Translations under genes and position numbers: made by a program
Assembly (NCBI GenBank): GCA_022548915.1
Contig: JAKZES010000005.1
Location: forward strand, 62,001 to 126,000
DNA length: 64,000 nucleotides
Origin: Verrucomicrobiaceae bacterium E54
GTDB taxonomy: Bacteria > Verrucomicrobiota > Verrucomicrobiia > Verrucomicrobiales > Akkermansiaceae
Direction of reading: 5' to 3'
Shown: piece after piece, positions 1 to 64,000 of the stretch
Numbering within the stretch: the stretch's first letter is position 1
How the letters are laid out: each line of letters starts with the position of its first letter
Notes under the pieces: generated by a model
What the model saw: the letters and a program-made list of their open reading frames with translations, nothing else
What the model was told of the DNA's origin: nothing
The model's database searches: none

Positions 1-111
1 ATGGGGCTTCGAGGCAGCCTGACGGGACCTGAGACCCTCAAGGCGGTTGTCCTGACCGCTCGCGACTCGGGCTGTGAATTCGGTAACCATGAACAAAGTA
101 GCAGCTAGCGA

Positions 112-1878
112 TTAACCAACGATCTCCCCGGCGGCCTTGCGGGCGCGTTCGTCTTCGAGGAGCGGGATGGTGACGTCGGTCTCGGTCACCGGCAGGCCGA
201 GATCCCCGATTTTCGACAGGTTCAGGCCCTTGAATTCGGGGATGGCGGCGGCCATGTCCCGGAACACGTCCTCGATCAGGTGCGGGTAGTCGGGGCTGGT
301 GGACGGCAGGTCGTCGACGAGGGCGATGAGGTCGCGCAGGATCTCCCAGTCGTCGCGGGCCCGGCCGTGGGGCTCGACGGCGCGATTCAGGCGTTGGAGG
401 CGCCCGGTGACGTTGATCATCGACCCTCGCTTCTCGGCGAAGGCGGCACCGGGCAGGACCACGTCGCTGGCCTCGGCCGTGGGTCCGGCGAGAAGCAGGG
501 AGGAGGCGAGGAAGTCGAGCTTCAAGAGGTCTTCGGCGGTGAAGCCCGCTTCGGCGGTCAGCTCCTCGCCGAGGACCAGCAGGCGCTTGATCCTGCCCTC
601 GCGAACCATGTCGCGGATCCCGCCCAGGCGGAATCCGGGATCCTCGCGCCGCCAGACGACCTTCACGCCCTGCGTGTTGGGATTGCGGTCGGCACTGATC
701 AGGATGCCGTCGGGCTCGCCGAGGCGCGGGACCACCGTGAGATGCTCGGTGCCGAGCGATTCAGTCAGCGCTTTGGTGAGAAACAGCTCCTCATTGGTCA
801 TCCGGGCGGAGGCGATGATCGCGAGTTCAGAGGGGTCGCCGGTCCTCAAACCCTCGACGGTGCGCCGGATCGCGTCCGGCCAGTCCGCCTCGCGATGGCG
901 GCCGTCCTCCTTGACCAGCGGTTCGGTGAGTCGCTCCTCGCTGTCGATGTAGTGGAAGTTCAGCCGGTGCGAATCCGGCATCCAGCAGGAGTTCACCTCG
1001 TCGTTCTGGCGCGGGGTGATCCGGTAAACCGTCTCGCCCCGGGTCCAGATGGTGATGTTGGTGCCGGTGCCGCAGTTGACATCGATGCTCGGGGTTTCCT
1101 TGAGGAACCACACCCGCATCTGGAAGCGGAAGTCGTTGCTGGTCAGGGCGCCCACCGGGCAAATGTCGACCGTGTTCAGAGAGTAGTTCGAGTCGAGCCG
1201 GCGCCCCGGATGCACGGTGAGCGTGGTGTGGGTGCCACGCTGGGTGAAGCCGAGCACCGGATCGCCGGCCACTTCATCCATGAAGCGGATGCACCGGCTG
1301 CACATGATGCAGCGCTCGTCATCGAGCCGGATGCGCGGGCCGATATCGACGTTCTTCGGCTTCTTGACCTTCATGTCGACGAAGCGCGACTCTCCGCGTC
1401 CGTAGCCGACCGAGAGTTCCTGAAGCCGGCATTCCCCGGCCTGATCGCAGATCGGGCAATCGAGCGGGTGGTTGATGAGGAGAAACTCCATCACGCCCTC
1501 GCGAACGCTCTCGACGAGCTCGCCGCCGGTCCGGATGCCCATGTTTTCGGCCACCGTGTTGGCGCAGGCGATGATCGGGCGCGGCATCCAGCCGATCGGC
1601 TGAAAACCGTCGTCGTCGTAGGTGGGATCCTGGCCCGGCGCCGGGCGGGGCGGCATGCCCATCTGGACCAGGCACATCCGGCAGTTGCCCGGCGAGGAGA
1701 GCTTCGGATGATAGCAGTAGTGGGGGACGATCGTGCCGAACATCCGGCAGGCCTCGATCATGCGGGTCCCCTTCGGGACCTGTCGCCAGACGCCGTCGAT
1801 CTGCACGTTCACAAGGCCCTTCTCGGCGGCAAGATCCTTGGGAAGCTTGGCTTCGGAGGTGGAGGCTTCAGCACTCAT
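112..1878 (-). CDS. nuoG: NADH-quinone oxidoreductase subunit G (short form)
   Basis: Electron-carrying peripheral-arm subunit of respiratory complex I (588 aa). Visible cluster ligands: a 2Fe-2S set at C44, C55, C66, C69 and C105; the His-Cys set H137, C141, C144, C150 of cluster N5; and a 4Fe-4S set C190, C193, C196, C240. An insertion of roughly 20 Pro/Asp-rich residues separates C69 from C105. The C-terminal molybdopterin-oxidoreductase-like part is present but short, since family members are commonly 680-900 aa. No N7-type fourth cluster motif is apparent. It lies downstream of efp on the same strand, separated by 141 bp that contain a perfect palindrome. The neighbouring complex I genes would lie beyond the left edge. 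Identity is firm; the exact subunit boundaries are inferred. Confidence 0.93.
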   Translation of the reverse strand: MSAEASTSEAKLPKDLAAEKGLVNVQIDGVWRQVPKGTRMIEACRMFGTIVPHYCYHPKLSSPGNCRMCLVQMGMPPRPAPGQDPTYDDDGFQPIGWMPRPIIACANTVAENMGIRTGGELVESVREGVMEFLLINHPLDCPICDQAGECRLQELSVGYGRGESRFVDMKVKKPKNVDIGPRIRLDDERCIMCSRCIRFMDEVAGDPVLGFTQRGTHTTLTVHPGRRLDSNYSLNTVDICPVGALTSNDFRFQMRVWFLKETPSIDVNCGTGTNITIWTRGETVYRITPRQNDEVNSCWMPDSHRLNFHYIDSEERLTEPLVKEDGRHREADWPDAIRRTVEGLRTGDPSELAIIASARMTNEELFLTKALTESLGTEHLTVVPRLGEPDGILISADRNPNTQGVKVVWRREDPGFRLGGIRDMVREGRIKRLLVLGEELTAEAGFTAEDLLKLDFLASSLLLAGPTAEASDVVLPGAAFAEKRGSMINVTGRLQRLNRAVEPHGRARDDWEILRDLIALVDDLPSTSPDYPHLIEDVFRDMAAAIPEFKGLNLSKIGDLGLPVTETDVTIPLLEDERARKAAGEIVG

Positions 1879-1951
1879 GAGGCGGAAATTCGGCGGGAAA
1901 AGTCCAACGCGCGCGAGAATATGAAAACCGCTCCGACCAGCGGCAAGCGCC

Positions 1952-1973
1952 CTTTGTGAAAAATTTCACAAAG
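1952..1973. promoter_or_regulatory. Perfect palindrome, CRP-like operator candidate
   Basis: Two 10-base arms (CTTTGTGAAA and its complement) flank a central AA. The core reads TGTGA-N6-TCACA, the classical consensus of CRP/FNR-family dimers. It sits about 75-95 bases upstream of the nuoG start and 47 bases past the efp stop. Neither strand has a T-run after it, so an operator fits better than an intrinsic terminator. Binding is inferred; no regulator of this family is encoded in the window. Confidence 0.5.
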
Positions 1974-2019
1974 TCGGAGAATCGCCCGCGGATCGGCCGG
2001 AAAACGGGGAAAGCGGGCG

Positions 2020-2583
2020 TCAGGCGCGCCCCATGTAGGAGCCGTCTTCGGTCTTGATGAGAAGGCGATCCCCGGGGTTGATGAAAAGCGGTGCCTGCAC
2101 GACCAGTCCCGTTTCCATGGTGATGGTCTTGTTGCTGTTGTTGGCCGAATCGCCCTTCACCCCCTCGGGGGCCTCGGTGACGGTCATTTCCATCGACTGG
2201 GGAAGTTCGATGTCGGCGACCACCCCGTCGGCAAACAGCAGGCTGTAGGCCTGGCCTTCGAGGAGGAAATCCTTCACCTCGTCGATGATCTCCTGCGGGA
2301 CGATCACGTCGTCGTAGGTCTCGGTGTGCAGGAAGTGGTGACCCGCCGAGTCCTTGTAGGAATATTCGTGGGGAATGCGCTCGAGCATCACCGACTCCAT
2401 CGAGTCGTTCGAGGTCAGGCGCAGGTTCGAGACCTTCTTGGTGGCGACGCTGCGCACCGACATCTGGACGTAGGACGCCATCCGGGGAGGCGTCTTGAGT
2501 TCGTGGGCGATCACGACGCAGACGTCGCCGTTGTGGCGGACGGCGTGTCCGCGGCGGAGATTGATGACAGGAGTGCTCGGCAT
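2020..2583 (-). CDS. efp: Elongation factor P, variant loop
   Basis: Translation factor that rescues ribosomes stalled at polyproline (187 aa, normal length). The three beta-barrel domains are recognisable, ending in the typical 'DGSYMGRA' tail. I place the start at the ATG encoding MPSTPVINLRRG; an upstream in-frame start adds 13 residues with no family similarity. The loop that reaches the peptidyl-transferase centre reads TPPRM, with Arg at position 34 where the best-known EF-Ps carry a modified Lys. No lysine-modifying (EpmA/EpmB) or rhamnosylating (EarP) gene is in the window. Its closeness to nuoG does not suggest a functional link. Confidence 0.93.
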   Translation of the reverse strand: MPSTPVINLRRGHAVRHNGDVCVVIAHELKTPPRMASYVQMSVRSVATKKVSNLRLTSNDSMESVMLERIPHEYSYKDSAGHHFLHTETYDDVIVPQEIIDEVKDFLLEGQAYSLLFADGVVADIELPQSMEMTVTEAPEGVKGDSANNSNKTITMETGLVVQAPLFINPGDRLLIKTEDGSYMGRA

Positions 2584-2651
2584 GTTGCGGCGGGGAATAG
2601 GGAGCGCCGGGCGGTGTGCCAAGTGAGAAGTTGCAGCGGCAGCGGTCAGGT

Positions 2652-5600
2652 TCAGCGCTTCGCCTGGGTGGCGGCCTCGTGTTCCTCCTCGGCGGCCTCG
2701 AGTTCGGCGCGTTCGCGGGGGATGACGCGGACGAACTTGCGAACGCTTTCCGACCAGTCGTCGAGGAGCGCCTTGCCGTGCGGACTGCCGGTTTTCCTTA
2801 CGTGAAGCTCGATGAGCTGCTGCAGTTCGTCGATGTCCACCTGCCGCTTGATCGGCAGGGCGACGACCATCTCGGGATTGACCCGCGAGTAGAAGCGCCC
2901 GTCGACGTCGTAAACGTAGGCCGTGCCACCCGACATGCCGGCACCGAAGTTTTTCCCGGTCTTGCCGAGGATGGCGACGGTGCCGTTGGTCATGTATTCG
3001 CAGCCGTGGTCGCCCACGCCTTCGACCACCGCGGTGGCGCCCGAGTTGCGCACGCAGAAGCGCTCGCCGGCGCGGCCGTTGAGGAAAAGCTGCCCCCCGG
3101 TGGCCCCGTAGAGGCAGGTGTTTCCGGCGATCGCGTTCTTGTGGAACTCGAACTTCGCGGCGGCCGGAGGACGGACGACGATCTCGCCCGCCGCCATGCC
3201 CTTGCCGACGTAGTCATTGGCCTCGCCGACGAGTTCGATGCTCACCCCCGAGACCAGGAAGCAGCCGAGGGACTGGCCGGCGGAGCCGTTGAGCTTGAGG
3301 CAGACCGCCGTGTGGCCGTTGAATCCCGTGTTGCCGTGGATCTCGGCGATCCGGCCGGACAGCCGGGTGCCGATGTTGCGGTCGGTGTTGACGATGTCGT
3401 ACTCCAGCTCGACCGCCGCTCGGTCGGGAAGGAGGCGGATCGCTTCCGCGACCTTTTCATCGACGGCACCGGGGCCGTATTCGGTCTCGGATGGCCGGGC
3501 GTCGGGCTCGACGTCGAGCGCCTTCTTGAGGTCCGCGAGGATCTGCAGGTCGAGCGCCGGCTTCTGGATGCCGTCGTTCCGCTCGGCGGTGCGGATCCGC
3601 GTCACCTCCGCGACGTCGGAACCGAAGGTCTCGACCAGCTCGGGCACCACGTCCTTGAGAATCGGCGAGAGGTCGACCGTGTTGGCCTTCGGGTGATCCG
3701 GCACCTCGCGCTGACGGAGGAACTCGGGACGGCCGATGAGCTCGTCGAGCGAGCGGACTCCGAGTTCCGCCATGATCTCACGAGCCTCCTCGGCGACTCC
3801 GTTGAGGAAATTGATGACCATTTCCGGCGTCCCCTTGAACTTGGAGCGCCACTTCGGATCGGTCGTGGCGACGCCGACCGGGCAATTGTTGAGGTGGCAC
3901 TTGCGGACGTAGACGCAGCCCATGGCGATCATCGCGATCGTTCCGAAGTTGTACTGCTCGGCTCCGAGGATGGCGGCGATCACGATGTCGCGGCCGGTGC
4001 GCAGACCGCCATCGGTGCGCAGCGTCACGCGATTCCGCAGGTTGTTGATCAGCAGCGTCTGCTGGGCCTCGGAAAGACCGAGTTCCCAGGGCGATCCCGC
4101 ATGTTTGGTCGAGGAAAGCGGGGAGGCTGCCGTGCCGCCGTCGTGACCGGAGATCAGGATGTTGTCGGCCGAGGCCTTCGCCACACCGGCGGCCACGGTG
4201 CCGACACCGGTCTCGGCCACCAGCTTCACCGTCACGCGGGCCTGCGGGTTGACTTCCTTCAGGTCGTGGATGAGCTGGGCGAGGTCCTCGATGCTGTAGA
4301 TGTCGTGGTGGGGTGGGGGGGAGATCAGCTGGACGCCGGGCTGCGTGTTGCGCAGGCGGGCGATGAGTCCGTTGACCTTGTGACCCGGAAGCTGGCCGCC
4401 CTCACCGGGCTTGGCACCCTGCGCCATCTTGATCTCGATCTCGTCGGCGTTGACCAGGTAGTAGGCGGAAACGCCGAAGCGGCCGGAGGCGACCTGCTTG
4501 ATGTAGGATCGGGCGAAGTCGCCGTTGGGATACTCCGAGTAGCGCTTCGGGTCCTCGCCACCCTCACCGGAGTCCGACTTCGCGCCGATGCGGTTCATTG
4601 CGATCGCGAGCGTTTCGTGGGCCTCGGGTGAAAGCGCGCCCAGGGACATCGCCGCCGTGGTGAACCGAGTCCGGATCGCCTCGATCGGCTCGACTTCGTC
4701 GAGCGGCACCGGGCCGCTTTCAGATGGAACGAACTCCAACAGATCCTTGATCGCCATCGGGTTGATCTCGAGGGAAGCCTTCACGTAGCCCTCGTAATCC
4801 TCCTTTTTCCCACCCTTCACATAGGTGTGGAAGTTCTTGATCACCTCGGTGGTCAGCGCGTGGCGCTCACCGCTCTTGCGGAAGCGGTTGTAACCGGGAT
4901 CGCCGAGGTCGAGGGTCTCGCCGACTGGCACTTCCACCTCGAAGGCGGCGCGATGACGGATCAGCGATTCGCTGGCAATCTCGCGGAAGCCGACCCCTCC
5001 GATCTTCGACTGCATGCCCGCAAAGGAGAAGTCGATGACCTCGTTGCCGATGCCGATGGCCTCGAGAATCTGGGCTCCCTGGTAGGAGTTCAGGACCGAG
5101 ATTCCCATCTTTGACATGATCTTGAGCAGGCCTTTCTCCAGCGCCTTGCGGTACTGGGCCATCGCCTTGCTGGCGGTCATGCCCTCGCCGAGCGCGTTCT
5201 TGCCCTCGTCCGCGGCCACCAGTTGCCGCACCGTCGCAAAGCCGAGGTAGGGGCAGACGGCGGTGGCGCCGACCGCGAAGATGCAGGCAACCTGGTGGGT
5301 GTCGCGCACCTCACCGGTTTCCACGACCAGCGAACACTGCAGGCGCTTGCGGGCCCGGATGAGGTGGTGATGCACGGTGCCCGTGGCAAGCATCGACGGG
5401 ATCGGCACCCGGTCGGGACCGGTCGCCCGATCGGAAAGGACCACGATCGAAACGCCGCGATCCACGGCCGCGACCGCCTCGTCGCAGAGTTCGTCGAGGC
5501 GCTTCTTCATGCCTTCCTCGCCGCTCGCTGCCGGCCAGGTCGTGTCGAGGGCGGCGGAAGTGAAACCCTCGTCATCGAGTTGCTGGATGCGCCCGAGCTG

Positions 5601-7331
5601 GTGCTCGAAGAGGATCGCCGAATCGAGCTGCACGATGCGTGCGTGCTCGGGCGTTTCGCCCAGCCAGTTGCGCTCGGGGCCGAGCCCGGCCTGGAGGCTC
5701 ATCACCGCCCACTCGCGGATCGGATCGATCGGCGGGTTCGTGACCTGCGCAAAGCGCTGCTTGAAGTAGGTGAAGAGCAGTCGCGGATAGGTCGAAAGAA
5801 AGGCGAGGGGGATGTCGTCGCCCATCGAGAACACCGCCTCCTGGGCGTTCTTGATCATCGGCGGAAACACCATGTCCAGCTCCTCCAGCGAGATGCCGTG
5901 GGAGACCTGCTGGCGCGAAAGATCGAGCGGATCGAAATCCTCGACCGGCGCGTGCGGCTCGGGGGAGACGAAGTGCCGGAGGTCGAGGCGGTTCTGGTCC
6001 ACCCAGCGGCTGTAGGGCTTCTGGGTAGCGAGCGCCTCCTTGACGTCGCGATCGGTTCGGAAGCTGCCGGTGGAGGTGTCCACCGAAAGCATCTGGCCGG
6101 GACCGAGGCGGCCCTTGCTGATCACCTTGGAGTCGTCGAGCGTCACGGCTCCCGCCTCGGAGCCGATGTAGAGCAGACCATCCTCGGTGAGCTTGTAGCG
6201 CGACGGGCGCAGGCCGTTGCGGTCGAGCGAGGCGCAGAGCTTGATGCCGTCGGTGTAGACGAGTCCGGCGGGCCCGTCCCAGGGCTCCGAGAAGGAACGG
6301 ATGAAGTGGAAGAAGCTCTTGAGGTCCTCGGAAATCTCCTCGTCGTGGGTAAAGGCGGGCGGCACCAGCATGCACATCGCATGCTCGAGCGAGCGGCCGG
6401 AGAGGACCAGCACCTCGAGCGCGTGGTCGAGCGAGGCGGAGTCGGACTCACTGTCCGAAACCAGGTCGCGCAGCAGCTCGACGTCGTCGCCCCAGACTTC
6501 GGACTCGAAGTAATCCTCGCGGCTGGCGATCCAGTTGCGGTTGCCTTCGACGGTGTTGATCTCGCCGTTGTGGCAGAGCATCCGGAAGGGCTGGCCGAGC
6601 GGCCAGGCCGGGAAGGTGTTGGTCGAGAATCGCTGGTGGTAGAGCGTGATCGCCGTTTCGAAATCGGAGTCCTGCAGGTCCTTGTAGAACGCCCGGAGCG
6701 CAGCCGGCATGGCGAGGCCCTTGTAGGAAATGAGTCGGCCCGAAAACGACGGGATGTAAAACCCGTCGACCTCGCGCATCTCGATCTCGATCCTGCGCCG
6801 ACAGAGGAAGAGCTGGCGTTCGAAGTGGTCGCCATCCCAACCGCCCGGACGCTTCATCAGCAACTGCTCGATGACCGGCTGGGTGCGCCGCGCGAGTTGC
6901 CCGAGCGCGTCGGGATCAAGCGGCACGGCGCGCCAGCCGATGACTTCGATCCCGCGGGCCTTCACGGTCGAGACCGCGAACTCCTTGATCTGCTTGCAGG
7001 CGCCGGCATCGGTTTCCGGGAGGAAGAACACGCCAACCGCCAGCTCGTCGTCGGACTCCAGCGAGCCTCCCAGTTCTTCCGCCGCCCGGCGGAAGATCGG
7101 ATAGGGGATCTGCGACAACACGCCGGAACCGTCGCCGGTCTTCATGTCGGCATCGACCGCTCCGCGGTGGGTCATGTTGCAGACCGAGGTCAGCGCGTAG
7201 TCGAGGATCTGGTAGCTCCGCTTCCCGTGGATCTGGGCGATCGCCCCCATGCCACAGTTGTCGCGCTCGTTGGCGAGGGAGTGGAGGCTGCCGGGAACGA
7301 GAGGGGTGGTCGGGTGGTAGGGTCGGTTCAT
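2652..7331 (-). CDS. gltB: Glutamate synthase large subunit
   Basis: Large chain of NADPH- or ferredoxin-dependent glutamate synthase (1559 aa), making two glutamates from glutamine and 2-oxoglutarate. Features in order: glutamine amidotransferase class II with nucleophile C26 in 'ERDNCGMG'; central domain; FMN-binding synthase domain with 'SGHDGGTAASP'; the 3Fe-4S motif in 'CHLNNCPVGVATTDP'; and a C-terminal beta-helix rich in Gly repeats. I chose the ATG at 7331. An in-frame ATG 39 bases upstream only lengthens the propeptide that is normally cleaved before the catalytic Cys. No gltD (small chain) is in the window, so NADPH versus ferredoxin dependence cannot be decided here. Confidence 0.95.
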   Translation of the reverse strand: MNRPYHPTTPLVPGSLHSLANERDNCGMGAIAQIHGKRSYQILDYALTSVCNMTHRGAVDADMKTGDGSGVLSQIPYPIFRRAAEELGGSLESDDELAVGVFFLPETDAGACKQIKEFAVSTVKARGIEVIGWRAVPLDPDALGQLARRTQPVIEQLLMKRPGGWDGDHFERQLFLCRRRIEIEMREVDGFYIPSFSGRLISYKGLAMPAALRAFYKDLQDSDFETAITLYHQRFSTNTFPAWPLGQPFRMLCHNGEINTVEGNRNWIASREDYFESEVWGDDVELLRDLVSDSESDSASLDHALEVLVLSGRSLEHAMCMLVPPAFTHDEEISEDLKSFFHFIRSFSEPWDGPAGLVYTDGIKLCASLDRNGLRPSRYKLTEDGLLYIGSEAGAVTLDDSKVISKGRLGPGQMLSVDTSTGSFRTDRDVKEALATQKPYSRWVDQNRLDLRHFVSPEPHAPVEDFDPLDLSRQQVSHGISLEELDMVFPPMIKNAQEAVFSMGDDIPLAFLSTYPRLLFTYFKQRFAQVTNPPIDPIREWAVMSLQAGLGPERNWLGETPEHARIVQLDSAILFEHQLGRIQQLDDEGFTSAALDTTWPAASGEEGMKKRLDELCDEAVAAVDRGVSIVVLSDRATGPDRVPIPSMLATGTVHHHLIRARKRLQCSLVVETGEVRDTHQVACIFAVGATAVCPYLGFATVRQLVAADEGKNALGEGMTASKAMAQYRKALEKGLLKIMSKMGISVLNSYQGAQILEAIGIGNEVIDFSFAGMQSKIGGVGFREIASESLIRHRAAFEVEVPVGETLDLGDPGYNRFRKSGERHALTTEVIKNFHTYVKGGKKEDYEGYVKASLEINPMAIKDLLEFVPSESGPVPLDEVEPIEAIRTRFTTAAMSLGALSPEAHETLAIAMNRIGAKSDSGEGGEDPKRYSEYPNGDFARSYIKQVASGRFGVSAYYLVNADEIEIKMAQGAKPGEGGQLPGHKVNGLIARLRNTQPGVQLISPPPHHDIYSIEDLAQLIHDLKEVNPQARVTVKLVAETGVGTVAAGVAKASADNILISGHDGGTAASPLSSTKHAGSPWELGLSEAQQTLLINNLRNRVTLRTDGGLRTGRDIVIAAILGAEQYNFGTIAMIAMGCVYVRKCHLNNCPVGVATTDPKWRSKFKGTPEMVINFLNGVAEEAREIMAELGVRSLDELIGRPEFLRQREVPDHPKANTVDLSPILKDVVPELVETFGSDVAEVTRIRTAERNDGIQKPALDLQILADLKKALDVEPDARPSETEYGPGAVDEKVAEAIRLLPDRAAVELEYDIVNTDRNIGTRLSGRIAEIHGNTGFNGHTAVCLKLNGSAGQSLGCFLVSGVSIELVGEANDYVGKGMAAGEIVVRPPAAAKFEFHKNAIAGNTCLYGATGGQLFLNGRAGERFCVRNSGATAVVEGVGDHGCEYMTNGTVAILGKTGKNFGAGMSGGTAYVYDVDGRFYSRVNPEMVVALPIKRQVDIDELQQLIELHVRKTGSPHGKALLDDWSESVRKFVRVIPRERAELEAAEEEHEAATQAKR

Positions 7332-7476
7332 CGTCGTGGGAAGTCGGGCGCGGGAGGCCTGTTGCAGCATCGAGCGCGCCAGCCTTCAGGCAAGTCGTTC
7401 CTGCCCCGCGACGGCGGAACTAAACGAAACCCGGCCGGGGACTGCCAAGCGGGAAAACGGAGCGGCGGGCACCCAC

Positions 7477-8247
7477 TCAATCCGCCAGTTCATCGACCTC
7501 GAGCAGACCCTGTCCGACCAGGAATCGATCGACCGCCTTCAGCGTCAGCTCGTAGTGCAGATCCGAGACGTTGAAGTTGAAGAACGAATGCTCCGCCTTT
7601 TCAAAATCAAGGAGTTCCACAGAATTCCGGCGCCAGCGCAGAGCCTTGACGAAACGCCTCGCATCCTTGAACGGAGTGACCCGGTCGCTCTTTCCGTGGC
7701 AGATCAGGATCGGGGGGAGTTTGCGGCGGGCCTGGCGCAGCGGACAGAGTTTGCGGGCGCTCGCCGCATCGGGGAACCTTGCCGCGATCGATTTCGGGGT
7801 GGTGTCGAGCAGGGGGCTGAACAGCGCCAGGGCCCGTGGCGTGATCGGCGGCAGGTCCTTTTTCGGCAGCGCCTGCTGCAGCGCAAGCCAGGCACCCCCC
7901 GAGGTCCCGACGAGCACGACCCGGTCGGTGTCGATTCCGAAATTCGCGGCGTGTTCGTCCAGCCAGGCCAGCAGCGTCCGCACATCCTCCAGAGCCTCCA
8001 AGGGTCCGGTTCCATGGACCGACTGGACCCGGGTTTCGACGCTGATGGCGATCGCACCGCGCGTTGCGAAGTGCAGGCACTGGGGCACGAATTGCGTCGG
8101 CATCAGGTTGTCCCAGAAGCCGCCATGAAAGAAGATCACCGTCGGCCGGCGCTCGCCGGAATGAAAATCATGCGGCACGAAGAAGTGCGCGTGGAGCGGA
8201 CCTTCGGGTGTCTGGAAGTAGGCCAGCGTGGTGGCAGCCTTCATCAT
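7477..8247 (-). CDS. Alpha/beta hydrolase (dienelactone-hydrolase/esterase-like)
   Basis: Predicted cytoplasmic hydrolase of 256 aa; substrate unknown. The fold is visible from the oxyanion motif 'FFHGGFW', the nucleophile elbow G-T-S-G-G, a likely acid Asp in 'HGKSDRVTP' and a late 'AEHSFF' histidine, as in dienelactone hydrolases and acyl-peptidase-like esterases. The frame stays open to 8394, but that extension overlaps the start of the divergent gene at 8352. I therefore start at the ATG pair 8244-8247, just before the first conserved strand; 8298 is an alternative. No signal peptide is seen. It precedes nothing obviously related. Confidence 0.8.
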   Translation of the reverse strand: MMKAATTLAYFQTPEGPLHAHFFVPHDFHSGERRPTVIFFHGGFWDNLMPTQFVPQCLHFATRGAIAISVETRVQSVHGTGPLEALEDVRTLLAWLDEHAANFGIDTDRVVLVGTSGGAWLALQQALPKKDLPPITPRALALFSPLLDTTPKSIAARFPDAASARKLCPLRQARRKLPPILICHGKSDRVTPFKDARRFVKALRWRRNSVELLDFEKAEHSFFNFNVSDLHYELTLKAVDRFLVGQGLLEVDELAD

Positions 8248-8351
8248 CTCGCGCTGACGCGACTGGCCGAGGGGGGCGGTGCGGGACTGGGGGAGCATTT
8301 GACGGAAATCGATTGTTGTTTCCGAACGCCCCTTGTCCAATCGTTTCGTCA

Positions 8352-9230
8352 ATGATTCGCGTTTTCGTTTTCTCAGGACTTCTGTTGGGCTCACTGGCCA
8401 GCGCTTCGGCCTCCGATCTGGCGCCGTCGCTAACCTCGACCTACGAGGCGTGGCGTAGCGCGATCATCAACAAGAACACGGCCCAGTGGCAGCGCCTGAC
8501 GGCACCGCACCGCCAGGCCGAGGTCCACAACCGGCTCGTCTCGGAGAAACGCCCGTTTCCCGCCGCCGTGTTCGACCTTCCGGCTCCGCCGCCATCCCTG
8601 CAAAACCTCACGTGCCTCCATGTTTCGCAGAAGGGCTCGACGGCCAAGGCCGCGTATTTCGGCGCGATCGACTTCGGCGTGGGCGGTGATCCGACGCAGA
8701 ATCTTCTGGTCCTCTCATTCGTCGCGAATCAGGGACGCTGGAACTACGACCGGGCCGAATTCGTGAATCTCGCCGCCTTGCCGGAGGTGCGCAAGGAACT
8801 CGCCGCGGGCAAGCTCGACTACTTCAAGGAGACGCCGGAGTGCCAGGCCACCGGGATCGTTCCGCCGACGCCGCCCAGGGTGCCGCCGGCGAAGTACATC
8901 GCCAAGGTCTACGTCTTTTGCCCGGGCCGCGAAGTCCAGGTGCAGATCAACCGGGTGAGCCGTCACAAGTTCTCCGACGACAAGGAAGCCGAGCTCGTCA
9001 TGGGCGGTGCCAAGGACGGGCGCAACGAGGTGACCTTCACCGCCAAGCCGATTCGCGGCGGCACCGGCAAGGAGGCGATGGCCGTGCGGGTTTACCTGAT
9101 GTCCGAGATCCCCGGAACCAAACCCATCATCGCCTACGAATACGAGGTCCAGGAAGGCGAGCCCGCCAAGGGCTTCGACTCCGGCCATTTCATCCTGAGT
9201 CCCGAAATCGCGGCCAAACTGGTGCGCTGA
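8352..9230 (+). CDS. Secreted protein of unknown function
   Basis: 292 aa. The N-terminus MIRVFVFSGLLLGSLASASA looks like a cleavable signal peptide. The first ~150 residues ('YEAWRSAIINKNTAQWQRLT') resemble the helical start of small exported ligand-binding or NTF2-like domains, but I do not recognise a family. After a Pro-rich linker ('PPTPPRVPPAKY') comes an all-beta region with 'KVYVFCPGREVQVQINRVS', possibly an immunoglobulin-like domain. It starts divergently from the alpha/beta hydrolase, and the next gene is convergent, so it appears monocistronic. Envelope or periplasmic location is inferred. Confidence 0.75.
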   Translation: MIRVFVFSGLLLGSLASASASDLAPSLTSTYEAWRSAIINKNTAQWQRLTAPHRQAEVHNRLVSEKRPFPAAVFDLPAPPPSLQNLTCLHVSQKGSTAKAAYFGAIDFGVGGDPTQNLLVLSFVANQGRWNYDRAEFVNLAALPEVRKELAAGKLDYFKETPECQATGIVPPTPPRVPPAKYIAKVYVFCPGREVQVQINRVSRHKFSDDKEAELVMGGAKDGRNEVTFTAKPIRGGTGKEAMAVRVYLMSEIPGTKPIIAYEYEVQEGEPAKGFDSGHFILSPEIAAKLVR

Positions 9231-9348
9231 GGACTTCAGACCGCAATCGAGACTCCACGGAACCCCAATTTACTACTTGTAACAATGTATGTAATGCGGA
9301 GTTTAGAACAGGGATTAGTCATCGCCTGCTCAACCCTTCGGCTGGATC

Positions 9349-12336
9349 TCAGCGAATCAGGCTCTCCAAATCGCCGTTCAGCCATTGCTCGCCGGGTTCC
9401 GGTTCAGCTCGGCCACTCGCGACGTCCATGGCCTTCCGCTTCTGCAGTTGAATTTTCAGCACGCGCTCTTCCACGCTGTCCCTTGCCAGGAGTCGGTAAA
9501 CGCTGACGGGTTTCGACTGTCCGATGCGGTGCGCCCGGTCGGTGGCCTGGTTCTCGACTGCCGGATTCCACCACGGGTCGAGATGCACGACCGTGTCGGC
9601 GGCCGTCAGGTTCAGCCCGTAGCCGCCGGCTTTGAGGCTGATCAGAAAGACCGCCGATCCCGGGCCGCTCTGGAACGCCTCCACCAGCTCAGTCCGGTTC
9701 CGCGTCGAGCCGTCGAGTCGCAGGATCCGGTCCGCCGGAAGCCCCCCATCCTCTTCGAGACGCCTGAGAAATCCGGCAAACTGACTGAATACCAGCGTTT
9801 TGGCGCCCGCGGCATGCCGCTCCTCAAGGAGTCGCCCGAGCCACTCGGTCTTGACCGATTCGAGCGGTTCCTCCTCCGAAACGAGCGCCGGTGACAGACA
9901 GATCTGGCGCAGCCGCAGGAGCGCGGTCAGCAAATGCATCCTCGCAGCCGCCTCCGAGTCGATGGTTTCCAGTTCCTCCAGAGCCCCGGTGGCCACTTCC
10001 TGATACAGGCGTCTGGCGGGCTCACTCAGCTCCAGCCACTCATCCACCACCAGTTTCTCGGGCAATTCCGGAGCAACCCGCTCCTTCGTTCGCCGAAGGT
10101 AGAATGGCGAAATCCGCAGTCCCAGACGTCGGCGGCTCGACGGACCGGCATCCTCGCCGTCGTAGCGCTGGGTGAAGTCCTTGCGCGCGCCGAGGTAGCC
10201 CGGGGCGACGAAGCGGAAGATCGACCACAGATCCTCGAGGCGGTTCTCGACCGGTGTGCCGCTCAGGGCCAATCGCCGGTCGGCCTGCAGCTTCGCCACC
10301 GCCCGCGAGAGCTGGCTGTCGGGATTGCGCAGCAGGCTCGCCTCGTCGCACACCGCCAGATCGTAGTGATTGGCGAGGTGAAATGCCCGGTCCCGCTGAA
10401 AGGTCCCGTAACTGGTGAGGAGCACGTCCGCCGACCCCGCCTCATCGCGCCGGTCATCCCGCCCGGCACCCATGTGCCGGTGAACCTTGAGTCCCGGTGC
10501 GAAACGCTCCAACTCGGCCTCCCAGTTGCCGATCAGCGAGGTCGGCATCAGCACCAGGGCCCGGAAGCGGTCGCGGCGCGCCTTCAAGGCGCACAGCAGC
10601 GCAATTGTCTGAATGGTTTTCCCGAGCCCCATTTCGTCCCCGAGAAGAGCCCCGGAAAGCTCGGTCACCCGCTCGACCAGCCACCTGAAACCCTCTTCCT
10701 GGTAGCCCCGCAGCTGACCCCGGAAGCCGGTGCCTTTGAGGGTCTTAAGAGTATCTTTTAATGACTTCCGATCAGGGACTTCCGTCTTTTCTTCCTGGAT
10801 CTTTGAAATAAGGAACCGCTGCGCCTTGGTGAGCGTGAAACGCTGTTCCACGCTCACCAAACCCAGATCGGCGAGCAAGGGTTCGACGATCTCGGAGAGT
10901 TCCGCCCGGACGACCACCACGGCGCCGTCCCGCGTCTTCATGGTGCGCTGTCCCTTGCGGAGAATCGCCCGGACCTTCGCGGGATCCAGCGACCGACCGT
11001 GCTGGGTCTGGAACGAGAGCTCGCAGGCGAGACTTTCGGCACTCACGAGGTCGAGCTGAGGAGTCACCACATGGAGCCTCTCCAGGACCCTCCCGAGACG
11101 TTCCCCAATGACCACCTCGGCCGATTTTTTGAGCTCCGGAAGCCCGTCGGCCAGCCACAGCGGGACGCCCTCGGGGTCCCGCAGGTGAAATCGCCCCGCG
11201 TCCTCCCTCGTCCAGCGGGCCTGCTCCAGTCTGCTGGCGGGGTCCCCTTCCCGGCGGCGCGACCGAACCAGCAGGTGACTCCCGTTGATCCGCGGCAAGC
11301 CGGCGGAGGCCAGTTCGGGGTCCGCTTGGAAGGGATCTTCACCGTAGCGGAGTTCAAGCGTCGCTTCGAGGGCGTTGAGCGAGCCTTCGATCGTGATCCG
11401 GTGCTGCGGAACCGCCTCTTCGAAGTGGAGCTTCCCCAGCCACCCGGCCATCGGGCGGGAGAACACGTCCAGCCACGCCTCGATTTCGTCGAGGAACTCC
11501 CGCTCCGGCAATTCGAGTCGGCACGCATCGCACAAGCGCCCGACCTGCTGCCGCCACGCGGGCGACGGAGTTTCCACCGGCAGGCGTCCGATCTGAATGA
11601 AATCGCCGCGAGCCACCACCCCGCCGGTGTCATCGCCGAGGGCAAAGATCCTCGGTGCCGGGGCATCGATTTCGATCTGGATGGCGCCGTCGCTGGCTTC
11701 GCTGTCGGACAAGACCAGCGGCTCCAGGGTGTCGACCGCGAACCCGACCTGACGGCCGCCCTCGGTCTGGACTCTCGGATGTCCGCCGAGTGCGCGAAGC
11801 GCTTCCACCATCGTCTCCTGCGAAACCGATACGATCCCCCCCTGCCCCGCCCCGTGCCGCACCAGGAATTGGCCGAGTCGCCCGTCGGCCGGGGTGACCG
11901 GTTCATCGACCGGTTCAACCCGCAGTTGCAGCCGTCCCGCCACGAGCATTTCGGCGCAACGTTCCGGCAGACGGATGCGCCAGGCTGCGGTCGGGACGCT
12001 TGCCTCCGGAACGACGGGCGCCTCTTCCACCATTGCCGCTTCCGATCGTTCACCCGGGGTCGTCAGCGCCAACGCCACGCCGTGCTCGCAGATTTCACCC
12101 GTCGATCGGTTGGCGGGGCACCCGCATTCGACCGTCAGGTGGCCGTCCTGCTCCTTCACCACGCACCGGAGCCGACTCTTGCCGCGCTTGAAAACTCCAC
12201 TCGCGATGGCTCCGCGCCGACGGAACGAGCCCGCCGCGCCCGCGGCGGCCAACTCCTTCCCGCGCTTGAAGGCCTGCCATCCGGCCTGCTGCCGCACCCA
12301 TGCTTCGCTCCATTCCATCCCTTTTTGTTTTGCCAC
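9349..12336 (-). CDS. SNF2-family helicase with SWIM zinc finger
   Basis: DNA-dependent ATPase/translocase of the Swi2/Snf2 superfamily (995 aa). An intact SWIM zinc motif lies at C71-x-C73 and C84-x-H86. A long middle region precedes the ATPase: Walker A/motif I in '[11 protein letters not shown]', motif II as DEAS, motif III 'LSGTPVEN'. The second RecA domain has '[10 protein letters not shown]' and the conserved 'DRAHRIGQ'. I use the GTG at 12336; an in-frame ATG at 12318 is equally plausible. It starts only about 50 bases from the divergent ParA gene, so the two promoters must overlap. The role is unknown: such proteins are tied to transcription-complex recycling, repair or defence, and no defence genes adjoin it. 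Confidence 0.92.
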
Positions 12337-12386
12337 TTCGATCCCAGACCGGGAGACTCCTCACCCGCACCGGGCGGTTGAGCCAG

Positions 12387-13181
12387 ATGAAAGTCATCGC
12401 GATTGGAAATCAAAAAGGAGGTGTCGGCAAGACGACCACCGCGCTCAACCTCTCCGCAGCCCTCGCCCTGCTCGGTCAGCGGGTGCTGCTCGTCGATCTC
12501 GATCCGCAGGCGAATACCACCAGCGGCCTCGGGCTGGAGGTCGATGGCGACGACTCGGTGTACCCCGCCCTGCTCGGGGAGGCCGATGTGCGGGACAAGA
12601 TCCGCGACTCCGGCCGCGAGCGACTTTCCGTGATCCCGGCCCACATGGATCTCGCGGGTGTCGAGATCGAGCTCGCCCGCAGCGACGACCACCTGGTCCG
12701 GCTCCGGCAGCACCTGCAGGGACTCAAGCCCAACGACCTGTTTGAGTTCTGCATCCTCGACACGCCACCCTCGCTCGGCGTGCTCATGACCTCCGCCCTG
12801 GCGGCGGCCGACGAGATCCTGATCCCGCTCCAGTGCGAGTGGTACGGCCTCGAGGGGCTGGCCAAGATCGTCCACGTGATCGACCAGATCCGGGAAAGCG
12901 GGGCGAATCCGGACATCCTCCTCGAGGGCATCGTCATGACCATGTTCGACGGCCGGACCAATCTCGCCCGCCAGGTCGTCGAGGAGGTCGGAAACTACTT
13001 CCCTGAGCAGCTCTACAAGTCGGTGATTCCGAGGACGATCCGCATCGGCGAGGCCCCCAGCCACTCGCGGACCATCTTCGAGCACGACCCCGAGGGAACC
13101 GGCGCCCGCGCCTACATGGCGATGGCGGAAGAGTTCCTCGAGCGGCATGGGCGACCGGTCGAAGTGGCGGAAGCGGGCTGA
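12387..13181 (+). CDS. parA: ParA/Soj-type chromosome-partitioning ATPase
   Basis: 264 aa, the usual length for chromosomal ParA/Soj. The deviant Walker A 'KGGVGKTTT' is at the N-terminus, with '[13 protein letters not shown]' following and Walker B 'CILDTPPS' near residue 130. The ORF is open further upstream, but ATG 12387 begins exactly at the conserved first strand '[12 protein letters not shown]'. No parB or parS-like repeat follows; mreB is 173 bp downstream. The product could segregate the chromosome with a ParB encoded elsewhere, or position another cargo (MinD/ParA-like). Divergent from the SNF2 helicase. Confidence 0.9.
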
Positions 13182-13260
13182 AACCCGCTGAATCGGTCCA
13201 TCCCACCCGTCTGTCGGTGCCTTGCAGGTCGACCGAGGCTTCCAGACGAAACCCGCTGAA
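13180..13260. repeat. 13-bp direct repeat between parA and mreB
   Basis: GAAACCCGCTGAA occurs at 13180-13192 (overlapping the parA stop) and again at 13248-13260. The first copy is also half of a small hairpin, AGCGGG/CCCGCT (13172-13189). The function is unknown: a regulator site, or remnants of a local duplication. Confidence 0.4.
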
Positions 13261-13266
13261 AACCAT

Positions 13267-13286
13267 GCGGGAATGGGGATTCCCGC
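13267..13286. terminator. Perfect hairpin before the mre operon
   Basis: An 8-bp perfect stem, GCGGGAAT/ATTCCCGC, with a GGGG loop lies 86 bases after the parA stop and 69 bases before the mreB start. It is followed only by TT, so it is a weak intrinsic terminator at best. It could instead be an attenuator or mRNA-stabilising stem in the mreB leader. Confidence 0.4.
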
Positions 13287-13297
13287 TTGACCGTTGA

Positions 13298-14428
<1,131 letters not shown>

Positions 14429-14443
14429 TTTGAGGGAGCTCTG

Positions 14444-15256
14444 ATGAAGCCGCTCAACCTGCTGGCACTCCTGGTTTTCCTTGCGGGGTTGACCTGGGCG
14501 CTGACGCGCAGCGAGCGGAGCGTGCGGGAGATTCAGGCGACCTACTACCGGGCGATTTCGCCCTTCCTCACGGTCGGGTCCTCACTCGAGGCCCGGGCGC
14601 GCGCATTCCTCGACGAGGTCGAGCATTCGAAGTTGCTCGAAGCCGAAGTCGGGGCCATGCGCGATGACTACGGTCGGCTCAAGCTGATCGAGTCGCAGTT
14701 CCGAAAAGTCGAGGAGGAGAACGCCGCGTTGCGGCGGGCTCTCGATTTCCAGGAACGCACCCGTTTCGAAGTCGTGGCGGCACGCGTCACGCGTCGTCAG
14801 CCGACGACCTGGTGGCAAACGGTCGAGATCGACCGCGGCGAGGCCTCCGGCATCGCCACCGCCTACACGGTTGTCACCGACCAAGGTCTGGTCGGGAAGA
14901 TCGATCGGTTGGGAGATCAGCGCTCGACGGTGCTGCTCCTCACCGATGAAGCTTGTCAGGTTTCCGCCAAGGTCGAGGGAAGTCCCGAAGTCGGGATTCT
15001 CCAGGGCCAGCGGGAACAGTTCGGCGGGGTCCCCACGCTCCGTCTCCGTTTCCTTTCCCGCGATGCCCGACTTCGGGAAGGCATGCGGGTGTTTTCGACC
15101 GGCCGTGGTGGCCTGTTTCCCGCCGATCTCCTGCTAGGGGAAATCGATCGGCTGGAACCGGGTCCACTCGCGTCCGAAGCGCTGGTGCGCCCGTCGGTCG
15201 ACTTCCAGAATCTGGGAACGGTGTTCGTACTCACCCCCCAGAAGGAGGAATCGTGA
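14444..15256 (+). CDS. mreC: Rod-shape protein MreC
   Basis: Bitopic periplasmic scaffold of the elongasome (270 aa). An N-terminal membrane helix (about residues 4-20) is followed by a coiled-coil stretch around residues 50-105 and the beta-domain pair typical of MreC ('ARVTRRQPTTWWQTVEIDRG', 'GLVGKIDRLGDQRS'). AGGGAG lies just before the ATG. It is 15 bases after mreB, and its stop overlaps the mreD GTG by 4 bases (GTGA), so the two are translationally coupled. Confidence 0.95.
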   Translation: MKPLNLLALLVFLAGLTWALTRSERSVREIQATYYRAISPFLTVGSSLEARARAFLDEVEHSKLLEAEVGAMRDDYGRLKLIESQFRKVEEENAALRRALDFQERTRFEVVAARVTRRQPTTWWQTVEIDRGEASGIATAYTVVTDQGLVGKIDRLGDQRSTVLLLTDEACQVSAKVEGSPEVGILQGQREQFGGVPTLRLRFLSRDARLREGMRVFSTGRGGLFPADLLLGEIDRLEPGPLASEALVRPSVDFQNLGTVFVLTPQKEES

Positions 15257-15843
15257 TCCGCTATACCGCGTCGCTCATCCTCCTCGTCCTGCTGGCGGTC
15301 ATCCTCCAGCAGTTCATCCCGGCCTTCACCCCGCTGTTCGGCTCGCGGCTGATGCTGGTGGTCCTCGTCTTCCTCTGCGCCGCCAGCACCGTGTCCGCCC
15401 CGGTCATGCTGCTGCTCGCGTTCCTCTGCGGATTCCTTGCCGACGCCGAGAACGCCCTCGCCACACAGGCCGGGGATCCGGAGGTCTACACGCGCCCGGT
15501 CGAATCGCTGCGCTTCGGCTACTCGATCGCGCTGTATGCGGTGATGGGATACCTCATGCAGGGCATCCAGCCGCTCTTCCGGCAAGGCAAGTGGCAGTTT
15601 TCCGCCCTGCTTTCGGGCATCGCCGTTTTCCTTTACCTGCTGGTCGAGTACCTGCTGATCAATTTCGTCCGCGGCGGCTTTTCCTTCACCCGCTGGACCT
15701 TTCTGCGGATCGCCTTCTCATCGGGCATCACGATGCTGCTTTCACCGGTGGTCTTCTGGCTGCTCTTCCAGCTCGCGGATCGCAGCCAATACCGGATCCG
15801 CTTCGACGGGTTGAAGCGGCGCACCCGGACTCCCGCCTACTGA
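15253..15843 (+). CDS. mreD: Rod-shape protein MreD
   Basis: Integral membrane protein (196 aa) with about five or six hydrophobic helices, beginning 'MIRYTASLILLVLLAVILQQ'. Start: GTG 15253, preceded by GGAGGA at 15244-15249 and overlapping the mreC stop. Sequence conservation in this family is always low; the call rests on topology, length and its position between mreC and the PBP2 gene. A longer reading upstream in this frame lies inside mreC and is not used. Confidence 0.9.
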   Translation: MIRYTASLILLVLLAVILQQFIPAFTPLFGSRLMLVVLVFLCAASTVSAPVMLLLAFLCGFLADAENALATQAGDPEVYTRPVESLRFGYSIALYAVMGYLMQGIQPLFRQGKWQFSALLSGIAVFLYLLVEYLLINFVRGGFSFTRWTFLRIAFSSGITMLLSPVVFWLLFQLADRSQYRIRFDGLKRRTRTPAY

Positions 15844-15845
15844 TC

Positions 15846-17987
15846 ATGGAACCTCGTCACGGCCTCCGAATCATTCTCCTCACCGTTCTGGTGCTGGCAG
15901 GCTTCGGCGCCCTGCTGTCGCGACTCTACGATTTCCAGATCACCCACCGGACCCACTACCAGTCCCTGGTGCCGGGCGACCGCGAGGTCACGGTGCGGGA
16001 ACCCGGCATCCGGGGCGCGATCCTCGATCGCAACGGCGTCGAACTCGCCCGCAACCGGCGCAACTACGAGGTCTATTTCGATCTCGAGGAAATCCACCGC
16101 TCCTACGTCCGCCAGCATGAGGAGGACGCCAAGCGCTCGGTCATCGGCAGCGAATCGGGAATGCCCCGGGTCAAGCGCGAGACCGACATCGCGCGCATCG
16201 TCAATACCTGGATCATCCCCAAGCTCGTCGAACTCGGCGTGGCGCGAAACTACAGCGCGGCGGCCTTGCGCACGCACTTCGTCACGCACCGCGGACTGGT
16301 CCCCTTCTCCTACAACACCCAGCTCGACTACGACCAGTTCGCCCGGCTCGCCGAGCACAGTGTCGAGGTGCCGGGCGTCTATCTCGATGTCCGACCCCAG
16401 CGGGAGTATCCCTACGATGCCCTCGCCTCCCACATCCTCGGCTACACCCAGCCGTGGGAAAAGGGCGACATTCCCGAGGAGGCGAAGCGCCGCTTCGATC
16501 ACTACATCGGCGAGGAAAAGGGCAAGTCGGGGATCGAGGCGACCTTCGACGACCTGCTCAGCGGACCCGCCGGCAGCCGCAAGCTGGTGAAGAACGAGAA
16601 GGGCCACATCACCGGGATGATCGACTACCGCCCTCCCCAGGTCGGCGCGGACGTGACCCTCACCATCGATGCCCGTGCCCAGTTCCTCGTCTCCAACGTG
16701 CTGCGCCGGGCCGGCCGCGCCGCCGGGGTCGTCATGGACACCCGGACCGGCGAAATTCTCGCGATGGCGTCGGTGCCCGACTACGACCCGAACGATTTCA
16801 TCCCGAGCATCGATGCCGAGGTCTGGAAGGACTACACCAGCAATCCGACCTCTCCCCTCACCGACCGCTGCATCGCCGGCTTCGCCCCCGGCTCGACCTT
16901 CAAGCTCGGCACCGCGGTCGCCGGGGCCCTCAACGGCTACGCCGGTCGCAGTTACTCATGCGCCGGCTTCGTCGCCTACGGCACCTACCGCCCGCGATGC
17001 TGGCTCCGCTCGGGTCACGGCACGCTGAGCCTTTCGTCGTCGATCCAGCGATCGTGCAACCCCTACTTCTTCAAGCTCAGCAACCAGCTCGGCTCGGAGC
17101 GGATGGTCACCGCGTTGACGATGCTCGGCTTCGGCCAGCCGACCGGCATCCCCGTGCCCAACGAGAGCGGCGGAGTGTTCGCCGGATCGAAAGGATGGCG
17201 GGCGGTCAATCGCGACACCACCATCACCCCGGCGACGCTGGCCCAGCTTTCGATCGGCCAGGGCGGAACGCTGGCCACTCCCCTCCAGCTCTGCGCGATG
17301 GTCTCCACGATCGCGAACGGCGGACGCTACTACCAGCCGAGGCTCGTGAAGTCGGCGGTGCTGCCGGACGGCGCGATCCTCGTCGAGGACCGCCGGACCC
17401 TGAAGGTCGACCTGATCCAGGAAGGCATGCGCCCGGCCGACCTCGAGAAGATCCGCAAGGGCATGTGGCTGGCGGTCAATGAGGCCGGGGGCACGGCGGG
17501 CCGCGCCCGGATCCCCGATGTCGAGGTCGCCGGCAAGACCGGCACCGCGCAAACGGCCGACGACGGCAAGCGCTCGCACAACTCCTGGACCGTGGCCTTC
17601 GCGCCGTACGACGAGCCGCGCTATGCGGTCGCGGTGCTGGTGCAGAACGGCAAGTCGGGCGGCAAGGTCTGCGGGCCGCTGGTCCACCTGATCCTGCGCG
17701 GCTTGCTTGCCCGCGACGAGGGCATGCGGCTCCCCCTTTCCCCCCTGGCACCCGTCCGCGGAAACAAGGACCCGATCGAGGAAATCGAACTCCCCGAGGA
17801 CGTCCTGGCCGCCATCGATGTCTCGGATGTCGGCGAAACCGGCGACGAGGCCGCCGCACCCGTCGCCGTCCGCCCGGCTGTCGATCTTCCGGCCGAGGAG
17901 CCGGTCACCCCCGAACCCGTCATCACTCCCGAAATCGACGAGGAAGGCTCCGTGGTCCCACGGGCCATCCCGGTCGAAGAACCCTGA
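15846..17987 (+). CDS. mrdA: Penicillin-binding protein 2 (elongasome transpeptidase)
   Basis: Peptidoglycan D,D-transpeptidase partner of RodA (713 aa). One N-terminal membrane helix (residues 8-28), a dimerisation domain and a transpeptidase domain with catalytic S350 in S-T-F-K, S403-C-N and K564-T-G. A C-terminal tail of about 70 residues rich in Pro, Glu and Val ('EPVTPEPVITPEI') extends past the usual end and is probably disordered. It begins 2 bases after mreD. No rodA gene is in the window. Confidence 0.95.
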   Translation: MEPRHGLRIILLTVLVLAGFGALLSRLYDFQITHRTHYQSLVPGDREVTVREPGIRGAILDRNGVELARNRRNYEVYFDLEEIHRSYVRQHEEDAKRSVIGSESGMPRVKRETDIARIVNTWIIPKLVELGVARNYSAAALRTHFVTHRGLVPFSYNTQLDYDQFARLAEHSVEVPGVYLDVRPQREYPYDALASHILGYTQPWEKGDIPEEAKRRFDHYIGEEKGKSGIEATFDDLLSGPAGSRKLVKNEKGHITGMIDYRPPQVGADVTLTIDARAQFLVSNVLRRAGRAAGVVMDTRTGEILAMASVPDYDPNDFIPSIDAEVWKDYTSNPTSPLTDRCIAGFAPGSTFKLGTAVAGALNGYAGRSYSCAGFVAYGTYRPRCWLRSGHGTLSLSSSIQRSCNPYFFKLSNQLGSERMVTALTMLGFGQPTGIPVPNESGGVFAGSKGWRAVNRDTTITPATLAQLSIGQGGTLATPLQLCAMVSTIANGGRYYQPRLVKSAVLPDGAILVEDRRTLKVDLIQEGMRPADLEKIRKGMWLAVNEAGGTAGRARIPDVEVAGKTGTAQTADDGKRSHNSWTVAFAPYDEPRYAVAVLVQNGKSGGKVCGPLVHLILRGLLARDEGMRLPLSPLAPVRGNKDPIEEIELPEDVLAAIDVSDVGETGDEAAAPVAVRPAVDLPAEEPVTPEPVITPEIDEEGSVVPRAIPVEEP

Positions 17988-18008
17988 ACCCTCCAACGAC
18001 AACTCATC

Positions 18009-19598
18009 ATGATCAAACGAATCAAACGCATCCTTGGCATCGGCAAACCCGCACCCAAGGAAGGAACCACCATCATCATCAACAACGAGGCGCTCGAGCG
18101 CCGGGTCGCCCTGCTCGAGGACGGACTCCTCGAGGAATACACCGTCGAGCGCGAAGGCGACGACAACATCGTCGGCGGCATCTTCAAGGGCCGCGTCAAG
18201 AACATCGAGCAGGGCCTCAAGGCGATGTTCGTCGACATCGGCATGGAGAAGAACGCCTTCCTCCACTTCTGGGATGCCATCCCCGCCGCACTCGATTCCT
18301 CCCTCGAGGAAATCCAGCGGGGCAACAGGCCGAAGAAGAAACAGAAGAAGATCAGCTCGAAGGACATCCCCAGCATCTACCCGGTCGGCTCCGAGATCAT
18401 GATCCAGGTTTCCAAGGGCCCGATCGGCACCAAGGGACCACGCGTCACGACCAACATCTCGCTCGCCGGACGCTACCTGGTGCTGATGCCCTACACCGAG
18501 CAGTTCGGCATCTCGCGCAAGATCGACGACCCCCAGGAGCGCACCCGCCTGCGCAAGATCATGCAGCGGCTGTCGGTGCCGGAAGGCATGGGCATCATCA
18601 TGCGCACGGTCGCCTCCGGGACCCGCGCGCGGCATTTCGTCCGCGACCTCGCCATGCTTCTGGAACAGTGGGAGGAGGTCGAGGAGAAGCGCGACTCGAA
18701 TCCGGCGCCGGTTGCCGTGTTCCGCGAGCCCGACCTGATCGAGCGCACCGCCCGCGACTTCCTCACCGACGAGGTCGACCAGGTGATCTGCGACGATGAG
18801 CAAACCACCGAGTTCGTCCGCGAGACCGCCGGCAAGATCTCACGCCGGGCCAAGCGCCGCATCCACCACCTCCCGACCACCAAGCCGATCTTCGAGGCCC
18901 TCGACCTGCAGAAGCAGATCGACGAGGCCTTCTCGCGCCAGGTCTGGCTCAAGTGCGGCGGCTACATCGTCATCGATGAAACCGAGGCCCTCATCGCCAT
19001 CGACGTCAACACCGGCCGCAACCGCGGATCGAAGGACGTCGAGAAGATGATCGTCCAGACCAACATCGAAGCCGCCGAGGAAGTCGCCCGCCAGCTCCGC
19101 CTGCGGAACATCGGCGGCCTGGTCGTGGTCGACTTCATCGACATGCGCCACCGTCGCGACCAGCAGCAGGTTTACAAGGCGATGAAGGAACGCCTCAAGC
19201 GCGACAAAGCCAAGACGCAGATCCTCCAGATCTCCTCGATCGGCCTGATGGAGATGACCCGCCAACGGCTCAACGAGAGCCTGCTCGACACGATGTACGA
19301 GCCGTGCCCCTACTGCCAGACCCGCGGCCGGGTGAAGACCACCATGACCATGAGCGTCGAGATCCAGCGCCGCCTGACCTCGGTGATCGCCAAGATGCGC
19401 GAGAAGGGCGAGGGCGACCTGGTCGTCGTGGTCAGCCCCGACGTCCTGAACCGCTTCAAGACCCTCGACAGCAAGATCCTCGTCGAGATGGAACGCCAGC
19501 ACTCCGGCCGCCTGATTTTCCGCTCGGATCCGTCCCTTCACCGCGAGCGATTCGCCATCATCGACGCCGCCACCGAAAAGACGATCGAGTCGGCTTAG
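18009..19598 (+). CDS. rng: Ribonuclease E/G family protein
   Basis: Endoribonuclease of the RNase G/E catalytic type (529 aa): no long C-terminal degradosome scaffold, so closer to RNase G. After a basic N-terminus, an S1 RNA-binding domain ('DNIVGGIFKGRVKNI...FVDIG') is interrupted by a Lys-rich insert ('RPKKKQKKISSKD'). The DNase-I-like catalytic part has 'IAIDVNTGRNRG' and 'VVVDFIDMRHRRD', which carry the two metal-binding Asp residues. The Zn-link cysteines are in 'CPYCQTRGRVKT'. Linkage downstream of the mre genes is common in bacteria (cafA). 21 bases after mrdA. Confidence 0.94.
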   Translation: MIKRIKRILGIGKPAPKEGTTIIINNEALERRVALLEDGLLEEYTVEREGDDNIVGGIFKGRVKNIEQGLKAMFVDIGMEKNAFLHFWDAIPAALDSSLEEIQRGNRPKKKQKKISSKDIPSIYPVGSEIMIQVSKGPIGTKGPRVTTNISLAGRYLVLMPYTEQFGISRKIDDPQERTRLRKIMQRLSVPEGMGIIMRTVASGTRARHFVRDLAMLLEQWEEVEEKRDSNPAPVAVFREPDLIERTARDFLTDEVDQVICDDEQTTEFVRETAGKISRRAKRRIHHLPTTKPIFEALDLQKQIDEAFSRQVWLKCGGYIVIDETEALIAIDVNTGRNRGSKDVEKMIVQTNIEAAEEVARQLRLRNIGGLVVVDFIDMRHRRDQQQVYKAMKERLKRDKAKTQILQISSIGLMEMTRQRLNESLLDTMYEPCPYCQTRGRVKTTMTMSVEIQRRLTSVIAKMREKGEGDLVVVVSPDVLNRFKTLDSKILVEMERQHSGRLIFRSDPSLHRERFAIIDAATEKTIESA

Positions 19599-19683
19599 GC
19601 CGATCCGTTCCCGATCATTATCCTCTGCTGTTTGCCGAAATGAAGCAGTGGGGCTTGGCCGTGCTGTGCCTGGGAAAGTCCAA

Positions 19684-20073
19684 TCAAGGCGTGATCGAAT
19701 TCGGGAATCTTGCACCCCGGCGAATCCGGATCGGGCCCTTGGCGGTGGATGGGTCGACGGCTTTTCCGCCCTGGGTGATCGATACCTGGTCTTCGGAGTG
19801 GAGGAGGCGTGCGGCACGACGAGTGGGTTCCATGAGATCCCGCCATGATGCGGGATCCACGAGCCGGGCGGCTTCGCTGGGGCAGATGCTGGCAGTCCGG
19901 GGGCGCGAGCGCAGGAGCTCGAGGATCGCCTGTTTCAGCTCTGCGCTCCGGTCCTTGGCAGGTTTCTTGCGGCAGGAGGCCGAACAATACCTGACCTCAT
20001 CCCAATGATCCTTCCATTTCGAGCGCCATTCGATGGTGCGTCCGCAGCGCTGGCAGATTTTGGACTCCGGCAT
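19684..20073 (-). CDS. Zinc-ribbon (DUF2256) plus winged-helix (DUF3253) protein
   Basis: 129 aa. The first ~35 residues carry a DUF2256-type treble-clef motif, C-x2-C then 'YCSASCRKK', with the W-x-K-x-W pattern between. The rest matches the DUF3253 winged-helix pattern ('AILELLRSRP...CPSEAARLVDP...WRDLMEPTRRAARLL'). Both families are uncharacterised; nucleic-acid binding is an inference from fold. I start at the ATG 20073, right before the cysteine motif; the open frame upstream lacks conservation. 73 bases downstream of pyrC and convergent with rng. Confidence 0.85.
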   Translation of the reverse strand: MPESKICQRCGRTIEWRSKWKDHWDEVRYCSASCRKKPAKDRSAELKQAILELLRSRPRTASICPSEAARLVDPASWRDLMEPTRRAARLLHSEDQVSITQGGKAVDPSTAKGPIRIRRGARFPNSITP

Positions 20074-20146
20074 GGAACAATCCGTGGTCAGGAACCTGCG
20101 TCGAAGGGTTTGGCTTCGAGGCCTCGGCCATCTTCCCGAGAGCGTC

Positions 20147-21433
20147 TCAGCGCTCCAGCAGCACCTCGCCATTGAAGACGACCAGATCGATCCGCCCCTT
20201 CAGTGTCTTGTCGAGGAAGGGGGTGTTGCGGGCTTTCGAGCGCATGAAGTCGACGCTGAAGGTGGTTTCGGCCTCCTCGTCGAATAGCAGGAACTCGGCG
20301 GTGCTCCCCTCGACCACCGGGACGGGATCCAGTCCCATCATGCGGCGGGGTTCGGCCGAGTAGCGCTTGACCAGCAGGTCCCACCCGAAGTCGCCGTTGC
20401 GGATGAAGCGGTCGAAGAGGCAGACCACGGCGGTTTCGAGTCCGGTGATGCCGTTCGGGGCGACGCTGAAGTCCTGGGCCTTCTCGAAGGGTGTGTGCGG
20501 CGCGTGGTCGGTGCCGAGCAGATCGAACACCCCTTCCTTCAATCCCTCCAACAGCCCGGCGTTGTCGTCGGCGGTGCGCAGCGGCGGGTTCATCTTGTAG
20601 TGGGTGTCGAAGTCCCCGATGTCCTCGTCGGTGAACATCAGGTGATGCGGCATGACCTCGGCCGTGACCTTCACGTCGCCACGCGACTTCCACCAGCGGA
20701 TCGTTTCCATGCCGAGCCGCGTGGAAACGTGCTGGATGTGAATGTGGGCGCCGGTGGCGTGGGCGAGCCGGATGTCGCGGTCGATGATGATCTCCTCGGC
20801 GCAGGCCGGGCTGCCCTTGATGCCGAGCTGGTAGGCGACCGGTCCGTCGTTCAGCGCCCGTGGACCCGCCAGCTCCGGGACTTCGCAGTGGCTGGCGAAG
20901 AACATTCCGAACTCGCTGGCGTACTGCATCGCCCGGTAGAGCACCGCCGGGTCGTGGGTCGTGTCGCCATCATCGGTGAGCATCTTCACGCCGAGTCGCC
21001 GCATCGCGTCGATCGCCGCCAATTCCTTTCCCTGGCGTCCGATGGTGACACAGCCCGAGGTGTGGATCGGGATGCGGGAAACGGCAGCGGCCTTGTCGAG
21101 GACCATCTTCACCACAGAACCGGAGTCGATGGCCGGCGTGGTGTTGGGCATCATCACCACGCCGGTGACGCCGCCGTTGATCGCGGCCTCCGAGCCGCTG
21201 GCGATGTCCTCCTTGGCCTCCCCGCCCGGTTCCCGGAAGTGGACGTGGGCGTCGAACATCGATGGCATGAGCAGACGGTTGCGGCCGTCGATGACCCGGG
21301 CACCCTCGGGAGCTTCCAGGCCCGGCGCGATCGAGCGGTAGCATCCATTCTCGATCAGGACATCCGAGACGGCGAAATCCGGCGAGTCCTCGGCGACGAT
21401 GCGGACATTCTGGATCAGGAGCGGCTGGGGCAT
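20147..21433 (-). CDS. pyrC: Dihydroorotase (class I)
   Basis: Cyclises carbamoyl-aspartate to dihydroorotate in pyrimidine synthesis (428 aa, typical). The amidohydrolase metal motif 'DAHVHFREPGGEAKEDI' is near residue 61, followed by 'MMPNTTPAID' and, late, 'LGTDHAPH'. The N-terminal beta-sandwich that recurs at the C-terminus is also recognisable. It is divergent from the HupE-like gene across 77 bp. No other pyr gene adjoins it. Some close relatives without activity are partners of ATCase; the intact motifs argue for an active enzyme. Confidence 0.93.
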   Translation of the reverse strand: MPQPLLIQNVRIVAEDSPDFAVSDVLIENGCYRSIAPGLEAPEGARVIDGRNRLLMPSMFDAHVHFREPGGEAKEDIASGSEAAINGGVTGVVMMPNTTPAIDSGSVVKMVLDKAAAVSRIPIHTSGCVTIGRQGKELAAIDAMRRLGVKMLTDDGDTTHDPAVLYRAMQYASEFGMFFASHCEVPELAGPRALNDGPVAYQLGIKGSPACAEEIIIDRDIRLAHATGAHIHIQHVSTRLGMETIRWWKSRGDVKVTAEVMPHHLMFTDEDIGDFDTHYKMNPPLRTADDNAGLLEGLKEGVFDLLGTDHAPHTPFEKAQDFSVAPNGITGLETAVVCLFDRFIRNGDFGWDLLVKRYSAEPRRMMGLDPVPVVEGSTAEFLLFDEEAETTFSVDFMRSKARNTPFLDKTLKGRIDLVVFNGEVLLER

Positions 21434-21510
21434 GGCCCTTAGATGCCAGCGACCCGCCCCGGCGAAAAGCCCGGACTTGTGCCGGATGCACCAAAGCCCA
21501 GCATCCGGAC

Positions 21511-22569
21511 GTGCGCCTTGTTTTCACGATCCTGCTGCTCGCGGCCTTTCCGGCCCGGGCCCACCAGATCGATGAAATCTCGATGAAGCTCGAGACCTCG
21601 CCGCAAGCGTGGCGGGCGACCCTGCTTCTCGACGCCGCCTACATGCTGCCGGAGTACCGGGGCGACGCCGAGATCGCCCCCTTCGACCTGGCCTGGCTGC
21701 GGACCCGCAGCCCCGCCGAGTGGGCGAGGATCCGGGAGGAGGCCCGGCGCTTCCTGGACGAATCCCTGTCCATCGGGGAAGGCCCCCGGGAGATTCGATT
21801 CACCGACTTCGACTCGACGCCTCCGCGTTTCATCGAATCGGGCGTCCCCGAGGAGTTGCCGGAGATCGAGGTGGTTCTGAGCGGGCCGATGTCGTCGACA
21901 CCGCTGCGGATCGGCTGGAAAGAGGCGTTCGGCGTGGTGCTGATCATCGAGCATGAAGAAGGAATCCTTCCACTGGTCAGCGGCGAGTCGCTGGATTTGG
22001 AACCGGAAGCTCCGGCCTCGCGCGGCTTCATCCGGTGGATCACCCTGGGCTTCCGCCACATTCTCCCCCGCGGCCTCGATCACATCCTGTTCATTCTCGG
22101 CGTCTTCCTGCTGAGTCCGAAGTGGAAGCCGCTTCTCTATCAGAGCCTGACCTTCACCCTCGCCCATTCGGTCACGCTGGCGGCGGCGGCACTCGGTTGG
22201 GTGAGCCTGCCGGATCGCTGGGTCGAAACGGCGATCGCTCTGAGCATCGCGTGGATCGCCATCGAAAACCTCCTCGGTCGCGAGATCAAACCGGCGCGCT
22301 ATGCGGTGATCGCGGGCTTCGGGCTGATCCACGGGCTCGGGTTCGCGCGCATGCTGGCTCTCGCGCTGCCTGACTCCGCGCCGCCGCTGTGGCCGCTCGT
22401 CGGCTTCAATCTCGGGGTTGAAATCGGCCAGCTTGCCGTGCTCGGCACGGCCTGGGCGCTGACTGCCTGGTGGAAGGACGAGGCCTTCGGCCGGCTGCGA
22501 ACGATCGGCTCGATCGGCATAGCGCTGGTCGGTCTGGCGTGGGCGATCGAAAGGGCCTTCCTCGCCTGA
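21511..22569 (+). CDS. HupE/UreJ-type membrane protein
   Basis: 352 aa, GTG start followed by a signal-like 'LVFTILLLAAFPARA'. Residues ~20-165 form a soluble periplasmic domain. The C-terminal half has about six membrane helices and the family signature 'HILPRGLDHILFILGVFLL', then 'LTFTLAHSVTLAAA' and 'LIHGLGFA'. HupE/UreJ proteins are linked to nickel uptake, but this longer two-part type occurs widely without hydrogenase or urease, and neither is present here. The cargo is therefore unassigned. Confidence 0.82.
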   Translation: MRLVFTILLLAAFPARAHQIDEISMKLETSPQAWRATLLLDAAYMLPEYRGDAEIAPFDLAWLRTRSPAEWARIREEARRFLDESLSIGEGPREIRFTDFDSTPPRFIESGVPEELPEIEVVLSGPMSSTPLRIGWKEAFGVVLIIEHEEGILPLVSGESLDLEPEAPASRGFIRWITLGFRHILPRGLDHILFILGVFLLSPKWKPLLYQSLTFTLAHSVTLAAAALGWVSLPDRWVETAIALSIAWIAIENLLGREIKPARYAVIAGFGLIHGLGFARMLALALPDSAPPLWPLVGFNLGVEIGQLAVLGTAWALTAWWKDEAFGRLRTIGSIGIALVGLAWAIERAFLA

Positions 22570-22577
22570 GAAAGCCA

Positions 22578-23252
22578 CTACGCCGCGGTGGAATCCACCG
22601 ATTCGATGGAGCCGTCGCGGATCAGCAACTGGCGGTCGCCCATGCCCGCCAGGCTGCGGTCGTGGGTGACGACCACCAGGGTCGATGCTCCCTCGCCGGC
22701 GAGCCCCATCAGCAGCTCCATGATTTCGGCGCTGTTGCGGGAATCGAGATTTCCGGTGGGTTCGTCGGCAAAGAGAACGTTCGGCTTGTTGGCGACCGCC
22801 CGGGCGATGGCGACCCGCTGCTGTTCACCTCCCGACAACTCCGCCGGCAGGTGCGTGGCCCGTTCCTTCAGGCCGACCCGCTCGAGTGCCTCAAGGGCCT
22901 CCTTTTCGGTGTCGGCCCCGCCGATCGCCCCGGGGACCATCACGTTCTCGAGGGCGGTGAGTTCCGGCAACAACAGATAGTTCTGAAAGATGTAGCCGAT
23001 GTTGCGGTTGCGGAAGGCCGACTGGCCCTTGGCGGAAAGCGAGTAGAGGTCCTTGCCGTCGATGAAGACCTCCCCTTGCTGGGGCTTTTCCAGTCCGGCG
23101 AGCGTGTAGAGCAGCGTGGTCTTTCCCGCGCCGCTCGGTCCCCGCAGGAACACCCGCTCGCCGGCGGCGATGGATAGGTTGATGCCGTGAAGGACCTCGA
23201 TCGACTTCTTGCCGATGCGGTAGCTCCGGTGCAGGTTGCGCGCTTCGATCAT
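22578..23252 (-). CDS. ABC transporter ATP-binding protein (LolD/MacB type)
   Basis: 224-aa stand-alone ATPase: Walker A 'GPSGAGKTTL', signature 'LSGGEQQR', Walker B 'VLFADEPTGNLDS' and switch His in 'VVVTHDRSL'. The lengths and motifs match the LolD/FtsE/MacB group that drives lipoprotein release or mechanotransmission. No FtsX-like permease is encoded next to it. It is instead the last gene of the protease/7TM/ATP-grasp operon, 11 bases after the ATP-grasp gene, which suggests a link to that system or a permease elsewhere. Confidence 0.9.
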   Translation of the reverse strand: MIEARNLHRSYRIGKKSIEVLHGINLSIAAGERVFLRGPSGAGKTTLLYTLAGLEKPQQGEVFIDGKDLYSLSAKGQSAFRNRNIGYIFQNYLLLPELTALENVMVPGAIGGADTEKEALEALERVGLKERATHLPAELSGGEQQRVAIARAVANKPNVLFADEPTGNLDSRNSAEIMELLMGLAGEGASTLVVVTHDRSLAGMGDRQLLIRDGSIESVDSTAA

Positions 23253-23263
23253 GCCGCGCGAAG

Positions 23264-24247
23264 CTAGACCTCCTGCATCCGCGCGGCGAAGGTATTTCGC
23301 GAAAACCTGATCTTCTCGCGGAGTTCCTCATCGGGAATCTGCCGGGCCCGGGCGTCGGTCGGCACGAGGCGCTTCAGCAGCCCGACCCCGTTGGCCAGCT
23401 GGATCGCGAGGCCGGGCCGAGCGTTGACCTCGATCATGATCGGGCCGCGCTCCTCATCGATCATCATGTCGACGCCGAGGTATCCGAGTCCGGTCATCTG
23501 CTGGCAGGTCACGGCGATCTCGAGGATCCGGTCCCACTCGGGGAGCTGGACCCCGATCAACGGCACCTTGAGGTCGGGGTGGACGGTCACCGGCCTGCCG
23601 TGGTGGATCGCGTGAACCGTGCGCCCCGTGGCGATGTCGACCCCGATGCCGAGGGCACCCTGGTGGAGGTTCGAGCGACCATCGGATTCCCGCGTCGAGG
23701 CCCTCAGCATCGCCATCACCGGATAGCCGCGGAAGATCACCACCCGCACGTCCGGCGCGCCCTGGAAGCTCAGTTCGGTCATCACCTTGGCCGGCTTCAC
23801 CCGGTCCTCGATCAGGGCAACGTCGCGCTTGCCGCCGAGACTGAACAGGCCGGCGATGATGTTCTGGAGGTGGAAGCGGACTTCATCGGGCGAGACCACC
23901 GAGCCGCTCGGCTTGATGTAGCGGTCCTCATCCCTTCCAGAGATGACGAGGATCCCCTTCCCTCCCGACCCCCGGGCGGGCTTGACGACGAAGGAATCCC
24001 TCTCACCCAGAATGCGGTCGAGGCGGCGGATCTCCTTCGGGCTGCGAACCACGCCGAAGGTTTCCGGAACGGAAATCCCCTGCCGTTCCGCCAGCAGCTT
24101 CGTCCGGATCTTGTTGTCGACCAGGTCGTAGAGCCGTCGCGGGTTGTTCGGCAGGACGAAGCGGGCATTCCGCATGTTGATGCCGACCACCCCCATCGCC
24201 TCGAGTTCCCCCGGGGTGCGGAAGTAGCGGTGCCACCAGCGCTTCAT
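23264..24247 (-). CDS. RimK-like ATP-grasp ligase (alpha-L-glutamate-ligase-like)
   Basis: 327-aa ATP-grasp enzyme expected to form amide bonds with ATP, possibly adding amino acids to a peptide or protein; substrate unknown. ATP-grasp features: 'FVVKPARGSGGKGILVI' (nucleotide-binding lysine and glycine loop) and the late metal-binding 'MIEVNARPGLAIQLAN'. Its start overlaps the stop of the 7TM gene by 4 bases (ATGA). This association of RimK-like ligase, 7TM/inactive-transglutaminase protein and retropepsin-like protease recurs in many bacteria, which supports the family assignment. Confidence 0.9.
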   Translation of the reverse strand: MKRWWHRYFRTPGELEAMGVVGINMRNARFVLPNNPRRLYDLVDNKIRTKLLAERQGISVPETFGVVRSPKEIRRLDRILGERDSFVVKPARGSGGKGILVISGRDEDRYIKPSGSVVSPDEVRFHLQNIIAGLFSLGGKRDVALIEDRVKPAKVMTELSFQGAPDVRVVIFRGYPVMAMLRASTRESDGRSNLHQGALGIGVDIATGRTVHAIHHGRPVTVHPDLKVPLIGVQLPEWDRILEIAVTCQQMTGLGYLGVDMMIDEERGPIMIEVNARPGLAIQLANGVGLLKRLVPTDARARQIPDEELREKIRFSRNTFAARMQEV

Positions 24248-25779
24248 ACCGCCTCCTCGAAATTCTTGAAGCGGATCAGCTCACTCAGGCGGTAACCGGT
24301 GTAGCGGCCGACCAGAATGATGCCCGCAAGCAGCACCAGCAGCAGCTCGGGAAAGTAGAAGGCCCAGTAGCGGATCTGCTTCAGTTCCATGAACAGGTAG
24401 GCGATCACGGCGACGACCAGCGAACCCGCCACCTGGAGCAACGCGTTGCGCTTGCCCTCCTCTTCCCAGATCAACGACATCCGCTCGATGGTCCAGGCAA
24501 GGATGATCATCGGAAACAGCGTGATCTTGAGACCGTCGCGCATGCCCAGGTGCCAGCTCACCACGCTCAGAAGCATCATCAGCAGGGTCACGATCACCAC
24601 GCAGGCGGCGACCCGCGGCACCACGAGAAGATTCAGCCGCGAGAGCAGGAAGCGGAACCACAGGCCCGACGCGACGATGACCACGAACATGGTCAGGCCG
24701 CTCTTCAAATCCATTTCCAACAGCGCGAGGGCCAGCAGCACCGGCATGAAGGTTCCGAGCGTGGCGATGCCGATGAGGTTGCGAAGGATGACGACGACGA
24801 AGGCGCCGATGGGGATCAGCACGACGTAGCGGAACACCTGCCGCTCCGATGCCGGCAGGCCGAAGATCGTCGAGACCAGCAGGCCCGAATCCTTGAGGTC
24901 GGTGAGCTTTTCCATCGGGATGATGTCCCGTGTGGTGGTGAAGGCCACCTGCGAGTTCTCGCCACCCGAGACCTCGAGGAGGGCGTCGCCACCGCGGTTC
25001 CAGACGAACAACTCGCGTGGATCGAGGGTCGATGCCGGTTGATCGGGATCGCGCACCTTCCAGTAAACGCCGTCGAAGTACTCGACGAAGAGCGAGGGTT
25101 TCTGCGAGCCGCGGATTTCGTTGAGCTGGACCGCGTAGGCCTGCCGGGCCGGCACGCCCGCCATGTTCAGGAGGTCGATCCCGAGGAGGGTGAGGGCGTC
25201 GGAATTGGACACCTCCTCGTAGTGACGCTTGAGCAGGGCGATCTCCTGCGAGCCCTCGATCGCGGTGATCTCGCGGAACACCCCGGCCAGCAGGGTGTCC
25301 GGATTCGAGGAAAGCTCCTTGGCCCGGCGGACGACGCTCTCGGCCGCCGAACGGAGGGTTCCCGATAGACCCGGATCGCCGGGAACCGGGACATCGCCCG
25401 GCTCGAGACGCGGACCGCCGCTGTCGACCCCCCGCTGGGGGAACCGGACGCGGTAGTAAAGCGATTGCGGTCCCTCCTTGCTGTCCGAGGCCCAGAGTGC
25501 GGCGTATTCATCGAGGGTATCCTCGACGATGAAGCTGTAACCGGCCGAGCGGGCGTCGATGCCCAGCTCGCGATCGATGGCCACGCCGGGAAGGGCCAGC
25601 CGCGCGGTGACCGGATCGCCGACCGCGACGAAGCTCACCTTGGCCTCGACCAGCCACTCGCTGGGGCGTTCGTCGACGATCAGGGGAATGCCGAGAACGA
25701 CATTCTTGTAGGCGGCGACTCCTCCTCCGACCAGGGCCAGAAGGGACACGAGCGCGAGCAGCTTGATGCGTGAAGCCAT
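24244..25779 (-). CDS. Inactive transglutaminase fused to seven membrane helices
   Basis: 511-aa inner-membrane protein. An N-terminal helix (about 5-23) is followed by a periplasmic region. Residues ~110-250 resemble a transglutaminase-like fold ('LLGIDLLNMAGVPARQAY') in which I cannot find the Cys-His-Asp triad. The last ~220 residues hold about seven hydrophobic segments beginning 'FRYVVLIPIGAFVVVILRN'. This is the known 'inactive transglutaminase/7TM' family. It probably senses or binds a peptide-like ligand and works with the ATP-grasp enzyme (4-base overlap) and the protease 36 bases upstream. Confidence 0.9.
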   Translation of the reverse strand: MASRIKLLALVSLLALVGGGVAAYKNVVLGIPLIVDERPSEWLVEAKVSFVAVGDPVTARLALPGVAIDRELGIDARSAGYSFIVEDTLDEYAALWASDSKEGPQSLYYRVRFPQRGVDSGGPRLEPGDVPVPGDPGLSGTLRSAAESVVRRAKELSSNPDTLLAGVFREITAIEGSQEIALLKRHYEEVSNSDALTLLGIDLLNMAGVPARQAYAVQLNEIRGSQKPSLFVEYFDGVYWKVRDPDQPASTLDPRELFVWNRGGDALLEVSGGENSQVAFTTTRDIIPMEKLTDLKDSGLLVSTIFGLPASERQVFRYVVLIPIGAFVVVILRNLIGIATLGTFMPVLLALALLEMDLKSGLTMFVVIVASGLWFRFLLSRLNLLVVPRVAACVVIVTLLMMLLSVVSWHLGMRDGLKITLFPMIILAWTIERMSLIWEEEGKRNALLQVAGSLVVAVIAYLFMELKQIRYWAFYFPELLLVLLAGIILVGRYTGYRLSELIRFKNFEEAV

Positions 25780-25815
25780 GGGAAAATTGCTGCCGGTTGA
25801 CGGGTTGAAATCCGG

Positions 25816-26487
25816 TCAGCGCATCACCTTCTCATCCGCGATGAAGGCGCGGCTCGGATCCACCCAGCCAAGTTCGCGGATGGTTGTGCGACCGATGAGC
25901 ATCGGGTTGAGCATGTTGGACCGGTCGCTGAGGGTGAAATCCGTCTTCATCTTGCGCTCGCCGATCTTGACGGCGAGGCGGACGACTTCCCGCGCTTCGA
26001 CGCCCCCTCCCGGTTCCTTCACGCGGGCGATCCGGACCAGCGGTGCCTCGATGCGGATCTTTCCGGCGTCCTTCTTGCGGGGATCGAGGACGACAAAGCG
26101 GACCCACTTCTTGCCATCGCGCTCGAACAGCTCCTTTTCCTCGGCGTGCACCGAACTGGTGTAGGCCCCGGTGTCGAGTTTTGCCGCGACCTTGAGTTCC
26201 GTCTTGCCATCGCTCAGGCAGGCCCATTCCTTCCAGCCGAAAACCTGAACCGGATCGGCGGATACCGGCCGGGCCACGGCGGCGGCCTCGTCCTCGGCCT
26301 CGAGTTCGGCTTCGTCCTTCGACTCCGGTTCCGTCTCCGATTCCGGTTCGTCGCTCTTCTTCTCGGCCGGCGCTTCGGCGTTGGTTTTCGGATCATCCGT
26401 GCCAGACTCCGCCGCGACGACGGAGAAAACCGCCGGAAGACAGAGGATCAACATCCATTTCGTAAGTGCCGAGAATTCTCCTTTCAC
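25816..26487 (-). CDS. Retropepsin-like (putative ATP-dependent zinc protease family) exported protease
   Basis: 223 aa. GTG 26487 gives a signal peptide with a basic start ('KWMLILCLPAVFSVVAA'); an ATG at 26454 would remove the charged n-region. Residues ~30-75 are an acidic Glu/Ser/Ala linker. The conserved domain follows, with 'AKLDTGAYTSS', the DTG-type aspartyl motif, and a C-terminal 'NPMLIGRTTI' pattern. The family was named 'zinc protease' (RimB-like), but the DTGA motif points to a pepsin-like single-domain dimer. First gene of the four-gene operon; its start lies 32 bases from the divergent efflux gene. Confidence 0.88.
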   Translation of the reverse strand: MKGEFSALTKWMLILCLPAVFSVVAAESGTDDPKTNAEAPAEKKSDEPESETEPESKDEAELEAEDEAAAVARPVSADPVQVFGWKEWACLSDGKTELKVAAKLDTGAYTSSVHAEEKELFERDGKKWVRFVVLDPRKKDAGKIRIEAPLVRIARVKEPGGGVEAREVVRLAVKIGERKMKTDFTLSDRSNMLNPMLIGRTTIRELGWVDPSRAFIADEKVMR

Positions 26488-26519
26488 GCGGGCCCACTAT
26501 CACCACCCGTTTTTCTCAA

Positions 26520-27929
26520 ATGCAACGTTATTCACAATTGGTGCCGCTCGTGGGGGTCGGCTTTTTCGTCGGCCTGACCGGCTGCGAAAACCTCCAATTC
26601 CGCAGCCCGATCGACAGGACGGAAGTCTCGGCTCCCGCCATGTGGCAGTCGGCCGGCGAGGGCCGGGGCCGGAAGATCAGCAGTGGCTGGCTTTCGGACT
26701 TCGGCAGCCGGGATCTCCGCCAGGCCGTCGAGGCGGCGATGGCCCGGAATCAGGACCTCGCCGCGGCCGAGGCGCGAATGCGGGCCGCCGAGTATGTCCG
26801 CATCGCCGGCCGCTCGAGGGTGAAACCCCGGGCGCAGCTCGGCACGTCGGGCAGCTTCTCGATCTCCGAAAACGGCACGGCCGCGACGACCGAAAGCGAG
26901 AGCTACAACCTGACCGTTTCCGCCGCCTGGGAAGTCGACTTGTGGGGACGCCTGCGCGACCTGAATCTCGCCGATGATGCCGATCTGGCGGCCGTCCGCG
27001 CGACCTACCGGGGTGCCCGGCTTTCCCTGGCCGCGGCCACCGCCCGGGCGTGGATCAACCTGATCGCCGCCGAGCAGCAGCTCGAGCTCGCGAAGGTGAC
27101 GCTCGATTCGTTCGAGCGGAACCTGCGGATCAGCGAGCGCAACTACAAGGGCACCGGACAGGGCGCTCTCGATGTGCAGTTCGGGCGCACCAACGTGGCG
27201 GCGGCGAAGCGGGCCGTGGCATCGACCCGGCTGGTCCGGGACGAAGCCGCCAGGACGCTGGAGACTCTGACCGGCAGCTACCCGAGTGGTCGCACCCGCG
27301 CCGGCTCGGATCTTCCGAAGCTGAGTCGCGAGGTGCCCTCCGGAATTCCCGCGGATCTGCTCGAGCGTCGTCCCGATCTGGCGGTCGCCCGGGCCGACGT
27401 GTATGCCTCGGCCCGCCGGGCCGACGCCGCCCGCAAAAGCCTGCTGCCCTCGCTCGCGCTGACCGGGTCCGGCGGCACGCCCACCTCCCGCTTCTCGGAT
27501 TTCCTCAACCCCGACTGGCTGGTCGCCAGCATCGCGGCGAGCCTGGCCCAGAACCTCTATTCGGGGGGTGAGCTCACCGCCGAGGCGCGGGCCGCGCTCG
27601 AGCGCAACCAGGCAGCGGTCCACGACTACCGCCAGGTGGCGCTGGAGGCCTTCCGCGAGGTCGAGTCCGCGCTCGCCGCCGAGGTCTCGCTGGCGGAGCA
27701 GGAACTCTATCTCCGGCGCGAGGTCGAACAGGCCGCGCTGGCTGAAGAGCAATCGACGCGGGATTACGCGGACGGCATCGAGGGCTCGGACATCCTCGAC
27801 GTGCTCGAGGCCCAGCGCCGGGCGAACAACGCGCGGTCGAGTCTGATCCGCCTGCGCAGCGACCGCCTGCGCAACCGGATCGATCTCCACCTCGCCCTTG
27901 GCGGGGATTTCTCCACCGCGGAAAGCTGA
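26520..27929 (+). CDS. Outer-membrane efflux lipoprotein (NodT/OprM type)
   Basis: TolC-like outer-membrane channel of 469 aa. The ATG at 26520 gives a lipoprotein signal with lipobox L-T-G-C and acylated C22. Two homologous halves each carry the OEP pattern: 'WEVDLWGRLRDLNLADDADL' in the first, and 'ERRPDLAVARADVYAS' with 'NLYSGGELTAEARAAL' in the second. It is followed 71 bases later by an adaptor gene, but no inner-membrane pump. Confidence 0.93.
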   Translation: MQRYSQLVPLVGVGFFVGLTGCENLQFRSPIDRTEVSAPAMWQSAGEGRGRKISSGWLSDFGSRDLRQAVEAAMARNQDLAAAEARMRAAEYVRIAGRSRVKPRAQLGTSGSFSISENGTAATTESESYNLTVSAAWEVDLWGRLRDLNLADDADLAAVRATYRGARLSLAAATARAWINLIAAEQQLELAKVTLDSFERNLRISERNYKGTGQGALDVQFGRTNVAAAKRAVASTRLVRDEAARTLETLTGSYPSGRTRAGSDLPKLSREVPSGIPADLLERRPDLAVARADVYASARRADAARKSLLPSLALTGSGGTPTSRFSDFLNPDWLVASIAASLAQNLYSGGELTAEARAALERNQAAVHDYRQVALEAFREVESALAAEVSLAEQELYLRREVEQAALAEEQSTRDYADGIEGSDILDVLEAQRRANNARSSLIRLRSDRLRNRIDLHLALGGDFSTAES

Positions 27930-28000
27930 CGCAAGTTGGCGCCCCCCATGTTCGTATTTGGCAAGGCGGGTTCGCTCGTCCATCTTCCCGCGCCTCCGCC

Positions 28001-29203
28001 ATGATTCTCCGCATCTTCATTCCGCTCGCCATCCTCGGTGTGGGTGGTCTGCTGGGCCTTTGGCTGTCGGAGAAGAGCGACCCCCCCACTCCCCAGCAGG
28101 CACCTCCGCAGCGCCTCAAGACCGGCGTGATCGAGCTGCACCGGACCGACTTCCCGGTCATCCTGAAATCGCAGGGCCTGGTCCGGTCCCACCACGAGAC
28201 CCCCCTCACCGCCGCCGTCGCCGGCACGGTCCACATCGTCCACCCGGGTTTCGAGGACGGCGCTTTCTTTCAAAAGGGAGAGGTGCTTGCGGAACTCGAG
28301 CCGGCGGACTTCGAGGCCGCGGTCGAGGCGGCGCAGTCGGTGCTCGCCCGTGCCGAGGCGGCGATGGCGCAGGAAGAGGCCCGCGCCCGCCAAGCGCGGC
28401 TCAACTGGGAGGATCTGGGATATGAGGAAGAGCCCTCCGAACTCGTGCTGCGGGTGCCTCAGCTCAAGGAGGCCCGGGCCAACGTGGATGCGGCATCGGC
28501 GGCACTCGACCAGGCCCAACGCGATCTCGCCCGGACCAAGATCCGGGCGCCCTTCGACGGTCGGGTGCGCGATCGCCTGGTCGGACTCGGGCAGGCGGTG
28601 GGGCCGTCCACCCCCTTGGGCAACGTGTTTGCCACCGACTACGCCGAGGTCCGGCTGCCGCTCACTCCCGAGCAACTCCGCTTCATCGACCTGCCCTCGC
28701 GCCCCGGCGATGCCCCGGTGCCGGTGGAACTCCTCGATGCCCTCGGCGATCTGAACGAAGAAGAGGCGAAGGTCCGGTGGCCCGCGGAGATCGTCCGCAC
28801 CGAAGGCGCACTCGACGAGGCGTCGCGCGAGTTGTTCGCGATTGCCCGCATCGACGATCCCTTCGGCCTGAATCACCCGGACCGTCCCCCGCTTCGAATC
28901 GGCCAACCGGTCCGGGCGGCGATCAATGGTGAGGTGCTCAAGGATGTCTTCGTCCTCCCGCGGGTGGCGCTGCGGGGCGTGAACCGCGTCTACCTCGTCG
29001 ATCGCGAGGAACTTTCCATCGTCCGCACCAAGATCGAGCCGATCTGGACCACCACGGAGGAACTGATCGTGCGCGAAGGCTTGGAAAACGGCCAGTGGCT
29101 GTCGGTGACACGCATGCCCTACGCCCCGGACGGGGCACCGGTCGAGATCATCGCGGATGAGCCGAGCGTCGTGGTCGATGCGCCCGAAAGCGCCGGTTCC
29201 TGA
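28001..29203 (+). CDS. RND-type periplasmic adaptor (membrane-fusion protein)
   Basis: 400 aa. N-terminal anchor helix (residues 5-25), split lipoyl half-motifs ('TPLTAAVAGTVHIVHPGFED' and 'TKIRAPFDGRVRDRLV') around an Ala/Glu-rich alpha-hairpin, then beta-barrel and membrane-proximal domains ending 'GQWLSVTRMPYAPDGAPVEI'. It would link an inner-membrane pump to the outer-membrane channel just upstream. The expected large RND (or ABC) permease does not follow: the next gene encodes a LysM protein. Confidence 0.92.
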   Translation: MILRIFIPLAILGVGGLLGLWLSEKSDPPTPQQAPPQRLKTGVIELHRTDFPVILKSQGLVRSHHETPLTAAVAGTVHIVHPGFEDGAFFQKGEVLAELEPADFEAAVEAAQSVLARAEAAMAQEEARARQARLNWEDLGYEEEPSELVLRVPQLKEARANVDAASAALDQAQRDLARTKIRAPFDGRVRDRLVGLGQAVGPSTPLGNVFATDYAEVRLPLTPEQLRFIDLPSRPGDAPVPVELLDALGDLNEEEAKVRWPAEIVRTEGALDEASRELFAIARIDDPFGLNHPDRPPLRIGQPVRAAINGEVLKDVFVLPRVALRGVNRVYLVDREELSIVRTKIEPIWTTTEELIVREGLENGQWLSVTRMPYAPDGAPVEIIADEPSVVVDAPESAGS

Positions 29204-29340
29204 TCGGCCGGATTCGGGACCGGGGCCAATGATTTTCTTCCGAAAGCCGGGGTTGGCGGAATGCGGAGATCGGCATTTTGTTAACTTTTATTAAATTTTA
29301 GTTGCGCCTAACCATGTTTTTTGAAATTCTCCGCCCTGTG

Positions 29341-30210
29341 ATGAAAGCGCCCTACCGTTCGATCATCCTTCCCGCCCTGGTTTGGGCCTCGGTGGCGACC
29401 GCCGCGGAAGCTCCCGCCGATTTGGAGAGCCGGGCCGCCGAGCAGGAACGCCAGATCCGCCAGCTCGAGGTCCAGAACCAGCGCCTGCGCGACCAGATCG
29501 AGCGGCTGCAGGAGCAGCTGGCGGCGAAGGAGGACGCCCCCCCTGCCCCGCCCTCGGAAACTCCTCCGGCGGCCGAAACGGAGCCCGAGCCGGACGCCGC
29601 TGCCGCCGGACAAGCCGAGGTATCCGTCCACATCGTGAAGGCCGGCGAGAGTCTCTCGAAGATCGCCAAGCAACACGCCACCACCACGGCGGTGCTCGCC
29701 AAGCTCAACGGCATCCGCAATCCGAGCCTGATTCGCGAGGGGCAGCGCCTCAAGCTCCCCGTGAGCGCCCCGGCACCTGCCCCCGAGCCCACGACGGCGG
29801 AAACCGTGACCGGCACACACACCGTGAAAGCCGGTGAGACCTTCTTCTCGATCGCCAAGATCTATGGCCTGAGCGTCGAAACCCTGCAGGCCGCCAATCC
29901 CGACGTGAACCCCACGGCCCTGCGGATCGGACAGCAACTCAAGCTGGGAGCCAGAAAAGACCCGGAGCCCGCCGCCGACGAACCCGCCGCGCCGGGTGCG
30001 GATGCCTCCTACGGTTCCGAAGCCATCGCCCACAAGAAGCCGGTCATCCGGAAGATTCCGATCACCGAAAACATTTCCTTCGGCGAGTTCGCCAAGCGCC
30101 ACCAGATGGAGCCGGCGAAGCTGAATGCCCTCAACGGGCTTCAACTCGAACCGAAAACCGTGCTTGCGACGGGGTCGCGCCTCTACGTTTCCGCTCAGCC
30201 TTTGGAGTAG
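29341..30210 (+). CDS. LysM-repeat cell-wall-binding protein
   Basis: 289 aa with a signal peptide ('MKAPYRSIILPALVWASVATA'), a short coiled coil ('EQERQIRQLEVQNQRLRDQI'), a Pro/Glu linker, two clear LysM repeats ('HIVKAGESLSKIAKQHATTT', 'HTVKAGETFFSIAKIYGLSV') and a weaker third ('ITENISFGEFAKRHQMEPAK'). It should bind peptidoglycan in the periplasm; no catalytic domain is seen. I prefer the ATG at 29341; a TTG at 29302 would spoil the signal peptide. The leader around 29277-29300 is unusually A+T-rich and may hold the promoter. A strong terminator follows. Confidence 0.88.
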   Translation: MKAPYRSIILPALVWASVATAAEAPADLESRAAEQERQIRQLEVQNQRLRDQIERLQEQLAAKEDAPPAPPSETPPAAETEPEPDAAAAGQAEVSVHIVKAGESLSKIAKQHATTTAVLAKLNGIRNPSLIREGQRLKLPVSAPAPAPEPTTAETVTGTHTVKAGETFFSIAKIYGLSVETLQAANPDVNPTALRIGQQLKLGARKDPEPAADEPAAPGADASYGSEAIAHKKPVIRKIPITENISFGEFAKRHQMEPAKLNALNGLQLEPKTVLATGSRLYVSAQPLE

Positions 30211-30250
30211 AGAGCCCCTCACCAGGATGGTCGTTCAGCGACCGATGGCA

Positions 30251-30283
30251 CCCGCCCGGGACGCAAGTCCCGGGCGGGTTTTT
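30251..30283. terminator. Strong intrinsic terminator
   Basis: A perfect 12-bp stem, CCCGCCCGGGAC/GTCCCGGGCGGG, with a GCAA tetraloop and then five T. It lies between the convergent LysM gene and the cytochrome/LRR gene. The T-run favours the plus strand. Confidence 0.92.
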
Positions 30284-30285
30284 CA

Positions 30286-31881
30286 TTACTCGGCCTCGAT
30301 CCCGAGGATGATCTCCGTCTCCGGCATCAGTTCCTCGAGCTTCGCCTTGCCGGCGGCGTCGACCTCGGTCTGCCAGAGGTAGAGACGCTTGAGCGTCGGG
30401 AGTTCGCTGAGCACCGCAACTCCGTCGGTGGTCACCGCCGTGCCGTAGAGGTTGAGCGATTCGAGCGAGGCCATGCCCTTGATCTGCTCGATGCCGGCGT
30501 CGGTGACCCCGGTCTCGGACAGACGGAGCATGCGCAGTCCCGTCGCGCCCGAAACCGCTGCAAGACCGGTGTCGGTCACATGCGTCCCGGAGAGGTCGAG
30601 TGAGACCAGCGATTCGGCCACCGGCTCGAGCTTCGCCAGCATCTCGTCGTTGAAACGATCGCGCATGCTCACCGCGGTGAAGGTCAGCCCGCTGGACTCC
30701 TGCGACTCGAAGTTGAGGGCCCCGGGAAACTCTTCGCGGAGGCCTTCGACCACGGTGGCCAGCTCGGCCCTCGCCTTTTCCTCGGCGGCGGCCGCCGCGG
30801 CGGCGGCTTCGGCCTGGGCCTGCAGGACCTCGGGCGGCACCAGCTTCGAGACCGCCGCCTTGATTTCCTCCGGCATCTCGGCCTCGGCGACCTTCTGGTC
30901 GGGAAGCGCGCCGGTATCGATCCACCAGGTCACGATCTCGATCTCGTGGTCCTCCATCTGCTCCTTGTTTTCCGGAGGCATGTGCTCCTCGTCGTCGAGA
31001 GGAAGATGAATCCGGAACAGGATGTTGCTGTCCTCGGCATCGCCGGGTGTGATCGCTTCGCCCTCCTTGCCGCCGAGCACGAGATTCTCGTAGGTGTCCA
31101 TCCGGAGGCGGCCCTTCTGCTTGTCGGGGCCGTGACAGGACACGCATTTCTGGTCGAAGATCGGCTGAACGAGGTGGGTGTAAACGATCTGGTCCTCGAC
31201 CGGGATGACCGGGGCGCCTCCATCGCCGTCCTCTTCCGCTTCGAGCATCGGCAGGCGCTGGTTTTCGGGCACGATCTGGTTGTAGAGCTCGCGGACTTCG
31301 TTCGGGGCCTCGGCGGTGAGGTAGCTCTTGCCGTGGACCATCGATCCGCCGTCGTGGCTGGCGACCGTCATCGTGGCTCCACTGATCAAGAGTGTGAGGA
31401 CATAGACCCAGTTGCCGGAACCGTTCGCCAGGTCGACCCAGCGCTTGATCACGAAGGCCGCGACGGTCATCGCCGCGAAGCCGATGCCCCACCACAGGTG
31501 GCTGGAGATCAGCTCCTCATCGTACTGGCCGGGGTCGGTCTGATAGAGCAGGAATCCGAAGACCGCCGCCACCACGGCGCTCACCGCCGTGAAGAAGGCC
31601 GGGATCAGCGTCGAGCTGCCCTTGTCCTTGCGGAACAGCTTGCCGAACTCGAGGAGCAGCACCAGGCACAGCATGCCGATCGGCAGGTGGAGCACCAGGA
31701 AGTGGAAACGGCCGAGAAAGCGCTCCCATTGAGAGAGATCGGCGAGGCCGGACCCGGGCATCTGCGCGACCAGAGGCATGGCCACCAAGGCCGCCACCGT
31801 GGCGATCCCCGCGAAGCTCAGAATGACGGCACCCGCCTTGGATCGCGGCTTTTCTTCGATTTCGGATTCTTCGGAGTTCAT
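30286..31881 (-). CDS. Membrane c-type cytochrome domain fused to leucine-rich repeats
   Basis: 531 aa. Four or five N-terminal membrane helices include 'FHFLVLHLPIGMLCLVLLLE', of the DUF2231-like type seen in Planctomycetes and Verrucomicrobia. Then comes a single haem motif in 'CVSCHGPDKQKGRLRMDTY' and the partner 'HMPPENKEQM' (planctomycete-type cytochrome C), an Ala/Glu helix (about 330-370), and four to five leucine-rich repeats ('LDLSGTHVTDTGLAAVSG'). The start is the ATG at 31881 (the frame is open to a TTG 12 bases earlier). Domain order is visible; an electron-transfer or sensing role is inferred. Confidence 0.85.
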   Translation of the reverse strand: MNSEESEIEEKPRSKAGAVILSFAGIATVAALVAMPLVAQMPGSGLADLSQWERFLGRFHFLVLHLPIGMLCLVLLLEFGKLFRKDKGSSTLIPAFFTAVSAVVAAVFGFLLYQTDPGQYDEELISSHLWWGIGFAAMTVAAFVIKRWVDLANGSGNWVYVLTLLISGATMTVASHDGGSMVHGKSYLTAEAPNEVRELYNQIVPENQRLPMLEAEEDGDGGAPVIPVEDQIVYTHLVQPIFDQKCVSCHGPDKQKGRLRMDTYENLVLGGKEGEAITPGDAEDSNILFRIHLPLDDEEHMPPENKEQMEDHEIEIVTWWIDTGALPDQKVAEAEMPEEIKAAVSKLVPPEVLQAQAEAAAAAAAAEEKARAELATVVEGLREEFPGALNFESQESSGLTFTAVSMRDRFNDEMLAKLEPVAESLVSLDLSGTHVTDTGLAAVSGATGLRMLRLSETGVTDAGIEQIKGMASLESLNLYGTAVTTDGVAVLSELPTLKRLYLWQTEVDAAGKAKLEELMPETEIILGIEAE

Positions 31882-31927
31882 CGACGCCCGCAACTACGTT
31901 CACGGATTGCCGGAATTTCCACTGAAA

Positions 31928-32158
31928 TCAGACATCGACGACCGGTCCCTTTTTGTCGTCCTCCTTCGATTTCGGCACTTTCTTGCCGAAGAACGGCAGG
32001 AAGCGCCGGATATCGACGCCGAGCACGGCGAGGGACTGGACCAGAACGAGCAACGCGGTCGCCTCGTCGATGAACGGCAGCGGGTCCGGAGTGATCCCCA
32101 TGACCAGCAGGTAGAGGCCGGAAAGGACCGCAAAGAAAAGGGCGAGCGCTTTTTTCAC
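31928..32158 (-). CDS. Small membrane protein (DUF1232/YkvA-like)
   Basis: About 76 aa from GTG 32158 (a TTG at 32191 adds 11 mostly basic residues). Two hydrophobic segments surround 'GITPDPLPFIDEA', which resembles the P-D-x-P-x-x-D motif of DUF1232/YkvA proteins, and a Lys/Asp tail follows. Function unknown. It lies 46 bases before the cytochrome/LRR gene on the same strand. Confidence 0.6.
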   Translation of the reverse strand: MKKALALFFAVLSGLYLLVMGITPDPLPFIDEATALLVLVQSLAVLGVDIRRFLPFFGKKVPKSKEDDKKGPVVDV

Positions 32159-32213
32159 GCCGGAAACTACCCGCCTTCGCCGCCAAATCAATCAAGCTTG
32201 GCGCGCGGGGCGG

Positions 32214-35200
32214 TCATTTCTTCGACTTCGCGGCCTTCTTGGCGGCCTTTTTCGGGAGCTTCTTGGGCAGTTTCTTGGCGGCCTTTTTCGCGGCTTTTTC
32301 CTGGGCCTCCTCCGCGGCCTTGTCGGCAAGGACCTCGGCCACATCGCGCTTCTTCGGACCGACTTTCCGGCCGCCCTTCTTCGCCGCGCCCTGCTGCTGC
32401 TGTTCTTCCTCATCATCCCCCCCGTGGCTGAGGATGAACTGGAGGTCTTCGAGCCCGAGGTTCGAGGCGAAGCCCTCGTCCCCGAGCACGTTGGTCACGA
32501 GCTGGGTCTTCTGGTGCTGGAGGATGCGGATCTTTTCCTCGACGGTGTCGCGGGTCAGCAACCGGTAGGCGATCACCTTGTTTTTCTGGCCGATGCGGTG
32601 GGTGCGGTCGATGGCCTGGTTTTCCACCGCCGGGTTCCACCACGGATCGTAGAGGATCACGTAGGACGCCGAGGTGAGGTTGAGACCCGAGCCGCCCGCC
32701 TTGAGTGAAAGCATGAACACGGAGGGGTCCTTGGTCGTCTGGAAACGCTCGATCTCCCCCTTGCGGTCCTTGGTCTGGCCGGTGAGGTAGTGGAACGGCC
32801 GAGCCTCGAGCTCGAGGCGCGCCTTGATCAGGTCGAGCATCGAAACGAACTGCGAGAAGACGAGCACCTTGTGACCTTCCTCGTAGAGCTGGTCGAGAAG
32901 GTAGAAGAGCGACTCCATCTTGGCGCTCTCTTCCTTCAGGTATTTCGGGTCGATGAGCCCGGGGTGGCAGCAGATCTGCCGCAGGCGCATCAGCCCCTGG
33001 AGAATGGCGAAGGAATTCTTCTTCACCGCCTCGTCGGAATCGAGGCCGAGCAAGGCCTTCTGGATCCGCTTGAGTTCGGCCTTGTAGAGATCCTGCTGGA
33101 CTCCGTCCATCTTGGCATAGACCTCCTCCTCGGTCCGCGGCGGGAGGTCCTGGGCCACCTGCAGCTTGGTCCGGCGCAGCAGGAACGGACGCAGGCGCGC
33201 GGCGAGGCGGTTCTGCGAGAGCGGGTCCTTGCGCTTGTCGAAGCGCTTTTTGAAGTAGGCGCGGCTGCCGAGCACGCCCGGCATCGCGAAGGCCATCAGC
33301 GACCACATGTCGAGCAGCCGGTTCTCGATCGGCGTGCCGGTGAGCACCAGACGGTTCTGGGAATCGAGTTCGCGGGCGCACTTCGCGGCCTTCGAGTCGG
33401 GGTTCTTGATCTGCTGGCCCTCGTCGAGGATCACCGTCAGCCACTTCAGTTCGTTGAGCAGATCGCCGCAGACCCGGAGCTGGGCGTAGTTCAGGATCAG
33501 CATGTCCACGTTCTCCTGGATGTGCGCGACGTCGAGGTCGTCGCGATTGCGGAGAATCTTGGTCCGGAGTTCCGGCGCGAACTTCTCGGCCTCGCTGGAC
33601 CAGACGTCGAGCACCGACTTCGGGCAGACGATCAAGGCCGGGCGGTGGGACTCGTTGGCGTCATCACGGGCCTCGTGGAGCCACAGGATGTAGGTCAGCG
33701 ACTGGATGGTCTTCCCGAGGCCCATGTCGTCGGCGAGGATGCCGCCGAAGCGGTTGGTCGCCAGGTAGGCCAGGAACTGGTATCCCTCGACCTGATAGGG
33801 CCTGAGTTTGGCGTTGAGGGCCTTGGGCACTTCCGGCCTGACCTCGATGGTGATGTCGCCGGCCCGGTCCTTGATCCGTTTCCATGCCTTCGGGTCGAAA
33901 ACCTCGGCCGCCTTGGGGTCGGCCAGTTGAAGGGCGTGCATCCGGTGGGTCTCCCCGGAGAGGTCGAAGGGGTCGAGGCCCAGCCGGGTGACCGCGTCGC
34001 GTTGATCGGGGTCGAGCTTGATCTCGAGCCGCATCCACGAGCCATCCTCCATGCGGACGTAGCCGCCGCGGGCGGCGACGAGCTGGCGGATCTGGGTCTT
34101 GGAGAGGTTGACGCCCTCGACGTCGATGACGATGCGCAGGTCGAACCAGTCGATGTCCTGATTGACCACCTCGAAGCGCACCGCGGCCGTGACCGGGTCG
34201 GCGAGGATGGATTTGAGACGGCTGTCGATGTCGAGGTCGAGTTCCTTCGGCATCGAGTCGATCCACTCGGCGAACTTCTCGGGGAACTGCTTGGTGATGC
34301 GCGACTTGAAGGCGCCGAGCTTCTCGTCGTAGGTGAGGCCCATGTCCTCCAGCAGGAAGGGCACCGGATGAAGCGCCTCCCGCGCGAATCGAAGCAGTTG
34401 TCGGCCCTTGAGCGGCTTCTGTTCGACGACCTCCCAGCCTTCCTTGGTGAGCTTCTCGGTGCGGCGGTCCTTGGATTCGATGGCCGCGACCTCGACCACG
34501 AGGTGTTCAGTTTCGGCGGCGGTGAGGCCGGCCACCAGCTTGAGCTCGAAGCGGGGCTTGAGCTCGAGGTCCACGACCCGCTTCTTCAGCGAGTCGGGTA
34601 GCGTCGATCCGATCTTGCGCAGGAACTCGACGCCCTCGAGCGAATCGATGACCCGCTTGGGAATCAGGTAGCGGGGCATGATCTCGGTTTCCTCAAGCCA
34701 ACGGGGCGGGCCCGGGAAGACCGTCTCGTCGGACTGATAGAGTTCCTTGCGACCCGGGAGCATCCGGACCGAGTGAGTCACGTTCTCGCCCTCCTGGGTG
34801 ACGAGCTGCAGGGCGAAGCTCGACGAGTCGTAGGGGTCGTCCTCGCAGGTCCAGTGGAGGGGCTGGTCGACCACCTTGAAGTCGTTCTCGTCGAGGTTGA
34901 CCAGGTAGCCCTTGAGGGCCGGCTGGCGGAACAGGCGGTTCATGAAGCGGCACGCCTCCTCCTGGTCGAAGTCGAAGGTCGTGTCCCCGTGTTCGCGGTA
35001 ATACGAAAGGAAATGCTCCCAGAGCAACTGGCTCGGGGCGTCCATCTTCAGCGCCGCCTCACCGAAGGCCGGCAACAGGCGCTCGATCTCGTTCTTCTCG
35101 CGGAGCTGCTGCCACGGACCCTCGTTTTCGCTGATCTCCAGCCGGGCCTCGTTGATCGTGGCCACCAGACGGAACCGGACCCCGACCGGCGGTGCCTGGG

Positions 35201-35888
35201 GAGGCCGCTCGTTGACGTGCTCGATCCGCTCGTACCAGGCCGCGACCTCGCGCTCCTGTTCCCAGTCCGCCATCTTCTTCTGAACGTAGTTCAGGTCGGT
35301 GATGACGTTCATGAAGTCCGGGTAGGGAAGCTTCTTCTTGTAGAACGCGTAGGCCAGGTAGTTCCAGAACTCGAGAATGTCGCCCGGCGGCATCGGCCAG
35401 AGCTCGAGCGGCTCGTAGGTGGTGATTTCCCACCGGGGCGTCAGCCGCACCATGTCGTGATCGTGGATCTCGCCCTCGATCACGTAGCGGCGGTAGCGCT
35501 TCTCGACCTTGGAGACGAAGTCGGCCTCCTTGTCGTCGAGTTCGCGCCCGAGCTTGTCCTCGATCACGTCGAGAACCGGCGTGTCGTCGAACTCGTTGGG
35601 GCTCTCCGGCAGGTCCTCGCCGCGATGCATGCGCTCCATCATCGTGGCGTACTGGCAGGCACCCGAGACGATGTCGTCCTCGGCCGTGCAGGACCCGAAC
35701 CAGCGATTGCCCTGAAGTCTCAGGCTGGTGCGGAAGGTTCCCGATTCATCCTCCACCCTGCCCTGGATGAAGAGGTGGTTGCCGAAAATCTGGGTGACCG
35801 TCCCGTCCTGTTGGAGTTGCTCGCCTTTTCGACGGGCCTCTTCGGGAAAGCTGTTCAGGAAATTGAGAGTCGCGCGATCAGGATTCAT
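32214..35888 (-). CDS. Large SNF2-family helicase with H1-like tail
   Basis: 1224 aa. The N-terminus (residues ~10-80) aligns with a SWIM domain but has lost ligands: C67-x-A and C78-x-Y instead of C-x-C and C-x-H. A long middle region leads to the Snf2 ATPase: '[14 protein letters not shown]', motif II DEGQ, 'LTGTPIENR', and in the second RecA lobe 'VLVFSQFVSMLDLI' and 'DRTHRIGQ'. The C-terminal ~55 residues are Lys/Ala/Pro repeats ('KKAAKKLPKKLPKKAAKKA'), like histone-H1-like DNA-binding tails. Paralogous in layout to the helicase at 9349-12336. Divergent from the metallo-beta-lactamase gene. Confidence 0.92.
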   Translation of the reverse strand: MNPDRATLNFLNSFPEEARRKGEQLQQDGTVTQIFGNHLFIQGRVEDESGTFRTSLRLQGNRWFGSCTAEDDIVSGACQYATMMERMHRGEDLPESPNEFDDTPVLDVIEDKLGRELDDKEADFVSKVEKRYRRYVIEGEIHDHDMVRLTPRWEITTYEPLELWPMPPGDILEFWNYLAYAFYKKKLPYPDFMNVITDLNYVQKKMADWEQEREVAAWYERIEHVNERPPQAPPVGVRFRLVATINEARLEISENEGPWQQLREKNEIERLLPAFGEAALKMDAPSQLLWEHFLSYYREHGDTTFDFDQEEACRFMNRLFRQPALKGYLVNLDENDFKVVDQPLHWTCEDDPYDSSSFALQLVTQEGENVTHSVRMLPGRKELYQSDETVFPGPPRWLEETEIMPRYLIPKRVIDSLEGVEFLRKIGSTLPDSLKKRVVDLELKPRFELKLVAGLTAAETEHLVVEVAAIESKDRRTEKLTKEGWEVVEQKPLKGRQLLRFAREALHPVPFLLEDMGLTYDEKLGAFKSRITKQFPEKFAEWIDSMPKELDLDIDSRLKSILADPVTAAVRFEVVNQDIDWFDLRIVIDVEGVNLSKTQIRQLVAARGGYVRMEDGSWMRLEIKLDPDQRDAVTRLGLDPFDLSGETHRMHALQLADPKAAEVFDPKAWKRIKDRAGDITIEVRPEVPKALNAKLRPYQVEGYQFLAYLATNRFGGILADDMGLGKTIQSLTYILWLHEARDDANESHRPALIVCPKSVLDVWSSEAEKFAPELRTKILRNRDDLDVAHIQENVDMLILNYAQLRVCGDLLNELKWLTVILDEGQQIKNPDSKAAKCARELDSQNRLVLTGTPIENRLLDMWSLMAFAMPGVLGSRAYFKKRFDKRKDPLSQNRLAARLRPFLLRRTKLQVAQDLPPRTEEEVYAKMDGVQQDLYKAELKRIQKALLGLDSDEAVKKNSFAILQGLMRLRQICCHPGLIDPKYLKEESAKMESLFYLLDQLYEEGHKVLVFSQFVSMLDLIKARLELEARPFHYLTGQTKDRKGEIERFQTTKDPSVFMLSLKAGGSGLNLTSASYVILYDPWWNPAVENQAIDRTHRIGQKNKVIAYRLLTRDTVEEKIRILQHQKTQLVTNVLGDEGFASNLGLEDLQFILSHGGDDEEEQQQQGAAKKGGRKVGPKKRDVAEVLADKAAEEAQEKAAKKAAKKLPKKLPKKAAKKAAKSKK

Positions 35889-36051
35889 GGCGGGAAGGGA
35901 GGGTCCGCCCGCCGGTCATCCACCGGGTCGAAAGCGGGCCGGAAGGATAGATCCCCGTATTTGAATCCGGCAACAAAAACCTGAGCCACAGGACGATTCC
36001 CGCCGCGCACCGGGTTTGACACCCGCGATCCCCCCGACCAAGTCTTTCGGC

Positions 36052-36672
36052 GTGGAAGGCATTCAACGATTCGAAGGCGGCTATCTGCTCACCAATTCCT
36101 ACCTCGCCCCCACCCCGGGCGGGGCGTGGGTGATGATCGACGCGCCGATCGACGCCGACCGCTGGCTGGACGATCTCGGAATCCAGCCGATCGCCCTGCT
36201 TCTGACCCACCAGCATTTCGATCACGTCATGACCGCCGGCGCCATCTCGGCGCGCGGGGTTCCGGTGCATGCCTGGAAACCTTTCGACCGGTCGCTGACG
36301 CTCGAGGAGGTGGTCCGGGAGTGGGGCATGCCTTTCGACGTGGATCCCTACGAGGTGGATCATGTCATCGAAGGCCGGCAATCGCTGGAAATCGACGGCC
36401 TGACCCTCGAGCTGCGTCACACCCCGGGGCACTCGACCGACAGCGTGAGCTTTTACGACCGGGATGCGGCGGCCCTCTTCGCCGGAGACACCCTGTTCGC
36501 CGGATCGACGGGCCGGCCGGATCTGCCGGGAGGCGACATGGCGGTTCTGAGCCGGAGCATCCGCGAGCAGATCTACCCGCTGCCCGACGCCACCCGGGTC
36601 CTCCCCGGCCACGGTCCCGAGACCACGATTGGCACGGAAGCTGCCGAAAACCCGATCGTGCGACGAATCTGA
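36052..36672 (+). CDS. Metallo-beta-lactamase-fold hydrolase (glyoxalase-II-like)
   Basis: 206 aa with the metal motif 'LLTHQHFDH', a later His in 'RHTPGHSTDSV', the bridging Asp in 'FAGDTLFAGS' and a final His in 'VLPGHGPET'. This is the short MBL hydrolase type near hydroxyacylglutathione hydrolase and YcbL; the substrate is not predictable. Start: GTG 36052; a TTG at 36016 is the alternative. It lies 113 bases before the six-gene envelope cassette and is probably separate from it. Confidence 0.88.
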   Translation: MEGIQRFEGGYLLTNSYLAPTPGGAWVMIDAPIDADRWLDDLGIQPIALLLTHQHFDHVMTAGAISARGVPVHAWKPFDRSLTLEEVVREWGMPFDVDPYEVDHVIEGRQSLEIDGLTLELRHTPGHSTDSVSFYDRDAAALFAGDTLFAGSTGRPDLPGGDMAVLSRSIREQIYPLPDATRVLPGHGPETTIGTEAAENPIVRRI

Positions 36673-36785
36673 GAGACAAGGCCGGCTTCCGCCTTCGCTG
36701 CACCCGAGGGGGTTTTGCGCTGGAATTGAGGTTATTCCTCTGGAAGTTTTCGCAAAGCCCCGGGAGTCCCCACCGTTATCCATTC

Positions 36786-39407
36786 ATGCCAGACCCAACC
36801 AAACCGTCGGTCACCCTCCCGGAGTCGCTCCGCGACCAGCTCGCAGAGTTCCGGCGGCGCCTGTGGCGTACCAAGATTGCGGAGGCCGTGCTGGCCGGGA
36901 TCTTCGGTCTGATCTTTTCCTACCTGATCGTCTTCGGTCTCGACCGCATCTGGCAGACGCCCGGGCTGGTCCGGCTCGCCATTCTGCTGAGCGGCACCTC
37001 GCTGGCGGTGGTGTTCGCGCCGATGCTCCTGCATCGCTGGGTCTGGAAGCACCGCCGTGAGAACCAGCTCGCCCGCCTGATCGCCCGCAGGCATCCCGGC
37101 CTTGGCGACCGCCTGCTGGGCGTCATCGAACTGCGCGACCAGACGGAGAATGCCGACAGCCTCTCACCCCGGCTCCGGGCCGCCGCGATCGAGACGGTGG
37201 CCGCGGAGACCGCCCGGCGGAAACTGGACGACTCGCTGCCGGTTTCCCGGCACCGGCGCTGGTCGCTCGCGGTCGTCGCCCTCTTCCTGGTTGCCGGCAC
37301 GGCGCTCACGCTGGTGCCCCAGGCCGGGATGAATTCACTCAAGCGCTGGCTTTTCCCCCTGTCCTCCACCCCGCGCTACACCTTCACCCTGCTGGAAACC
37401 CTGCCGGGAGAACTCCCGGTCGCCCAGGGAGAGGCCTTCACGCTCGAGGTCCGGCTGGACGACGCCAGCGAGTGGACGCCCGGCTCCGGGCTGGCCCGCA
37501 TCGAGCGTCAGGACCCCGTCACCGCCGGCCTGGACGGACGGGTCTATAGTTTCGATTTCCCCGGGCAGCAGGAGCCCGGAAACGTGCGCTTCGAGATCGG
37601 GGATGCCCGCCACTCGATTCGCGTCGTTCCCGCCCTCCGGCCCGTGGTCGACCGCAGCATCGCCGAGGTCGACTATCCCGACTACCTCCAACTCGAGGAC
37701 GAGTCCCTCGACCTGCCGACCGGCACCCTCACCGCCGTGCGCGGATCGGAGGTCCGCCTTGGCATCGAGGTCAGCCGGGCGCTCAAGGAGGCGCGTTTCG
37801 GACCCGTGGCGGCGATGGACCGGGATGAAGCCTCCGACTCGGCTCCGGAGTCCGAGTCCGATCCGCAGCCGATGAACCTGCGCGGACCGATGGCAACCAC
37901 GGACTTGATCGAAATCGCCGAGACTTCTCTGGAGGTTCCGATGATGTGGACGGATTCCCTCGGGCTCGAGGGAAGTCAGGGCTTCAAGCTGCGGATCCAG
38001 GCGGTGCCGGACGAGGCCCCTTCCTGCTACATGGAGGGGGTTCCCAGCCAGCGGGCCCTGCTGCCGAGCCAGACCGTGGACTTCGATGTCGTGGCCAGCG
38101 ACGACTTCGGGATCCGCGGATACGGCCTGGAGTGGGTCGGAGAACCGACGCGCCCCGGTTCCAACGACTCCGCCAAGGGAGAGTTGGTCCTCGAGAAGGG
38201 CCACCCGCGGTTGAAGAGTGCCTCGATACCCGCCGCCTTCTCTCCGGAGACCCACGGGATCGGTCCGCAGAAGCTCACCCTGCGCGCCTACGTCGAGGAC
38301 TACATGCCGGACCGCGGCCGCATCTACTCGCAGCCGGTGATCCTCTACATCCTGAGCGAGGAAGAGCATGCCCAGATGCTGAAGAACCAGTTCGACCGCG
38401 CGATCGGTGAACTGGAGGACCTGACCCGCCGCGAGCGGAGTCTTTTCGAGGAGAACCAGCGCCTTGAAAGGCTCGATGGCGAGGAACTGCGCCAAGGTGA
38501 GCCCGCCGAGCGGCTTGAGCAGCAGGAGGAGTCGGAGCGCCAGCAATCCGAGAAGATGCAGGAACTGACCCGGAAGATGGAGGAGCTGCTCAAGGAGAGC
38601 GCGCGAAACGAGACCATCGACAAGGAGACGCTGCAGAAGATGGCCGAGGCGATGAAGTCGATGCAGGAGCTCGGCGAGCAGGACATGCCCGAGGTGCAGG
38701 AAAACCTCGGCGAGGCCGGCGACCCGAAAAACACCGGCGAGAAGTCCGAGCAGGAAATGAAGGAAGCCGTCGAGAAGCAGCGTGAGCTTCTCGAGAAGAT
38801 GCAGGAAACCATCGAGAAGGCCAACGACGCCAACGAGCGCTTCGAGGCGAGCACCTTTGTGGCACGCCTCAAGAAGGCGGCCTCCGACGAGGAAGGCGTG
38901 GCGAAGGCCTCCCTCGCCCAATCCGAGCACTTCGGACTGCGCCGCGAGCAGATGGATCCGGCGGATCTGACGAAACTTGACGAGACCATCCGCCAGCAGT
39001 CGGAGACCGCATCCGAAGTCCGGTGGATCGAGGAGGATCTCGGGCATTTCTTCACGCGCACCGCGAAGGAGGCCTACGGCGAGATCCTCCAGGAGATGGT
39101 CGAGTCGGAGATCGATCTCGGTCTGGAGGACGTCCGCTCGCGCCTCAGCCGCAACCACGGCTTCATCGCCGCCAAGTCCGCCACCGAGTGGGCGGCCCTG
39201 CTCAAGGAATGGGCCGACAAGCTCGAGGGCGCCGTGAAGGAAGACGGCGGTGGTGGCGGCGGCGGAGGTGGTGGCGGCGGCGAAGACGAGGACTTCGAAT
39301 TCATGCTGCGCGTGATGCGGATGGTCCAGCAGGAGCAGGACCTCCGGGCCCGCACCCGTGCGCTCGAAACCCTGAGGCGATCCTACGAACTCGAGAAGAC
39401 TCCATGA
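36786..39407 (+). CDS. Membrane-anchored coiled-coil protein (DUF4175-like)
   Basis: 873 aa. Two membrane helices at about residues 30-52 and 60-82 and a third at 158-178 leave most of the chain outside the membrane. Residues ~195-290 and 410-520 look like beta-sandwich domains ('VDYPDYLQLEDESLD' is typical of the family). Residues ~530-720 are a Glu/Gln/Lys-rich coiled coil. A run of 12 glycines (821-832) precedes an acidic patch and a terminal helix. It resembles large uncharacterised DUF4175-type proteins of Planctomycetes and Verrucomicrobia. Start: ATG 36786; the frame is open far upstream but overlaps the MBL gene. Stop overlaps the next start (ATGA). Confidence 0.8.
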   Translation: MPDPTKPSVTLPESLRDQLAEFRRRLWRTKIAEAVLAGIFGLIFSYLIVFGLDRIWQTPGLVRLAILLSGTSLAVVFAPMLLHRWVWKHRRENQLARLIARRHPGLGDRLLGVIELRDQTENADSLSPRLRAAAIETVAAETARRKLDDSLPVSRHRRWSLAVVALFLVAGTALTLVPQAGMNSLKRWLFPLSSTPRYTFTLLETLPGELPVAQGEAFTLEVRLDDASEWTPGSGLARIERQDPVTAGLDGRVYSFDFPGQQEPGNVRFEIGDARHSIRVVPALRPVVDRSIAEVDYPDYLQLEDESLDLPTGTLTAVRGSEVRLGIEVSRALKEARFGPVAAMDRDEASDSAPESESDPQPMNLRGPMATTDLIEIAETSLEVPMMWTDSLGLEGSQGFKLRIQAVPDEAPSCYMEGVPSQRALLPSQTVDFDVVASDDFGIRGYGLEWVGEPTRPGSNDSAKGELVLEKGHPRLKSASIPAAFSPETHGIGPQKLTLRAYVEDYMPDRGRIYSQPVILYILSEEEHAQMLKNQFDRAIGELEDLTRRERSLFEENQRLERLDGEELRQGEPAERLEQQEESERQQSEKMQELTRKMEELLKESARNETIDKETLQKMAEAMKSMQELGEQDMPEVQENLGEAGDPKNTGEKSEQEMKEAVEKQRELLEKMQETIEKANDANERFEASTFVARLKKAASDEEGVAKASLAQSEHFGLRREQMDPADLTKLDETIRQQSETASEVRWIEEDLGHFFTRTAKEAYGEILQEMVESEIDLGLEDVRSRLSRNHGFIAAKSATEWAALLKEWADKLEGAVKEDGGGGGGGGGGGGEDEDFEFMLRVMRMVQQEQDLRARTRALETLRRSYELEKTP

Positions 39408-40024
39408 AGAAGATCATTGCCATCCTGCTCGCCCCGCTCCTCGCGTGGTCGGCCGACGATCCCGAACTGGCGGAGAAAATCAGCCGGCACCAGACCGGAT
39501 CCCGCAACCTGTCCGACCGTCAGGACGAGCTCGCCGCGGACGTGCAGCAACTGACGATCGAGCAGACCCACCCCAAGGTCATCGAACTCTTCCGCGAGGT
39601 CGAGGATGCCATGGACGAGGCGAGCGAGCGGCTCTATGAGCACGAAACGGACGGGGTGACGATCGCCGCCCAGACCGAGGTCATCGAGAAAATCTACGAA
39701 GCCGCCAAGGAACGCCAGAAGCAGTCGGGCGGCAGCCCCTCGGAGGGCGCCGGTGGCGCGATGATGGACATGCTCGAGCGGATGATGGGCAAGGAACCCG
39801 GCAGCAAGCCCGGGGAAGGCGAGAAGCCCGGTGACCAGGGCGGCGAGGGCATGACCGGCGAGTCCGACACCGGCAATTCGGATGTTGGCGGAGCCAACGA
39901 AGGCCGCGTCGTCGAGCGACGGGTGCCCAAGGGTGCCGGGCAGGCCGGGAAGGGTTTGCCGGCCGAGTTTGGAGACGCCCTGAAGGCCTACAACCGCGGC
40001 GCCGAGCGCCTGATCGAGAAATGA
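39404..40024 (+). CDS. Small secreted helical protein of unknown function
   Basis: 206 aa. Signal peptide 'MKKIIAILLAPLLAWSA', then a helical region of ~110 residues ('SDRQDELAADVQQLTIEQTH'). A Gly/Glu/Ser-rich low-complexity stretch (about 115-180) and a C-terminal 'FGDALKAYNRGAERLIEK' follow. Overlaps the genes on both sides by 4 bases. No family recognised. The terminal helix resembles ends seen in multi-subunit periplasmic assemblies of this type of operon, so a partner role to the 873-aa protein is likely but inferred. Confidence 0.75.
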   Translation: MKKIIAILLAPLLAWSADDPELAEKISRHQTGSRNLSDRQDELAADVQQLTIEQTHPKVIELFREVEDAMDEASERLYEHETDGVTIAAQTEVIEKIYEAAKERQKQSGGSPSEGAGGAMMDMLERMMGKEPGSKPGEGEKPGDQGGEGMTGESDTGNSDVGGANEGRVVERRVPKGAGQAGKGLPAEFGDALKAYNRGAERLIEK

Positions 40025-41010
40025 CCCGCGTTTTCCTCCACGGCCTGATCGCCATCGGCTTCCTGATCCCGGCGCTGGGACAGGATCTGCGACGACGTCC
40101 GGACGATCCGATTCCGGCCCAACTTGAGACGGTTTACGAACGCGGCTTGGCTTATCTGGCGAAAAGTCAGAACGCCGATGGTGCCTGGAACGACCGGATG
40201 GGGAGCGAACCCGGCGTGGTGGGTCTGGCGGTCATCGCCTTCCTGGCCCACGGCGAGGATCCGAATCACGGCACCTACCGCGAGGTAATCCGCAAGGGCA
40301 TCTCCTACATCCTGTCCCGGCAGCGCGAAAGCAACGGCTACATCGGCACCTCGATGTACAACCATGGATTCGCCACGCTCGCTCTCGCCGAAGCCTACGG
40401 GATCGTGGACGACCCCAAGATCGCCCCCGCCCTGCAGATCGCCGTCGAGCTGATCCTCAATGCCCAGGAGCGGAATCCATCCGGAGCGTGGCGCTACACG
40501 CCCGATGCCCGCGATGCGGACACCACCGTTTCGGGATGCCAACTGGTCGCCCTGCTCGGGGCCCGGAACGCCGGAATCCCCGTGCCCGACGAGGCCATCA
40601 AGAAGGGCCTCGCCTACATGTCGCGCTGCCGCGGCGGCGACGGCGGCTACGGCTACACCTCCGCCGGCGGCAGCAAGCCGACCCTCACCGCCATCGGCGT
40701 GACCTGCCTCGCCCTAGCCAAGGAAAAGGACGGGAAAGGATTCGCCGAAAGCGTGGGCTACCTGCAGAAGAACCTCAACTACCGGGACCGCAACTATCCC
40801 TACTACTTCGAATACTACATGTCGCAGGCCCTGTTCCACGCCGATGAGAACCTGTGGAACGAATGGAACCAGAAGAACCTGCGCTACCTTTCGACCATTC
40901 AGCGCCCGGACGGGTCGTGGCCCGGCAACAAGGGAGAATCCTTCAACACCGCCAGCGCCCTGCTGTCGCTTGCCCTGAACTACCGTTTCCTCCCGATCTA
41001 CGAAAAATGA
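40021..41010 (+). CDS. Alpha/alpha-toroid (prenyltransferase/squalene-cyclase-like repeat) protein
   Basis: 329 aa with a signal peptide ending 'FLIPALGQ'. QW-type repeats are visible: 'GLAYLAKSQNADGAWN', 'GISYILSRQRESNGYIG', 'GLAYMSRCRGGDGGYG', 'YLSTIQRPDGSWPG'. These build an alpha/alpha barrel as in terpene cyclases and the complement C3/alpha-2-macroglobulin thioester domain. No cyclase catalytic D-x-D-D motif is seen, so a binding or structural role outside the cytoplasm is more likely than terpene chemistry. Overlaps both neighbours by 4 bases. Confidence 0.85.
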   Translation: MTRVFLHGLIAIGFLIPALGQDLRRRPDDPIPAQLETVYERGLAYLAKSQNADGAWNDRMGSEPGVVGLAVIAFLAHGEDPNHGTYREVIRKGISYILSRQRESNGYIGTSMYNHGFATLALAEAYGIVDDPKIAPALQIAVELILNAQERNPSGAWRYTPDARDADTTVSGCQLVALLGARNAGIPVPDEAIKKGLAYMSRCRGGDGGYGYTSAGGSKPTLTAIGVTCLALAKEKDGKGFAESVGYLQKNLNYRDRNYPYYFEYYMSQALFHADENLWNEWNQKNLRYLSTIQRPDGSWPGNKGESFNTASALLSLALNYRFLPIYEK

Positions 41011-42572
41011 ACCGACTCATCCCCACCCCAGCCATCCTCCTCGCCGGGCTCATTGCGGCCACCGCGGGCACCGCGGGTGCCGAGGAAACCAGCCCGGATC
41101 TCCTGCGCCTGACCAACGGGGAGCTCGAGGGACGCTTCGGCGGAATCGATCGCGACGGCGTGCTGCGGTGGGAGCGCGACGACGGCGTCGCTCCCATGGA
41201 GTTCCGCACCGACAAGGTCCGGCAGATCATCCTGCGCGGGGCGGCGAGCCTGAGAACCGACAACTCGACCTCCCACATCGAGTTGATGAACGGCGATCGC
41301 ATTCCCGGTGCCATCACCGGCCTCGATGCCGAGAACCTCACGGTCGACAGTCCGGCGGCCGGGCTGTTGGTGATTCCGCGTGACGTGGTCAAGCGGATCG
41401 CCCCCAATCCCTTCGGAGGCCGACTCATCTACGCCGGCCCCTTCGATCCGGATGAGTGGAAGATCGATGACGGCTCCGAGCCCAAGGCCGCGGCCGATCC
41501 GGAGGAAAACGAGGAGGCCGACGAGCAGGAACCACCCGCCCCGGAAGAATCGCAGGAACCGGCGGAGGAAGAAAAGGAGGAGGAGGCGACGTGGCGGCAC
41601 CTCGGCTCCCGTTGGTACCATGTCGCCGGAGGGGACGCGCTGACACTGGATGCCGACATGCCCCGGCGTTCCGTCTTCCGTTTCCATCTCGACTGGCGGG
41701 GACGCTCGCCGGTGGCGGTCGCCTTCCATGCGGATTTCGCTCCGAAGCCGCCGGTGGAGAAGGATGACGAAGAGGGCGGAGCCAACAATGCGAGGCGCGT
41801 CGTCTCGAGCATGAGTGAACTCACCAGCTACTTCGGCCGCGCCCTGGTCATGACCTTGCGTGGCAACTACGTGACGCTCTACAAGAGCGGCTACGGCAAG
41901 GACGGCACACCTTACATCAACACGATTCGAGCCGCGAAACGGAGCCTGCAGATCGACGATTCCGGCTCGGCGGATTTCGAACTGCGCACGGATCTCGACG
42001 AGGGATTCATCTCGCTCTTCGTCAATGGCGAGTTTGCCATGCAGTGGCTCATCGAACCGGTTGAGGGCGATGAGGACGACTCGTGGACCCCCGGCGGCGG
42101 AATCGGCTTCCGTGTCGATGGATCGGAGAATCCCCTGCGGCTTTCCGACATCATCCTCGCCGAGTGGAATGGCATGCCGGATGCCGCCCGCAGTCTCGAG
42201 AGCGAGGAATGGGATGTGGTTCTCCTGACCAACGGAACCGACCGGGTGTCCGGCCGGGTTGAAACCATCCACAACGGGCAGCTCACCCTCGAAGGCCGCT
42301 ACGCTCCATTGGTGATCCCGACCGAGGAGATCGCCGACATCCGCTTCGCGGCCCGGGGCCTGCGCGAGATCGATCCCATCTCCGACGACCGGATCCGCAT
42401 CCATTTCCAGCCCATCGGAATCATCAGCGGCGTGCCCGGGGTGACCGACTCGGACAAGATGGCTCTCAAATCCAAACTCATGGGTGATCTGACGCTTGAT
42501 CTGGAAAGCGCGGTCATCCTCGAATTCCGCGAAGGCGGCAACTTTCTCGACGCATGGGGCGACGACTATTGA
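41007..42572 (+). CDS. NGD-repeat/jelly-roll exported protein, paralogue 1
   Basis: 521 aa with signal peptide ('LLAGLIAATAGTAGA'). Two ~45-aa repeats of the type L-x-N-G-(D/E)-x4-G at about 30-75 and 92-138, an acidic Glu/Pro linker (~155-195), and a beta-rich region ('WRHLGSRWYHVAGGDALTLD') resembling the jelly roll of DUF1080/LamG-like domains. Two further repeats follow ('VVLLTNGTDRVSGRVETI', 'IHFQPIGIISGV'). The repeats recall the motif preceding many DUF481 outer-membrane proteins. The start overlaps the toroid gene (ATGA); the end overlaps paralogue 2 by 19 bases. Function unknown. Confidence 0.75.
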   Translation: MNRLIPTPAILLAGLIAATAGTAGAEETSPDLLRLTNGELEGRFGGIDRDGVLRWERDDGVAPMEFRTDKVRQIILRGAASLRTDNSTSHIELMNGDRIPGAITGLDAENLTVDSPAAGLLVIPRDVVKRIAPNPFGGRLIYAGPFDPDEWKIDDGSEPKAAADPEENEEADEQEPPAPEESQEPAEEEKEEEATWRHLGSRWYHVAGGDALTLDADMPRRSVFRFHLDWRGRSPVAVAFHADFAPKPPVEKDDEEGGANNARRVVSSMSELTSYFGRALVMTLRGNYVTLYKSGYGKDGTPYINTIRAAKRSLQIDDSGSADFELRTDLDEGFISLFVNGEFAMQWLIEPVEGDEDDSWTPGGGIGFRVDGSENPLRLSDIILAEWNGMPDAARSLESEEWDVVLLTNGTDRVSGRVETIHNGQLTLEGRYAPLVIPTEEIADIRFAARGLREIDPISDDRIRIHFQPIGIISGVPGVTDSDKMALKSKLMGDLTLDLESAVILEFREGGNFLDAWGDDY

Positions 42573-43888
42573 TCATCGCCACCCTCGGGGTGGCAGCCGG
42601 CATCGGACACGGCGACGAACTGAAGCTCACCGATGGCGGACGCCTGACCGGAACCGTGGTCTCGATGAAGGCCGACGGTTCGCTGACCATCGAGGCCGAT
42701 GTCGCGCTCGATGCCATCGAGGTCAGGCCCGGGCGCATCCGGCGGGTGGACTTCTCCAACGAGGCTCCCGCGCCACTCGATCATGATGCCCGGGTGCAGC
42801 TCATCAACGGAGACATGGTCCCCTGTGACCTGCTTTCGATCGGTGACAAGGAGATTGCCGTGCGGACCGCTTTCGCCGGGGATCTGTCGATCGCCCGCGA
42901 TGTCATCGACCGGATGCAACTCGGGATCCGTCCCCACCGGGTGATTCTCTCCGGGTTGGGCGACGAGGCCGGCTGGCTCACGCCTTCCGACCAATGGTCG
43001 ATCCAAGACGACCAACTCGTTTCCTCCGGTACCGGCTTCGTCGGCCGGGCCTTCGACGAACTCCCGCCCGCGTTCTCGCTTTCCTTCGACCTGAAATGGG
43101 AGCAGCGCCCCGCCTTCAAGGTCTTCTTCTGCTCGGATCCCGGCAAGGGCTCGGGCGGCGAACTCGACCGCTACTACCTCCAGTTCAACACCGCCGGGTT
43201 CGAACTCAAGCGACAGAGCACCGGCAAGACGTCCTATCATCCGCTGGGTGTCGTGAACCGCGGCCCCGAGGACTTCAGGGAGCGCGAGGTCAGCATCGAA
43301 CTGCGGGTCGATCGTCCGGCCAGGATGCTCTACCTCTATCTCGACGGCGAACTCGAGGGTCGTTTTCCGGATCAACTCGACGAGATGCCCGAAGCCAGCG
43401 GCATTGTCTTCGAGAGCGGGACCAAGGGAGAGCGCGCGCACGTCGTCTCCAATCTGGAACTGCGCCAGTGGAACGCCTCGGGCGACCGGCACAAGGGGGA
43501 AGACCGCGGCGACGAGAAGGCGGACGCGGTGATCGACCACGACGGCCAGCGCTTCGGAGGCAAGCTGCTCGAAACCGCGGTTCGCGATGGCCGGCCCGTG
43601 GTCCTGTTCCAGAGCCCCCACCTGGCGAATGCCCTGGAGATCCCGGTGAACCGCATCTCCACGATCTTCCTCGCCGGAAACAAGGCCGAGTCGAAAGGCT
43701 CGCCGCTGTTCTTCGGGCTCGCCGCCGGGGGGCGCCTGAGCGCCGCCAGCGGGCGCTTTGATGATCGGACCCTCTTCCTCGAGCATGAACTTCTTGGCCC
43801 GCTCGAGATCCAGCGCCCGGCCGTGACCTCCCTTGACCGCAGGGAGTTGGCAGAGGAACCGTCGACCGATTCTCCGGACGAACCATGA
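42554..43888 (+). CDS. NGD-repeat/jelly-roll exported protein, paralogue 2
   Basis: 444 aa, same layout as its neighbours: a short signal peptide ('LLIIATLGVAAGIGHG'), repeats 'ELKLTDGGRLTGTVVSMKA' and 'VQLINGDMVPCDLLSIGDKE', and a central beta-rich region with 'DQWSIQDDQLVSSGTGFVG' and 'YYLQFNTAGFELKRQ'. Two more divergent repeats end the chain ('IDHDGQRFGGKLLE', 'GRLSAASGRFDDRTLFLE'). The central region resembles DUF1080 lectin-like folds. The ATG at 42554 is inside paralogue 1, and the stop overlaps paralogue 3 (ATGA). Predicted periplasmic; ligand unknown. Confidence 0.75.
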   Translation: MGRRLLIIATLGVAAGIGHGDELKLTDGGRLTGTVVSMKADGSLTIEADVALDAIEVRPGRIRRVDFSNEAPAPLDHDARVQLINGDMVPCDLLSIGDKEIAVRTAFAGDLSIARDVIDRMQLGIRPHRVILSGLGDEAGWLTPSDQWSIQDDQLVSSGTGFVGRAFDELPPAFSLSFDLKWEQRPAFKVFFCSDPGKGSGGELDRYYLQFNTAGFELKRQSTGKTSYHPLGVVNRGPEDFREREVSIELRVDRPARMLYLYLDGELEGRFPDQLDEMPEASGIVFESGTKGERAHVVSNLELRQWNASGDRHKGEDRGDEKADAVIDHDGQRFGGKLLETAVRDGRPVVLFQSPHLANALEIPVNRISTIFLAGNKAESKGSPLFFGLAAGGRLSAASGRFDDRTLFLEHELLGPLEIQRPAVTSLDRRELAEEPSTDSPDEP

Positions 43889-45291
43889 ACCTTCCCGTTT
43901 CAGCGCTCCTCGCCGCACTCATCCTCGTCGCCCCGGCGCGCGGGAAGGATGGGGACATGACCCTGCTGTTCACCAACGGAGACCTCGTCCGCGGCGATCT
44001 CGCCGCCTTCGATGAGTCCGGGCTTGTTTGGGAGTCCGACGCATTCACGGCCCCCCAGCGTTTCCGGGTCGACCCGGTGAGCCGCATCGAAGTCCCGCCA
44101 TCTCCCGGTTTCAATCTTCCCGAGGGCAACCACATTGCCGAAGTCACCTTGACCAACGGGGACAAGCTGCGCGGGTGCCTCACCGAGGTCACCGACGACA
44201 AGATCGGCCTGCAGACCAGCTACGCCGGAGAGCTGATTCTGCGCCGCGACATGGTCGACGCCCTGAAGATCGAAAGCCGTCCGGAAGTGATCTACCTCGG
44301 ACCGTCCGAACTCGGGACATGGACGCAATCGATCAAAGATGGCTGGTCGCTCGAGGACAATGCCCTGGTGTGCAAGCGCGGTTCGAGCATCGGTCGCGAG
44401 ATCGGTCGTCACGACCGCATCCGCTTTGCTTTCGATGTCTCGTGGCAGGAGAACGCGCGGTTCCGGCTGTTCCTCCACGCCGACAGTGAGAACCCGGACG
44501 ACATGAAGAATGGCTACGAGCTGGTGTGCCAGAGCCAGTACGCCTACCTTCGCAAGAAGACCGCGAACGACTCGTCGACCATCGGAAGCTCGGGAGGCAT
44601 CCGCGAGTTCACGGAACGGGACAAGATCCGTTTCGAGATCCTCCAAGACCTGACCACCGGGCGATTCCGGCTGATGATCGACGGCCGGATCATCGACGAC
44701 TGGCAGGAAGCGGCACCGGACCCGGCAAAGATGGGATCCTTCATTCATTTCTTGGCCGACCATTCGAACGGCACACGCATTTCTCGGATTGCGATCACCA
44801 GCTGGGACGGCGTGGTGGATGGCGAGTGGGGACAGGACCGACGAAATTTCGGCGGACGGATGTTTCAGTTCCAAAACATGGATGAACCCGAGCCGGACGA
44901 ATCCGAAGCCTCCGGGCCGGACGAATCCCAGGGCATCAAGCTGCGGAATGGCGACCTCGTCGATGGCGAGATCGTCGAGATCGCCGACGGAATGGTGCGA
45001 CTGAAGACGAGCTTCAATGAGTTCGAGCTTCCGGTGTCGAGGCTCCGGAGCTTTGCCCTGCGAACCGCCGAGGAGGCCGCCAATCCGGAACTCCGGTGGG
45101 AGCCGATCCGCCGCAAAGGCGACATCCGGGCTTCCTTCACCGACGGCGGCCGCCTGACCTTCCAGTTGGTCGGCTTCGAGGACGGGCATCTGATCGGCCG
45201 TTCACAGACCTTCGGTGAGGCAAGGTTCGACCTCGGCGTGTTCTCCAGCCTCGAGTTCAACATCTACCCGCGCGGGCTCCCGGAGGGTTGA
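43885..45291 (+). CDS. NGD-repeat/jelly-roll exported protein, paralogue 3
   Basis: 468 aa, the clearest member: signal peptide 'LPVSALLAALILVAPARG', repeats 'MTLLFTNGDLVRGDLAAFDE' and 'VTLTNGDKLRGCLTEVTDD', and a central domain 'DGWSLEDNALVCKRGSSIG' to 'NGTRISRIAITSWDGV'. Repeats 'IKLRNGDLVDGEIVEIADG' and 'FTDGGRLTFQLVGFEDG' close the chain. The first two repeats share 'TSYAGELILRRDMV', comparable to 'TAFAGDLSIARDVI' in paralogue 2, confirming common descent. Last gene of the cassette; the cyclophilin gene begins 41 bases later. Confidence 0.76.
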   Translation: MNLPVSALLAALILVAPARGKDGDMTLLFTNGDLVRGDLAAFDESGLVWESDAFTAPQRFRVDPVSRIEVPPSPGFNLPEGNHIAEVTLTNGDKLRGCLTEVTDDKIGLQTSYAGELILRRDMVDALKIESRPEVIYLGPSELGTWTQSIKDGWSLEDNALVCKRGSSIGREIGRHDRIRFAFDVSWQENARFRLFLHADSENPDDMKNGYELVCQSQYAYLRKKTANDSSTIGSSGGIREFTERDKIRFEILQDLTTGRFRLMIDGRIIDDWQEAAPDPAKMGSFIHFLADHSNGTRISRIAITSWDGVVDGEWGQDRRNFGGRMFQFQNMDEPEPDESEASGPDESQGIKLRNGDLVDGEIVEIADGMVRLKTSFNEFELPVSRLRSFALRTAEEAANPELRWEPIRRKGDIRASFTDGGRLTFQLVGFEDGHLIGRSQTFGEARFDLGVFSSLEFNIYPRGLPEG

Positions 45292-45332
45292 ATCGGTTTG
45301 CCATCGGTAGCTCCCTGCCGGAGCCTCTGGGC

Positions 45333-45875
45333 ATGGCCGACATCAAGATCACCATCCATACCGACAAGGGCGACATTGACGCGACCCTCTTCGCCGACAA
45401 GGCACCGCTGACCTGCGCGAACTTCATCAACCTCGCCCAGCGCGGATACTACGACGGCATCGCCTTTCACCGCGTCGTCGATGGCTTCATGATCCAGGGT
45501 GGCGATCCGACCGGAACCGGACGTGGTGGCCCGGGCTACAAGTTTGCCGATGAGTTTCATCCCGAGCTGCGCCACGCGAAACCCGGAATCTTCTCGATGG
45601 CCAATGCCGGTCCGGGAACCAATGGCTCCCAGTTCTTCGTCACCATGGTGCCCACTCCATTCCTGGACAACCGTCACTCCGTCTTCGGCGAAGTGACCTC
45701 GGGTCAGGACGTGGTAAATAGCATCGTCGGCAAGGTCGATACCGGCGAGCAGGGCTGCAAGGCGGATGGCAAGGGCGATGCGATCACCCGCATCACCATT
45801 CACGATGACGCCAGTGCGCTCCTCGAGTCGCGAAAGGACGACGTCGAACACTGGAACTCGATTCTCGACCGCTGA
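45333..45875 (+). CDS. Peptidyl-prolyl isomerase (cyclophilin type)
   Basis: 180 aa, single cyclophilin domain. Visible motifs: 'FHRVVDGFMIQGGDPTGTG', 'MANAGPGTNGSQFFVT', 'FLDNRHSVFGEV', which contain the active-site Arg, Phe, Gln and Trp/His-region residues. No signal peptide, so cytoplasmic. Start: ATG 45333, where similarity begins; an in-frame start at 45288 lies in the end of the preceding gene. A ~25-residue C-terminal extension ('LLESRKDDVEHWNSILDR') is unusual for the short class. Transcribed with, or just after, the cassette. Confidence 0.93.
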   Translation: MADIKITIHTDKGDIDATLFADKAPLTCANFINLAQRGYYDGIAFHRVVDGFMIQGGDPTGTGRGGPGYKFADEFHPELRHAKPGIFSMANAGPGTNGSQFFVTMVPTPFLDNRHSVFGEVTSGQDVVNSIVGKVDTGEQGCKADGKGDAITRITIHDDASALLESRKDDVEHWNSILDR

Positions 45876-45914
45876 GTCTTTTGATGGTTGCTTAAGAGAC
45901 TTGAAGCATCTCAG

Positions 45915-45948
45915 GCCCTCTCGTGCTGCGGCGCGTAAGGGCTTTTTT
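45915..45948 (+). terminator. Probable intrinsic terminator
   Basis: An outer stem GCCCT/AGGGC, with possible inner CG and GC pairs around a TGCG loop, is followed by six T. 40 bases after the cyclophilin stop. Confidence 0.65.
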
Positions 45949-46116
45949 GTGCATGTTTTGCATCAATAGGTGACAAAGTTGACCGGATTCCCTCCCCTTC
46001 ATCCCTCCGTGATCGCGTGGGAACCGTCAAGACGGGTTGATTTTCCACGCCATCAGGATTTCAATCCCTCCCGTCGGCCGCACCCACGGACGACAATCAC
46101 CCCATCCCCCTACAAG

Positions 46117-46554
46117 ATGAAACTCCCCCGCTCCCCCCGCGGTGGTGCCTTGATGGCCGCCACCCTTTTTGCCCTCGTGGCACCCTTCTCCGCCTCGGCT
46201 TCCGAGCACGCATCGGTCTCGACCGGAATCCGCACGTCCTCGACGGACATCTCCACCTACGCCCAGATCCTCCACGACGGGACCAACTGGACGATGATCC
46301 CCCGCGGCGCGGTCCTCCACCTTTCCGACAAGCACCGCGACAAGCTCGGCGAGCGCCCGGTCGGCAATCTGGTGTCCTGGCCGGAGTTCCTGTCGATCAA
46401 TCGCTCGTGGCTCGCCACCGAGGAGGTCACCCTGCGACAGGCGGAAGGCACCCGCGCGATCGACCCGCGGCGCCTGAGTTACTTTTCCAAGCAGAAGCGC
46501 ATGGTGGTCGCGGTCTATCAGGAATCGCCGATCGCCGTCGTGTTCATTCGCTGA
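46117..46554 (+). CDS. Small secreted protein of unknown function
   Basis: 145 aa from ATG 46117. Signal peptide 'GGALMAATLFALVAPFSASA', then a compact domain with 'YAQILHDGTNWTMIPRGAVL' and 'WPEFLSINRSWLATEEVTL'. The end 'MVVAVYQESPIAVVFIR' is a beta strand pair. Not recognised. The frame is open to 45970, but that part is low-complexity and would bury the signal peptide. Alone between a terminator and a convergent gene. Confidence 0.65.
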   Translation: MKLPRSPRGGALMAATLFALVAPFSASASEHASVSTGIRTSSTDISTYAQILHDGTNWTMIPRGAVLHLSDKHRDKLGERPVGNLVSWPEFLSINRSWLATEEVTLRQAEGTRAIDPRRLSYFSKQKRMVVAVYQESPIAVVFIR

Positions 46555-46659
46555 TTGCTTTCCCCGGGCCCGTCCCGGAGAGGATTTGGTGAAGCGTCGG
46601 CCGGACGGTGGCGGGCAATCGTATGCACAGCCCCCCGCCCGTTACCGAAAGGCCGGCCT

Positions 46660-47886
46660 TCACCTCTTCCCTCGCCACGCCGGCAGCGTGTCGTCCAGAA
46701 TGGACACGATCTTGCGTCGCTCGGACGCCGGCAGGTGGTCGGCGGGGCCTTCGCCCGTCTCGAGCGAATCCCTCAGGAGTTGCAACGTCGCCTCCTTGAC
46801 CCGCGGCGGCAGACTGTCGAACGCCTTGGAATAGACCATGCACGAACAGCGGTGCTTGAAAATCCGCTCGTACAGCCTGAAGTCCGCGAGCGAGCGCCCG
46901 GACGACGACTTGGGAAATCGTGCCGCGTAGTCGCGCTGATAGTCCCGGGAACCCTCGATTCCCTCACCGAGATCCGCTTCGCCCCGGAAAAGCAGCGCCG
47001 CGACGATCTTCCCGGCCATCGCATCGGCAATCCTGCCGGCCTGACCGGTGCCGGGATCCGCGTGCGGATCAATCACCTTCGCCAGCCATTCCGCCCGGTT
47101 GTAGCGAATCGAGGCGGCGTTGAGGAGATTGTGAACGAGGCACTGGTGCTCGAGAACCATCAAGGCCACCACATCGCTGGTCCCACGCGGATAGCGGGAA
47201 ACATCGATCCGGTCCGGTTCGAGTTTGCGGAAGGATTCATCCTCTTCGAACACCCGGTTTCCGTGGTGCCCGATCGCGCTGTTGCCGGTGACGTAGTAGC
47301 CGCCCCAGCGGTCACCGATCGGGGTGGTGTGATCGACCGTCACCGAGCCGAGCGAAAGCAACGGCCGCCCATCGCCATCCGGGAACACCGACCGGACCAG
47401 CATGCCCGGCACATTTTCGGTTCGCGTGGTGCCGTGGCACGAGAAGCACTCGCTGACGTCCCGGTCGATCCGCATTCCAGCCGGACCACCCGCCTCGATC
47501 AGGTAAAACACCGGCCCGAGCACCGGATCCTGGGAGATCACCTCGATCGCCCCTCCCGGAACGTAGCCGACGTAGTGGTTCTCGGAAAAATAGATCGCCC
47601 GCGGCGAATCCGGGGTGATCCGGCGGATCTGCTTGCTGGTTTTGGAAAACACCAGGATCTGCGAGCTCTCCGGAACTTCGAGCCAATCGAGAACGAAACT
47701 CAAGCGCTCCAGGTCATCCGTTCCGGTCGCCAGCGAGGGGTCCGCCTCCAGGCGCTCCATCAGTTCGGCGATCCGCCCGGTCGCTGGTGTTTCCGCGTAG
47801 CGCAGGGGCGGCAGGTCCCAGACGTCGGTCTGCTGTCCGCCGGCCAATCCGGCGGCTCCAAGCATCATGACGAGTCCCCAGCGCAT
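46660..47886 (-). CDS. Secreted mono-haem protein of unknown function
   Basis: 408 aa from ATG 47886, giving a signal peptide ('GLVMMLGAAGLAGG'). One c-type haem motif lies in 'VSECFSCHGTTRTENVPGML'. Upstream is 'IYFSENHYVGYVPGGAIEVI', and downstream 'HHGNRVFEEDESFRK' and 'VLEHQCLVHNLLN' offer possible distal His ligands. The fold is not one I can name; it resembles uncharacterised exported proteins with a single C-x2-C-H. A periplasmic redox role is inferred. The frame is open to 47940, without a signal sequence at that start. Confidence 0.72.
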   Translation of the reverse strand: MRWGLVMMLGAAGLAGGQQTDVWDLPPLRYAETPATGRIAELMERLEADPSLATGTDDLERLSFVLDWLEVPESSQILVFSKTSKQIRRITPDSPRAIYFSENHYVGYVPGGAIEVISQDPVLGPVFYLIEAGGPAGMRIDRDVSECFSCHGTTRTENVPGMLVRSVFPDGDGRPLLSLGSVTVDHTTPIGDRWGGYYVTGNSAIGHHGNRVFEEDESFRKLEPDRIDVSRYPRGTSDVVALMVLEHQCLVHNLLNAASIRYNRAEWLAKVIDPHADPGTGQAGRIADAMAGKIVAALLFRGEADLGEGIEGSRDYQRDYAARFPKSSSGRSLADFRLYERIFKHRCSCMVYSKAFDSLPPRVKEATLQLLRDSLETGEGPADHLPASERRKIVSILDDTLPAWRGKR

Positions 47887-48112
47887 GCCCCATGCAACGT
47901 TGCCACGCCGCAAAATCCTACGCAAAACCTGCCGAACCACCCTCGCCCCCCCGCCGGATCATTGGTGCGTTGGCGCCCTCCTTGCGCTGGGACCGACGTC
48001 CATCTTTTCGGTGACCGGGACCGAGTCCACGGTGGAAATGCCGCGCCCGGCAAGACGGGAGCCTTGAAGGATCCCCGCCTGTCGGGAACTTTCTGTTTTC
48101 CAAGAGCGATCG

Positions 48113-49603
48113 ATGGGGGAAGCTGGGCCCGTGAGCGCCACTGCCCCAATCAAGCCGATCGCGGCCGAAGCCGCCTGCTACTCGACCGCCGCCGCGATCC
48201 TCTCCTGGGACCAGGAGACCCGGATGCCGCCGGAGGCCGCCCGCTGGCGGGCAAATCAGCTCGCGACCCTTTCCGGGAAAGCCCATGAACTGCAGACGTC
48301 GGCCGACTGGCGGGATGCCATTGAGTCGGCGCTGGCCTCGGCTTCGTCACCCCGGGAACAGGCCAATGCCCGCGAGATGAAACGGCGCTTCGAGCGTGCC
48401 TCGAAGATCCCCACCGAACTCGTCAAGCGCGAAGCCGCGCTGACCTCCAGAGCCAAGGGAGTCTGGGCGGCGGCCCGGGAGGCCAGTGATTTCCCCCGCT
48501 TCGCACCCGTGCTTGAGGAGTTGATCGGCCTGGCCCGGGAAAAGGCGGAGTGCTGGGGGTATCCGGACGAGCCCTACGACGCGCTTCTGGAAACCTACGA
48601 GCGTGGGGCCACGACCGCCTTGATCGGCGGGTTGTTCGATCAGGTCCGTCCTCAATTGCGGGAGATCGCCACCGCAGCGACCCGCCGGTCAGCGGAGCAG
48701 CAGCCCACAATTCCCGAAGGCCCCTACCCTGTGGCCGCCCAGCAAGCCTTCAACCGGGAGGTGGCCGAGGCTCTCGGCTTCCGCTTTTCCGCCGGTCGCA
48801 TCGACTCGAGTGCCCATCCATTCTGCACCACCCTCGGGCCGTCCGACATCCGTCTCACCACGCGCTACGATGAAGCCGACTTCACCTCGTCCCTTTTCGG
48901 AGTGATGCATGAGGTCGGCCACGGCCTCTACGAGCAGGGGCTTGCCGACGATGATTTCGGCACGCCCGCCGGCGAGTCGGTGTCCCTGGGCATCCACGAG
49001 TCCCAGTCGCGGCTGTGGGAGAACCACATCGGCCGGTCGCGAGCCTTCTGGGAGAAGTGGTATCCCCGCGCACAGGCGCATTTCCCCTGCCTCGCTTCAC
49101 TCCCGCTCGACGCCTTCATGCGCCACGTGCTGCGCTCCGAATTCTCGTTCATCCGGGTCGAGGCCGACGAGGCCACCTACGATCTCCACATCCTGCTGCG
49201 ATTCGATCTCGAGCGCCAGTTGGTGAACGGAAGCCTCGCGGTCGCCGACTTACCCGACGCCTGGAACGAGGCATTCGGCGCGCTCTCCGGCCTGTGCCCT
49301 CCCGACGATCGAAGGGGCTGCCTCCAGGACATCCACTGGTCGATGGGAGGACTCGGTTACTTTCCGACCTACACCCTGGGGAATCTGCATGCCGCCCAGC
49401 TGTTCGCCGCCTCACAAGCGGTGCCGGAGATCGCCGATTCCGTGAAGAGCGCCGACTACGCGCCGCTGCTCGACTGGCTGCAGAAGCACGTCCACTGCCA
49501 CGGTGCCACGATCGAACCCGCGGAGATCATCCGCCTCGCCACCGGCCGGGAGCCGTCGGCCGAGGCCCACCTGCAGCACCTCAGGGACCGCTACCTCACT
49601 TGA
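48113..49603 (+). CDS. Carboxypeptidase Taq-type metallopeptidase (M32)
   Basis: 496 aa, close to the family's usual 500. Zinc motif 'HEVGH' at residues 266-270 within '[13 protein letters not shown]', followed by the third-ligand motif '[12 protein letters not shown]'. The N-terminal '[11 protein letters not shown]' is also typical of M32. It removes C-terminal amino acids from peptides in the cytoplasm. The extreme N-terminus is a few residues shorter or more diverged than most. Convergent with the next gene, overlapping by 8 bases. Confidence 0.92.
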
Positions 49604-50414
49604 TTTCCATGCCACTCTTCGGCCAGATCCAGCGGACGATCTTTCCACCATCGATCAGCGCCTGGGCCTGGATGGTCTTCACGCCGAAAATCGTCTCCGC
49701 CTTGTAGGCGACGAGCCCGGTCTGATAGGTCACGCCGTCCCGTTCCTCATCCTCCCCGGCCTTCCAGCCGAGGACCTGGTCGAAGGTGAACTCGCTGACG
49801 CTGCCGGCCTTGATGCTGTCCTGCATGAGCTTGACGATCTCCTCGGCATCCAGACTCGCCGCCGGTTCCGGAGCCGGTTCTTCCGCCGGCTCTTCCATCG
49901 GTTCGCCACCGGCGACCGGAGGCTCGACGGGATCCGGAGCGGGAGGTTCGGGCGCTGGCGGTTCGACCGCCGGCGGCTGATTGCCGAGAAGGGCCACGAG
50001 ATCGGTCTCCATCACCGGCACCCGGCCTTCTATGGGACCACCCGGCACAAGGGTGACGACGAGGTCGTTGCCTTCGATTCGGACCGGGGTCGCCTGGGTC
50101 CCGGCCTCCATCACCAGCGCTTGCGCCGCGCCCGGGGCGGAGAACTCGACGCTGCGCTTGAGCGTCACCTTGCCGGGAAACTGGTCCGGCTTGAGGGCCG
50201 CCACCCAGGCAGGCGGAGCGGCTGAGGGCGGCTCGACCGGTGGTTGGGGTGCGGGCGGAGGCGGTTCGGCCGCCGGTTCAGGATCCTCCGACCGGGGTTC
50301 CTCCGGAGCGGCCGGTTGCTGGACTGAAATCAGGGACGGGCGAACCGATGGCTCCAACAGATAGCCCGCCACTCCCGCCACTGCGATACCGATGAGTCCG
50401 ACAACTGGTTTCAT
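49596..50414 (-). CDS. Exported or membrane-anchored protein with two Pro/Glu linkers
   Basis: 272 aa. N-terminal hydrophobic segment 'VVGLIGIAVAGVAGYLL', a Pro/Glu/Ala linker (~35-68), a beta-rich domain (~70-145, 'FPGKVTLKRSVEFSAPG'), a second Pro/Glu linker, and a C-terminal ~75-residue domain ('GWKAGEDEERDGVTYQTGLV', 'KAETIFGVKTIQAQALIDGG'). The last part could be a cell-envelope binding module. No family recognised. The short overlap with the M32 gene is tail to tail, with no terminator seen. Confidence 0.68.
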   Translation of the reverse strand: MKPVVGLIGIAVAGVAGYLLEPSVRPSLISVQQPAAPEEPRSEDPEPAAEPPPPAPQPPVEPPSAAPPAWVAALKPDQFPGKVTLKRSVEFSAPGAAQALVMEAGTQATPVRIEGNDLVVTLVPGGPIEGRVPVMETDLVALLGNQPPAVEPPAPEPPAPDPVEPPVAGGEPMEEPAEEPAPEPAASLDAEEIVKLMQDSIKAGSVSEFTFDQVLGWKAGEDEERDGVTYQTGLVAYKAETIFGVKTIQAQALIDGGKIVRWIWPKSGMEIK

Positions 50415-50511
50415 GCTGGGATTACGTTACGAAAACCCCGCTTCTTTGCCAGAGTTTTGACCGCCTGCTTCTTCACTGGACGCCCGACCCACCCTCCGCA
50501 CAGGCTCAGGC

Positions 50512-53280
50512 ATGCCCCGGCTCTACCTCCTCGACGGAATGGCGCTCGTCTATCGCGCCCACTTTGCGCTGATCCGGAACCCCATCCGGAACTCGAAGGG
50601 CATCAACACCTCGGCCCTCTACGGCTTCACCAACACCCTCCTCACGATTCTCGAGAACGAAAAGCCGACCCATATCGGCGTGGCCTTCGACACCTCGGCC
50701 CCCACGCCCCGCCACGAGAAGTTTCCGGCCTACAAGGCCCAGCGGGAGGAAATGCCGGAAGAACTCGCGGCGGCGATCCCGAACGTCAAGCGCCTGTGCC
50801 GGGCCTTCCACATCCCGGTGCTGGAGATCGACGGCTACGAGGCCGACGACATCATCGGCACCATTGCCCGCCGCGCGGAGCAGGAGGAGGGCTACGAAAC
50901 CTACATGGTGACGCCCGACAAGGACTTCGCCCAACTGGTTTCCCCGACCACCTTCATGTGGCGTCCGGGAAAGCAGGGCGCCGAGCACGAGGTGATCGGC
51001 CCCGGTCGGCTTCATGAGATCTGGGGGGTCGACCAGCCGGAAAAGATCATCGACCTGCTCGGCCTGATGGGCGATTCGGTCGACAACATCCCCGGGATCC
51101 CCGGGATCGGACCGAAGACCGCCCAGAAGCTCATCGTGCAGTTCGGGTCGCTCGAGGGCGTGCTCGAGAACTCGGACCAACTGAAGGGCAAGCAGAAGGA
51201 GAAGGTCGAGGCCAACGCCGAGATGGCGAGGCTGTCGAAGGATCTCGCGACCATCATCACCGATGTCCCGCTGGAGTCCGCTTGGGAGGATCTGGAATTG
51301 AACGAACCCGACGCCGATGCGGTCCGCGAGTTGTTCAATGAATTCGAGTTCCGGACGCTGGCGAAGCGGGTGTTCGGCAAGGACGAGGAACTCTCGAAGA
51401 CCGGGTCGGACGCCGCCGGCGACGAGGGAGAGGGTGCGGAGTTGATCCGGTCCCTGGCGGACGTGAAACCCACCTATACGCTCGCCGACACTCCTGAGAA
51501 ACAGCAGCGCCTGCTCGGCGAGTTGAAGTCGCTCAAGCGGTTCTGCTTCGACATCGAAACGACTTCCCTCGACCGCTTCGAGGCGCGCCTCCTCGGCATC
51601 GCCTTTTCGTGGAAGGCGCACGAGGGCTGGTATCTGCCCTACGATGAGTCCCTGCGGCCCGCACTGTTGGAGGTCTTTTCCGGACGGGCCCACAAGATCG
51701 GCCACAATCTGAAATACGACCTCTGTGTCCTCCTGCGTCACGATTTTCCGGTCGAGGGTCCGTTCTTCGACACGATGCTGGCGCACGCCGTGATGCACCC
51801 CGGCATGAAGCACGGCATGGATCACCTGAGCGAGACGCTCCTCGGATACCGACCCATCAAGTTGGCGGACCTGGTTCCCGAGGAGGTCGAGGAGGACCTG
51901 TTCAGCCAGGCGGCGAAGAAGAAGGACGGCAAACATCTCGACGTTTCCAGCATTCCGCTCGAGGCACTCGCCGAATACGCGGCAGAGGATGCCGACGTGA
52001 CCTGGCAGCTCTACGAGCGCTTTGTCCGCGACCTCGATGCCGCCGACCAGACCGGTGTCTTCGAGTCGATCGAAGCCCCTCTGATGCCGGTCCTCGTCCG
52101 CATGGAAATGGAGGGGATCCGCATGGATACCGGCGCGCTCGCCGCCATCGGCGGAAAGCTCCAGCAGCGCATCGAGGAACTTGCGAGTGGCATCGCCACC
52201 CATGCCGGGCGCCCCTTCAACCTGAATTCCCCCAAGCAACTCGGCGAGATCCTCTTCGACGAACTCAAGCTCACCGAGAAGCCGAAGAAGACCCGCACCG
52301 GACAGTACAAGACCGATGAACAGACGCTGGTTTCCCTAAGCGGCCTTCATCCCATCATCGATGAGATCCTCGAATACCGCGAGGCCACCAAGCTCAAGTC
52401 GACCTATGTCGACGCCCTCCCCAACCACCTCCAGCCATCGACGAAGCGGGTCCACACCCACTTCCACCAGTTGGTGGCGGCCACCGGTCGTCTGGCATCC
52501 ACGGATCCCAATCTCCAGAACATCCCGGTGCGCTCCGCCAGCGGACGCGAAATCCGCCGGGCCTTCGTCCCCAGGGAAGGCTGCGTCCTGCTGAGCTGCG
52601 ACTACTCGCAGATCGAGTTGCGGGTGATGGCCGCCCTGGCTCGTGACGAGTCGATGATCGAGGCCTTTCGCAAGCAGAAGGACATTCACACGGCGACGGC
52701 CGCCCGGGTCTGGGGCGTTGCCGAGTCCGGGGTCAGTGCCGACCAGCGCCGGGGCGCCAAGATGGTGAACTTCGGGATCATCTACGGAATCTCGGCGTTC
52801 GGCCTCGCCCAACGACTCGGGATCCCGCGCGGGGAAGCCGCAGAGATCATCGAGAACTATTTCAAGCAGTACCCGGCCATCCGCGAGTTCATGGACCGCA
52901 CCATCGAGGAAGCCCGGGACAAGGGCTACGTCTCGACCCTCGCGGGCCGCCGCCGCGAGTTTCCCGACCTGAAGTCGAGCAATCAGACCATTCGCGGAAA
53001 CGCCGAGCGGGCGGCGATCAACACCCCCATCCAGGGCACGGCGGCAGACATGATCAAGCTGGCCATGATCCGGATCGACGATCTGATCCGGACGAAGAAG
53101 TACCGCAGCCGGATGCTTCTCCAGGTGCACGATGAGTTGATCTTCGACCTCGCTCCCGATGAGGAAGCGACGCTGCTCCCTGAGATCACGGGACTCATGG
53201 AGACCGCCATGCCGCTGCCCGGCGGCGTGCCGCTTCTGGTCGAACACGGCACCGGCCCCGACTGGCTCGCGGCGCACTGA
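50512..53280 (+). CDS. polA: DNA polymerase I
   Basis: 922 aa, three active modules. 5' nuclease (residues 1-300: 'YLLDGMALVYRAHFAL', 'DGYEADDIIGTIA', 'GDSVDNIPGIPGIGPKTA'). Proofreading exonuclease with D347 and E349, 'GHNLKYD' and 'YAAEDADVTW', so all acidic ligands are kept. Polymerase with motif A D697 ('CDYSQIELR'), motif B 'RRGAKMVNFGIIYG' and motif C D874 ('VHDELIF'). Many bacterial Pol I proteins have lost proofreading; this one should retain it. Start: ATG 50512. Confidence 0.97.
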   Translation: MPRLYLLDGMALVYRAHFALIRNPIRNSKGINTSALYGFTNTLLTILENEKPTHIGVAFDTSAPTPRHEKFPAYKAQREEMPEELAAAIPNVKRLCRAFHIPVLEIDGYEADDIIGTIARRAEQEEGYETYMVTPDKDFAQLVSPTTFMWRPGKQGAEHEVIGPGRLHEIWGVDQPEKIIDLLGLMGDSVDNIPGIPGIGPKTAQKLIVQFGSLEGVLENSDQLKGKQKEKVEANAEMARLSKDLATIITDVPLESAWEDLELNEPDADAVRELFNEFEFRTLAKRVFGKDEELSKTGSDAAGDEGEGAELIRSLADVKPTYTLADTPEKQQRLLGELKSLKRFCFDIETTSLDRFEARLLGIAFSWKAHEGWYLPYDESLRPALLEVFSGRAHKIGHNLKYDLCVLLRHDFPVEGPFFDTMLAHAVMHPGMKHGMDHLSETLLGYRPIKLADLVPEEVEEDLFSQAAKKKDGKHLDVSSIPLEALAEYAAEDADVTWQLYERFVRDLDAADQTGVFESIEAPLMPVLVRMEMEGIRMDTGALAAIGGKLQQRIEELASGIATHAGRPFNLNSPKQLGEILFDELKLTEKPKKTRTGQYKTDEQTLVSLSGLHPIIDEILEYREATKLKSTYVDALPNHLQPSTKRVHTHFHQLVAATGRLASTDPNLQNIPVRSASGREIRRAFVPREGCVLLSCDYSQIELRVMAALARDESMIEAFRKQKDIHTATAARVWGVAESGVSADQRRGAKMVNFGIIYGISAFGLAQRLGIPRGEAAEIIENYFKQYPAIREFMDRTIEEARDKGYVSTLAGRRREFPDLKSSNQTIRGNAERAAINTPIQGTAADMIKLAMIRIDDLIRTKKYRSRMLLQVHDELIFDLAPDEEATLLPEITGLMETAMPLPGGVPLLVEHGTGPDWLAAH

Positions 53281-53295
53281 AGGACACCCACCTCC

Positions 53296-53781
53296 CTACG
53301 GAGCCACGGCCAGCCGTTCGGGCTCGCTCTCGGCGTCGATGAGGAAGCCGTTCTCCTTGTAGGTCTTCAGTCGGAAGTGGGTCGCGGTCGAGAGTACGCC
53401 ATCCATCGTACTGAGTTTCTCCGAAACGAAGCGGGCGACCTCCCTCAGGTCCGAGCCTTCCACCACCACCATCAGGTCGTAGCCTCCGCTCGCGAGGTAG
53501 CAGCTGGTCACCGGTTCGAAGCGGGCGATCCGCAGGGCCAGCCGGTCGAACCCGCCACCCCGCTCCGGAGTCAGCTTCACCTCGATGAAGGCGGAGACGT
53601 CATCGTCCCCGGCACGTTCGGGATCGATGACCGCCTGGTAACCGACGATCGTTCCATCCTCCTCCCACGCAGCCAGCTTCGCACGGACCTCGTCCTCGCT
53701 GAGCGACAGCAGCTCCGCCAGTTCGGCATGGGAGTGACGCGCCTTGCGGCGCAGGAGTTGAAGCAAGGGATCGATCGACAT
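53296..53781 (-). CDS. Lrp/AsnC-family transcriptional regulator
   Basis: 161 aa. An N-terminal winged helix ('HSHAELAELLSLSEDEVRAK') is joined to a RAM effector domain ('YLASGGYDLMVVVEGSDL', 'ATHFRLKTYKENG'). It forms dimers or octamers that usually respond to amino acids. The target is unknown; it stands alone between the convergent polA and the phosphofructokinase gene, from which it is separated by 52 bases on the same strand. Confidence 0.88.
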   Translation of the reverse strand: MSIDPLLQLLRRKARHSHAELAELLSLSEDEVRAKLAAWEEDGTIVGYQAVIDPERAGDDDVSAFIEVKLTPERGGGFDRLALRIARFEPVTSCYLASGGYDLMVVVEGSDLREVARFVSEKLSTMDGVLSTATHFRLKTYKENGFLIDAESEPERLAVAP

Positions 53782-53833
53782 GAGGAAGCGACGCTAGCGG
53801 AATCGATGGCGGCGCTCAAGACCGGCGTCCGGC

Positions 53834-54907
53834 TCAGTCGCCCAGGCAAATCCCGATCGAGCGGGCCACCTGGACCATCTCACCAGCCGGATCGACGGTC
53901 CTGAGTTGATGGACGGCCTCCTCGATCGGCACGGAATCGACGTGGTAGGACTGGTAGCTGACCATTCGCCCAAAGCCGCCTTCCTCGGCGAGCTTCACCG
54001 CCTTGACCCCGAAGCGAACCCCGAGGATCCGGTCGAGCGCCGTCGGGGCCCCGCCCCGCTGGAGGTGCCCGAGCGTGCACGCCCGCGTTTCCTTTCCGGT
54101 CAGGGCCTGGAGCCGGTTGGCCACCACGTCCCCCACCCCTCCAAAGCGGACCCGGTCGCCCGTTTTTTCATCAATGGTGACCATGTCATCGTCGGGCAAG
54201 CGGACCCCCTCCGCCACCACAACCAGCGTGCTGTGAAGTCCGGACGCATCGCGCTGACGGATGAAATCCGCCACCTTCCCGAGGTCGAAGGGGATCTCGG
54301 GCAGGAGGATCACCTTGGCACCTCCGGCAATGCCGCCCCACAGCGCGATCCAGCCGGCCTGGCGGCCCATGACTTCGAGGACGAGGATGCGCTTGTGACT
54401 CTCGGCGGTGGTGTGCAGGCGGTCGAGACCGTCGACGACCGTGCTCACCGCGCTGTCGAAGCCGAAGGTCATGGCGGTGGCCTGGAGATCGTTGTCGATG
54501 GTCTTGGGCACCCCGATGACCGGCCAGCCCTGGCGGTAAAGTTGGAGCGCCGTCTTCAGCGAACCATCGCCGCCGACCACGATGAGGGCGCCGATGCCCA
54601 GATCATCAAGGGTCTGTTTTCCCTTCCTGATGACCTCGGTCGGCGTGTCCGAGACCCCGCTTGCCCCGATCCTGCTCGCGAAGTGGCCCTTGTTGGTGGT
54701 TCCAAGGATCGTCCCCCCCAGCTTGAGGATCCCGATCGTGTCCTGGGGCCGGAGAACCAGGGAGTCCCCGGGCGAAAGCAGCCCCTCGAAGCCATCCCTG
54801 AAGCCGAAGACTTCCCATCCCAACTCGGTGGCCGCGCCGACGACCCCGTGGATCACGGCATTGAGACCCGGGCAGTCGCCACCGCTGTTGAGAATTCCGA
54901 TCCGCAT
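53834..54907 (-). CDS. pfkA: 6-phosphofructokinase, mixed-type residues
   Basis: Glycolytic enzyme converting fructose 6-phosphate to the 1,6-bisphosphate (357 aa). Catalytic 'PKTIDND' at residues 134-140 and 'GGDGS' at 112-116. In the Escherichia coli numbering, Gly at 104 (here G115) indicates ATP, whereas Lys at 124 (here K135) is characteristic of pyrophosphate-dependent and clade X enzymes. The phosphoryl donor is therefore uncertain. 'GRQAGWIA' and 'LGHLQRGGAPTALDR' fit the family. No regulatory extension. Confidence 0.92.
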   Translation of the reverse strand: MRIGILNSGGDCPGLNAVIHGVVGAATELGWEVFGFRDGFEGLLSPGDSLVLRPQDTIGILKLGGTILGTTNKGHFASRIGASGVSDTPTEVIRKGKQTLDDLGIGALIVVGGDGSLKTALQLYRQGWPVIGVPKTIDNDLQATAMTFGFDSAVSTVVDGLDRLHTTAESHKRILVLEVMGRQAGWIALWGGIAGGAKVILLPEIPFDLGKVADFIRQRDASGLHSTLVVVAEGVRLPDDDMVTIDEKTGDRVRFGGVGDVVANRLQALTGKETRACTLGHLQRGGAPTALDRILGVRFGVKAVKLAEEGGFGRMVSYQSYHVDSVPIEEAVHQLRTVDPAGEMVQVARSIGICLGD

Positions 54908-54968
54908 GGATCCGAGCTACCAGATGGACCCGGCACGGATAAGGGAAATCTCCTGCCAATGCCGTACC

Positions 54969-55922
54969 TCAACGGGGATTCGGCACGTGGAGGATCTCCC
55001 GCTTGGCGTTTTCCACCGGAGCACCGGCGGAAACCCAGCGATCATAAATTCCCCACCCCTGCGGAATCAAGGCGCGGGCTCTTGCGAATCGATCCGGAGA
55101 ATTGAGCAGCACAACGATCAGCCTGCGGGGCGTGACGCCCTTGCTCCCGTCCGGCTTGGGACGAATCAGCGGCGGGCGCTCGACCGACAGCGACAGGCAC
55201 TGCCCGGCGGCGCGGGTGGTCCCGGTCTTGAGGCCGATGATGGTTTCGGAAACCAGCTCGTTGGTGTTCTTCACATTGAAGCTGCGGGGTTGTTCCAGCC
55301 CCTTCACGGTGATCAGCCGCTCCTTCTGCCGGGAGATGAAGGTGAAGCCCGGGCGCCGCATCGCATAGACCGAGAGCTTGGCGATGTCGGCCGCGGTCGA
55401 AACCCCGACCTGGTCCGGCAATTCCAATCCGTGCGGATTTCTGAAGGTGGTCTTCCGCATCTCCAGGGCCTTGGCCAGTTGGTTCATCTCATCCACGAAC
55501 TCGCGGATCGGATCGCCCTGACGGCCCTTGCGGCGGAGGAACTCCCGGCCGACGTGATCCGCGAGCGTGAGTGCCGCCGCATTGTCCGAGCCGAGGACCG
55601 CCGAGCTCAGGGCCTCGATCATCAGCATCCGTTCCCCGGGCACCAGAGCCATGGGATTCGGCCCCGGAAGGGCCACGACGGCCGGGGGCACCACCACCTC
55701 CCGTTTCGCGACGTCCACGCCGGCCGCCTCCGCCCAGTCGGTGACCAGCACGGCGGTGGCGATCTTGGTCAGGCTGGCGACCGGGCGCTTGACCGTGGAA
55801 TTGTTGGCGATGAGCACCTTGCCGGAATGGGCCTCGACCACCATGAGAGCCTCTTCCGCTGCCAGCAACCCGACCGCCGAAGCCGCCACCACTGCCCGAA
55901 TCCATGTTTTCGCGAAACGCAC
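54969..55922 (-). CDS. D-alanyl-D-alanine carboxypeptidase (PBP5/6-like)
   Basis: 317 aa, GTG start and a signal peptide ('IRAVVAASAVGLLAA'). All three serine peptidase S11 motifs are kept: S-x-x-K in 'ASLTKIAT', S-x-N in 'LGSDNAAA' and 'LKTGTTRAAG'. It trims the terminal D-Ala of peptidoglycan stem peptides in the periplasm. It lacks the usual C-terminal PBP5 domain and amphipathic anchor, so it may be soluble. Divergent from the RRM protein. Confidence 0.9.
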   Translation of the reverse strand: MRFAKTWIRAVVAASAVGLLAAEEALMVVEAHSGKVLIANNSTVKRPVASLTKIATAVLVTDWAEAAGVDVAKREVVVPPAVVALPGPNPMALVPGERMLMIEALSSAVLGSDNAAALTLADHVGREFLRRKGRQGDPIREFVDEMNQLAKALEMRKTTFRNPHGLELPDQVGVSTAADIAKLSVYAMRRPGFTFISRQKERLITVKGLEQPRSFNVKNTNELVSETIIGLKTGTTRAAGQCLSLSVERPPLIRPKPDGSKGVTPRRLIVVLLNSPDRFARARALIPQGWGIYDRWVSAGAPVENAKREILHVPNPR

Positions 55923-56242
55923 GGCGGGAGTCTAGCGGTCCGCAGGCAGTCCTCAACCGCAAACGCGTCCCTCCCAAATCGTGCCTTGCCATGACCTCCG
56001 CATCCCCTAGCCTGCCGCCGTGAAGCGGCCCAGACGGCGCTTCTTCGCACCACAACGACCGGGCCAATTTCCGTTCCCGATCCAAGGAGGATCCTCCGTC
56101 CCGCTACGCAAAGGACGATCCTCCCCCGGCACCGAACGCCGGCGGATCCCGAAGGAATACCAGCCGGTGGCCGACCGCGGACGACTCGCGGTCCTCCACT
56201 TCCGGAACACCCAGGCGAGCGGCCCGACAACCAAACAACAAC
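55923..56242. other. 320-bp divergent intergenic region
   Basis: Holds the promoters of the D,D-carboxypeptidase and RRM genes. Frames here show no conserved protein. A 12-base perfect palindrome, GGAGGATCCTCC, lies at 56086-56097, and GGACGATCCTCCC, a near copy, about 25 bases on. If transcription starts near the middle, the RRM gene has a long 5' leader. Confidence 0.6.
56086..56097. promoter_or_regulatory. 12-bp palindrome in the RRM gene leader
   Basis: GGAGGATCCTCC is perfectly self-complementary, with a related ATCCTCC copy shortly after. It could be a dimeric operator or an RNA stem; no function is assigned. Confidence 0.35.
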
Positions 56243-57007
56243 ATGTCAGAGAGCAAATCGGAAAACCGTGGCAGCGGCCAGAGACGCCGCCGCTCCCGCG
56301 GTGGCAGAAACCGCAACCGCAACAACAACCAGCAGGGAAACCGCGACGGCAATCGTCAGGGTGGAAATCGCCAGGGGGGCAAACGTCAGGGCAACCGCAG
56401 CGGTGGTCCGAGACCGCGCCGCGCGCCCAAGCCCAAGCCGCTGACCTGGTGGCAGAAGCTTCTCAAGTCCATCGGCCTCTACAAGGAGCCCCAGCGCTCC
56501 TCCAAGGGTCGGGGCGGTTCCGCTCCCAAGTCCAACGTCCGCAACGCCCGCTCCGACGATTCGGAGCCGAAACCGGAGCGCAAGCCGCGCGAGAAACGCG
56601 AGAAGCAAGAGCGACGCGAGCCCGTCTCCACCGGAGACGTCACGACCAAGCGCATCTACCTCGGCAACCTCTCCTACGAGGCGACCGAGAGCGACCTCGA
56701 GGAACTCTTCCGCGGCGTCGGCACCGTGCGGCGGGTCGAGATCGTTTACAACCGCCGGACCCATCGCTCGAAAGGCTATGGATTCGTCGAGATGCTCAAC
56801 GTCGACGAAGCCAAGCGCGCCGTCGAGATCCTGCACGACCAGTTCTTCATGGGACGCAAACTCAACGTGAGCGGCGCGAAGTCCCAGGGACCGGCCGACG
56901 CGGATGACGCCGATGACGCGGAGGATCATCCCGGCGACGAGGCCCCGACACCCGAGGAAAGCCTGCCTCCGGCCGAGCCCCAGAGCGACAGCGGGACCAA
57001 GCCGTAG
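56243..57007 (+). CDS. RNA-binding protein with one RRM and an RGG-like basic N-terminus
   Basis: 254 aa. Residues 1-60 are Arg/Gly/Asn/Gln-rich ('RRRRSRGGRNRNRNNNQQGN'), then 'LTWWQKLLKSIGLY', a Lys/Glu-rich linker and a canonical RRM (~135-215) with RNP2 'IYLGNLSY' and RNP1 'KGYGFVEM'. The tail is acidic. Verrucomicrobial and cyanobacterial RRM proteins are often cold-inducible RNA chaperones. The basic N-terminus is a low-complexity region likely to bind RNA non-specifically. Confidence 0.88.
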   Translation: MSESKSENRGSGQRRRRSRGGRNRNRNNNQQGNRDGNRQGGNRQGGKRQGNRSGGPRPRRAPKPKPLTWWQKLLKSIGLYKEPQRSSKGRGGSAPKSNVRNARSDDSEPKPERKPREKREKQERREPVSTGDVTTKRIYLGNLSYEATESDLEELFRGVGTVRRVEIVYNRRTHRSKGYGFVEMLNVDEAKRAVEILHDQFFMGRKLNVSGAKSQGPADADDADDAEDHPGDEAPTPEESLPPAEPQSDSGTKP

Positions 57008-57032
57008 TAAGCAACCCCGGAAATCCACTCAC

Positions 57033-57071
57033 GCGCCCCGCCGGCTTGCCCGCGCGGGGCGCTTTCTGTTT
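57033..57071 (+). terminator. Intrinsic terminator
   Basis: A 9-bp stem GCGCCCCGC/GCGGGGCGC with a 12-base loop is followed by TTTCTGTTT. 25 bases after the RRM stop and 9 bases before the miaA start. Confidence 0.75.
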
Positions 57072-57080
57072 GATCGGAGC

Positions 57081-57986
57081 GTGCCCGAGCCCATCTACAT
57101 CTGCGGCCCCACCGCTTCGGGCAAGAGCACCCTCGCCCTGGAACTCGCCGGGAAACTCGGTGGCGAGATTGTGAATGCCGATGCCTTTCAACTCTACCGG
57201 GGCGCCCCCGTCCTGACCGCGGCGCCCTCGGCGGCGGAGCTGGAGACGGTCCCGCACCATCTCTATGGCGTCCTCGACCCGACCGAGGCCTGCGATGCGA
57301 TGCGCTACCGGGAGATGGCGCTTCCCGTGATCGAGGAAATCCGCGGGCGGGGTCTTCATCCCATCGTCACCGGTGGCTCGGGGCTTTACCTCAAGTTCCT
57401 TTCCCACGGACCCTCCCCGCTGCCGCCGGGCGATCCGGCGCTTCGTCGCAAGCTGGACGAGCGTCCGCTGGAATCCCTCGTCGAGGAACTCGCGCAACGG
57501 GATCCGCTCGAAGCCTCCCGCACCGACTCCTCGAACCGCCGCTACGTCAGCCGTGCGCTCGAGGTTTGCCTGCTCTCGGGTCGCCCGTGCTCGGAGCTGC
57601 GGGATCGGTGGGAGAGTCGCTCGCGGGAGATCGAAGGATCGCTTTGGGGACTGGTGGTCCGGCGGCAACGAAGCGACCTGCACCAACGCATCGACGAGCG
57701 CACCCGCCGGATGCTGACGTCCGGCGCGTTCGACGAAGTGGCGGGCCTTCCCGCGGAAATGGCGGGATTCGAGAAGGCGATCGGGATCCAACAGATCCGC
57801 GAGCACCTCGGCGGCCGCATCACCCTGGCCGACTGCCGTGAGCGCATCGCTGCAGCGACCCGCCAGTATGCGAAGCGCCAGGAAACCTGGTTCCGGCGCG
57901 AGAGCTGGCTTCACGCCGTTCCATGGCCGCCGGCGAGCCCACCACCCCTGGACGTGGCCTTGCGTGCCCTTTCCAACAGGTTTTGA
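57081..57986 (+). CDS. miaA: tRNA dimethylallyltransferase
   Basis: Adds the isopentenyl group to A37 of tRNAs reading U-starting codons (301 aa). P-loop 'GPTASGKSTLALELA', the family 'NADAFQLYRG' (commonly D-S-x-Q-x-Y) and 'VTGGSGLYLKFL', plus 'TDSSNRRYVSRALEV'. Start: GTG 57081; the longer frame upstream runs into the RRM gene and has no similarity. The residue at the usual Ser of 'NADS' is Ala here, which is mild. Confidence 0.92.
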   Translation: MPEPIYICGPTASGKSTLALELAGKLGGEIVNADAFQLYRGAPVLTAAPSAAELETVPHHLYGVLDPTEACDAMRYREMALPVIEEIRGRGLHPIVTGGSGLYLKFLSHGPSPLPPGDPALRRKLDERPLESLVEELAQRDPLEASRTDSSNRRYVSRALEVCLLSGRPCSELRDRWESRSREIEGSLWGLVVRRQRSDLHQRIDERTRRMLTSGAFDEVAGLPAEMAGFEKAIGIQQIREHLGGRITLADCRERIAAATRQYAKRQETWFRRESWLHAVPWPPASPPPLDVALRALSNRF

Positions 57987-58018
57987 CCTCGGAGCGATTC
58001 ACGTTCAGTTTTCCCCGC

Positions 58019-58429
58019 ATGCAGCCGGCGCAATTCGAACACGCGATCGAAAGCATCATCCGTCGCGACAGCCGCTTCGATCCTCAGGCCTACCTCTTCC
58101 TGAAGGACGCGCTGGACTTCACCCTCAAGCGGGCGGCCGAGGACAACGGCGGCCAGCCGCGCCACGTCAGCGGGCGCGAACTCGTTCACGGCTTCCGCGA
58201 TCTGGCGCTGCAGGAATTCGGCCCGATGGCCCACACCCTGATGGGCGAGTGGGGGCTCGATGCCACCCGCAACGTGGGCGAGATGGTCTTCCACCTCATC
58301 GACGAGCAGATGTTCGGCAAGCAGGACTCCGACACGCTCGAGGACTTCGAGGACATCTACGACTTCGACGAAGCCTTCGCCACACCCTTCGTCCCCAAGG
58401 CACGGATGGAGCCGAGCCGGAAAGGCTAG
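58019..58429 (+). CDS. Minf_1886-type protein (Verrucomicrobia/Planctomycetes-specific family)
   Basis: 136 aa from ATG 58019. The pattern 'FDPQAYLFLKDALDFTLKRA', 'HVSGRELVHGFRDLALQEFG', 'TRNVGEMVFHLIDEQMFGK' and the acidic 'FEDIYDFDEAF' match a conserved hypothetical family known from Verrucomicrobia and Planctomycetes. Helical; function unknown. 32 bases after miaA on the same strand, so probably co-transcribed; its stop overlaps the convergent nucleoside phosphorylase by 4 bases. Confidence 0.88.
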   Translation: MQPAQFEHAIESIIRRDSRFDPQAYLFLKDALDFTLKRAAEDNGGQPRHVSGRELVHGFRDLALQEFGPMAHTLMGEWGLDATRNVGEMVFHLIDEQMFGKQDSDTLEDFEDIYDFDEAFATPFVPKARMEPSRKG

Positions 58430-59157
58430 GAACCCGAGGCCCAGGCCTCCAGCGCGCCGATCATCGCTTCGGCGGCCTTGCCGGCGGTCGCGACCACGTC
58501 GCCGTGGTCGAGTTCCGCACCCGGCATTCCGGCACCGAAGTTCGTCAGGCACGACAGTCCGAGCACACGCAACCCGAGAGCCCTCGCCTGGATGGTCTCC
58601 AGCACCGTGCTCATGCCCACCGCATCGGCCCCCATCGTGCGAAGCATCCGGACCTCGGCGGCGGTCTCATACTGAGGCCCTCTCAAGCCCGCATAAACGC
58701 CCTCGCCCAACGCCAACTTCCGCGCTTCGCAAACTGCCATGAACTCGCTCCGCCATGCGGGGTCGTAGGCCCCGGTCATGTCGATGAAACGGGGGCCACC
58801 CTCGAGCGGCGAGGTTCCGGTTAGATTGAGATGATCGTTGAGAATCATCCAGCTGCCCGGGTGCAGATCCTCTCTAAGCGATCCCGCCGCGTTGGTGAGC
58901 ACCAGCGAGTCCACCCCCTGCTCCGCCATCCAGCGCACCCCGGCGGTGACCGCCTGCGCGGAGTGTCCCTCGTACAAATGGACCCTGCCGCGCATGACCA
59001 CGATGTCGGTGCCACCGAGCTTTCCGAGAACGAAACACCCCTGGTGCCCAGGCACCGTCGAGACCGGCAGGCCGGCATCGGCAAAGCTCACCGTTTCGGC
59101 CACCTCGACTCGCTCGACCAGCCCGTCCAGTCCCGAACCCAAAACCAATCCCGTCAT
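58426..59157 (-). CDS. Purine nucleoside phosphorylase
   Basis: 243 aa, trimeric type (inosine/guanosine class). Visible: 'LGSGLDG', 'RGRVHLYEGH', 'LTNAAGSL', 'LRGPQYETAAEVRML' and 'DAVGMSTVLE', with the base-binding Glu and Asn positions present. It splits purine nucleosides with phosphate for salvage. A little short at the N-terminus relative to the ~270-aa family norm. Third gene of a possible HDAC-like/panE/pnp unit, 50 bases after panE. Confidence 0.9.
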   Translation of the reverse strand: MTGLVLGSGLDGLVERVEVAETVSFADAGLPVSTVPGHQGCFVLGKLGGTDIVVMRGRVHLYEGHSAQAVTAGVRWMAEQGVDSLVLTNAAGSLREDLHPGSWMILNDHLNLTGTSPLEGGPRFIDMTGAYDPAWRSEFMAVCEARKLALGEGVYAGLRGPQYETAAEVRMLRTMGADAVGMSTVLETIQARALGLRVLGLSCLTNFGAGMPGAELDHGDVVATAGKAAEAMIGALEAWASGS

Positions 59158-59207
59158 CGCCCGTCCCTAGCATTCAGGAACTCGCCGACCAAGCCTGGAT
59201 CTGCGCG

Positions 59208-60128
59208 CTATCCCAGTCGTTGGCGGATCCTGGCGGCCAACTCCTCCAACCGGGGTACGGCCACGCCCGCTTCCCGGGCCTGCCTGAGCGGCTCTCCCCA
59301 GATGGCCTCGTATTCGACCGACCTGCCCTCGACGTAGTCGATCATGCTCGAGGGCCGGTAGGCTCCCATCGGCCGGGTTCTTTCGATCTCGAAATCAACG
59401 ACTCCCGGATCGATCTCCAATCCCTTCGCGTGAGCCACCGCGACGACCTCGCGCATCAGTGCCGCGACATCGGCCTCGATCTCCGGATCGGCCAGCAGTT
59501 GATCGGTGGTGACCCCGCCCTCCGCGATCGCCAGACCGTTGAAGGGCACGTTCCAGACGAGCTTCCTCCATTGGGCGTGCTCGAGGTTCTCCGCCGCTCC
59601 GGCCTTCACCCCGGCGGCAGAAAAGGCGGCAGCAATCCTGCGGGCGCGGGGAATGCCCGGCCGGGGCACCCATTCGCCGATCGTGACCTTGCCGCCTGCG
59701 GTGTGCCGGACGAAGCCTTCTTCCAGGCGGTTCAGGCACACGAAGCAAAGCCCCCCGAGAACCCGGTCGGGACCGACAACCTGCTGCAGCGCCTCGCAAT
59801 TCCCCAGACCGTTCTGCAAGGTCAGGACCTGTGTGGATTCATGGAGTAGCGGCGACAGCACCTCGGCGAAGTGGTGGTTGGCCGTCGCCTTCCACGCCAC
59901 GATCACCCAGTCGACCCGACCGATTTCCCCGGGGTCTCGAAAGACCTGCGGGTTCCGCAGTTCTGCGTCTCCATCGACGCTTTCCAGACGGATCCCCCGC
60001 TCTTTCACCACGTCGAAATCGGAGCGCAGGAGGAACGAGACATCCTCCCCCGCGAGCGCCAGACGGGTGCCGTAGTAGAGCCCCACGGCCCCGGCTCCGA
60101 CCAGTGCGATCCTGCCATCCAACTGCAT
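59208..60128 (-). CDS. panE: 2-dehydropantoate 2-reductase (ketopantoate reductase)
   Basis: 306 aa. NADPH-binding 'IALVGAGAVGLYYGTRLA', the 'VAWKATANHH' loop, 'LTLQNGLGNCEAL', and catalytic Lys in 'WRKLVWNVPFNGLAIAEGG' with 'RPSSMIDYVEGR'. It makes pantoate for coenzyme A. Only three bases separate its start from the stop of the HDAC-like gene, so they form an operon. Confidence 0.9.
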   Translation of the reverse strand: MQLDGRIALVGAGAVGLYYGTRLALAGEDVSFLLRSDFDVVKERGIRLESVDGDAELRNPQVFRDPGEIGRVDWVIVAWKATANHHFAEVLSPLLHESTQVLTLQNGLGNCEALQQVVGPDRVLGGLCFVCLNRLEEGFVRHTAGGKVTIGEWVPRPGIPRARRIAAAFSAAGVKAGAAENLEHAQWRKLVWNVPFNGLAIAEGGVTTDQLLADPEIEADVAALMREVVAVAHAKGLEIDPGVVDFEIERTRPMGAYRPSSMIDYVEGRSVEYEAIWGEPLRQAREAGVAVPRLEELAARIRQRLG

Positions 60129-60131
60129 GGC

Positions 60132-61046
60132 TCAGCCTTTTCGAAGCTCCGTCGCCAGCCGCTTCGCCGTCGCCACGGTGTTGCGGTGGATCTTGGCCGT
60201 GAAGTCGGTCTGGCGGTTGTAGCCGCCGCCGTAGAGCACCGTCACCGGCACCCGGTTCCGCAGGAATGCCCCGAGCAGGACCTCGTCGCGGCGCTGAAGG
60301 TCCTTCACCGAGAGATGCATCTGTCCGAAGCGGTCGTTGCGATGGTTGTCCGCTCCCGCCACCCAGATCACCAGATCCGGCGAAAAGGTGTCGAGGGCCG
60401 CCGCCAGGGTCGAAAAGAGCTGCTTCAGATACATCGCGCCCTCGACGTAGCGGGTGGTCTCGACATCCCGCGAGCCGCTCACCTTGCGGGTCGGGTAGTT
60501 CGCCCCGACATGGATCGAGTAGGTGAACACCTTCGGGTCGTCTGCCAGGATCGAGGCGGTGCCGTTGCCCTGATGGGCGTCGGTGTCCACCACCATCACC
60601 CGGATCCCGGGCCGCTGCGCCTGCAGGTCGCGGATGGCCACGGCGACGTCGTTGAACACGCAGTATCCCTCCCCGTGGTCGCGGAAGGCGTGGTGGGTTC
60701 CCCCGGCGAGACACACCGCGATCCCCTCCTCCAGGGCCGCATGGCAGGCCTGGCGGGTGGCCTCCACCTCGGTCGCGCTGCGCTGGTAAAGCTTCGGCGA
60801 CACCGGAAGCCCGAGCCGGATCTGCTCCTTGGGATCGAGCTGGCCGCGGTAGATCCGTTCCAGATAGCTGAGATCATGCACCTGCCGCAGCAGGTGGGGC
60901 GACACCTCCCGCACCTCGACGATGTCCTCGGCGGCCAGCACTCCCCCCTCGATCAGCATGTCCTTCGACACGCGGAACTTCTGCATCGGGAAGGGATGCT
61001 CGGGCGGAAGCTGGAGCTCGAAGTCCTGGGAATAGAAACAGCGCAT
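60132..61046 (-). CDS. Histone-deacetylase-superfamily hydrolase
   Basis: 304 aa, zinc-dependent deacetylase fold. The general-base His pair lies in 'GGTHHAFRDHGEGYCVFND', zinc Asp/His in 'VVDTDAHQGNGTA', and 'VAGADNHRNDRFG' gives the second zinc Asp with N where P is usual. The transition-state Tyr is in 'YGGGYN'. Bacterial homologues deacetylate acetylpolyamines or small acetyl amides; the substrate here is unknown. First gene upstream of panE. Confidence 0.9.
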   Translation of the reverse strand: MRCFYSQDFELQLPPEHPFPMQKFRVSKDMLIEGGVLAAEDIVEVREVSPHLLRQVHDLSYLERIYRGQLDPKEQIRLGLPVSPKLYQRSATEVEATRQACHAALEEGIAVCLAGGTHHAFRDHGEGYCVFNDVAVAIRDLQAQRPGIRVMVVDTDAHQGNGTASILADDPKVFTYSIHVGANYPTRKVSGSRDVETTRYVEGAMYLKQLFSTLAAALDTFSPDLVIWVAGADNHRNDRFGQMHLSVKDLQRRDEVLLGAFLRNRVPVTVLYGGGYNRQTDFTAKIHRNTVATAKRLATELRKG

Positions 61047-61107
61047 GCTCGGACTCAGGCAATCACAGCCTCCGACCCTTGCCCAATGGAATCTCCCGCT
61101 TCGGGGC

Positions 61108-62919
61108 TCAATGATCCACCGGCCCCGCGTCCTCCTCGCCGAAGGCCGCCCGCGGCAGGCGGACCCGGTCGACCAGGTCGCGGATTTCCTTCGGCGGATG
61201 CGGCGTCAGCTTCGAGACGACGACCGTCACCACGAAGTTCACCAGCATGCCGATCGAGCCGATGCCCTCGGGTGAGATCCCCCACCAAAGCTCGCCCCCG
61301 GGGTTCACGAACTTGAAGTAGATGATGTAGCTCGCAGTGAAGATGATCCCGCAGATCATGCCGGCGATCACGCCGGCCATGGTCGTGCGCTTCGAGAAGA
61401 TGCCGAGGATGATCGCCGGGAAGAACGACGAGGCCGCGAGCCCGAAGGCGAAGGCCACCACCTGCGCGACGAAGCCGGGCGGATTGACCCCGAAATATCC
61501 GGCGATGACGACAGCTCCGCCGGCCGCGCAACGGGCCAGCACCAGCTCGGCCTTCTCCGAAAGATTGGGCGCGAAGGTCTTCTTCACCAGGTCGTGGGCC
61601 ACCGAGGTGGAAATCACCAGCAGCAGGCCCGCGGCGGTCGAGAGCGCCGCGGCCAGGCCGCCGGCCGCCACCAGCGCGATCACCCAGTCCGGCAACTGCC
61701 CGATCTCCGGGTTCGCGAGCACGATGATGTCGCGGTCGATGTAGAGTTCGTTGGCCGCATCGGTGGGCGGATTGAGCAGCAGGCGCTCACCCGAATCGCC
61801 GCGGGCGGCATCGTCGCCGAGACCATCGAAGCGGGGGATGAACTTCGGGTCGTCGGGCATCGGCGCCAGGGCCGCACCGTCTCCGAGGTACTGAATCTTG
61901 CCGTCCTGGTTCTTGTCGACCCAGGCGATCAACCCGGAGTTCTCCCAGTTCTTGAACCAGTCCGGGACTTCGGCATACGAGGTCTCGCTGACGGTCTTGA
62001 GCAGGTTCACCCGGGCGAACACGGCCACCGCCGGTGCGGTGGTGTAGAGGATGGCGATGAACAGCAGCGCCCACAGCGCCGAGGTCCGCGCCGCACTGGC
62101 CTTCTTGACGGTGTAGAAGCGCACGATCACGTGCGGCAGACCCGCCGTGCCGCACATCAGGGCGGCCGTGATGCAAAAGACGTCGAGCGTCGATTTCTGG
62201 CCGTCGGTGTAGGTGTTGAACCCGAGTTCGCGGCTGAGGCCGTCGAGGGTGTCGAGCAGCGTCTTGCCGGTGTCCTGATACTCGCCGCCCATGCCGATCT
62301 GCGGCACCGGGTTCCCGGTCATCTGGATCGACAGGAAGATCGCCGGCACCATGAAGGCGAAGATCAGCACGCAGTACTGGGCCACCTGGGTGTAGGTGAT
62401 CCCTTTCATCCCCCCGAGCACCGCGTAGAAGAGCACGATGATCATGCCGATCACCACCCCCGTGTTCACCTCGACCTCGAGGAAGCGCGAGAACACCACC
62501 CCCACTCCCCGCATCTGACCCGCGACGTAGGTGAAGGAAACAAAGATGGCGCACAGCACCGCGACGAAGCGCGCGAGCTTCGAATAGTAGCGATCCCCGA
62601 TGAAATCCGGCACCGTGAACTTGCCGAAGCGGCGCAGGTAGGGCGCCAGCAGCAGCGCCAGCAGCACGTAGCCACCGGTCCAGCCCATCAGGTAGACCGC
62701 GCCGTCGCGACCGGCGAAGGAAATGATCCCGGCCATCGAGATGAACGAGGCCGCGCTCATCCAGTCGGCCGCCGTGGCCATGCCGTTGGCCACGCTCGGA
62801 ACGCCGCCCCCGGCGACGTAGAAGTCTTTCGTCGAGCCGGCGCGCGACCAGATGGCGATGCCGATGTAGAGCGCGAAGGTCGCGCCCACCAGAAGATAGG
62901 TCCAGATTCGAACGTCCAT
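61108..62919 (-). CDS. Sodium:solute symporter, large subunit (ActP/VC_2705-like)
   Basis: 603 aa, about 13 membrane helices of the SSS family: 'SAASFISMAGIISFAGRDG' near the N-terminus and 'ALVAAGGLAAALSTAAGLLL' in the second half. A soluble loop of ~100 residues (about 330-430, 'VDKNQDGKIQYLGDG') is larger than in most members. It is paired with the DUF4212 small subunit 11 bases upstream, the signature of the two-component acetate/organic-acid symporter group. Substrate likely a small carboxylate, inferred. Confidence 0.92.
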   Translation of the reverse strand: MDVRIWTYLLVGATFALYIGIAIWSRAGSTKDFYVAGGGVPSVANGMATAADWMSAASFISMAGIISFAGRDGAVYLMGWTGGYVLLALLLAPYLRRFGKFTVPDFIGDRYYSKLARFVAVLCAIFVSFTYVAGQMRGVGVVFSRFLEVEVNTGVVIGMIIVLFYAVLGGMKGITYTQVAQYCVLIFAFMVPAIFLSIQMTGNPVPQIGMGGEYQDTGKTLLDTLDGLSRELGFNTYTDGQKSTLDVFCITAALMCGTAGLPHVIVRFYTVKKASAARTSALWALLFIAILYTTAPAVAVFARVNLLKTVSETSYAEVPDWFKNWENSGLIAWVDKNQDGKIQYLGDGAALAPMPDDPKFIPRFDGLGDDAARGDSGERLLLNPPTDAANELYIDRDIIVLANPEIGQLPDWVIALVAAGGLAAALSTAAGLLLVISTSVAHDLVKKTFAPNLSEKAELVLARCAAGGAVVIAGYFGVNPPGFVAQVVAFAFGLAASSFFPAIILGIFSKRTTMAGVIAGMICGIIFTASYIIYFKFVNPGGELWWGISPEGIGSIGMLVNFVVTVVVSKLTPHPPKEIRDLVDRVRLPRAAFGEEDAGPVDH

Positions 62920-62930
62920 GATCTTTCCGG

Positions 62931-63215
62931 TTAATCGTTGCCGCCGTGCAACAGCTCACGATCGAGCCGGTTCATGACCTTCACGTAGATCGCGATCAGA
63001 ACGAGGAAGACGTAGATGCTGCCCTGCTGGGCGAACCAGAAGCCGAGCTTGAAGCCCGTTCCCGGGATCCGGATCTTGTCCAACTGGTCGGCGAACAGCA
63101 CGCCGCATCCATAGGAAACGATGAACCAGACCGCCAGCAGGCCACCCAGCCAGCTCAGGTTCTTGCGCCAGTATCGCTCTTTCTCCGCCTCGGTGGGTAA
63201 ATCGTTGTCTTCCAT
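62931..63215 (-). CDS. Symporter small subunit (DUF4212)
   Basis: 94 aa with two membrane helices; 'RYWRKNLSWLGGLLAVWFIV' and 'GFWFAQQGSIYVFLVLIAIY' are the family hallmarks. Required partner of the large SSS symporter downstream in related bacteria. Start: ATG 63215. Confidence 0.93.
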   Translation of the reverse strand: MEDNDLPTEAEKERYWRKNLSWLGGLLAVWFIVSYGCGVLFADQLDKIRIPGTGFKLGFWFAQQGSIYVFLVLIAIYVKVMNRLDRELLHGGND

Positions 63216-63359
63216 GGGTTGAGGGACTGCCTATCAGCCCCTCCGCGGAAGGAAAAGGATTTTGCCCGGAGCCTCGATCGCTCCAAAACATCCGGTCAAT
63301 TCTTCTGGCGCGTCCCCGGGGCCTGACCCAAGTTCGCCGCGAACCCCGATTGCATTGCC

Positions 63360-64000
63360 ATGGCTCAACCATCCGGACCTCCCGATCTCCCGCCCTACCG
63401 CTCGGCTTCTCCCAGACCACAGATGCCTCAGCTTCCGAAACTCCCGTTTTCGCCGAAGTTCCTCCTCTTCGTACCGGTCGTGCTCGTGCTGATCATCGGC
63501 GTTTACACCTCGTTTTACACGGTTGAAGCCGAGGAAGCGGGAGTCGTGCTCCGGTTTGGTGGCTACCACTCGACCGAGGAACCCGGGCTGCGATTCAAGA
63601 TCCCCTTCGGCATCGACCAGGTCCACAAGGTGCCGGTCGAACGCCTGATGACCCAGGAATTCGGCTTCGGCACTCCGGGTGCCACGAATCGCAGCCAATT
63701 TCGTGAACAAACCAACGAGCAAGAGGCGGAAAAACAGATGGTCACCGGCGACCTCAACGCCGCTTTGATCGAATGGGCCGTTCAATACTACATCCGCGAC
63801 CCGCAGGATTATCTTTTCAACGTCCGCAATCCGGATGAAACCCTGCGCAACGCCTCGGAGTCGGTGATGCGGGAAGCGGTCGGCGACCGCACGGTTGACG
63901 AGGTGATCACCTTCGGTCGCCAGGCCATCGAGGCCGAATCGCTGCTCAAGCTCCAGGCTCTGGTGGACAAGTATGAAATGGGCCTCCAGATCGACCAGGT
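63360..64000 (+). CDS. hflK: HflK-like SPFH protein, 3' end beyond the window
   Basis: At least 213 codons, open to the last base. The Pro/Ser-rich first 21 residues are followed by 'MPQLPKLPFSPKFLLFVPVV', a membrane helix (~29-50), then the band-7 domain 'EEAGVVLRFGGYHSTEEPGL', 'HKVPVERLMTQEFGFG', 'VQYYIRDPQDYLFNVRNP' and 'REAVGDRTVDEVITFGR'. HflK forms a complex with HflC that regulates the FtsH protease. The ATG at 63423 is an alternative start. It is divergent from the symporter operon across 144 bp. Confidence 0.88.
   Translation, partial: MAQPSGPPDLPPYRSASPRPQMPQLPKLPFSPKFLLFVPVVLVLIIGVYTSFYTVEAEEAGVVLRFGGYHSTEEPGLRFKIPFGIDQVHKVPVERLMTQEFGFGTPGATNRSQFREQTNEQEAEKQMVTGDLNAALIEWAVQYYIRDPQDYLFNVRNPDETLRNASESVMREAVGDRTVDEVITFGRQAIEAESLLKLQALVDKYEMGLQIDQ

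Follow-up and report, generated by a model that had tools for sequence, protein, structure and literature searches.

The six-gene cassette described here is probably the membrane and periplasmic half of an operon found across the phylum, MoxR-DUF58-BatA-VWA-g1(+g2)-g3-lectin-like, that is split into two unlinked loci in Akkermansiaceae and some neighbours. Its products would be the periplasmic portion of an envelope-maintenance machine driven by MoxR. In what follows ‘the window’ means the whole stretch of 64,000 nucleotides that was analysed. Its relevant features are:

36718-36749, + strand: conserved element CGCTGGM-N13-YYCTGSRASTTT 5′ of g1, a candidate promoter or operator
36786-39407, + strand: g1, 873 aa, predicted inner-membrane protein with three hydrophobic helices
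39404-40024, + strand: g2, 206 aa, predicted secreted, helical
40021-41010, + strand: g3, 329 aa, predicted secreted alpha/alpha-toroid with a squalene cyclase-like fold
41007-42572, + strand: g4, 521 aa, predicted secreted paralogue of g6
42554-43888, + strand: g5, 444 aa, predicted secreted paralogue of g6
43885-45291, + strand: g6, 468 aa, predicted secreted, modelled ConA/galectin-type jelly roll

The initial annotation of six same-strand genes at 36786-45291, joined by four overlaps of 4 bases and one of 19, is correct: from g1 to g6 the junctions share 4, 4, 4, 19 and 4 bases. An alternative TTG start for g5 at 42569 would shorten the g4/g5 overlap to 4. Overlap occurs in 2 of the 26 remaining same-strand neighbour pairs of the window (31 pairs in total) and in 43 of 364 unrelated same-strand pairs at related loci; the overlaps among the six genes exceed chance. 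They are not strictly conserved across related loci, where a start yielding a 4- or 1-bp overlap is present at 44/68 called junctions for g1/g2, 26/57 for g2/g3, 47/53 for g3/g4, 2/48 for g4/g5 and 36/49 for g5/g6.

Upstream of the cassette lie genes for an MBL-fold hydrolase and a SNF2-type helicase, and no MoxR, DUF58, BatA or VWA gene adjoins the six genes within the window. The CGCTGGM-N13-YYCTGSRASTTT block stands 5′ of g1 in most genus-level loci (alignment read by eye), and the window's is the sole exact copy in its genome. A search of 36400-46200 for sigma-70-type promoters gave none.

Conservation of the six-gene order, anticipated when the cassette was first described, is borne out: 1-2-3-4-5-6 is kept in 45 of the 55 related loci with enough DNA, while six have g1-g2 only, three lack g4 and one ends at g4. 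Presence of gene g3 agrees with that of g1 in 57/57 genomes (cut 420 bits, or contig end in G046). The six genes are a real conserved envelope gene unit of Akkermansia-type bacteria. In genome G026, g3 is located on a separate contig.

Three hydrophobic stretches, found by hydropathy, agree with the membrane anchoring first proposed for g1; the simple coiled coil proposed with it is replaced in the model (mean pLDDT 85.7, pTM 0.60) by Ig-like periplasmic domains at about 200-522 followed by several long helices at 525-870. The C-terminal helix of g1 is conserved. Matches of the model to Ig-like folds are weak, the best having Z 9.1 with an rmsd of 18.7, and the best sequence match in PDB has E=0.01. 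DUF4175 (PF13779) was considered for g1 and dropped, scoring 13.7 bits against a curated cut-off of 27.3; it matches 2 of 23 g1 members at E<=0.1, the best at 5.9e-4. The sole paper retrieved for this domain, PMC7481262, deals with Acinetobacter AdvA, which was not used as a relative.

The g2 profile matches the C-terminus of 46 of the 47 unsplit g1 proteins and of 0/31 split ones (at L032, where the gene caller missed g2, ‘split’ was assigned manually; at L060 the g2 part is a separate called ORF). The profile being found in unsplit and absent from split g1, g2 is the split-off C-terminal domain of an ancestral g1, now with a signal-peptide-like N-terminus of its own. Its description as secreted and helical stands; that as an independent subunit does not. 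At loci L191 and L192, placed inside the split clade of the g1 tree, g1 and g2 are fused.

The alpha/alpha-toroid assignment of g3 is supported by PF13243 (E=2.9e-11; 43.4 bits, cut-off 26.1), and the g3 profile matches lanosterol synthase at E=1.6e-9. By sequence profile the toroid fold is common to g3 and the squalene-hopene and lanosterol cyclases, but g3 is about half their size, has a signal-peptide-like N-terminus and scores far under the NCBIfam cyclase cut-offs. DxDD, the catalytic motif of squalene-hopene cyclase, is present in 0/24 aligned g3 members; W157-R158-Y159, P161 and D167 are invariant, and the C-terminal LP(I/V)Y end is conserved.

Paralogy of g4-g6 is confirmed by BLASTP (g6/g5, E=5e-17; g6/g4, E=7e-12). 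In the g6 model (mean pLDDT 88.0) residues 133-310 form a jelly roll flanked by four small beta units, aligned by VIA-align to 1oq1_A with Z 17.3 and rmsd 2.6 over 173 residues. The fold is common to ConA-like lectins, CBM66 and ERGIC-53-type domains (Z 14.8-17.3 among the 50 matches listed), but identity in these matches is 6-17%, and the flanking beta units set g6 apart. The modelled ConA/galectin-type jelly roll of g6 is a putative carbohydrate-binding domain. The small beta units resemble Sm/SH3 folds by strand pattern only. Foldseek also lists clostridial neurotoxin binding domains, chains holding a jelly roll, for g6 (query TM about 0.24-0.29); nothing suggests a toxin role. By sequence, g4-g6 have no significant match in PDB (Hfq/Lsm E about 0.4, nanobodies E about 0.2), and 3keto-disac_hyd is listed for one of 33 g4-g6-type proteins (E 0.0047).

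Two general statements of the initial annotation concern all six proteins. Membrane helices or signal peptides are flagged by hydropathy in g1, g3, g4 and g6, while g2 and g5 fall outside that cut-off; by eye the N-termini of all five, g2-g6, are signal-peptide-like. The lack of a recognisable catalytic site agrees with the Pfam and NCBIfam searches: no family reached its cut-off for g1, g2, g4, g5 or g6, and that of g3 is the cyclase-type fold, without DxDD.

The number of lectin-type genes varies. In sister families f2-f4 about two lectin-type units are fused per chain, 10 of 12 such proteins contain CxxC, and most of the fused proteins end in a CxxC thioredoxin-like part. Outside the taxonomic order of the window's genome 0, 1, 2 and 3 lectin-type genes are labelled at 15, 9, 9 and 1 of 34 loci, a count that includes cut-off and badly called loci. 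The fixed six-part stoichiometry initially proposed is rejected because of this variation and the two-unit fusions.

A cassette standing alone, with no energy source, is likewise not supported. In other Verrucomicrobiota, homologues of g1, g3 and g4-g6 often lie directly 3′ of MoxR (AAA+), DUF58, BatA and VWA genes. Outside the order, 2.5 kb or more of upstream DNA is available at 31 loci; a VWA homologue is found within 2 kb 5′ of g1 at 22 of them and is absent from that interval at nine, with the match of L173 at 2.1 kb. Gene g3 is within 1.5 kb downstream of g1 at 24/32 loci, and at 20/26 a lectin-type gene is no more than 2 kb from g3. MoxR, DUF58, BatA, VWA, g1 and g3 occur together at 15 of 34 loci outside the order by gene calls and phmmer labels, and at L052 Pfam confirms AAA_3, DUF58 and BatA. 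Three loci without a g1 gene call (L157, L176, L181) enter only the neighbour-distance and locus-label counts. The set of 15 loci from the order, which includes L051 of the window's own family and omits L059, lacks a VWA match in the 2 kb 5′ of g1 at 9 of its 14 eligible loci, L051 among them.

The window's own genome carries the MoxR-DUF58-BatA-VWA half on a separate contig (G000:C244), where Pfam finds AAA_3 (3.3e-62), DUF58 (1.3e-48) and BatA (4.5e-14). The fourth protein there was assigned by our VWA profile A4 (898 bits); Pfam at E<=0.01 finds no VWA domain in it, and PF00092 is found in only 5 of the 16 A4 members. The A4 alignment, of 16 proteins from relatives without the own-genome copy, has the consensus DxSxS and invariant D84, S88, T145 and D169, which we take to be the MIDAS. 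Since the MoxR half lies elsewhere and not beside the six genes, we class these as a partner module and not as a Bat operon. With 10 MoxR-type genes in the genome, the MoxR of this half is no more than a candidate partner, which counts against our preferred reading.

Among the single-contig relatives inspected from the window's family, most have the halves at least 200 kb apart. By position subtraction the distance is 216 kb in G010 and 759 kb in G074; if the replicons are circular, it is about 418 kb in G154 and no less than 1.27 Mb in G002. In G363 the distance is only about 16 kb. In the g1 tree, loci scored as linked from the gene calls on the retrieved DNA fall to either side of the midpoint root; the 14 linked/unlinked changes are an overcount because cut-off loci were scored unlinked. 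By eye, neither the CGCTGGM-N13-YYCTGSRASTTT element 5′ of the MoxR half nor any regulatory motif common to the halves was seen, so that co-regulation is not supported.

Although separated, the halves travel together. With presence thresholds of at least 286 bits for g1 and at least 600 bits for the VWA protein (G048 and G055 scored as lacking g1 despite matches at E<=1e-3), 45 of 57 relatives have both, 10 neither, and one each is discordant in either direction. Nineteen further genomes of genus code g3 (not the gene) add 12 with both halves and 7 with neither, making 12/20 and 8/20 for that genus; in genus code g25, G044 has both and G050 lacks both. The combined 76 genomes give 57 both, 17 neither and 1 + 1 discordant (Fisher p=8e-15, uncorrected for shared ancestry), the discordant assemblies being 72% and 90% complete.

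On our preferred reading, a cytoplasmic MoxR ATPase would act, at the inner membrane, on DUF58, BatA and the 730-aa VWA protein; g1 would cross the membrane and carry, in the periplasm, a stalk and a helical region where split-off g2 and toroid g3 would bind; secreted, lectin-fold g4-g6 would be the outward, glycan-contacting parts; and the whole set would serve to build or repair a component of the envelope. We infer that the products act as one complex coupled to ATP hydrolysis, bind glycans and maintain the envelope. A more specific version, which we offer tentatively, makes the two loci one trans-envelope machine, an AAA+ energy transducer spanning the inner membrane. ATP hydrolysis by a cytoplasmic MoxR ring would act, by way of membrane VWA proteins and g1, on lectin-fold effectors in the periplasm, and these would remodel or proofread the glycans of the envelope. 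The sister families would add a thiol-redox arm, their thioredoxin-like domain being fused to about two lectin units.

The six genes might instead be a self-contained periplasmic machine, now independent of MoxR and VWA, whose operon link is historical. The distance between halves in the window's family, the lack of a visible shared upstream element and the absence of the MoxR half beside any of the 45 order-keeping loci (gene calls) fit this reading, but joint presence or absence in 74/76 genomes, with both exceptions incomplete, makes it unlikely. Less plausible still is a glycan-binding or -processing module for a surface polymer, with lectin-like g4-g6, g3 as an unrecognised enzyme and MoxR maturing only one member. 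The likeness of the g6 jelly roll to ConA-like lectins and CBM66 and the invariant residues of cyclase-fold g3 speak for it; against it, the g3 fold is the sole cyclase-type or catalytic family signal above cut-off, and lectin folds are also used in protein contacts. That co-occurrence reflects shared ancestry alone, old phylum genes having been lost in reduced genomes without a working link, is very improbable: several genomes lacking both halves are small (G020, G021 and G033, 1.1-1.6 Mb), but both are also gone from large ones (G041, G045 and G048, 5.8-6.3 Mb; G050, 5.9 Mb), which keep weaker paralogous VWA matches.

MoxR-Bat type operons are widespread, and the cassette suggests partners, outside the cell membrane, of a poorly understood stress system. 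Conserved periplasmic partners, co-travelling split halves and gene fission yield testable statements on who binds whom. If genus code g3 is Akkermansia, gut symbionts that have the system can be set beside others that lack it.

Searching titles and abstract openings, we found no description of this verrucomicrobial gene set. Excerpts of the Bat/MoxR literature emphasise the membrane and periplasm and contain stress-linked proposals (PMC11834572, PMC3557215, PMC5700661). The excerpted text of PMC3557215 terms Bat function elusive and gives wild-type morphology and growth for Leptospira biflexa bat mutants, which counts against our preferred reading. Mutants of Rhizobium leguminosarum RL3499-RL3502 (cmdA-D), as cited in parts of PMC5700661 and PMC3893208, have cell-shape and envelope defects; the likeness to our set is a conserved MoxR-type operon. 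BatD and TPR families were not listed at E<=0.05 for eight L052 and nine L062 proteins, a sequence search that may miss divergent members. The Bat/MoxR operon of Bacteroides, Riemerella, Leptospira and Borrelia has MoxR, DUF58, BatA and VWA in one row, as do the relatives and the own-genome half. In contrast to the Bat operon, the verrucomicrobial row continues with g1/g2, the cyclase-fold toroid and lectin-fold proteins, which are absent from the portions of the Bat descriptions compared, and in the window's family the row is split.

Six + strand genes, g1 to g6, overlap successively by 4, 4, 4, 19 and 4 bases, and the gene coordinates bear out the overlapping-gene cassette of the initial annotation. 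The first encodes an inner-membrane protein whose periplasmic portion is large. The N-termini of g2-g6 look signal-peptide-like by eye, a hydropathy cut-off flagging g3, g4 and g6 among them, and sequence comparison makes g4, g5 and g6 paralogues. The local features are:

36052-36672, MBL-fold hydrolase gene, ending 113 bases upstream of g1
36718-36749, conserved block upstream of g1, present in most genus-level loci
36786-45291, + strand, the six overlapping genes g1-g6
45333-45875, cyclophilin peptidyl-prolyl isomerase gene, starting 42 bases downstream of g6

Among 25 loci with g1 homologues (L021-L045), the hydrolase was called beside g1 in 11, mostly within the genus, and the cyclophilin beside g6 in two, L021 and L022, both from the window's closest relatives. 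A SNF2-type helicase gene lies beyond the hydrolase gene on the opposite strand.

Near relatives belong to Haloferula, Luteolibacter and Akkermansiaceae, all Verrucomicrobiota. g1 was found at 286 bits or more in 46 of 57 relatives, and at E<=1e-30 in 42 of 240 genomes sampled across the phylum. Gene order was counted in the 55 of 80 named loci having more than 6.5 kb downstream of g1: 45 keep g1-g2-g3-g4-g5-g6, six have g1-g2 only, three g1-g2-g3-g5-g6 and one g1-g2-g3-g4. Loci with g1-g2 but no adjoining g3-g6 are L087, L101, L105, L106, L108 and L111.

When a profile built from 27 g2 proteins was run against g1, it hit the C-terminus in 46 of the 47 unsplit g1 proteins and in none of the 31 split ones; in the remaining unsplit case (L060) the g2 part was called as an ORF of its own. 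With two exceptions among the 47, the match omits at least the first 17 profile positions, the signal-peptide region. Judged by these sequence matches, g2 is a split-off fragment of g1. In a tree built from 849 shared columns of 78 g1 proteins, two changes are needed to explain the split state: either a single fission predating Akkermansiaceae and its neighbour family f6, together with one re-fusion, or two fissions. Two loci (L191, L192) have g1 and g2 fused inside an otherwise split clade, probably by re-fusion.

The AlphaFold model of g6 (mean pLDDT 88.0) predicts, at residues 133-310, a jelly roll of the ConA/galectin/ERGIC-53/CBM66 type (Z up to 17.3), flanked by four small beta units. 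The g1 model (mean pLDDT 85.7, pTM 0.60) runs from hydrophobic helices through Ig-like domains to long helices; structural comparison of this model yields weak matches (best Z 9.1, rmsd 18.7). Pfam and a PDB profile search make g3 a cyclase-type toroid, and the DxDD motif is absent from all 24 members checked. Lectin proteins of sister families f2-f4 have about two units per chain, with CxxC in 10 of 12. Such a fused protein with a CxxC end replaces g4-g6 in ten loci (L046, L047, L049, L052-L054, L057, L058, L060 and L061); that of L052 has a C-terminal thioredoxin-like domain by Pfam.

In the order's other families and in distant phylum members, g1 homologues often neighbour genes for MoxR, DUF58, BatA and a 730-aa VWA protein (the MoxR half). 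At L052 Pfam finds AAA_3 (cut by the contig end), DUF58 (8.4e-45) and BatA (1.8e-13), with VWA families below cut-off. Outside the order, gene calls and phmmer labels place MoxR, DUF58, BatA, VWA, g1 and g3 together in 15 of 34 loci. By tblastn, eligible loci there have VWA within 2 kb upstream of g1 (22/31), g3 within 1.5 kb downstream of g1 (24/32) and a lectin-type gene, of the g4-g6 type, within 2 kb of g3 (20/26). Within the order (15 loci, including L051 from the window's family) VWA lies upstream of g1 in 5 of 14 eligible loci.

The window's own genome carries the two halves apart. A VWA-protein profile search found a full-length match (898 bits) at G000:C244:119549-121744, downstream of MoxR, DUF58 and BatA, on a different contig from the window (C211). 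Pfam by itself detects no VWA domain in this protein at E<=0.01, the weak matches being MG2, GATase1_like and Big_1. The conserved block upstream of g1 has one exact copy in the whole genome, and inspection by eye did not reveal it ahead of the MoxR half. The same genome has ten AAA_3 (MoxR-type) matches in all and two further MoxR-DUF58-BatA-VWA-g1'-g3' clusters of distant paralogues, one assigned by Pfam (L062, G000:C22) and one by labels only (L207, G000:C55). In single-contig relatives the distance between the halves is 216 kb in G010, 759 kb in G074 and, with these two genomes treated as circles, about 418 kb in G154 and no less than 1.27 Mb in G002; one exception is G363, at about 16 kb. 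In G026 g3 lies on a different contig from g1-g2, so the operon is split further there. The linked state occurs on either side of the midpoint root of the g1 tree, its 14 counted changes being an overcount in which cut-off loci score as unlinked. This distribution fits an old linkage that was repeatedly broken.

Although separated, the halves co-occur. Among the 57 relatives, g1 and the matching VWA protein are both present in 45 and both absent from 10; G011 (72% complete) has g1 only and G001 (90% complete) VWA only. One genus (code g3; 20 genomes, of which G019 is also among the 57) has both in 12 and neither in eight. Combined, 76 genomes give 57 with both, 17 with neither and one discordant each way (Fisher p=8e-15, kinship not corrected). 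Gene g3 matches g1 in presence in 57/57 relatives at a cut of 420 bits; paralogues reach 378 bits, and the G046 copy, clipped by a contig end, scores 301. Several genera lack both halves, some of their genomes being large and retaining weaker VWA matches; G050 lacks both and its congener G044 has both.

A stand-alone system is not the best reading of the six genes, since homologues often lie behind MoxR-DUF58-BatA-VWA and the halves co-occur. The cassette looks like half of a phylum-wide system of MoxR-Bat-like type that has been split, in which g1-g6 would most likely be the membrane anchor and periplasmic effectors. The two halves may form a single complex, coupled to ATP and in contact with glycans. 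In the literature searched we found no description of partners of the g1-g6 type for such a system. Published work presents MoxR proteins as ATPases with a chaperone-like role in maturing specific complexes (PMC3893208) and VWA proteins as helping MoxR reach its substrates (PMC11834572); in Rhizobium, a MoxR operon is cited as linked to cell shape and envelope integrity (PMC5700661, PMC3893208). To this poorly understood system the cassette supplies testable partners.
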